The translations under genes and the position numbers were made by a program. Shown piece after piece: positions 1 through 30,971 of a DNA stretch of 30,971 nucleotides. The notes beneath the pieces were generated by a model. It searched no databases and was not told where the DNA came from. It saw only the letters and a list, made by a program, of their open reading frames with translations. Position 1 is the first letter of the stretch. Every line of letters begins with the position of its first letter. The stretch is from an uncultured Candidatus Melainabacteria bacterium (GTDB lineage Bacteria > Cyanobacteriota > Vampirovibrionia > Gastranaerophilales > Gastranaerophilaceae), in assembly GCA_934757245.1 (NCBI GenBank), contig CAKVLH010000017.1, positions 1 to 30,971 on the forward strand. The letters run 5' to 3'.

Positions 1-81
1 AAAATGGTGCGCGGAGATAAAATACCAGATGATGTTATGAAGCTTTATGAAAAATATAACGGGCCGAAGTTGGGTGGTTAG
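1..81 (+). CDS. 3' end of an unidentified gene
   Basis: Frame 1 is open from the first base to a TAG at 79-81 and encodes 26 residues, ending in DDVMKLYEKYNGPKLGG. The gene starts before the window. The fragment is charged and looks like the ordinary soluble C-terminus of a protein, but it is too short for me to name a family. It runs toward cysE (convergent) with about 490 bases of repeat-rich sequence between them. The call rests only on the open frame and protein-like composition, so it could be a chance frame. Confidence 0.55.
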   Translation, partial: KMVRGDKIPDDVMKLYEKYNGPKLGG

Positions 82-253
82 AGTTATACATTTCAAAGGT
101 TTATGACGTTTTATTGAACACCTACCCACCCCTTGAGGGAGGGTCGAAATCTTTGATTTCGGGGTGGGGTTCTTTTAACTAGTTTATAACACCCTCTCCC
201 GCCTTCGGCACCCTCTCCATGTTGAATTGAAAAAGGAGAGGGGAGTGAGACTC

Positions 254-445
254 GTTTATTTGAAAGTCTTTAGCACGTTCCCTCGCCTTACAGGAGAGGG
301 TTAGGGTGAGGTGAAAATTAACTATCCACTATCAACTCTCAACTTAAAAAGCCCCCACTCGCATCTGTAAGGCTCAACAAAGTTTCGCCAACAGCTACGG
401 CCTCCCCCTATAAAGGGAGGCGATGTTTATTTGAAAGTCTTTAGC
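254..445 (+). repeat. Perfect 21-base direct repeat (254-274, 425-445)
   Basis: The two copies are identical over 21 bases, contain TTTGAAAGTCTTTAGC, and lie 171 bases apart. Each is followed within a few bases by a C-rich hairpin arm. A related but shorter match occurs on the minus strand at 27788-27754, where GTCTTTAGCG is again followed by a CCCCTT block. That makes three sites with the same boundary sequence, as expected of the edge of an interspersed element. Confidence 0.75.
320..347 (+). repeat. Degenerate heptamer tandem repeat
   Basis: Read in steps of seven from 320, the sequence is AACTATC, CACTATC, AACTCTC, AACTTAA. Three units differ by one or two bases and the fourth is decayed. 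It sits between two palindromic elements. Short heptamer arrays of this sort are known from intergenic DNA of cyanobacteria. Confidence 0.6.
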
Positions 446-468
446 GCATACCCCTTTTGATACTTTTC

Positions 469-558
469 ATCCCCTCCCTCGGGGGAGGTTTCTGCTTCAC
501 TTCCAAGCTAGTAGTTGTGCTTACTCATTTGGAAGTGTGGTGTAAAAGGAGAGGGGAT
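469..558. repeat. Possible 90-base miniature inverted-repeat element
   Basis: Terminal arms ATCCCCTC (469-476) and GAGGGGAT (551-558) are perfect inverted repeats. They enclose two further hairpins, 473-478/483-488 and a perfect 9-base pair 498-506/529-537. The nested symmetry over 90 bases resembles a non-autonomous MITE-like unit. No clear target-site duplication flanks it, so it may equally be two adjacent palindromes. Confidence 0.45.
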
Positions 559-569
559 TATTAACCTTT

Positions 570-1217
570 TTAATTTTGAGTTTTATTGTATTGTTCTTTC
601 AATTCTTGAACTTCGTACTTCAATCTGTTAATTTCACATTTAATCGGGTCTGGAATTCGGTTATGCATAAGAATTCCATCAGGATTCATGAATTTTTGTT
701 GTACAATTCGCCCTGGAACACCAACAACAGTACAATGTTCCGGCACATCATCAACTACAACAGAACCTGCGCCAACTCTTGTATTATCACCAATAGTTAT
801 GTTGCCCAGAATTTTTGCACCGGCTCCGATAATTACATTATTACCAATGGTCGGATGGCGCTTGCCATGTTCATTTCCTGTTCCGCCGAGAGTAACTTGC
901 TGATAAATCAGCACATCATCCCCAATAATTGTGGTTTCTCCAATTACAACACCTTCTCCATGGTCAATAAAAAATCGGTTACCTATTTGTGCTTTTGGAT
1001 GGATTTCGATTCCTGTAATGATTCTAGTAAGATATGAAATAAATCTCGGAACAAATGGTACGCCCCAATAAGCAAGTTTGTGTGCGATACGGTGCGAAAT
1101 AAGAGCTTGCAATCCCGGATAACAGAAAATTACTTCCGCAATATTCGTTGCAGCAGGGTCTTTTTCGTAAATTACTTTTATATCTTCTTTTATTTTATTT
1201 ATCGCACGCTTGAACAT
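570..1217 (-). CDS. cysE: Serine O-acetyltransferase
   Basis: Transfers acetyl from acetyl-CoA to L-serine, giving O-acetylserine, the first committed step of cysteine synthesis in the cytoplasm. The 215-residue protein is the short CysE/EpsC form. A helical N-terminus (1-65) is followed by a left-handed beta-helix of hexapeptide repeats (about 70-170). The catalytic histidines are visible as H86 in DHGEG and H121 in RHPTIG, with the same 35-residue spacing as in the E. coli enzyme; GGTG follows at 111-114. E71 stands where the E. coli enzyme has Asp, which I believe is common in the short forms. The C-terminal tail (180-215) is charged and helical. It lies 145 bases downstream of cysK on the same strand, and a hairpin between them suggests partly separate transcription. 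Identification is secure. Confidence 0.95.
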   Translation of the reverse strand: MFKRAINKIKEDIKVIYEKDPAATNIAEVIFCYPGLQALISHRIAHKLAYWGVPFVPRFISYLTRIITGIEIHPKAQIGNRFFIDHGEGVVIGETTIIGDDVLIYQQVTLGGTGNEHGKRHPTIGNNVIIGAGAKILGNITIGDNTRVGAGSVVVDDVPEHCTVVGVPGRIVQQKFMNPDGILMHNRIPDPIKCEINRLKYEVQELKEQYNKTQN

Positions 1218-1306
1218 TTTATACCTTTCTTTTCTATAAAGCGATTATAATTCAATTAAAAACTTTGATAAATAGTCTTGGAGATTAAGTCAATAGTACA
1301 AAAACA

Positions 1307-1340
1307 CATCCTACTTTTTTCAATATAGAATAGTAGGATG
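1307..1340 (-). terminator. Hairpin between cysK and cysE
   Basis: A perfect 9-base inverted repeat, CATCCTACT at 1307-1315 and AGTAGGATG at 1332-1340, with a 16-base loop. Read on the minus strand it follows the cysK stop by about 20 bases and is followed by TGTTTTTGT. This fits an intrinsic terminator or attenuator for cysK. The T run is interrupted, so read-through into cysE is plausible. Confidence 0.6.
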
Positions 1341-1362
1341 CATTTTTTGCACCATTAATTTT

Positions 1363-2229
1363 TTACCAAACTGATAAATATCTTTCACCACTATCAGGTA
1401 TTATTGCAACTATTAGTCTATTTTGATATTTTTCTGCTAAAACTTTTGCTGCGCAAACATTTGCACCAGCAGAAATACCACAAAAAACGCCGTGTTTTTT
1501 AGCAAGTTCAATTGCTTGAGCTTTCGCATCTTCGCCTTTTACAGCCAAAATTCCGTCTAAATTATTGTCTTTGCAGATTTCTGGTATGAAATTCGCGCCG
1601 ATGCCTTGAATTGCATGTGGGCCTGCCTTTCCTTCCGTAAATAGAGGACTTTCAGCAGGTTCTACTCCATAAACAATTGCTTCAGGGAAATATTTTTTTA
1701 TACCTACAGCCGTTCCGCCCGTACCGATTCCTGCAGCTATTACAACTTCACGACCGTCAACCGCGTCTTTAATTTCTTGTGCGGTTTTTTCGTGCGCTTT
1801 AGGGTTATCAGGGTTTGCAAACTGCATAGGAATGAAGCTGTTTGGGTAAGTTGATTTTAATTTTTTTGCTTTATCTACAGCACCTTGCATACCTTTTTCT
1901 TTCGGAGTCAAAACGAGTTCTGCGCCATAAGCAGCAATATTTTTGCGACGTTCAACAGACATGCTTTCAGGCATACAAATTATCAATTTTAATCCTAAAA
2001 CGGCACAACACATTGCAAGTCCGATTCCTGTATTTCCGCTCGTTGGCTCAATTATAACAGTATCTTTATTAATTTCACCTCTATCCATTGCACCTTTTAA
2101 CATTGAATAAGATGCCCTGTCTTTAATTGAGTTTGAAGGGTTGAAATATTCAAGTTTTAGACAAATATTGTTATTGTATTTTACAAGCGGTGTATTGCCG
2201 ATTAGTTCCAAAACATTCTCATGTATCAT
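1363..2229 (-). CDS. cysK: Cysteine synthase (O-acetylserine sulfhydrylase)
   Basis: PLP-dependent beta-replacement enzyme that makes cysteine from O-acetylserine and sulfide; it can form the cysteine synthase complex with CysE. The PLP lysine lies in the motif NPSNSIKDRA near residue 37, the substrate loop TSGNTGIGLA is at about 63-72, the PLP phosphate loop GIGTGGTA near 167-174, and the C-terminal cofactor region GISAGANVCAA and IIPDSGERYLS follow. At 288 residues it is slightly shorter than the usual 300-315. The start is ATG with an AGAAGGG ribosome site. The C-terminus stops soon after RYLSVW, so it lacks the longer tail of many homologues. Proximity to cysE makes the CysK assignment better than a CysM or cystathionine beta-synthase call. 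Confidence 0.93.
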   Translation of the reverse strand: MIHENVLELIGNTPLVKYNNNICLKLEYFNPSNSIKDRASYSMLKGAMDRGEINKDTVIIEPTSGNTGIGLAMCCAVLGLKLIICMPESMSVERRKNIAAYGAELVLTPKEKGMQGAVDKAKKLKSTYPNSFIPMQFANPDNPKAHEKTAQEIKDAVDGREVVIAAGIGTGGTAVGIKKYFPEAIVYGVEPAESPLFTEGKAGPHAIQGIGANFIPEICKDNNLDGILAVKGEDAKAQAIELAKKHGVFCGISAGANVCAAKVLAEKYQNRLIVAIIPDSGERYLSVW

Positions 2230-2257
2230 TTTAAACCCTTCTTTTTTGTTAGTTATT

Positions 2258-2276
2258 GTTGGGCTGAAAGCCCAAC
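2258..2276. repeat. Perfect 19-base palindromic hairpin
   Basis: GTTGGGCT, loop GAA, AGCCCAAC: eight perfect pairs with a three-base loop. It lies between the start of cysK and the end of tyrS, 105 bases after the tyrS stop, with no T run on either side. That speaks for an interspersed palindromic element rather than a terminator, although it could still block read-through from tyrS. Confidence 0.6.
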
Positions 2277-2324
2277 CTACTTCTACTAATTTAGCGAGTT
2301 TCTATAATTGAAAATGTTAATACA

Positions 2325-2359
2325 ATTTTCCACTTTCCATTTTCAATTTTCCATTCTCT
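2325..2359 (+). repeat. Five-unit degenerate heptamer tandem repeat
   Basis: Read in steps of seven the sequence is ATTTTCC, ACTTTCC, ATTTTCA, ATTTTCC, ATTCTCT. Units differ from the first by zero to three bases. It lies just downstream of tyrS, 50 bases from the palindrome at 2258-2276. Confidence 0.65.
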
Positions 2360-2380
2360 AAAACGCTAATCCTACGCAAG

Positions 2381-3601
2381 TTAAACTAGTTTAGCAAACT
2401 TTCTCTTGCCGGCTTGTAAAACAACATCCATTTGAGGTTTTACAACAAAGCCCATATCAGAGATTTTTTCGCCGTCAATTTTCACTCCGCCACCTTGGAT
2501 TAAACGTTTTGCTTCACCTTTTGATTGAACAAAAGATAATTCAACCAACAAGTCCAAAATGCTTTTTTCAGCTTCTATTTTAACGCTTTCAATATCATCC
2601 GGAATACCTTTGTTTGAAACAACATTGATAAAATCTTCCTGAGCCTTATCAGCGCCTTCTTTACCGTGATATTCTTCTGTAATCATGTGCGCTAAAGCCA
2701 TTTTGATATCACGCGGATTAATCGAATTTGAAGCAATTTCTTCATCCATTTTTTCTAATTCTGATTGTGGAACATCAGTTAACAATGAATAATAACGGGT
2801 AATTAATGTATCTGGAATACTCATCAATTTTCCGAACATATCTTTTGCACTATCAGTAAGTGAAATACAGTGCTCCGGATATGTTTTAGACATCTTAACT
2901 ACACCGTCAGTACCTTCTAAAAGTGGCAACATCATTACTAATTGAGGATATTTTTTGCCGTAAGCTACTTGAATATCACGTCCTAAAAGCGTGTTAAATC
3001 TTTGGTCAGTACCACCCAATTCGATATCAGCATCGATAGCAACTGAATCGTAAGCTTGCATTAGTGGGTAGAAAAATTCGTGAATAGCAATTGGTTTACC
3101 TTCTGCATATCTTTTTGCAAAATCGTCTCTTGTCATCATCTGAGCAACAGTAACTTTGCCTGCAAGTTGTAACATTTCTGTAAACGTTAATTTATGAAGC
3201 CAATCAGCGTTGTTTACAACTTCTGCCTGAGAGATATCAATAACTTTTGACATTTGCGCAAAATAAGTTTTAGCGTTTTCTTCAACCTGTTCTTTTGTTA
3301 AAGCCGGTCTTGTTTCTGATTTACCTGATGGATCGCCTATCATAGCAGTAGCACCACCAACAAGAAGAACAATTTTGTGTCCAAGTTTTTGAAATTCTTT
3401 TAATTTCCTCATAACAACCGTATGACCAAGGTGTAAATCAGGTCTTGTCGGATCCATCCCCAATTTAATTCTTAGCGGAGTATTTGTATCTGCTGCGTGT
3501 TGAAGTTTTACAGCCAATTCTTCAATACCGCCGGGAAGCACTTCTGCATTTCTTGTTAATTGTTTCGCTTGTTCAATAAATTCTTGTCTAATGTCTACCA
3601 T
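2381..3601 (-). CDS. tyrS: Tyrosyl-tRNA synthetase
   Basis: Class I synthetase that charges tRNA-Tyr in the cytoplasm. The 406-residue protein has the Rossmann catalytic domain with HLGH at 57-60 and the KMSKT form of the KMSKS loop at 236-240. The tyrosine/ATP pocket motifs GGTDQRFN (196-203) and HEFFYPLMQAYDS (174-186) lie between them. An S4 RNA-binding domain occupies about 345-406, with SKGEAKRLIQGGGVKIDG. The HIGH variant HLGH and the overall form match the TyrZ-like second subfamily of bacterial TyrRS. The start has a GAGGAT ribosome site. Only 65 bases separate it from rluD, too few for a T-box leader, and I see none. It may be read from the rluD transcript or from a weak promoter in that gap. 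Confidence 0.96.
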   Translation of the reverse strand: MVDIRQEFIEQAKQLTRNAEVLPGGIEELAVKLQHAADTNTPLRIKLGMDPTRPDLHLGHTVVMRKLKEFQKLGHKIVLLVGGATAMIGDPSGKSETRPALTKEQVEENAKTYFAQMSKVIDISQAEVVNNADWLHKLTFTEMLQLAGKVTVAQMMTRDDFAKRYAEGKPIAIHEFFYPLMQAYDSVAIDADIELGGTDQRFNTLLGRDIQVAYGKKYPQLVMMLPLLEGTDGVVKMSKTYPEHCISLTDSAKDMFGKLMSIPDTLITRYYSLLTDVPQSELEKMDEEIASNSINPRDIKMALAHMITEEYHGKEGADKAQEDFINVVSNKGIPDDIESVKIEAEKSILDLLVELSFVQSKGEAKRLIQGGGVKIDGEKISDMGFVVKPQMDVVLQAGKRKFAKLV

Positions 3602-3666
3602 TTTTATATCCTCATATTATTTACAATTAATTTAAGGATACCAAAAATAAAGCAATGCGTAAACTA

Positions 3667-4569
3667 TTAAAATGAACGTAAAAAGTTAACGACTTTTTGT
3701 AATTTTTCATCCATTGGAATCTCAAGTGCAATTATTTCTCCGTCAAACGGGTGCGGAAAATTAAGTTTGTAAGATTCCAAGACTTGTTCATCAGTTTTGA
3801 TTTTCATTTTCCCAAAGCCGTATAATGTATCGTTATAAACGGGATGTCCGATACTTGAAAGATGCACTCTGATTTGATGAGTTCTTCCTGTTATCAAATG
3901 CACTTCAAGTAAAGTTGCGTCTTTAAATCGTTCAAGCACTTTAATTTTTGAAATGCTTTCTTTACCGTTTTCTACAATTGCCATTTTGTGCGGTTGATTA
4001 GGATTGCGTCCTATTGGTTTATTAATAGTAAATTCATCCTCTTCAATAACACCTTTTACAACTGTAAGATATTTTTTTGTCATTTTGCCTTGTTTCATTT
4101 TTTCTACAAGATATTCATGTGTTTTGTTATTTTTTGCAATCATTAACAAGCCGGAAGTGTTTCTATCAAGCCTGTGTAAAATCCCACGTCTGAATTCTCC
4201 ATTAACATCTGACAAATTTTCGCCATATTTATACAAAAGCGCATTAACTAAAGTTCCTGTTGTTTCAATTGTTGTCGGATGAGTCAGCATGCCTGAAGGC
4301 TTATTCACAACAAGCATATTTTCATCTTCCCAAACTATATTAAGCGGAATATTTTCAGGCTCGATTTTAATAACATTTTCCGGAATCTCTACAACGATTT
4401 CGTCGCCTTCTTTAACGGAATAAGAAGGCTTTACAGTTTTAGAATTTACAAGAACTGAGCCTTTTTTTATTTCTGATTGGATTTTAGAGCGCGAAAAATC
4501 TTGCATATAATCTGCAAGATATGCATCTATTCTTATGTTATCCGTTAGTTCGTCTATTATTAATTTCAT
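3667..4569 (-). CDS. rluD: RluA/RluD-family 23S rRNA pseudouridine synthase
   Basis: Isomerises uridine to pseudouridine in structured RNA, most likely helix 69 of 23S rRNA if it is a true RluD. An N-terminal S4 RNA-binding domain (about 12-60, with FSRSKIQSEIKKGSVLVN) precedes the catalytic domain. The nucleophilic aspartate is D135 in HRLDRNTSG. Other family motifs are VVNKPSGMLTHP (87-98) and GRTHQIRVH near 228-236. The 300-residue length is typical. Its first 32 bases overlap the 3' end of lspA, as in many genomes where lspA and rluD are adjacent, so translation is probably coupled. Which uridine it modifies cannot be read from sequence. Confidence 0.92.
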   Translation of the reverse strand: MKLIIDELTDNIRIDAYLADYMQDFSRSKIQSEIKKGSVLVNSKTVKPSYSVKEGDEIVVEIPENVIKIEPENIPLNIVWEDENMLVVNKPSGMLTHPTTIETTGTLVNALLYKYGENLSDVNGEFRRGILHRLDRNTSGLLMIAKNNKTHEYLVEKMKQGKMTKKYLTVVKGVIEEDEFTINKPIGRNPNQPHKMAIVENGKESISKIKVLERFKDATLLEVHLITGRTHQIRVHLSSIGHPVYNDTLYGFGKMKIKTDEQVLESYKLNFPHPFDGEIIALEIPMDEKLQKVVNFLRSF

Positions 4570-5011
4570 TTGTGATAATTATTATAACAATTGCAACAAC
4601 ACTGATATTTATAAAGATATCAGAAATATTGAAAACAGGGAAGTCAATAAAATTCAATTTAAAGAAATCTCTTACATATCCGTAAGCAATTCTTTCATAC
4701 ATATTACAAAAAACACCCGCTATTAAAAGTGAAGCCCAAAAAATTGCAAAAGATGAGGCTTTTTGAATATTTTTTATTAAATAAACAATCATGGCAAGAA
4801 TTGCAAAGGCTGAAAAACTGATTAAAAAGATTTTTGAATTTTCTAAAATACTGAACGCAGCGCCCGTATTTTGGATAAAAATTAGGTCAAAAACAGGATT
4901 GCTCGGCATTGTTTCAACACAATTCATCATTATATTTGAAAAATAGATGTCAAAAATAATAAAGAATATTATCGCAACAAAGAGATATGAAATTTTACTT
5001 GTCTTTGTCAT
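4538..5011 (-). CDS. lspA: Lipoprotein signal peptidase (signal peptidase II)
   Basis: Inner-membrane aspartic protease that cleaves the signal peptide of prolipoproteins. Using the longest frame (164 residues, start at 5032) for numbering, there are four hydrophobic segments (about 15-33, 66-86, 94-110, 141-155). The family block NTGAAFS is at 55-61, and the two catalytic aspartates are D122 (VRDFF) and D138 (FNISD). The usual GN..DR block reads CN..ER here, a conservative change. I prefer the second ATG (5011, 157 residues). The ATG at 5032 has no ribosome site, while the one at 5011 follows an AAAAAGG and shortens the overlap with the upstream gene to 17 bases. It overlaps rluD downstream, so three genes form one tightly packed unit. 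Confidence 0.9.
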   Translation of the reverse strand: MTKTSKISYLFVAIIFFIIFDIYFSNIMMNCVETMPSNPVFDLIFIQNTGAAFSILENSKIFLISFSAFAILAMIVYLIKNIQKASSFAIFWASLLIAGVFCNMYERIAYGYVRDFFKLNFIDFPVFNISDIFINISVVAIVIIIITNEINNRRTNG

Positions 5012-5867
5012 CTGCCTTTTTAATTCCTTCATTTACAGTTTTTTGTTTAACATTAACTCTTGTAATTTGATACCCGTATCCTGTTAAACTTAATTTTATA
5101 CTTAAATCATTTATATCAGCTTTTGTAATTCCGATAGAGGCAATAATATATTCATTAACATTATCAGTATTTGAGATAAAAAGTCTTTCTAAAATATTAT
5201 CGTCAGGTAATTTTCTAAACACTTCTTTTGCTTGTTTTTGAGGATATTCAACCTTGTCGCTTGCAATAGAAGCTATTGCAATAGAATTTTCCGGAGGGGT
5301 AAATTCTAAAGAAGCTGTATATTCTACTCCCGCTTCAATTTCATGCGGAGCTGTAAGTTTGATATCTAAATCACGCGCATCACCATAAAGCATTGATGTA
5401 TTTTCGGAATTTACCGCGTCATAAGTAACTTTCCATTTGCCGTCAACTTTTTTTAAATGATAAACGCTGTCAGCTTCACTACGTAAAACACCATTCATAT
5501 TTTTATCAGGAATAATTGCAGATGATGTTTCATCTAAACTTACGATAGCGCAGTCATCTTTTATTTCAATATTTTTGATTTTTATACCATATTTAATTTT
5601 GTCATATGATTGCCAAACATCTTTTACGATATTAGAATAAGTTTCTAAATTAAAGCCGTCTGAATTTACATAATTTTTATCATAAGTATTTATAAATTTT
5701 TTGAAATTATTTCTGTTTGCATAACGTACTTGAGAATTAAGTAATGATTTAACTTCGCGCGTATCGTTATTGAATAAATGCAAATTAAAAACAGGAGTTT
5801 TTTCTTCTGCGAAACTTGTAGGAGTTAAAAAAATTGATAAAAGTGTGATGAGTATAATTTTCTTCAT
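4995..5867 (-). CDS. Secreted protein with NTF2-like domain, function unknown
   Basis: I read a 290-residue protein starting at the ATG at 5867. The frame extends further upstream, but this ATG begins a textbook signal peptide, MKKIILITLLSIFLTPTSFA, followed by EEKTP. Residues about 30-145 look like an NTF2/SnoaL-like fold. The pattern is a helix pair (LLNSQVRYANRNNFKKFINTY), then strands, ending with VYHLKKVDGKWKVTYD. The remaining half looks all-beta, with no motif I recognise. There is no lipobox. It lies first in an overlapping run with lspA and rluD, so it is probably an envelope protein co-expressed with lipoprotein maturation. No Shine-Dalgarno is visible and a -10-like box sits only six bases before the ATG, suggesting a leaderless message. 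Confidence 0.75.
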   Translation of the reverse strand: MKKIILITLLSIFLTPTSFAEEKTPVFNLHLFNNDTREVKSLLNSQVRYANRNNFKKFINTYDKNYVNSDGFNLETYSNIVKDVWQSYDKIKYGIKIKNIEIKDDCAIVSLDETSSAIIPDKNMNGVLRSEADSVYHLKKVDGKWKVTYDAVNSENTSMLYGDARDLDIKLTAPHEIEAGVEYTASLEFTPPENSIAIASIASDKVEYPQKQAKEVFRKLPDDNILERLFISNTDNVNEYIIASIGITKADINDLSIKLSLTGYGYQITRVNVKQKTVNEGIKKADDKDK

Positions 5868-5873
5868 ACTAAT

Positions 5874-5902
5874 AGTATACTTGAAAATCAAAATAACATG
5901 AA
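5874..5902 (-). promoter_or_regulatory. Putative leaderless promoter of the secreted NTF2-like gene
   Basis: On the minus strand TTCATG (5902-5897), a 17-base spacer and TATACT (5879-5874) precede the ATG at 5867. The -10 ends six bases before the ATG, so transcription would begin at or next to the start codon. The -35 matches consensus in only three of six positions. Confidence 0.45.
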
Positions 5903-5919
5903 TAATACAAACAAATGAC

Positions 5920-5947
5920 TTACATTTTATTCTCAATATGGTATAAT
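5920..5947 (+). promoter_or_regulatory. Sigma-70-type promoter of the receiver-sda operon
   Basis: TTACAT (5920-5925), 16 bases, then a perfect TATAAT (5942-5947), 23 bases before the ATG at 5971. It lies back to back with the minus-strand promoter at 5874-5902 in a 103-base divergent region. Confidence 0.65.
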
Positions 5948-5970
5948 TTTATACATAAATAGGAGTGAAT

Positions 5971-6582
5971 ATGCCAAATATCGAAATTGACGACGAGTTT
6001 CTTAATCTGTTTTACAATATTACGAATTCAAAACCTCCAAAAGAAGTTGCACTTTTGGATTTAAAAAAACAGTTGATAAACATTGTTGATACACTAAAAG
6101 AACTTAATGCGAACGCGAAAAAGCCGATTGTAAGTAGAGCTTTAAACAATAATCCTACAGACGAGGAAGAATCAAGCGGACCTGCAATACTTATTGTCGA
6201 TGATTTAGGCGTTATTACTTATCAATTAAAAGTTTTGTTATCAAGATTTGATTACGATATTGATTGTTCACAAGAAATCTATGATGCAGTTAGCAAATTC
6301 AAAAAACGCAAGTATGAATACGTTGTTATGGATTTGTTTATTCCAACTGAACGCGAAGGTTTTATTCTTTTAACAGAATTGAAAAAATTAGCAGCGGCGT
6401 ATGGCAAAAAAACCGTCGTTGGTGTAATTACAGCCTCACCTCGAAAAGAAATCGAACAACAATGTCGTGCTAGGGGCGCGGATTTCTTCCTTGAAAAAAA
6501 TAGTGATTGGCAAAATTCTTTATGTAATGTAATGGATGGCTATATTAACGCTGATAAGAAAGACGATGAGGACGATTACTAA
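5971..6582 (+). CDS. Stand-alone response-regulator receiver protein
   Basis: A 203-residue protein. The N-terminal 60-70 residues are acidic and helical and match no family I know. The rest is a CheY-like receiver domain with the acidic pair D77-D78 (IVDD), phospho-acceptor D121 (VVMDLFIP), switch threonine T154 (VITAS) and conserved lysine K176 (FFLEKN). No output domain follows, only an acidic tail. I chose the ATG at 5971 because AGGAG lies five bases upstream; an in-frame GTG at 5965 overlaps that site. The sdaAB ATG follows two bases after the stop, so the two are co-transcribed. No histidine kinase is in the window. It probably signals by protein contact and its link to serine breakdown is inferred from position only. 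Confidence 0.85.
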   Translation: MPNIEIDDEFLNLFYNITNSKPPKEVALLDLKKQLINIVDTLKELNANAKKPIVSRALNNNPTDEEESSGPAILIVDDLGVITYQLKVLLSRFDYDIDCSQEIYDAVSKFKKRKYEYVVMDLFIPTEREGFILLTELKKLAAAYGKKTVVGVITASPRKEIEQQCRARGADFFLEKNSDWQNSLCNVMDGYINADKKDDEDDY

Positions 6583-6584
6583 AA

Positions 6585-7241
6585 ATGGAACAAAAATCGA
6601 TTTTTTCAGTAATTTCTCCAATAATGGTCGGTCCTTCAAGCTCACATACAGCCGGTGCTGTGCGTCTTGGATTAATGGCTCGCAACATTTATAAAAACGC
6701 ATTCAAAAAAGTTAAATTTGTACTTTATAATTCTTTTGCTCAAACAGGTTTTGGACATGGAACAGATAAAGGACTTCTTGCTGGAGTTTTAGGCTATTCG
6801 GTTGATGAAGCCTGTATAAAAAATATTTTTGATATCGTTGATAATATAAATTATTCGTACGAGTACAGAGAAGATATTTCGAGACATCCAAATTCCGTTG
6901 ACATAATTTTTGACGATGGCAAAATGACAGTTTCAGGGGATTCTGTCGGCGCAGGTGAAATTAGAATTAACAACATAAACGGCTTTGCATCAGATATTGA
7001 CGGCTCTTATGATACGATTTTGCTTATGTATAAAGATGTTCCTGGAATGATTTCAAAAGTTAGCGACATTATCCAGAAGCAAAAAGTTAATATTGCATCA
7101 TTACATTGTGACCGTAGCTCAAAAGGCGGTACAGCTTCAATGTCCGTGGCTTTAGATATTCCGGTTGGAGATGATGTTATAGAGCAAGTTAAGCAAATTA
7201 AAGATGTGTTTTTCGTAACTAATATTAGGAAATTAAAATAA
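6585..7241 (+). CDS. sdaAB: L-serine dehydratase, beta subunit
   Basis: Smaller subunit of the two-chain iron-sulfur L-serine deaminase, which converts serine to pyruvate and ammonia. The N-terminal domain carries the signature SPIMVGPSSSHTAGAVRLG (residues 11-29). A C-terminal ACT domain (about 145-218, beginning YDTILLMYKDVPGMISKVSD) probably binds serine or another amino acid as a regulatory ligand. The 218-residue length matches the Firmicutes-type beta subunit. The ATG follows the receiver gene by two bases, and the stop shares a base with the sdaAA start (TAATG), so the three cistrons are almost certainly one message. Confidence 0.95.
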   Translation: MEQKSIFSVISPIMVGPSSSHTAGAVRLGLMARNIYKNAFKKVKFVLYNSFAQTGFGHGTDKGLLAGVLGYSVDEACIKNIFDIVDNINYSYEYREDISRHPNSVDIIFDDGKMTVSGDSVGAGEIRINNINGFASDIDGSYDTILLMYKDVPGMISKVSDIIQKQKVNIASLHCDRSSKGGTASMSVALDIPVGDDVIEQVKQIKDVFFVTNIRKLK

Positions 7242-8119
7242 TGACAATTTTATCGTTTTCAGAACTCATAGACGCGTGTAAAAAACAGGACAAAGCAATT
7301 TTCGAAATCGCTCAAGAAAACGAATCAGTTTTATTGGAAGAAATTGTTGATGTCGTAAGGCTAAAAGTCTTGGAAGATTTGCTTGCAATGAAAGGCGCTA
7401 TTAAAAACGGGCTTAAATCTACAGAAAAATCAATTAGTGATTGGTGCGGAGATGATTGTGTCAAGCTTGTTGAAAAATTTAAAAAGCGTGGTGCTTTATT
7501 TGGAAAAACTTTTGAAAAGATTATAACTTATGCGCTTGCTACAGCCGAAGAAAATTTAAGAATGGGAAGAATCGTGGCTTGCCCGACAGCAGGCTCTTGC
7601 GGAATTGTGCCGGCTGTAATTGTTGCCGTTTCAGAAGAAAATAATATTTCTGAAGCGGAACAAATCAACGCGCTTTTAACTGCCGGCATGGTAGGACTGC
7701 TTGTGTCAAACAAGGTACAACTAGCCGGTGCTGTTGCAGGATGTCAAGCTGAATGCGGAGTTGCGTCAGCAATGGCAGCTGCTGGTTTAACACAAATGCT
7801 TGGCGGAAATGTTGATGAAATTATAAACGCTGCTGCACTTGCTCTAAAAAATATTCTAGGCTTAACTTGCGACCCTGTGTGCGGTTTGGTTGAAGTTCCT
7901 TGCATAAAAAGAAACGCATTTTTAGCCGTTCACGCTGTAACCGCAGCAGAATTAGCACTTTGTGGTGTTGAAAGTAAAATTCCTGTTGACGAAATTGTTG
8001 ATACACTAAAAATCACAGGTCAATTAATGTCCCCACTTTTAAAAGAAACATCACAAGGAGGTTTGGCAAAAACAAAAACTGCGCTGGAATTAGAGAAGAA
8101 ATTGTTTAAGAAAAATTAA
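7241..8119 (+). CDS. sdaAA: L-serine dehydratase, alpha subunit
   Basis: Catalytic subunit of L-serine deaminase. The 4Fe-4S ligands are most likely C168 (GCQAE), C210 and C221 (TCDPVCGLVEVPC); the 42- and 11-residue spacings agree with those in the characterised Legionella enzyme. The signature CPTAGSCGIVPAV is at 114-126. The 292-residue length is normal for a separate alpha chain. The cluster is oxygen-sensitive in this family, fitting an anaerobe. Start overlaps the sdaAB stop by one base. With cysE and cysK in the same window, this cell both spends serine on cysteine and burns it to pyruvate. Confidence 0.95.
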   Translation: MTILSFSELIDACKKQDKAIFEIAQENESVLLEEIVDVVRLKVLEDLLAMKGAIKNGLKSTEKSISDWCGDDCVKLVEKFKKRGALFGKTFEKIITYALATAEENLRMGRIVACPTAGSCGIVPAVIVAVSEENNISEAEQINALLTAGMVGLLVSNKVQLAGAVAGCQAECGVASAMAAAGLTQMLGGNVDEIINAAALALKNILGLTCDPVCGLVEVPCIKRNAFLAVHAVTAAELALCGVESKIPVDEIVDTLKITGQLMSPLLKETSQGGLAKTKTALELEKKLFKKN

Positions 8120-8144
8120 GGGGCAAATTTTTTTTTAATGTGAT

Positions 8145-8159
8145 GTGCAATTTTTGCAC
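8145..8159. terminator. Weak bidirectional hairpin between convergent genes
   Basis: GTGCAA (8145-8150), loop TTT, TTGCAC (8154-8159) lies in the 47-base gap between sdaAA and the convergent minus-strand gene. It is a six-pair stem near a T-rich stretch (8128-8136) that precedes rather than follows it on the plus strand. On the minus strand a run of A-rich complement follows, so termination efficiency is doubtful. Confidence 0.35.
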
Positions 8160-8166
8160 TATTTGT

Positions 8167-8814
8167 TTAAAAATACACTGTAAAAACTTCTTTTGGTTTA
8201 ATTTTTGCATGTCCGCCTCTTATAAACATCAACCAAATTCCAGTTCCAAAGAAGGAAGTTGCAGCAACCGCCAACGGATGCAACCAGATAGCGCGATTTG
8301 CACCAGTTTTTGTAACTTCGCCATATAAAGGTCTTTCATCAATCGAAAAGTTACCGATTACAAAATCTGCAGGTGCGCCCCACGTTGAATTCATAGAAAT
8401 ATTTTCAATCCGAGCCTTTATAACAGTTCCAGCGGGATAAATCTTGTTCTTAATTTTCACCTCATCAAGAGTTTCAAACTCTATAATCTGACCTTCTTCG
8501 CGTTTTTGCTTCGTGGAAAACTTTTCTCTAATACAAATTCGAACAGGAATATCATTTTCTGAAATCATGTGATATGGTCTTTGAACAATCTTGCTATCCG
8601 CATTCGGCAATATCTCGATTATTCTGACATTTTGTTTTTTAACAGAGGTGTAATTTCTGTTTTCTACAAAATCATCTTCTATTTTAGGTGGCTGATACTT
8701 TCTAATTTTCAAATCCTTGCTCAAAGTTGACTCTACAAACTCATCCTCAATCATGCCGGCACTCGGCAGAATTAATAGACTTGATACAAGAAATAAAACA
8801 AAGAATCTTATCAT
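8167..8814 (-). CDS. Secreted or membrane-bound protein, function unknown
   Basis: A 215-residue protein with a hydrophobic N-terminus (MIRFFVLFLVSSLLILPSAG) that looks like a Sec signal peptide. The middle part (about 125-175) contains KIYPAGTVIKARIENIS followed by beta-like sequence. A hydrophobic segment lies at about 180-200 (LAVAATSFFGTGIWLMFI), and the end reads GGHAKIKPKEVFTVYF. The PAGTVIKA block and the closing strand faintly recall the beta-barrel of VirB10/TrbI-type envelope proteins, but I would not name it on that. Its ATG overlaps the stop of the upstream metalloprotease by four bases (ATGA), so the two proteins are made together and probably act in the same compartment. No enzyme motif is visible. 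Confidence 0.75.
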   Translation of the reverse strand: MIRFFVLFLVSSLLILPSAGMIEDEFVESTLSKDLKIRKYQPPKIEDDFVENRNYTSVKKQNVRIIEILPNADSKIVQRPYHMISENDIPVRICIREKFSTKQKREEGQIIEFETLDEVKIKNKIYPAGTVIKARIENISMNSTWGAPADFVIGNFSIDERPLYGEVTKTGANRAIWLHPLAVAATSFFGTGIWLMFIRGGHAKIKPKEVFTVYF

Positions 8815-9506
8815 AAATAGTGAACTTTTTTGTTGGAATTTGTTTTGACTTTTTCTTGAAACTTAGCGCGGTTTTTCTGTGAAGTTAGCAAGAAGTTTTG
8901 GTAATAAATATTATCCTTATAAGCATTATTTGCAAGGTATTCCGGATACTTTTTGTAGATGTATTCATAAACTTCCATCATTCTTCTTGTTGATAAAGGA
9001 TGTGTTGAAAAGACTTCGTAATGACCTTGTGGGAAGTTTTTACTCATTATTACAATCATCGCAACAGGATTATAGCCGGCATTAACAAGATAATCTATCG
9101 CGCGTTTATCAGCTTTTAGTTCATATTTCCTCGGAGAATAGCTCATAGCAATACAAGTTCCAATACCTCTAAACGGCCCGACATAAGTATCTACGCTATG
9201 CCCGATTTCATGAGCAAGAACTGCTGCAAGTTCATCTTCAGTTTCGCATCTTTCATAAAGCGAACGATAAATTACAATCATACGACTTCTAGTATCACAA
9301 TAGGCATTGATTTTTCTGGTTGTCGCTAATGCAAACACAGCTCTGGTTTGAATTCCATTTGCATTCAAAAGTCTAAAACCAACTTCGCTAACTTTACGCT
9401 GTTCTTTAGCACTTTCTTTTGCTGAAATAAGAATACCATCAACAGCAAATGCCGGTGCTAAACAAAGTGCAAATGTTAGAATTAAGCCGAAAATTTTATT
9501 CATCAA
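8811..9506 (-). CDS. Secreted M48-family zinc metalloprotease
   Basis: A 231-residue protein with a signal peptide (MMNKIFGLILTFALCLAPAFA) and a compact M48 peptidase domain. The zinc site HEIGH is at 99-103, with the catalytic glutamate E100. The third ligand is expected at E129 in YELKADKRAIDYL, with D133 completing the ExxxD pattern. It resembles periplasmic Oma1/BepA/LoiP-type peptidases that handle misfolded envelope proteins, but lacks the TPR part of BepA and the membrane spans of HtpX. Two ATG codons in tandem begin it; either may be used. It follows pheS by seven bases and overlaps the next gene by four, so it is inside an operon. Substrate unknown. Confidence 0.88.
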   Translation of the reverse strand: MMNKIFGLILTFALCLAPAFAVDGILISAKESAKEQRKVSEVGFRLLNANGIQTRAVFALATTRKINAYCDTRSRMIVIYRSLYERCETEDELAAVLAHEIGHSVDTYVGPFRGIGTCIAMSYSPRKYELKADKRAIDYLVNAGYNPVAMIVIMSKNFPQGHYEVFSTHPLSTRRMMEVYEYIYKKYPEYLANNAYKDNIYYQNFLLTSQKNRAKFQEKVKTNSNKKVHYL

Positions 9507-9513
9507 TTAGCTC

Positions 9514-10548
9514 TTAAAATTGTTCCAAGAATCTCTTATCGTTGTTGAAGAATAATCTGATATCATCAATTGCGTATTTAAGCATAGCAAGTCTTTCTAC
9601 GCCCATACCAAATGCGAAACCGGAATAAACATCAGGATCGATTCCAACACCTCTAAGAACATTTGCGTCAACCATACCGCAACCAAGAACTTCTAACCAG
9701 CCTGTTCCGCTGCAAGTGCGACAGCCTTTACCTTGGCACATAATACATTGAACGTCAACTTCTGCAGAAGGTTCTGTGAATGGGAAGAAACTGCTTCTAA
9801 AACGAGTTGGACGAGCTGCGCCGAAATACAATCTGATAAATTCGTTCAAAACACCTTTCAAATCACCGAATGTAATGTCTTTATCAACATACAAACCTTC
9901 GATTTGGTGGAAGAAATTATTCTTACGAGCGTTAATGTTTTCGTTTCTGTAAACTCTACCCGGAGAAATTACCTTGATAGGTGGTTTTTGATTTTCCATA
10001 ACGTGAATTTGAGCGCCTGAAGTTTGGCTTCTCAAAACAACACCTTCCATACCTTTTACATAGAATGTATCTTGTACATCTCTTGCAGGGTGGTCTTTTG
10101 GAACATTCAACATATCAAAATTATAGTATTCTGTTTCAACTTCCGGAGATAAATTCGGTGCTACAACTGAAAATCCAAGATTTTGGAAAATTGTTACGAT
10201 TTCATTCGTTGTAGAAGTTAGCGGGTGAACTTTTCCTTGTGGAATATATTTACCACTCAAAGTAATATCAATTCTATCTTTTTGCAATTTTTCATTAAGT
10301 TCTTTTTGATAGAAAATATCATGCTTATCTTTCAATAAACCTTCAAGATCTTGAGTAATTTTATTAGCTAATGCGCCAACAACACGTTTGTCTTCGTCAG
10401 ACAAATCTTTTAAACCTTTTTTGATTGAATTAAATTCACCTTTACGGCTTAAATATTTCAATCTGATTTCATCAATATCACTAATAGATTGAGCTTGCTC
10501 AATATCTGCTTTTGCTGAGTTATAAATATTTTCCAACTGTTCTTTCAT
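9514..10548 (-). CDS. pheS: Phenylalanyl-tRNA synthetase, alpha subunit
   Basis: Catalytic subunit of the alpha2-beta2 PheRS. The N-terminal coiled coil (1-85) that binds tRNA is followed by the class II core. Motif 2 includes GRVYRNE (197-203) and motif 3 GMGVERLAML (314-323); SQTSGAQIHVM is at 174-184. Four cysteines, C268, C271, C276 and C279, form a CxxC-x4-CxxC zinc-like cluster within the core, as in many bacterial PheS. The frame extends eight codons upstream, but the ATG at 10548 has a strong AAGGAGA site, giving 344 residues. No pheT is next to it or elsewhere in the window. Instead two envelope-protein genes follow in the same operon. Confidence 0.95.
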   Translation of the reverse strand: MKEQLENIYNSAKADIEQAQSISDIDEIRLKYLSRKGEFNSIKKGLKDLSDEDKRVVGALANKITQDLEGLLKDKHDIFYQKELNEKLQKDRIDITLSGKYIPQGKVHPLTSTTNEIVTIFQNLGFSVVAPNLSPEVETEYYNFDMLNVPKDHPARDVQDTFYVKGMEGVVLRSQTSGAQIHVMENQKPPIKVISPGRVYRNENINARKNNFFHQIEGLYVDKDITFGDLKGVLNEFIRLYFGAARPTRFRSSFFPFTEPSAEVDVQCIMCQGKGCRTCSGTGWLEVLGCGMVDANVLRGVGIDPDVYSGFAFGMGVERLAMLKYAIDDIRLFFNNDKRFLEQF

Positions 10549-10668
10549 ACTATTTCTCCTTACTGAAATCATAGCGCAGAGAGGGCAAATTGTAAAGATT
10601 AAACATGTTTAGATGTGTTTATCAGAATAAGATACTATATTTATGCTAAAATCAAATAAGAGGTGTTT

Positions 10669-11595
10669 ATGAAGCGAATTTTGGTTACAGGCGGAGCGGG
10701 TTTTATTGGTTCAAACCTTTGTGCAAGGCTTCTTGACGAAGGCGACGATATAATTTGTCTTGACAATTTTTTTACAGGTTCAAAAGGCAACATTAGAAAA
10801 TTTATTGGCAATAATCGCTTTGAACTAGTGAGCCATGATATTACGAAAGAATATTTTGCAGAAGTCGACCAGATTTATAATTTAGCGTGTCCTGCCAGCC
10901 CTCCGCATTATCAATACAATGCGATAAAAACAATAAAAACCTCAGTACTCGGCATAATTAATATGTTAGGTTTAGCAAAGAGATGTAAAGCCACTATTTT
11001 GCAAGCTTCTACTAGTGAAGTTTATGGCGATCCTAAAATACACCCGCAAACAGAAGATTATTGGGGAAATGTCAATCCGATTGGTATTAGAAGTTGTTAC
11101 GATGAAGGAAAACGCTGTGCTGAAACTTTGATGATGGATTATCATCGCCAAAATAATGTTGATACAAAAATTGTTAGAATTTTTAATACTTACGGGCCAA
11201 ATATGGCGCAAAACGATGGTCGTGTCGTTTCTAATTTTATTTTACAAGCCTTAAAAAATGAAGATATAACGATTTATGGCGACGGTTCACAAACCCGCTC
11301 ATTTTGCTATGTAGATGATTTAATCGAAGGCTTGATAAGAATGATGAATTCGAAACTTGTAGGCCCTGTAAATTTAGGTAATCCTTCTGAAAGAACAATT
11401 TTGGATTTTGCAAAATTAATTATTAAACTTACAAATTCAAAATCTCAAATTATTTATAAACCTCTGCCTTCTGATGATCCGACTCAGAGACAGCCTGATA
11501 TTTCGCTTGCGAAAAACGAATTGGATTGGGAACCAAAAATTGATATCGAGGAAGGTTTGATGAAAACAATTAACTACTTTAAGGAGCTTATCTAG
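10669..11595 (+). CDS. uxs: UDP-glucuronate decarboxylase (UDP-xylose synthase)
   Basis: Extended-type short-chain dehydrogenase that oxidises and decarboxylates UDP-glucuronate to UDP-xylose with bound NAD. The Rossmann motif TGGAGFIG is at 7-14. The serine region [10 protein letters not shown] and the catalytic pair Y144/K148 in [11 protein letters not shown] are textbook for this family. So are [13 protein letters not shown] and [10 protein letters not shown]. The 308-residue length matches bacterial and plant soluble UXS. I start at the ATG at 10669 with AAGAGG upstream; an in-frame GTG at 10663 overlaps that site. Its TAG shares a base with the GTG start of the next gene, UDP-glucose dehydrogenase, which makes its substrate. 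Family assignment is strong; a dTDP-glucose dehydratase is unlikely given the motifs. Confidence 0.92.
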
Positions 11596-12893
11596 TGAAG
11601 GTTTGCGTTGTTGGAACAGGATATGTTGGATTGGTTGCCGGAACTTGTTTTGCTGAAATGGGCAATGATGTAATTTGTGTGGATAATAATAAAGAAAAAT
11701 TAGAAAACTTAAAAAACGGTATTATTCCTATTTATGAACCCGGGCTTGAAGATTTAATCAAAACAAATGTTGCAGAAAAACGTTTGATTTTTTCTGATAA
11801 TTTAGAAAAAGCAGTTAAGCAATCTTTAATCTGTTTTATTGCAGTTGGAACTCCACAAAGAGAGGACGGTTCTGCTGATTTACAATATGTTTATAATGTA
11901 GCGGAGCAAATTGCAGAATCTATTAACGAATACAAAGTTATTGTTGATAAATCGACTGTTCCGGTTGGAACTGCTGAAAAAATTAGAGAAATTATGGGTT
12001 CTAAAACCACTCAACCATTCGATGTGGTTTCAAATCCGGAATTTTTAAAACAGGGTGCTGCTGTAGAAGATTTTTTGCGACCTGATAGAGTGATAATTGG
12101 TACAACATCAGAAAAAGCAAAAGAGATTATGCTTAATTTGTATTCGCCATTTGTACGAAATCAGCATCCTGTAATTGTTATGGATGAAAAATCTGCAGAA
12201 ATGGTTAAATATGCTTCGAATTCGTTTTTAGCGGTAAAAATTTCTTTTGCCAACGAAATTGCGAATATTTGCGAATCAGTAGGTGCAGACGCTAATCTGG
12301 TAAGACTCGGAATGTGCGCAGATACAAGAATTGGAACAAAATTTCTTTATCCGGGGATTGGTTATGGCGGAAGTTGTTTTCCAAAAGATGTTAAGGCTTT
12401 GATAAAAACGGCAACAGAAAATAATACTCCTTGTGGTATTTTAAAATCTGCTGATAAAATTAATCAATATCAACGAGAGCATTTTGTAGAAAAAATTACA
12501 CGAAAATTTGGAGAAGATTTAAACGGAAAGACTTTTGCTGTTTGGGGGTTATCGTTTAAACCAAAAACGAACGATATGCGTGAAGCACCTTCTATTACAA
12601 TCATCAATCGTCTGTTAGAACTTGGCGCAAAAATAAAAGCTTATGATCCGAAAGCTTTTGATAATGCAAAAATAATATTTAAAGATAGAATCGATTATGC
12701 TTCATCTGCTTATGAAGCTCTAGATGGTGTTGACGCATTATTGTTACTAACAGAATGGAATGAATTTAGAAATCCTGATTTTGACAAGATAAAGAAGTTG
12801 CTTAAAAATCCTGTTATTTTCGATGGCAGAAATCAATACGCTTCTTATGGAATAGAAAAATTAGGATTTGAGTATTATCAGATTGGAAAATAA
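11595..12893 (+). CDS. ugd: UDP-glucose 6-dehydrogenase
   Basis: Oxidises UDP-glucose to UDP-glucuronate with two NAD+. The N-terminal Rossmann domain opens with VVGTGYVGLVAGTCFAEMG, the STVPVGT block follows at about 120-126, and the catalytic cysteine is C261 in GYGGSCFPKD. The C-terminal UDP-binding domain contains WGLSFKPKTNDMREAPS. At 432 residues it is of normal length. The start is GTG, overlapping the stop of the UXS gene by one base, with AAGGAG eight bases upstream. The pair therefore forms a two-step UDP-glucose to UDP-xylose route, with equal dosage. No glycosyltransferase that would use UDP-xylose lies in this operon. Confidence 0.95.
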   Translation: MKVCVVGTGYVGLVAGTCFAEMGNDVICVDNNKEKLENLKNGIIPIYEPGLEDLIKTNVAEKRLIFSDNLEKAVKQSLICFIAVGTPQREDGSADLQYVYNVAEQIAESINEYKVIVDKSTVPVGTAEKIREIMGSKTTQPFDVVSNPEFLKQGAAVEDFLRPDRVIIGTTSEKAKEIMLNLYSPFVRNQHPVIVMDEKSAEMVKYASNSFLAVKISFANEIANICESVGADANLVRLGMCADTRIGTKFLYPGIGYGGSCFPKDVKALIKTATENNTPCGILKSADKINQYQREHFVEKITRKFGEDLNGKTFAVWGLSFKPKTNDMREAPSITIINRLLELGAKIKAYDPKAFDNAKIIFKDRIDYASSAYEALDGVDALLLLTEWNEFRNPDFDKIKKLLKNPVIFDGRNQYASYGIEKLGFEYYQIGK

Positions 12894-12916
12894 TATTAAT
12901 TACCTCTGTTTTTGTA

Positions 12917-12922
12917 TATAAT
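12917..12922 (+). promoter_or_regulatory. Possible -10 element upstream of the MATE gene
   Basis: A perfect TATAAT lies 22 bases before the MATE start codon in the 50-base gap after ugd. No convincing -35 is seen at the right distance, where the sequence is simply AT-rich. The gene may be read from the upstream operon as well. Confidence 0.3.
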
Positions 12923-12943
12923 ATAAGATAGAGGCTAGACGAG

Positions 12944-14314
12944 ATGATAAATGACTTAACAAAAGGCGCACCATTAAAATTAATGTTGCTGTTTTCAATA
13001 CCGTTGCTTATCGGAAATATATTTCAACAGTTTTATAATGTAGCAGATATAATTATTGTCGGGCGAACTCTTGGCATGAATGCACTTGCAGCTGTTGGCG
13101 CAGTCTCACCTTTATTCTTTTTAATAATGTTTATAATTGTCGGTTTAACGAACGGTTTTTCGGTTATTACAGGTCAGAGATTTGGTGCAAAAGATTATGA
13201 CGGAGTAAGACGCTCTGTTACAATGTCAACAATTTTGAGTTTTGCATTTACTTTGATTTTCACGTTGGTTTGCGCAATTTTTATGCACCAAATACTGTTT
13301 CTTATGAATGTTCCGGCGGATATTTATAAAGATGCATATTATTACATTCAAATCGTTGTTCTGGGTTTGTTTGTTGCAAACTTTTACAACCTGCTAGCTA
13401 GTATTATTCGGGCTCTCGGCGATAGCATGACTCCGCTTTATTGCTTAATTATAGCTTCTATTTTAAATATCATATTAGCGCTGGTATTTATTCTCAATTT
13501 TCACCTTGGAGTTCCGGGGTCAGCCCTAGCGCTAATTCTTTCTCAAGGGTTTTCAGGATTATTATGTGTTTGGTATGTAAAAAGGCATTTCCCGATTTTA
13601 CACTTAAAGAAGCTGGATTGGATTTTTGATTGGAAAAAAGATAAAGATTTTGCACTTGAGCATTTAAAGGTTGGCGCTCCAATGGCAGTACAATTTGCGA
13701 TTTTGGGGTTGAGTATATTAATTATTCAAAGTGTTTGTAACTCATTTGGCGCAAACGTAATAGCAGCTTTTACAGCAGCTCTTAGAATTGAACAAATTGC
13801 AACATTGCCAATGATTTCGTTTGGTGTTGCGTTGGCTTCTTTTGTTGCACAAAACTTTGGTGCAGGATGTTTTTCCAGAATAAGATATGGAGTTAAGCGC
13901 GCTTCGCTTATAAATGTCGGTTTAAGTATTTTCATGGCATTTATTATGCATTTCTTCGGCGGAGATTTAGTTAGAATTTTTATCGGCTCCGGCAATGAAG
14001 CTGTTGTAAAAATAGCACATGATTATTTGTTTATAAGTTCACTTTTCTACTTTTTCTTAGCTCAGATTTTTATTTACAGAAACGCACTTCAAGGTTTAGG
14101 CAGAGCCGTAATTCCTATGTTAGCTTCAGTTGGGGAACTTTTAATGCGCTCGTTTGCAGCTGTCTTTTTGGCAGTTAAAATCGGATACTTTGGCGTGTTT
14201 TATGCCGGCCCTATTGCGTGGGTTGCAGCCTCATTAGTCCTTGCTATCGGCTATTATAGTTCGATAAAAGGATTTATTTACAAAATTCAACAACAAATGA
14301 AAAATAAAAATTAA
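12944..14314 (+). CDS. MATE-family efflux transporter
   Basis: A 456-residue integral membrane protein with about twelve predicted helices in two similar halves, typical of MATE cation-coupled exporters. The N-terminal signature GAPLKLMLLFSIPLLIGNIFQ is followed by YNVADIIIVGR and ALAAVGAVSP, characteristic of the NorM/DinF-like bacterial subgroup. The second half repeats the pattern (GAPMAVQFAILGLSILI and FGVALASFVAQNFGAG). The exported substrate cannot be told from sequence; drugs, organic cations or, in some DinF/MurJ-like relatives, lipid-linked sugars are possible. It follows ugd by 50 bases and converges on the STAND ATPase operon with an 11-base gap and no visible terminator. Confidence 0.9.
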   Translation: MINDLTKGAPLKLMLLFSIPLLIGNIFQQFYNVADIIIVGRTLGMNALAAVGAVSPLFFLIMFIIVGLTNGFSVITGQRFGAKDYDGVRRSVTMSTILSFAFTLIFTLVCAIFMHQILFLMNVPADIYKDAYYYIQIVVLGLFVANFYNLLASIIRALGDSMTPLYCLIIASILNIILALVFILNFHLGVPGSALALILSQGFSGLLCVWYVKRHFPILHLKKLDWIFDWKKDKDFALEHLKVGAPMAVQFAILGLSILIIQSVCNSFGANVIAAFTAALRIEQIATLPMISFGVALASFVAQNFGAGCFSRIRYGVKRASLINVGLSIFMAFIMHFFGGDLVRIFIGSGNEAVVKIAHDYLFISSLFYFFLAQIFIYRNALQGLGRAVIPMLASVGELLMRSFAAVFLAVKIGYFGVFYAGPIAWVAASLVLAIGYYSSIKGFIYKIQQQMKNKN

Positions 14315-14325
14315 GAAATTGTAAT

Positions 14326-17274
14326 TTATTTCGTGCCTTTTTTAAGAATAATACCGTTTAATTTACAGAAAGACGTTAGGATAGATAATTCTTCTCTGAT
14401 AAGCTTTTGCAAATGCGGATGTTCGGCTACAATACTCACATTCTTCGCCATTTGGAACATTTTTAATGATTGTTTAATATAATTCGCTCTCAACGTTGAC
14501 TTAGGTAACGCCAACTCTTGATAGAATTTTGCATACTGAATATAATCTTTAACCAAAATTGTAAGTAAGTTAAATTGTTTAGCTACAAAAATAGATTTTT
14601 CCAAATAAACTTTTGCTGAATCGAAATCCTGTTTTGCCATATAAATTTCGCCAATAAGTTTATTAAATAGTGCGATAAAATAATAATTATTAATATTTGG
14701 ACCTTGAGCAATATCTAAAGCCTTATTCGCAATATCAAGCGCAAATTGAGTTCCGCTAAGTACAAGTTTAATTTCTGCTATCAAATACCAACAAAGTAAA
14801 ACGCCTGTTGCAACTTTTTCTTTCGCAAAATAAGCAACCTGTTCTTCCAAAATTTCAAGCGCCTTTTTAGATTCATTCTTATCAGTCAGCATTTTAGCAA
14901 GCAACGTTTTTAAAATATTTTTCGTAAAGCTATCATTTACGTTGTTTGCATAAGCTACGACATTAAAGAGTTCTGTATACAAGCTGTCGTAATCTTTGGC
15001 AATAAATTTGTTTGCAATATCGATAAAATTCCATCTTGAAACTATAAATGCATCCATACTATCCAGCGAATATTCTTTCAAAATGTCGTCTAAGATTTTT
15101 TCGGAAGTTTTTAAATCGCCCTTAATAGTATTTGCCAAAGCTAAAGCTAAATGAGCCTTGCAAAGAATTGCCGGTTCTTTAATTTGATTACGTTCAATAA
15201 TATCAAAAATCAGTTTTGTTATTTCGAACATTCTGCCGTCGCCTTGGAAAGTCAAAGCTTCTGCAAAATCAAAATATACATCAATCCAAGTCAAATAAAG
15301 CTCTTTTACAGTAATAACTTGAGTATTGCGACCTTTTGCCAAATATTTTTCAAATACCGGCATGATTTCTGTATCAATCAAATTAATAACTTGCCCATAA
15401 TTACCAAGTTTTAACAACGGTTTAACTTGTCTTGATTTAACTAATGTTCGCTCTAACTCCATATTTTCAGGGAGTTTATTCAAAACGCTATCCGCACATT
15501 CAATTGCGCCCCAATAATTACCGCTCTTCATAGAAGATGATGCCAAATAACCAAGCAACTCAATATGAGTCAATTCTTCGTTATCTTCCAGCATCATAAC
15601 AGCGTTTTGCAAATATTCAAACGCTGTTTTATGGTCAATCGGTTCTAATAATTTGCCGACACGAGTATAAATATTTTTCTTAATCTTTTGATAGAAGTTA
15701 CCATGTTTGTTCTCAACAAGTTTCAAAGCCTGTTTTTGTGCAACAATATAAAGTCCGATATCACCAATATAAGAAGCTTGCTTCATAAGAAGTGTCCAAG
15801 TTGCAAGCGCTTGATCGTCATTGTTTAATTTCTGCACAATATAACCAAGAAGCGCAATTGAAGACTGTTTATAGATACTTAAGGTTTCATACAAAATATT
15901 CAAAATCTCATAGAAACAATCGTCATTTTTAACTACAGAAACAATATTTTTCCAAATTTCATTACTCTTAAACTCAAATGACAAGTTATTAATCTGATTT
16001 ATATATCCTCGTTGAACAAGATTTTCAATAATTCGCTCAAACTCTTTTTCTGAATTATTGTCAAAATGCTCAAGCATAGCCGGATAAAATTTCTTGCCCA
16101 AAACAGACATTGCAATAAGCATTCTATAAGACGGCAAATCTTCTTGTTTAAGAATTCCCAAACGCGCATCTAGGATTGATTCTATAGAGTTATACGTAAT
16201 ATGTTTTAATCCGTTTCTTCGAATATCTTTGTAAAGAAGCACCATTTGCTCAACTATAGATGGATTTCCGGCAGAAACCTTTAATGCAAGATTTATAAAA
16301 TCTTCTCCAATTTCAAGGTCGCTATATTGTTTAACAAGAATCTCAACTTGATTCTTTGTAAACGGAGCAATCGTTAAATCTATATAGTTATCTTCCGTAA
16401 GCTTAGAAGAAGTAATACACCCCATACCGGGTTTTGTGATTTTTGAAATTAAGATAAACTTACATCTTTCCAAGAAATAATCGTCTTTTAGAATTTCTTT
16501 TAAGAAATCAAAAGACATTCCGTCAATATTCTCGAAATCATCAATTACGAATACAGCCTTGATTTTTTCAATAATAGTCAACAAAACTTTTTTCATTATG
16601 TTGAACATTTTTGCTTTATTGAAATAAATGTTTTCGTATTTATCCAAATTCTCGGGATACAAAAAGTTTAACAAATCCAATATTTCGGAATTAGAAAGTG
16701 CCGGAAAATCTTGCTTGAAGAATTTTACAGAATTCTTTTTTAATTGCAAAGTATCGGGACAAAAATTGTTTACATTGAAAAATGTTAGCAACAAATCTTG
16801 AAAATATCCAAATGGAGAAAGTTGCGTTACTTGCGTACAAGTTCCCCAAAGCCATAAAAGTTTGGCATTTTTAAGCTCGTTTATCGTATATCTTAAAACT
16901 AAATCTTTTCCAATTCCGCTTTCACCGTTTAGAGTAATTATGGTTTTATCAGCGTCTTTAATCGCATCCAGAAGTCGTGCTTTAACTTTCTGCTGAGAAT
17001 TCATTTCCGCGTTGTATTCAGGCTTAGGATTGAATTTCTTTTGAGGAACAACAAATTCTACCCCGCATTTTCTGCAAGCCTTAGCATCCGGTAGATTGGC
17101 AGCACCACATTCTGTACAAATCTTTAATAAGACTTTATGACAATTTGAACATTCTTTTGCTGTTATTGGATTTATTGTCCCGCAATCTTTGCAGACAGAA
17201 GCAATCTTTGCTCCACAAAACTTGCATTTCAAAGAATTATCATCTATTTCTTTTTTACATTTGGGACATTGCAT
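14326..17274 (-). CDS. Zinc-ribbon STAND ATPase with C-terminal helical repeats
   Basis: A 982-residue protein. Residues 1-72 hold three evenly built zinc ribbons, each CxxC-x10-CxxC (C3/C6/C17/C20, C28/C31/C42/C45, C53/C56/C67/C70). An AAA/STAND ATPase follows, with Walker A GESGIGKD (117-124) and Walker B VFVIDD (241-246). The block QLSPFGYFQDLL is like the 'predicted ATPase' domains usually joined to bacterial adenylate cyclases or kinases. From about 480 on, the protein is made of TPR-like helical pairs (for example NYWGAIECADSVLNKLPEN and KQDFDSAKVYLEKSIFVA). No cyclase, kinase or DNA-binding output is present. STAND proteins are typically ligand-triggered switches, but the trigger here is unknown. 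It is last in an operon, 15 bases after an acidic protein. Confidence 0.85.
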   Translation of the reverse strand: MQCPKCKKEIDDNSLKCKFCGAKIASVCKDCGTINPITAKECSNCHKVLLKICTECGAANLPDAKACRKCGVEFVVPQKKFNPKPEYNAEMNSQQKVKARLLDAIKDADKTIITLNGESGIGKDLVLRYTINELKNAKLLWLWGTCTQVTQLSPFGYFQDLLLTFFNVNNFCPDTLQLKKNSVKFFKQDFPALSNSEILDLLNFLYPENLDKYENIYFNKAKMFNIMKKVLLTIIEKIKAVFVIDDFENIDGMSFDFLKEILKDDYFLERCKFILISKITKPGMGCITSSKLTEDNYIDLTIAPFTKNQVEILVKQYSDLEIGEDFINLALKVSAGNPSIVEQMVLLYKDIRRNGLKHITYNSIESILDARLGILKQEDLPSYRMLIAMSVLGKKFYPAMLEHFDNNSEKEFERIIENLVQRGYINQINNLSFEFKSNEIWKNIVSVVKNDDCFYEILNILYETLSIYKQSSIALLGYIVQKLNNDDQALATWTLLMKQASYIGDIGLYIVAQKQALKLVENKHGNFYQKIKKNIYTRVGKLLEPIDHKTAFEYLQNAVMMLEDNEELTHIELLGYLASSSMKSGNYWGAIECADSVLNKLPENMELERTLVKSRQVKPLLKLGNYGQVINLIDTEIMPVFEKYLAKGRNTQVITVKELYLTWIDVYFDFAEALTFQGDGRMFEITKLIFDIIERNQIKEPAILCKAHLALALANTIKGDLKTSEKILDDILKEYSLDSMDAFIVSRWNFIDIANKFIAKDYDSLYTELFNVVAYANNVNDSFTKNILKTLLAKMLTDKNESKKALEILEEQVAYFAKEKVATGVLLCWYLIAEIKLVLSGTQFALDIANKALDIAQGPNINNYYFIALFNKLIGEIYMAKQDFDSAKVYLEKSIFVAKQFNLLTILVKDYIQYAKFYQELALPKSTLRANYIKQSLKMFQMAKNVSIVAEHPHLQKLIREELSILTSFCKLNGIILKKGTK

Positions 17275-17289
17275 AATTTACAGTCCTTA

Positions 17290-18666
17290 TTATACAACAG
17301 CAATTATTTCATTCAAGGCTTCAACAACTTGCTCTTCATTCATGCTCAATTGAGTGGCAATTTCAGAAACCGAATTTTTATTTTTGTATTTTAAATCATA
17401 CACCTTCAAAATATTTAGCTCAGGATGCTTTGAGTCTAATTCTTCTATGTTTGCTTTGATTTCATCCACATCTACTTCTGCATTATTTTCTTGAGGAGTA
17501 AAGTCGAAAACTGAATAATCCATCGGTTTAAATTTGCCTGTTGGTTCATTATTTTCTTCAAGATTAGCTTCAAGAGTTGTTGTAATAGAATCAGCTATAT
17601 CATCAAGATTTTCGTCTAAAATACCCAATGGTTGTTCTTCGCTTAATTCATTTAACTCTAAACTTTCTTGAGGTTCTAATAAATCATCTTCTGCCAGTTC
17701 AGAAGTAGACAAATCTTCTGTAAGTTCTGTAAAATCTTCCACTTCAAGATCTTCAGACGCAACTTCTTCAACAGGTTCATTGGAAACATCTAATTGTTCT
17801 TCTGATAATTCTAACAAATCATCTTCTGTATCAATTGGGGCGAATTCTTCAAGTTCAGTTGTTTCCATTAAAGGTTCTTCATCTTGTAAAACATCCAATG
17901 TATCCGGCGTTTCTTGTTCTTCTGTTAAATTATCCGTTTCCGCAAGTTCTTCTGTAATTGGAGCATCTTCTTTTTCTTCTACAATGTCCTCTGCAACTTC
18001 TAAAACCGGCTCTGCTTGAACATCATTTAAATCCTCTAATTGTAGCTCATCATCTCCAAAATCGTTTGTTTCAAAAGTCAAATCTTCTGTAACAGGCGCG
18101 TCTTGTACTTCTAAATCATCTTGAACAGCCGGTTCAATCACTTCTTCTAAAACATTATCAGTTTCTGATTCAATATTTAATTCCTGCTCTAAGCTGTTAT
18201 CAACGGATTTTTCTACATCAAAGGTTTCGTTAATAGGTTCTATGTTTTCAAACTCAGTTTCTTCAACAGCTTCCGTAAGTTCTATTGGCTGTTCTTCAAC
18301 TGCAACTGTAGCAGGCATGCTGTTTATCATTTTATCAACCAAGTCATTGTTAACAACTTTTTTCACTTCTTTTGCAGGTTGAACTTGTTGTGCTTCCTGT
18401 AGTTTTGGTAGTTCCGGTGTTACAATTCTATGTTTAATTTCAGAGTGGAATCCCATTTTTTTAGGAACAGTAATGATTGATGTGGATACAACTTTTTCAA
18501 GATACGCTTGAATTACACTATCATTACTGATTGAATTTATAATAACTTCTGAATGTGCATAAACGTCATCAATAATATCATCCAAAATAGCTTCAAGTCC
18601 TTGAAACTTTTTGTGATTTCTTACTAAATTTTCAATAATGCCGTAGTATTTATTAGTCTTTTCCAT
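17290..18666 (-). CDS. Acidic disordered protein with folded ends
   Basis: A 458-residue protein of three parts. Residues 1-95 look helical and folded and include KKMGFHSEIKHRIVTPELP. The middle, about 110-370, is a low-complexity stretch dominated by Glu, Asp, Leu, Thr and Ser, with repeated phrases such as EELAETDNLTEEQ, DDLLELSEEQL and EDDLLEP, certainly disordered. The end, about 385-458, is folded again and finishes with NSVSEIATQLSMNEEQVVEA, which resembles the helix-turn-helix of sigma-factor region 4 or a small DNA/protein docking module. No signal peptide or membrane span is seen. It sits between a membrane-anchored acidic protein and the STAND ATPase, 22 and 15 bases apart. A scaffold or adaptor role fits; no family is recognised. 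Confidence 0.75.
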   Translation of the reverse strand: MEKTNKYYGIIENLVRNHKKFQGLEAILDDIIDDVYAHSEVIINSISNDSVIQAYLEKVVSTSIITVPKKMGFHSEIKHRIVTPELPKLQEAQQVQPAKEVKKVVNNDLVDKMINSMPATVAVEEQPIELTEAVEETEFENIEPINETFDVEKSVDNSLEQELNIESETDNVLEEVIEPAVQDDLEVQDAPVTEDLTFETNDFGDDELQLEDLNDVQAEPVLEVAEDIVEEKEDAPITEELAETDNLTEEQETPDTLDVLQDEEPLMETTELEEFAPIDTEDDLLELSEEQLDVSNEPVEEVASEDLEVEDFTELTEDLSTSELAEDDLLEPQESLELNELSEEQPLGILDENLDDIADSITTTLEANLEENNEPTGKFKPMDYSVFDFTPQENNAEVDVDEIKANIEELDSKHPELNILKVYDLKYKNKNSVSEIATQLSMNEEQVVEALNEIIAVV

Positions 18667-18688
18667 ATCACTCTCTTTTATTTATTAA

Positions 18689-20701
18689 TTATAAATGTAT
18701 TATTAAAACAGGATTGCCTTGCAATTTGCCGAACGAATCGAAATTAGTGCTCAAATTCATTGCAAGAGCCTTGTTAACAGTTTGTAAAATTAAATCATCA
18801 ACAGTTTTTTCACCGCTGGATTGTGTAATTCCTGTAGCTTCAAACTTCTTTGTTCCACTATTATATTGAATTTCAACTGTAATTTTATTTGATATTGGCG
18901 GTTTATTCAATAGTAATAATTCTGTCTTCAAATTCAATTGAATAATCTTACCAAGTTTTACCAAGTATCTTTTTGCAGATGTATTTGAAGCATATCCTGA
19001 CGGAACTTCCCAATCTACTTTCAAATTAGAAACAAGAATTGACGCATCTAAATTTTGTTCAATCGCCGGAATTGACTCAGATGTTCCTTCGTTTGTAGCA
19101 AGTTTTGGTGCTACATTTTCTACCGTTTCAACTGGCATAGCATCTTCTTGAGATTGAGCAGGTTGTTGTGCTGTTTGTTGTGCTGTTTGTTGAGTTTCGA
19201 CTGAATCTGTAACTAAATTTGTGTCATCTTCAGCCGGCTGTTGATTAGCAAACTGATTATAACCAAAATATCCAACAGCACCCAAAACTACCAACAAACC
19301 AACAATCGCTAACAATTTTATTGAACTCTTTTGCTTTTTAGGTGGTACAAAATCTACATTTTCATCAGCAAGGTCTTGTTCATCACTATTGAACAAAGTA
19401 TCAATTTGTTCTGTATTGTCAGTTGCTTCTTCTGTTGGCTCGATAACATCTTCTACCGAATTAGTTTCTTGAATTACTTGTTCCGGTTCTTCATCTAAAA
19501 CACCTTCCGTATCAACAACAACCTCTTCTTGTGGCTGAACTGTATCCTGTTCTTGAATTTCCTCTTCTTGTTTGGTTTCTACAATCTCGTTATTGATATC
19601 CAACGAATTGTCTTCATTCAATAAATCATCCAAATTATCGCCCATTGTATCAAGACTCGGAGTCGTTACAGTAGAAAATTCAAAACCTGATTCTTCTTCA
19701 TTATCTGACTGAATATCATCTATAATATCAAGTTCATCTACAGCAGATACATTGTCATCTTCTGCAATCAAAGAATCATTTTCACCAATTTCAGCACCCA
19801 ATTCAGAAAGTGTATCGGCTTCCAAATTTGTATCAGCAACTAAATCCGCTTGACCTTCAAAACTTAATTCATCCGCACCTTCTAATGGTGCAGTATCTAA
19901 CATATCAAAAGAATCATCCAAATTTACAGGTTCATCTAATAAAGAGTCGTTTTGCACGTTAGAATCTAATTCAAGCAAGTCATCTTCTTCAATCCCTGCA
20001 AAATCATCATTTGGCAAGTCAAGTTCTTGTTCATTTGATGTGTTTTCTTCTTCTCTAAACGAAATAAAATTAAATGCATACTGAGCCTTTACTGCTTTTG
20101 CGAATTTTAAACGACCATTTTCAGAAGCGATTAATTCTCCAATAAATGCACTTCTATTTTCAATCTTGCCATCTAAAAATGCAAAAATATCAGCTTCTTC
20201 TACAGCATAAGAATCCTCTTTTGTTACTAGCAATGGCTCTATATCGTAGAAAGAAACTAACTGTTCCTCTTTAATAGGATAATATCCGCCAATATCTTGT
20301 GTTGTATCGACATTTTCTGATGCAATAAAACCTGTTACAGTAGCATTGGATAAATCAGGCGTAATTCTTACAAACATGTAAGCAACTGGGAGTAAGTTAT
20401 TGTCAAAATGTGATTTTGGAACGCTTAATTCATCTTCATTAAAAAACAATCTTACATCTATATAAGAATTGTTTATATAAATATCCGAAATATCAAATTC
20501 ATCCAGAATTTGACCTATATTATGAAGCCCGGAAATATTATCTACTTTATAACTGTTTTTATCAAAAAACTTTTCTGCAATACTTGCACCAAAAGCGTTT
20601 GCAACAGCTCTGTTACGAGTATTTGCATCACTAATTAATTTGCATATATTCTGCGCAAACTCAATTTCTTTCTCTTCTATCAAAAAATTATCAGTATTCA
20701 C
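18689..20701 (-). CDS. Acidic membrane-anchored protein with TonB-like C-terminus
   Basis: A 670-residue protein beginning at GTG with GGGAGA upstream. Residues 1-215 form a folded cytoplasmic domain I do not recognise (IYINNSYIDVRLFFNEDEL, YMFVRITPDLSNATVTGFI). About 220-455 is an acidic disordered stretch similar in style to the middle of the next gene's product. KKQKSS then leads into one membrane helix (about 461-483), a QTAQQTAQQPAQ linker, and a C-terminal domain at about 560-670. That end, VEIQYNSGTKKFEATGITQSSGEKTVDDLILQ (written across about 608-640), has the strand-strand-helix spacing of TonB C-terminal domains. Topology would be N-inside and C-outside. It probably anchors a complex with the two downstream products; the TonB resemblance is weak. 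Confidence 0.75.
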   Translation of the reverse strand: MNTDNFLIEEKEIEFAQNICKLISDANTRNRAVANAFGASIAEKFFDKNSYKVDNISGLHNIGQILDEFDISDIYINNSYIDVRLFFNEDELSVPKSHFDNNLLPVAYMFVRITPDLSNATVTGFIASENVDTTQDIGGYYPIKEEQLVSFYDIEPLLVTKEDSYAVEEADIFAFLDGKIENRSAFIGELIASENGRLKFAKAVKAQYAFNFISFREEENTSNEQELDLPNDDFAGIEEDDLLELDSNVQNDSLLDEPVNLDDSFDMLDTAPLEGADELSFEGQADLVADTNLEADTLSELGAEIGENDSLIAEDDNVSAVDELDIIDDIQSDNEEESGFEFSTVTTPSLDTMGDNLDDLLNEDNSLDINNEIVETKQEEEIQEQDTVQPQEEVVVDTEGVLDEEPEQVIQETNSVEDVIEPTEEATDNTEQIDTLFNSDEQDLADENVDFVPPKKQKSSIKLLAIVGLLVVLGAVGYFGYNQFANQQPAEDDTNLVTDSVETQQTAQQTAQQPAQSQEDAMPVETVENVAPKLATNEGTSESIPAIEQNLDASILVSNLKVDWEVPSGYASNTSAKRYLVKLGKIIQLNLKTELLLLNKPPISNKITVEIQYNSGTKKFEATGITQSSGEKTVDDLILQTVNKALAMNLSTNFDSFGKLQGNPVLIIHL

Positions 20702-20837
20702 CTAACACTCTCCCATACTACGGTTAATGATACCATATTATTAAAAAAAAATCTAGTTAGGAGCATGCCACTAAGAGATTTTTTGACAATCTAAAAAAAA
20801 ATATTAAATCAAATGGTGGATATTTAAATATAGATGT

Positions 20838-20864
20838 TAAAGTTTATTTTTTAATGTCCGACAT
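20838..20864 (+). promoter_or_regulatory. Sigma-28 (FliA-type) flagellar promoter
   Basis: TAAAGTTT (20838-20845), exactly 11 bases, then TCCGACAT (20857-20864). The enterobacterial sigma-28 consensus is TAAAGTTT-N11-GCCGATAA, so the -35 is perfect and the CCGA core of the -10 is present at the right distance. It lies 25 bases before the lytic transglycosylase ATG. A second site with the same layout is at 27836-27862. Confidence 0.7.
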
Positions 20865-20889
20865 CTTAAGTTGAAAGGATTTTAATGTT

Positions 20890-21555
20890 ATGTTTTCATC
20901 AATGATTCAGAATTTATTATCATCATCCGGCAAATCAAGTGCTATGCAACGTGCCGTTCAGATGAACAATTATGTTAATAATTTTAACTCTCAATGGGCG
21001 CCTGTTGAAAAGCAAGCAAATGGAGTTCCAGAAACAAGCGCTAAAATTCAATCATTCGATAATGTACTTAAGAAATCTGCACAAGTTAAATTTGGCGACC
21101 TTTTAACTAATCCTTCAACCAGAGTTAACGCAAATATATATTCTGCAAAAGCAGAAACATCAACAGAAAAAATCTCAACACGAGAACAAATCAAAAATCT
21201 GGTTTCTAAGGTTTCCAAAAAGCACGGTGTTGACGAAAAATTAGTTAATGCATTAATTAAACAAGAATCCGGCTTTAATCCTAATGCAAAATCAAACGTT
21301 GGTGCAATGGGTTTAATGCAACTTATGCCTGCTACCGCAAAAGGTTTAGGTGTTACTAATGCAATGGATCCGGAGCAAAACGTAGAAGGTGGCGTAAAAT
21401 ATCTTAAATCAATGCTTAATAAATATAATGGCAATGTAATTTTAGCTTTAGCGGCTTATAATGCAGGCCCTGGGGCTGTTGATAAGTATGATGGAGTTCC
21501 ACCTTATAAAGAAACACAAAATTATGTTAAGTCCATTTTAGCAAATTATTTGTAA
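20890..21555 (+). CDS. Lytic transglycosylase (SLT domain), probably flagellum-associated
   Basis: Cleaves the glycan strand of peptidoglycan with formation of 1,6-anhydro-muramic acid. The 221-residue protein has a C-terminal Slt-type domain (about 100-221): catalytic E126 in KQESGFN, GLMQLMPATA (141-150) and AAYNAGPGAV (188-197). The first 95 residues are Ser/Asn/Gln-rich with no signal peptide, and contain SFDNVLKK (55-62). That phrase is like the short helix seen in flagellum-exported proteins such as FlgJ. It begins at the ATG at 20890 with AAAGGA upstream; an ATG five bases earlier is quickly closed. The sigma-28-type promoter supports a role in flagellar assembly or another late flagellar function. 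Export route is inferred. Confidence 0.88.
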   Translation: MFSSMIQNLLSSSGKSSAMQRAVQMNNYVNNFNSQWAPVEKQANGVPETSAKIQSFDNVLKKSAQVKFGDLLTNPSTRVNANIYSAKAETSTEKISTREQIKNLVSKVSKKHGVDEKLVNALIKQESGFNPNAKSNVGAMGLMQLMPATAKGLGVTNAMDPEQNVEGGVKYLKSMLNKYNGNVILALAAYNAGPGAVDKYDGVPPYKETQNYVKSILANYL

Positions 21556-21563
21556 AAATAATA

Positions 21564-23015
21564 CTATTTTCGTTTAGCGCTAATTACAGTCCAAGCGCCT
21601 ATTTTATCGACTTTAAAATTTGTAAAATCTTTATCCAAAGTTTTGATTAATTCATTTTTTATGTGTGAAAAAGTTAAAAACATTTCAGGAATGTTTTTAT
21701 CATCCTTGTGTTTATTAATGTAATCTTCATTAAAAAAGCTTACGCTGTCCAAAAATATGACTGATACTGTTTCATTTTGCTTTATACTTGTTAAAATTCG
21801 TTCCGGGGAATTTTTGTATTCAAAACGATTGATTTTACTTATGTAAAGCACATTCTTATCACTTAAATCAACGTATCTGTCAAAACGATTCGGCTCATAA
21901 TAAGTAAAAACTATGTTTTGGGAATTTCTTGCGTTAATAATTTCTGCCGGAATTCGATTTCCCTCTGAGCGTGGAAGTTTTGTTACATAATTAGGTGTAA
22001 AAAATGCTGCCAAATGAATTATTATGAATATCGCTAATAAAGTATTGCCGAGTTTTTTTAATTTATCAAATCCTAGTGCTAGAATAAGAATTAAAATCGG
22101 CAAAATTTCAATCGAGTATTTTGTAATGAAAACGATTTTTCCGCTTAATGCTAATATTGATAGAATTAAAACAGTTAGAAAAGCAATAACAGAATATCCT
22201 TTTGCTTTTTTTAGACCTAAAAAGAACGGGTAGAATATTACAAGACAAGGTAATAACATCCATATCGCTTTAGATTTATCGTAGAAAAATACAGTCGGCG
22301 CATTTATATTGTTTGTTAGGATTGGCGAAAAATAATCTGTAAACAAAAACAAAATATTTGTATAACTAAAATGTCCCCACCATTGTGAAGTTGGAAGCAT
22401 TTTTATAATATTTAAACCAAATGGCAAGATTAAAAGAAATCCCAGTAAAAAAACAAGAGCAATTTTTTTAGAAAAATACTTCTTTTTGTAAGTGACATAA
22501 AGTGTGTTGAATAAAACAAAAATCCCGCCAAGTACGTGTGTAAAAAGAATTAGCGCCATTGAAAAAAGATAAAACAAAAGATTTTGGCGGTTTGAATTCT
22601 TAATATACCTTATTGTTGCCAAAAGTCCGAGTGCTGAAAATAAAAATAACAATGAATAAAATCGAACTTCTTGCGAATAATAAATTAAAAAAGATAATAT
22701 AGAAGTTATTGTAGCGGAATATAATCCTACTTTTTTGGAAAATTCTTTTCCAGCAAAATACATTGCAAAAATCGCTAAAACTCCAACGGTAACAGAAGTT
22801 AAACGTAAAACAATATCCGAACAACTTGCAAAAGGTTTAAGGAATAAATAATATAACGGCATGTGGCATTGTTTTAAAACTTCTTGCCAAAAGCCTTCTT
22901 GAAAAGGAGTGTTCGCAACATACCAGCTTACGTATTCATCATTCCATAAACCTTCCGGCTTGTTTATAAAACTTAATCTGAGCAAAAGCCCGAATAGCGC
23001 AATAAAAAATATCAC
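21564..23015 (-). CDS. GT-C membrane glycosyltransferase (PMT_2/GT39-like)
   Basis: A 483-residue polytopic membrane protein of the ArnT/PMT superfamily, which moves sugars from polyprenyl-phosphate donors on the outer face of the membrane. The first external loop has LWNDEYVSWY with the conserved Asp-Glu pair (residues about 25-27), and QEVRFYSLLFLFSALG is the second family landmark. Ten or more hydrophobic segments follow, then a C-terminal soluble part of about 130 residues. It starts with GTG just after GGGGAG. It is divergent from a GT2 gene with TM helices of the kind that makes polyprenyl-phosphate sugars, so donor synthesis and transfer are probably paired. The acceptor (protein, glycan or lipid) is unknown; flagellin nearby is one candidate. 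Confidence 0.85.
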   Translation of the reverse strand: MIFFIALFGLLLRLSFINKPEGLWNDEYVSWYVANTPFQEGFWQEVLKQCHMPLYYLFLKPFASCSDIVLRLTSVTVGVLAIFAMYFAGKEFSKKVGLYSATITSILSFLIYYSQEVRFYSLLFLFSALGLLATIRYIKNSNRQNLLFYLFSMALILFTHVLGGIFVLFNTLYVTYKKKYFSKKIALVFLLGFLLILPFGLNIIKMLPTSQWWGHFSYTNILFLFTDYFSPILTNNINAPTVFFYDKSKAIWMLLPCLVIFYPFFLGLKKAKGYSVIAFLTVLILSILALSGKIVFITKYSIEILPILILILALGFDKLKKLGNTLLAIFIIIHLAAFFTPNYVTKLPRSEGNRIPAEIINARNSQNIVFTYYEPNRFDRYVDLSDKNVLYISKINRFEYKNSPERILTSIKQNETVSVIFLDSVSFFNEDYINKHKDDKNIPEMFLTFSHIKNELIKTLDKDFTNFKVDKIGAWTVISAKRK

Positions 23016-23018
23016 TCC

Positions 23019-23047
23019 TTGCGACTCCCCTTATCTTTATATATAAT
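23019..23047 (+). promoter_or_regulatory. Promoter giving a leaderless GT2 message
   Basis: TTGCGA (23019-23024), a 17-base spacer, then a perfect TATAAT (23042-23047). The GT2 ATG is at 23055, eight bases past the end of the -10, so transcription should start at or within a base of the start codon. No Shine-Dalgarno is visible. Confidence 0.6.
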
Positions 23048-23054
23048 ATTTTAC

Positions 23055-23996
23055 ATGACAAAATTAATTATTCAAATACCTTGTTTTAATGAAGAAGAAA
23101 CTCTTTTAACTACGCTTGAAGCTTTACCTAAAGCTGTTTGCGGAGTTGACGAAATTGAGGTTTTGGTAATTAATGATGGTTCAACCGATAAATCTGCCGA
23201 TATAGCAAAAAACTTTGGTGCGAGCGTTGTGGATATAAAGCCTAATAAGGGTTTAGCGAACGCATTTAGAGTCGGTTTGCAAGAAGCTCTAAATCGTGGT
23301 GCTGATATTATAGTAAATACAGATGCTGATAATCAATATTGTGCGGATGATATTGAAGGACTTATAACTCCTTTGTTGGAACATAAGGCAGATATTGTAG
23401 TCGGCGCAAGAGATATTTTGTCGATAAAAGAATTTTCTCCACTAAAAAAGATGTTTCAAAAATTCGGTTCTTTTGTATTAAGGCTTTTGTCTTCAACTCA
23501 GGTAGAAGATGCGCCGAGCGGGTTCAGAGCTTTTTCAAAAGAAGCCGCGATAAAACTTAATGTATTTGATAATTATACTTATACGATGGAAACTTTGCTA
23601 CAGGCAAACGCAAAGGGATTAAAAGTTGTATCTGTACCAATTCATGTTAATGAAAAACTGAGAGATTCGAAATTAGTCAAAAATATTTTTGATTATATTT
23701 TTAAATCTATGAAAACAACAATTCGGATGTTTATTGTGTATCGCCCGTTTAGATTTTTCATTACAATTGCCGGCATGCTTGGATTTTTTGGATTGATTTT
23801 AGTTGTGAGATTTTTATACTATTTTTACCAAGGATTCGGAAATGGTCATGTACAATCGCTTATTTTTGCCGCTGTATTTTTGATTTCAGCGGTTCAAGTT
23901 ACACTTATTGCAATCATTGGGGATTTGTTGTCTATTAACAGAAAAATAATGGAAGATGTACAAAATCGTTTAAAAAGAATTGAGTGCGAAAAGTAA
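23055..23996 (+). CDS. GT2 polyprenyl-phosphate glycosyltransferase
   Basis: A 313-residue protein with a family 2 GT-A domain followed by two membrane helices. IPCFNEEETL (8-17), VINDGSTDKS (38-47) and the metal-binding D90-A-D92 in NTDADNQY are visible. The family block EDAPSGFRAFSKEA lies near 158-171. The helices (about 233-255 and 268-292) are typical of DPM1/GtrB/ArnC-like enzymes that load a sugar onto undecaprenyl phosphate. I start at the ATG at 23055; the frame extends 12 codons upstream but overlaps a promoter. It is divergent from a GT-C enzyme that would use such a donor. The sugar is not predictable. It lies 209 bases before flagellin. Confidence 0.9.
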   Translation: MTKLIIQIPCFNEEETLLTTLEALPKAVCGVDEIEVLVINDGSTDKSADIAKNFGASVVDIKPNKGLANAFRVGLQEALNRGADIIVNTDADNQYCADDIEGLITPLLEHKADIVVGARDILSIKEFSPLKKMFQKFGSFVLRLLSSTQVEDAPSGFRAFSKEAAIKLNVFDNYTYTMETLLQANAKGLKVVSVPIHVNEKLRDSKLVKNIFDYIFKSMKTTIRMFIVYRPFRFFITIAGMLGFFGLILVVRFLYYFYQGFGNGHVQSLIFAAVFLISAVQVTLIAIIGDLLSINRKIMEDVQNRLKRIECEK

Positions 23997-24125
23997 ATCA
24001 AAGTAAGAAAAGCTCATAAATCCACCTTTAGTTATAGAAAGTTCAAACTATTTTAGAATTTAAAAATCAACTGACAATATTTATTATGATAGTGTGAAGG
24101 AAATAAAAAACTTCTCATAAAGGCT

Positions 24126-24168
24126 ATCACAAAGATTACGCTGTGGCTTTGGCGTTCATTTTTGTGAT
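24126..24168 (+). promoter_or_regulatory. Imperfect hairpin in the flagellin upstream region
   Basis: ATCACAAA (24126-24133) and TTTGTGAT (24161-24168) are perfect complements, and inside them ACGC (24138-24141) pairs with GCGT (24152-24155), with interior loops of four and five bases. It ends 37 bases before the flagellin ATG. It may be an operator or a leader structure that stabilises or regulates a highly expressed mRNA. No T run follows, so it is not a terminator. Confidence 0.45.
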
Positions 24169-24205
24169 GTTCAAGGAAGAAAATTTAAGAAAAGGAGATC
24201 GAGTT

Positions 24206-25300
24206 ATGGCTTCAATCACTATTAACACAAACTTAGCCTCATTAACGGCTCAAAAGAACTTGTCAAATGCTACTACAGGCATGAACAAGGCAATGGAAAG
24301 ATTATCAACAGGTTACAAAATTAACTCAGGTGCTGACGACGCAGCAGGATCTGCTGTATCAACTTTAATGGAAGCGCAAATTTCAGGTTATGATGTAGCT
24401 GAATCAAACGCAACAATGGGTTTATCATTATTGGACACGGCGGAAGGTGTTTTGGATATCGTTGGTGATTATTTACAACGTATCAGAGATTTGACCGAAC
24501 AAGCAGCCAACGGTACTTATGGTACTTCTTCTATGAATGCTATTAAAACAGAAGTTCAACAAAGAATGGAAGAAATTAATCGTCTATGCACAGTTATCGA
24601 CTTTAACGGTATTAAACTTTTAGACGGTACAAGTGTTGCTGCAACATCAGGAAACGGTGTAAACTTACAAGTAAGTAATAATTCTGGTAAAAATAATATT
24701 ATCAACTTAGATTCTTCAATTTTTGAATCAACAACCATTACTGCATTATTTATGAGTGGTAATCCTAATAACAAACATAAAGGGGCTACTGATGGCGGAC
24801 AAAAATGGTATGAAAGAAGTGATGGAACTGATACGACAGCTTTAAAAGCAAGAATTGAAGGTGATAAAGAATATACATCAGCGGATGGTAGAAAGTATGA
24901 TTACACCGATGCTAGTTATTCAAAAATTAAAACTACAAAATACGATTGGGAAGACAATAGAAAAGCAAGTGTAAATATGAGCTGCTTAACTGCGATTTGT
25001 GATGCTGTTTATACAGATGATGCAACTGCTCGTGAGTTCTTATCATTCGTTGATGATGCAATCGAAAATGTATCTGCAAGAACAGCTCTAATCGGTGCGT
25101 ACATGAACAGAGTTGAATCAGCTGTTGATGCGATAAGTGTACAGAAGGAGAATATTGTATCTGCTAACTCTTCAATCAAGGATGCAGACGTTGCAACGGA
25201 ATCTTCTAATTACATTAAGTATCAAATCTTGCAACAATCAACTGCGACATTACTTGCGACTGCTAACCAAACTCCAAGTATTGCATTAAATTTAATATAA
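24206..25300 (+). CDS. fliC: Flagellin
   Basis: Filament subunit exported through the flagellar type III apparatus. The start is the ATG at 24206 with AAGGAGAT; the frame runs 21 codons further upstream but that part is leader. The 364-residue protein has the standard N-terminal D0/D1 helix (MASITINTNLASLTAQ ... RLSTGYKINSGADDAAG) and the C-terminal D1/D0 (DADVATESSNYIKYQ ... NQTPSIALNLI). A variable, polar middle (about 175-275) is rich in Lys, Asp, Tyr and Gly. The TLR5-contact residues of D1 are kept (LQRIRDLTEQA and the Glu in RMEEINR). Three cysteines occur, in INRLC and MSCLTAIC, unusual for a flagellin. A strong terminator follows, so it is monocistronic. Confidence 0.97.
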   Translation: MASITINTNLASLTAQKNLSNATTGMNKAMERLSTGYKINSGADDAAGSAVSTLMEAQISGYDVAESNATMGLSLLDTAEGVLDIVGDYLQRIRDLTEQAANGTYGTSSMNAIKTEVQQRMEEINRLCTVIDFNGIKLLDGTSVAATSGNGVNLQVSNNSGKNNIINLDSSIFESTTITALFMSGNPNNKHKGATDGGQKWYERSDGTDTTALKARIEGDKEYTSADGRKYDYTDASYSKIKTTKYDWEDNRKASVNMSCLTAICDAVYTDDATAREFLSFVDDAIENVSARTALIGAYMNRVESAVDAISVQKENIVSANSSIKDADVATESSNYIKYQILQQSTATLLATANQTPSIALNLI

Positions 25301-25323
25301 GATTTTTTCTTAAATAGTGAATG

Positions 25324-25353
25324 AAGCCCCCTGCGTATGCAGGGGGCTTTTTT
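25324..25353 (+). terminator. Intrinsic terminator of flagellin
   Basis: AGCCCCCTGC, loop GTAT, GCAGGGGGCT, ten perfect pairs, followed by a T run through 25353. It begins 24 bases after the flagellin stop codon. Its GC content stands out from its surroundings. Confidence 0.92.
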
Positions 25354-25381
25354 AATACTTAATAATATTAAAAAGAAAAAT

Positions 25382-25861
25382 TTAAACAAGTTCTTCTTTT
25401 AAATCATCTTGTTTATAAGCTGTAACCGCTAATTCATCACAACGCTCATTGTATGCGTGTCCGGCATGACCTTTTACCCAGACAAAATCAATTTTGTGAG
25501 GTTTTAATGCAATAAGAAGTCTTTGCCACAATTCAACATTCTTAACAGGCTTTTTATCCGCAGTTTTCCAACCACGCTTTATCCAACCATCAATCCATTT
25601 TTTTTCAAATGCTTCTACAACATATTTGCTATCAGATGTTAAAATAATTTCGCAAGGCTTTTTCAATGCTTCAATAGCAACAATTACAGCCATTAATTCC
25701 ATTTGGTTATTTGTAACATGTTCATATCCGGCAGAAAATTCTTTTTCATGCTTTACACCATTTGCGTCGACATAAACAATTACAGCACCATAACCTCCCG
25801 GGCCAGGATTACCACTACAAGCTCCGTCTGTATATATACTTACTTTTGCTCTCTCTCCCAC
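25382..25861 (-). CDS. rnhA: Ribonuclease HI
   Basis: Degrades the RNA of RNA-DNA hybrids. The catalytic carboxylates are visible as D12 ([11 protein letters not shown]), E55 ([10 protein letters not shown]), D77 (TSDSKY) and D142 (ERCDELA). The conserved histidine H132 lies in KGHAGH. The basic handle region ([20 protein letters not shown]) that helps bind substrate is present. At 159 residues it is normal length. The start is a GTG with no clear ribosome site; GGGAGAGAG lies just inside the frame, but no better start codon follows it, so I keep the GTG. It lies 21 bases downstream of a small HEAT-like protein on the same strand, probably in the same message. Confidence 0.95.
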
Positions 25862-25882
25862 GTCAAAAATCTCGGCTAAAAA

Positions 25883-26164
25883 TTATGCTGCAACGCCTTT
25901 GATTTCAGAAATAAGGTATTTTGCAACCCATTCAAAATCTTTGTTATCGTGAGCAGCTTTTCTAAGATATTCAACAGAAGCTTCACCAATTCTGATAAGA
26001 GTCATAGCAACAACGCCACGTTTAACACCTCTTACTACTTGTAATTGGTTAACAAGTTCCGGAACAACAGCTGTACCTTTGTCTACTAAAATGTTTTCGA
26101 TTTTATTCTTAGTTGTATTATCTGCTGTTTCTAACTTGCCTAACATTTCTTCTACTGATTGCAT
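25883..26164 (-). CDS. Small HEAT-repeat-like protein, function unknown
   Basis: A 93-residue, wholly helical protein. Residues 22-80 read like one or two HEAT or PBS-lyase-type repeats (VDKGTAVVPELVNQLQVVRGVKRGVVAMTLIRIGEASVEYLRKAA), where a Gly/Ala-rich turn separates paired helices. There is no signal peptide or catalytic motif. The start ATG has a strong AAGGAGA site and a TATAAT lies at 26205-26200 on the same strand. HEAT-like proteins of this size usually serve as binding surfaces. It precedes rnhA by 21 bases and diverges from metK. Confidence 0.75.
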   Translation of the reverse strand: MQSVEEMLGKLETADNTTKNKIENILVDKGTAVVPELVNQLQVVRGVKRGVVAMTLIRIGEASVEYLRKAAHDNKDFEWVAKYLISEIKGVAA

Positions 26165-26199
26165 ATCTTTCTCCTTCTGTTTTTCTCTTTTGCAATTTT

Positions 26200-26205
26200 A
26201 TTATA
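26200..26205 (-). promoter_or_regulatory. -10 element of the HEAT-like/rnhA operon
   Basis: A perfect TATAAT on the minus strand, 35 bases before the ATG at 26164. The -35 (TTAATT at 26227-26222, 16-base spacer) is poor. It overlaps one arm of the inverted repeat at 26223-26249. Confidence 0.5.
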
Positions 26206-26222
26206 GACTAAATTTTTACGAA

Positions 26223-26249
26223 ATTAAGATTTCCTTACATAATCTTAAT
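26223..26249. promoter_or_regulatory. Perfect inverted repeat, candidate operator
   Basis: ATTAAGATT (26223-26231) and AATCTTAAT (26241-26249) are perfect 9-base complements around a nine-base centre. It covers the expected -35 zone of the minus-strand HEAT-like/rnhA promoter and lies about 65 bases upstream of the metK -35. A dimeric regulator could bind here. It is AT-rich, so chance is not excluded. Confidence 0.4.
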
Positions 26250-26282
26250 ATCGATGTAAAGAATGTAAAAAAAATACCAAAC

Positions 26283-26356
26283 ATAGCTAATGTGTAGAAA
26301 TTTTAAGCATTTCTTGCTTTTTACACCTCTTCATACTAGAATATAGCTAATATGTA
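26283..26356 (+). repeat. 14-base direct repeat around the metK promoter
   Basis: ATAGCTAATGTGTA (26283-26296) and ATAGCTAATATGTA (26343-26356) differ at one base and start exactly 60 bases apart. The second overlaps the predicted transcription start, the first lies upstream of the -35. This is the arrangement expected of paired binding sites for a regulator of metK. Confidence 0.55.
26314..26342 (+). promoter_or_regulatory. metK promoter
   Basis: TTGCTT (26314-26319), a 17-base spacer, then TAGAAT (26337-26342, five of six matches). It predicts a leader of about 60 bases before the ATG at 26410. The leader contains two CCGG blocks that can pair weakly; I see no SAM riboswitch. Confidence 0.6.
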
Positions 26357-26409
26357 ACCGGGTCGGAATTAAAAACCTTACCGGAGTAATATAAATTAAG
26401 GAGAAAAAG

Positions 26410-27681
26410 ATGACATCAAAAAAATTTTTGTTCACTTCTGAATCAGTTACAGAAGGACACCCTGACAAAGTTTGCGACCAAATTTCAGACGCAATTTTAG
26501 ATGAATTTTTATCAAAAGATCCCCAATCAAGAGTAGCTGCCGAAACAACTGCTACAACAGGTATGGTTCTCGTATGTGGTGAAATTACATCTAATTGTTA
26601 TGTAGATATTCCGCAAGTAGTTAGAAATACCGTTAGAAATATCGGCTATGAAGGACAGGCCGGTGGCGGTTTTGATTGTGATACTTGTGCAGTTTTGACA
26701 AGTATTGACGAACAATCAGTAGATATCGCTGGTGGTGTAAACAAAGCATTAGAAAGCAGAAGCGAAAACGCTGACACTTCTAAATCAGAAACTGAAAACA
26801 TCGGTGCCGGCGACCAAGGTATTATGTTTGGTTATGCTTGTAACGAAACACCTGAACTTATGCCACTTCCTATCAGCTTGGCTCACAAATTGTCGTACAG
26901 ATTGGCTCAAGTTAGAAAAGAAGGTATTTTAAAATACTTAAGACCGGACGGTAAATCACAAGTTACTGTTGAATATGTTGACGGTAAGCCTTCAAGAATT
27001 CACACAGTATTGCTTTCTACTCAACACGCAGCAGAAATCAACGGAATTAGCGACAACTCAAAAGTTCAAGAAATTATAAGAAATGACTTGAAGAGATGTG
27101 TAATCGATTATGTATTTGAAACTGAATCAATTAAACTTGATAGCGACACAATTATTTTAATCAACCCATCAGGTAGATTTGTAGTTGGTGGTCCACAAGG
27201 CGATTCAGGTTTAACAGGTAGAAAAATTATCGTAGATACTTACGGTGGTTATTCTAGACATGGTGGCGGAGCTTTCTCAGGAAAAGATCCAACGAAGGTT
27301 GACAGATCAGCTGCTTATGCTGCAAGATATGTTGCGAAAAATATTGTTGCTGCCGGACTTGCTGAAAAATGTGAAATTGAATTAGCTTACGCTATCGGTG
27401 TAGCTGAACCTATTTCAATTTTTGTTGATACATTCGGTACAGGTAAAATTTCTGATGACGAAATTTCAGAATTGGTAAGAGCTAATTTTGATTTAAGACC
27501 TGCTGCAATTATTTCAAACTTTGATTTGAGAAACTTACCTGCTAAAAACGGCGGTAAATTCTACCAAAAATTAGCAGCATACGGACACTTAGGACGTACA
27601 GATTTAAATCTTCCTTGGGAACAATTAGACAAGGTTGATGCTTTAAAAAAGTCTTTGGATAGTTCTTGTGCACTTTGCTAA
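26410..27681 (+). CDS. metK: S-adenosylmethionine synthetase
   Basis: Makes S-adenosylmethionine from ATP and methionine. The three-domain fold is marked by [17 protein letters not shown] (8-24, ATP and metal site), the [12 protein letters not shown] loop near 127-138, and [19 protein letters not shown] near 284-302, which carries the triphosphate-binding lysine. At 423 residues it is longer than the E. coli enzyme (384) and near the size I recall for cyanobacterial MetK; extra residues are spread over surface loops and the C-terminus. The start has AAGGAGA. A strong terminator follows, so the gene is its own transcription unit. Confidence 0.97.
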
Positions 27682-27703
27682 TTAATTTATAGACATATTA
27701 TTG

Positions 27704-27741
27704 AAGAGAAGGATGATTTGATTATCGTCCTTCTCTTTTTT
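27704..27741 (+). terminator. Intrinsic terminator of metK
   Basis: AGAGAAGGATGAT (27705-27717) pairs with ATCGTCCTTCTCT (27724-27736), 13 pairs including one G-U, with a six-base loop, followed by a T run to 27741. It begins 23 bases after the metK stop. Confidence 0.92.
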
Positions 27742-27753
27742 ATGTGTTAATTA

Positions 27754-27788
27754 TCCCCCCCCTACTTGCAAGGGGATACGCTAAAGAC
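27754..27788 (-). repeat. Diverged copy of the palindromic element near the window start
   Basis: On the minus strand this reads GTCTTTAGCG, then ATCCCCTTGCAAG, then a run of seven to eight G. The opening matches the end of the 21-base direct repeat at 425-445 and the base run after it (GCATACCCCTT). It sits in the 210-base gap between metK and the EF-hand gene, upstream of the sigma-28-type promoter. Confidence 0.5.
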
Positions 27789-27835
27789 AAGAGAAATATA
27801 AATGTAACAAATTGTTAAGTTATCCTCTAATTTTC

Positions 27836-27862
27836 TAAAGTTTTTTTCAAATGTGCCGTTAA
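27836..27862 (+). promoter_or_regulatory. Sigma-28 (FliA-type) flagellar promoter
   Basis: TAAAGTTT (27836-27843), exactly 11 bases, then GCCGTTAA (27855-27862). Against TAAAGTTT-N11-GCCGATAA it is mismatched at one base of sixteen with perfect spacing. It lies 29 bases before the ATG of the EF-hand giant gene, which also has a GGAAGGA ribosome site. Confidence 0.8.
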
Positions 27863-27891
27863 TATACATGTACGGAAGGAAATAAAGTAAG

Positions 27892-30800
27892 ATGGGCTTC
27901 GGCGATTACAATATACAACAAGGCAATGGACGCAAGGAAAAGCTTGGCGATATAAAGCAGGGTATTCGCCGAGAACAAATTGATGCAAAATTGCAGAATT
28001 TATTTGATACTTATGATGATAACAAGGATGGTTGTCTTGAAAAATCTGAACTTGATACCATCTTTCAACATTTAGCCGATTTTGCCGGAGAAGACAAAAC
28101 TCTTGATTCTGTTGAAAACGGACAAATCAATTCTCAATTTAAAGAAAAAATGAATATTGAGAATGCGGATTTTATGGGTTTTGTAAAATCTGTTTCAGAC
28201 GCATCAGCTGATATTATTGAAACTAAAGAGAAACAAACTCCTGATGGCGGGAAAGAAGTAACTACAACGTATAATGACGGAACAACCGAAACAATTGCAT
28301 TTTACAGCAATGGCGATTACAAATGGAAGAAAACAGAAAAAAGAACTTTAGAAACAAGTTTTGAATTAATCATTGACGGTAAAAAACACAAATTCAATGA
28401 TGAAGCTAAATTCAAAAAAGCGTTAGAAAAAGCAGAACAAAAAAATATATCTAATGCTATGCAAAATGCACAAAACAAACAAAAAGCCAGTCAATCAACA
28501 GATGGAATAAGCAAGTATATCCAATTGCCAGTTTCTAAAGTACATACAAACACTTATTCCAAAGAAAATATTGACAGAAAAGAATCATACTCCCCTCGTT
28601 TTATTGCGGAAACTCTTGGTGTAAATATAGCAACAGAAGACGGGAAAAAGGTTGTGGAAAGATTATCATACTTACCACAAGAGGCTTTGAAAAAACTTAA
28701 AGACGGCCAAGAACTTAAAGAACTTATTTCTTCACAAGAACTTGAACCGACTTTTGACAATATTTCTAACATTTTAGAAATCACAGAAGGTGTTACATTA
28801 AGAACTGAAGAAGAATACAAAGCAACTGAAGTTCAAAGACAAGAAATTTTGACACAAATAAAAGCTGCTAACTTTATGGCTAATGTGTATGAAACTCTTG
28901 CAAGCTATAACGACCAATACACTGATAGTGTAGGCTTGTTTGGTTTGGGTTCTGAAGGTATCGGATATGTTTTAAATAAACTCGGTTTAGACGGTGAAAA
29001 CCATTATCAATTTGCTGATTCTTGCAGAGAATGGGCAAAAAATGCAAGTGAATTAAAAGTTTTGAATCCTCAAAAATTCAAAGAAGGATTTAAAAAGATT
29101 TATGGCAAAACTGCTGATAAATATGGAATTGACTACAATTCTGATGCGTTTAAAAAATGTTTTGCTCTGGCTGAAAGCGGAAAAGCTTTTGACAAAGACA
29201 ATAAAATGACTGACGAATACAAAGAAGCAATTCTTAAAGCAATGAATATTGTCGCTGACGACCCGAATGACAGTACATTTAACCAAGTTATGAATAGTTT
29301 TGGCGAAGCCTTAATTATGATAGCAACATTGGGTTGGGGAGCTGAAACAAAAGCAGGAGCTACACTTGCAACTACAACAATGAGTACATTCTCTAAAGCA
29401 GGTGTTGCAATCGCATCAAAACAAGTAAACAACAAACTACTTCAAGGTGCTTTGAGATTTTCAGGTCAAGCCGTTAAACTCGTTGGTCCTGCATTAAATG
29501 AAGGTACCAAAATGTATCTTTATACTGCTGCAGAAGGAACTTTGACGAATGTATCAAACAGAGCAATTAAACAAGACGGATTCGACAAACTTCTTGATAC
29601 GCAAGCACAAGTAATGACAAATGCTAACGGCTCGTTTACTTTTGGTGCGTTTGCAGGTGTATTTGGTTCTACTGTTACTCAAAAAGTTATGCAACGAGCA
29701 TCTAAAGTCGCTTCTAAAGTAACAACTGCATTGAGTGAAAAATTCTCTCAAGGTGCAGTTAGTGCGAATGAAGTATTTACAACTATCTTAGAAAAATCTG
29801 CACCTACTAAGATTGCAGAAGTAGCAGCTTTCGCAACCGATGTTATTGGTTTTACAGCTTTTGAATCTGCTTTATCTATTGCAAATACTTTGCAAAGAGA
29901 AGGTTCTTTGACTCCTGAAAAACTTGTAAATACTTTGATGGAAGAATTCGGACATCAAGGTTACAGCTTAGGACAAATCAAAGTTATTTCACATTTAATC
30001 ATGATGTTGACAGGTTCAAGAAGTGCAAGAATGCAATCACAAAAATATTTGCAAGAAAACTTGCCACAACTCAAAGGAGCAACTCTAGATTGGGTAAATG
30101 GAGGCAAAGATGGTTTTAAAATCAACCTTCCTGACGGCAGAAGAATTGAATGCAAAAACGCATCAGAAATGATATCTTCACTTCAATTAATGGTACGTGA
30201 TGAAACTGCATTTAGTGGTAAGTTTGATAAATTAAATGCTGCAAAGGGTGAAGGTTCAAAAAATGATACTTCAACGAAAACAGAAGCTTCCCCAAAACCA
30301 ACCTCCCCTCAAGTTGCTCCACAAGATAAGGAAGTACAGGGGGTGAGAGCAGAAAAGTCTGGCAAAAAGGCATATGAAAAACCTGAAATAGCTGATATCG
30401 AGGATGTTTTACCAGCAGATATCGCACAATATCTAAAATCTGTTGCTAAAAATTCAATATTAAAGAAAGCTGGTATTACTTCGGATGTTGCAGATAAAAT
30501 GAGAATTGAAACGTTAGGTACTTATGGCTCATTATTACCAAGTACATTGAAAATGATTGAACATTTTGAAAACAAATTGGCAAAAGGTGAAAAAATCACA
30601 CCTGATGATATCTATAATGCTATTCAAAAATTTGATAGTTATTGGGCAGAAGGTGGTTATGGAGATAAATTTCAAAATTTACAACGTGATTTAATTTCTA
30701 AATACTGGAAAAATGCCGATAAAGATTTTGCAGATAAATTCAATATTGCTATGACAAGAACTCCTGAAATAATGGAATTCAGAACAGGTGTTGCACAAAA

Positions 30801-30971
30801 TTCAGCCTTAAAAAACGGTGGCATAACTCCAGATATTGCTACTCAAATGTTACGTGAAACATCAAGTACTTATGGCTCATTATTACCAAGCACTTTGAAA
30901 ATGATTGAACATTTTGAAAACAAATTGGCAAAAGGTGAAAAAATCACACCTGATGATATCTATAATGCTAT
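27892..30971 (+). CDS. Giant EF-hand repeat protein, 3' end beyond window
   Basis: Open from the ATG at 27892 (GGAAGGA upstream) to the end of the window, at least 1026 codons without a stop. There is no Sec signal peptide. A canonical EF-hand calcium loop occupies residues 42-53 (D42, N44, D46, G47, L49, E53). Residues about 60-460 are charged and helical. Residues about 467-665 contain three weakly hydrophobic Gly/Ala-rich segments (GEALIMIATLGWGAE, GSFTFGAFAGVFGS, IAEVAAFATDVIGF) that could insert into membranes. A Pro/Gln/Ser linker (about 798-823) leads to tandem repeats of 116 residues beginning at 851 and 967. No enzymatic domain is recognised. The sigma-28-type promoter and missing signal peptide suggest flagellum-linked expression and perhaps export. 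It may be a surface adhesin or effector; both are guesses. Confidence 0.88.
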   Translation, partial: MGFGDYNIQQGNGRKEKLGDIKQGIRREQIDAKLQNLFDTYDDNKDGCLEKSELDTIFQHLADFAGEDKTLDSVENGQINSQFKEKMNIENADFMGFVKSVSDASADIIETKEKQTPDGGKEVTTTYNDGTTETIAFYSNGDYKWKKTEKRTLETSFELIIDGKKHKFNDEAKFKKALEKAEQKNISNAMQNAQNKQKASQSTDGISKYIQLPVSKVHTNTYSKENIDRKESYSPRFIAETLGVNIATEDGKKVVERLSYLPQEALKKLKDGQELKELISSQELEPTFDNISNILEITEGVTLRTEEEYKATEVQRQEILTQIKAANFMANVYETLASYNDQYTDSVGLFGLGSEGIGYVLNKLGLDGENHYQFADSCREWAKNASELKVLNPQKFKEGFKKIYGKTADKYGIDYNSDAFKKCFALAESGKAFDKDNKMTDEYKEAILKAMNIVADDPNDSTFNQVMNSFGEALIMIATLGWGAETKAGATLATTTMSTFSKAGVAIASKQVNNKLLQGALRFSGQAVKLVGPALNEGTKMYLYTAAEGTLTNVSNRAIKQDGFDKLLDTQAQVMTNANGSFTFGAFAGVFGSTVTQKVMQRASKVASKVTTALSEKFSQGAVSANEVFTTILEKSAPTKIAEVAAFATDVIGFTAFESALSIANTLQREGSLTPEKLVNTLMEEFGHQGYSLGQIKVISHLIMMLTGSRSARMQSQKYLQENLPQLKGATLDWVNGGKDGFKINLPDGRRIECKNASEMISSLQLMVRDETAFSGKFDKLNAAKGEGSKNDTSTKTEASPKPTSPQVAPQDKEVQGVRAEKSGKKAYEKPEIADIEDVLPADIAQYLKSVAKNSILKKAGITSDVADKMRIETLGTYGSLLPSTLKMIEHFENKLAKGEKITPDDIYNAIQKFDSYWAEGGYGDKFQNLQRDLISKYWKNADKDFADKFNIAMTRTPEIMEFRTGVAQNSALKNGGITPDIATQMLRETSSTYGSLLPSTLKMIEHFENKLAKGEKITPDDIYNA
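30442..30971 (+). repeat. 348-base in-frame tandem repeat
   Basis: Copy one is 30442-30789; copy two starts at 30790 and is cut by the window end. The unit is 348 bases (116 codons). From 30520 and 30868 onward the copies match over 104 bases with only two differences, while the first 78 bases of each unit are clearly diverged but still alignable (VAKNSILKKAGIT against VAQNSALKNGGIT). The repeat probably continues past the window. Confidence 0.9.

Follow-up and report, generated by a model that had tools for sequence, protein, structure and literature searches.

What does a near-perfect site for FliA (sigma-28) do in front of a giant gene? The window, i.e. the whole stretch of 30,971 nucleotides that we analysed, ends inside such a gene (Table 1), and we lean towards the reading that the site upstream is a working sigma-28 promoter of a giant modular effector, which would probably be exported via a flagellum-type type III secretion system (T3SS). 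The site reads TAAAGTTT TTTTCAAATGT GCCGTTAA and matches 15 of the 16 positions of the FliA consensus, which we take to be TAAAGTTT-N11-GCCGATAA, the enterobacterial pattern. The initial annotation had described a near-perfect match with exact spacing 29 bases before the ATG, and we confirm the score, the spacing of 11 and the distance of 29 bases to the start codon at 27892. No other sigma-28 site in the window scores as high. When up to three mismatches are allowed, the window holds 2 sites where 0.86 are expected, and 23 of 100 shuffled sequences also hold 2, so that a 13/16 site means little by itself. Sites of at least 15/16, searched at spacings of 11 and 12 on both strands, occurred once in 60 Markov windows, a count that is slightly underestimated by the pre-filter used to obtain it.

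Table 1. Features of the window around the predicted sigma-28 promoter and the giant gene.
Feature	Position	Strand	Remarks
Second sigma-28-like site, TAAAGTTT-N11-TCCGACAT (13/16)	20838..20864	+	25 bases before the transglycosylase ATG
SLT-domain transglycosylase gene, 221 aa	20890..21555	+	PF01464, E 2.9e-34
Flagellin gene	24206..25300	+	no good sigma-28 site upstream, best 11/16
Predicted sigma-28 (FliA-type) promoter	27836..27862	+	-35 box TAAAGTTT at 27836-27843, 11-base spacer, -10 box GCCGTTAA at 27855-27862
Probable ribosome binding site GGAAGG	27874..27879	+	12 bases before the ATG, from sequence
Giant modular protein gene	27892..30971	+	incomplete, 1026 aa up to the end of the window
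Conserved N-terminal head, aa 1-150	27892..28341	+	common to members with differing middles and tails
EF-hand-like loop DDNKDGCLEKSE, aa 42-53	28015-28050	+	best Pfam E 8.7e-4, below the curated cut-off
Middle type A, aa 216-780	28537..30231	+	mostly helical in a low-confidence model; other or distant middle in P0022-P0033
Internal repeat at tail start, aa 843-910 and aa 959-1026	30418..30969	+	cross-matches to P0001 at 48% and 74% identity

The decisive test of whether such a site is real is its conservation, and by this test the site is confirmed. A protein search returned 33 relatives of the window gene (one of them, P0029, from a Candidatus Gastranaerophilales), and one scan each of genome contigs and viral contigs found its N-terminal head at 12 loci. 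Counting the window, 12 of 13 head genes have a 14-16/16 site within 180 nt upstream, the distances to the start ranging from 28 to 135 bases, the exception being the head gene of locus L011, which has none within that distance; a 14th clear head gene, in genome G083, has a 13/16 site, which brings the total to 12 of 14 clear heads at 14-16/16. None of 246 background ORFs reaches 14/16 and two reach 13/16, these ORFs having been taken from the window, from the head loci and from elsewhere in the genomes that carry them, operon-internal ones included, so that they are unmatched for promoter-bearing genes. An independent set of distant heads, i.e. the 34 weak head matches that have a locus, was read over 300 nt upstream and has 12 members at 14/16 or more, 20 at 13/16 or more and 14 below 13, against 0 of 244 background ORFs at 14/16 or more and 3 of 244 at 13/16 or more. 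Among the head-gene sites the boxes are constant while the spacer sequences vary, which is the pattern expected of a selected promoter. Eight of the nine nearest kin by metK have no clear head gene, and the window gene is for this reason best regarded as accessory. One IMG/VR contig carries a head gene (L012), given which head genes may be spread by mobile elements; a phage origin of the window gene was considered and rejected, as it has no match in 50,697 phage records.

The motif is also in excess genome-wide. With a strict pattern, TAAAGTTT-N11/12-NCCGWTA, and the same motif read backwards as control, the nine head-bearing genomes contain 124 sites against 6 reversed matches: 41 in G002, 33 in G001, 15 in G006, 13 in G005, and 2 to 7 in each of the other five, including G004, where sites are no commoner than the control (2 versus 2). 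Eight kin of the window have 104 strict sites against 1 reversed match; they come from the nine best metK matches among 288 genomes, the nearest of which is 84% identical to the window in metK DNA, the ninth genome (G001, at rank seven) belongs to the nine-genome scan, and downstream genes were read in three of the eight (G284, G067, and G032). Of the 124 sites, 123 enter the regulon count; the site omitted precedes L006 in G004. An ORF lies within 200 nt of 118 of these 123 sites (five have none), and a recognisable ribosome binding site precedes 107 of the 118 ORFs and is lacking in 11. Clustering by single-linkage BLAST reveals recurrent families behind the sites, which include the AASQAR family (15 sites in five genomes), the head family (eight sites in five genomes), GAF-HD proteins (five sites in five genomes), and several small unknown proteins common to genomes. 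We matched to Pfam the 107 downstream proteins of at least 100 aa from 11 genomes, one per distinct start and cut to 300 aa. Among the best 25 of 36 families, EF-hand families are the commonest (EF-hand_6 has 12 members), and the flagellar families comprise two FliD and one flagellin; in 107 background ORFs, drawn at random from 254, there is no EF-hand family among the 25 of 207 families listed, each with at least two members. The EF-hand loop pattern occurs in 9 of 84 downstream proteins, four of the nine being head genes, versus 3 of 284 in the background. As for the AASQAR family, its predicted structure has a flagellin-like layout, and the resemblance of its fold to axial proteins of the flagellum is no more than suggestive (best Foldseek E 2.4e-3); a PDB sequence search returned a single match, at E 0.59, to a ribosomal protein.

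The corresponding sigma factor is encoded in the relatives. FliA (TIGR02479, FliA_WhiG) is above the curated cut-off in all nine head-bearing genomes and in 140 of 146 genomes sampled from the family of G002, and it is found in all 29 family genomes without flagellin. Compared with solved chains, the FliA-type protein of G006 matches 6pfv at E 4.8e-56 (a sigma-28-type chain whose entry is named merely RNA polymerase sigma factor) and FliA 6pmi at E 1.6e-47, and SigA only at 6.4e-20. Comparison with relatives thus makes the predicted sigma-28 control of the window gene well supported. The initial annotation had gone further and placed the gene under flagellar late-class control, which is partly supported: sigma-28 control stands, but the regulon appears to be largely non-flagellar, because its flagellar targets are few and FliA is kept where flagellin is not. 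It had also proposed a genome scan to ask whether sites cluster before flagellar and motility genes. Run in relatives, the scan yields clearly non-random sites (124:6 and 104:1), but among the families listed few are flagellar, and most flagellins checked have no good site. One of the six flagellins of G002 has a strict site, and the six checked among the seven of G032 have upstream scores of 10-12/16.

If the regulon persists without the filament, one may ask which export apparatus goes with it. A flagellin (PF00669, E <= 1e-15) is present in 21 of 50 genomes of the family, all of one lineage, metagenome-derived and with completeness mostly not stated, so that single absences count for little. 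The FlhA matches (PF00771, E <= 1e-80) split into two score classes. The class at 851-885 bits occurs in 21 genomes, exactly those with flagellin, and the second class, at 708-736 bits, occurs in 46 of the 50: in 27 of the 29 that lack flagellin and, beside the flagellar FlhA, in 19 of the 21 flagellin-bearing genomes. The second flhA of G006 is downstream of fliE, fliF, and fliH homologues, and FliE, FliF, and FliH are likewise its neighbours in G002. The fliP gene of G006 is in a separate cluster with Bac_export_1 (fliR-type) and FliMN_C genes and, by eye, a fliQ-like gene. This genome therefore encodes FlhA, FliP, FliF, FliE, and FliH homologues with no flagellin match at E <= 1e-15, and its full-length FlhA is of the second class only. 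As in non-flagellar T3SSs, the predicted export core is homologous to that of the flagellum and present without flagellin; unlike in those systems, the best matches of the second FlhA among solved chains are flagellar FlhA chains, the injectisome chain 7alw being somewhat weaker, and both FliE and the flagellar C-terminal domain of FliF are kept. These data suggest that some, at least, of the flagellar genes that are retained form a separate set beside the flagellar FlhA.

The second set would be irrelevant if the window gene were a plain flagellar late gene, its protein being made with the ordinary flagellum and leaving the cell through it. The flagellin gene of the window, the only recognised flagellar gene there, indicates that the organism is probably flagellated, and precedents exist in Campylobacter, where, according to PMC9856085, Feds are non-flagellar genes under sigma-28 co-expressed with flagella and Cia are non-flagellar proteins exported by the flagellum; the proteins described here differ in being giant, modular and EF-hand-headed, and in the existence of a second export gene set. 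We consider this reading unlikely, because the flagellins of the window and of G032, and five of the six of G002, have no good sites, and because G006, with its second-class FlhA only and no flagellin match, has a head gene preceded by a sigma-28 site (L008).

What the gene encodes has to be read from its relatives. The closest one, P0001, is 1640 aa long, with 95% identity to the window protein over 1019 aa, and the fifteen giant relatives that were read at full length range from 1511 to 4320 aa. These comparisons place the window gene firmly in a modular family with an EF-hand-like head, a predicted helical middle and swapped tails. The exchange of parts is apparent in both directions: the head of P0022 is 89% identical to that of the window protein and its middle only 33%, and L290 and L291 (from G083 and G284) have tails that are 75% identical over about 1,565 residues, although no alignment of their heads and middles is obtained at E 1e-8. 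The tails of relatives match HD, calpain-like peptidase, zeta toxin, PRTase-CE, GNAT, and FHA families, several of these matches being below curated cut-offs, and four of six tails in one set scanned with Pfam match nothing. Over 329 aa, the tail of P0001 shows 40% identity to the tail of L289, for which RelA_SpoT is in turn a match that falls short of the curated cut-off (E 2.5e-4). An HExxH stretch also occurs in P0001. A RelA domain in P0001 itself was not retained, as Pfam gives 0 families at 1e-3 and the assignment comes solely from homology to the L289 tail. The description of the locus as a giant EF-hand gene holds for the size, with relatives of up to 4320 aa, and for the presence of the loop, which agrees with the canonical calcium-binding loop consensus of EF-hands, but the Pfam match (E 8.7e-4) stays below the curated cut-off. 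A PDB sequence search with P0001 gave weak matches only, the best, at E 0.15, to EF-hand proteins, and the model of aa 1-800 is of low confidence and has no Foldseek match at E <= 0.001. No hydrophobic N-terminal (Sec-type) signal was found in the giants read; a single segment of 19 weakly hydrophobic residues occurs in 14 of the 15, and none in the window protein or P0001. The repeat of about 70 residues that opens the tail runs past the end of the window.

The layout met across relatives, with a conserved N-terminal part and exchanged enzymatic tails, is that of polymorphic toxins, in which a conserved N-terminal part carries swapped C-terminal toxin-like domains. The likeness is one of domain layout alone, and we know of no polymorphic toxin system with an EF-hand head. 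Zeta toxin, calpain-like, and HD tails that are swapped on conserved heads, as in exported polymorphic toxins, and a size of up to 4,320 aa both argue against the reading that the promoter is real but its product acts inside the cell, in development or in response to calcium; we regard this as quite unlikely. In its favour, no export signal is recognisable in the window protein or the giants read, and Chlamydia offers a parallel. This non-flagellated bacterium keeps sigma-28 together with FlhA and FliI homologues, and its sigma-28 regulon consists of two non-flagellar genes, hctB and tsp (PMC10597470), versus 2 to 41 strict sites per genome here. The idea that the site is a chance match in AT-rich DNA with no promoter function draws on the shuffles, in which two sites per window are not unusual at three mismatches, and is very improbable in view of the conservation before clear and distant heads, with constant boxes and varying spacers, and of the genome-wide excess over reversed motifs.

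We thus return to the giant modular effector under sigma-28, for which the following mechanism may be proposed: 1) FliA would transcribe the window gene from the site at 27836-27862 once the export apparatus is built; 2) the product would leave the cell as a modular effector, with a head that is loose inside and folds on calcium outside, much as RTX proteins undergo calcium-driven folding outside the cell; 3) the interchangeable tail would be enzymatic and possibly toxic, and in P0001 RelA/SpoT-like by homology, with the HExxH stretch; 4) with no Sec-type signal, the exporter might be the flagellum or, more likely, the second FlhA/FliP/FliF/FliE/FliH set; and 5) FliA would be the late-gene sigma factor for this second machine as well as for the few flagellar genes in the lineage. 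We infer the calcium-driven folding, the timing and the target of the proposed effector. At a more general level, we tentatively suggest, as a possibility that we do not yet favour, that gut Gastranaerophilales have a second flagellum-derived type III machine with late genes under FliA, namely filament-like AASQAR proteins as axial components and giant calcium-binding polymorphic proteins as effectors, the window gene being one of the latter, and that the incomplete flagellar gene sets of non-motile members represent this machine and not decay.

FliA/sigma-28 regulons are a feature of flagellated bacteria, with which the present one shares the -35 and -10 boxes, their spacing and the sigma family, and its targets include FliD (in G001 and G002) and flagellin (in G002). 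It differs in that most targets found are non-flagellar, most flagellins checked have no good site, and the regulon outlasts flagellin. In relatives, including those where no flagellin is found, the same sigma-28 switch precedes giant proteins assembled from exchangeable parts, with the appearance of exported effectors. The lineage would also allow one to test whether a sigma factor can stay in service once its filament is lost. The relatives of Cyanobacteria in the gut have been described as flagellated or as having lost flagella. If FliA and the second export set serve giant effectors, the promoter motif alone would read out the effector repertoire of each genome. In that case, another explanation would be needed for the 'partial' sets of published Gastranaerophilales, some of which have complete flagella and others incomplete sets that are taken as loss or reduction (PMC3787301, PMC4040986, PMC5877343). 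Our search, which covered literature other than subscription papers and preprints, found no description of such a system in the titles and abstract openings of the matches listed for flagella or T3SS in Gastranaerophilales or Melainabacteria or for non-flagellar sigma-28, and nothing on Vampirovibrio with EF-hand or Gastranaerophilales with sigma factor.

Some further observations concern the regulon and the export genes. The SLT-domain transglycosylase gene may be a second regulon member in the window, the 13/16 score of its site being equalled by one other background ORF in the set of 246. A conserved protein of 51-52 aa is found behind a sigma-28 site in six genomes (L085, L142, L145, L168, L249, and L266), both flagellin-bearing (e.g., G002 and G032) and flagellin-less (G006). 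Nine of nine genomes encode a conserved protein, some 490 aa long, whose match to FlhA is confined to the C-terminal half of the latter, at about 154-163 bits (e.g., L193:4494-5966 and L192:8225-9688). In G002 and G006, a gene for a very long protein (2167 aa in G002), coiled-coil by eye, lies on the strand of the second flhA operon and no more than about 10 kb from it (L190:2634-9134; L188:18303-20000 with L189:1-2946). In the window itself, the minus strand of 14326-20701 encodes a zinc ribbon/AAA/TPR protein and two acidic proteins that are homologous to the products of three genes near the FliP cluster of G006 (L230:2-5821), with order and orientation alike and identities of 36% over 664, 31% over 64 and 34% over 151 residues.
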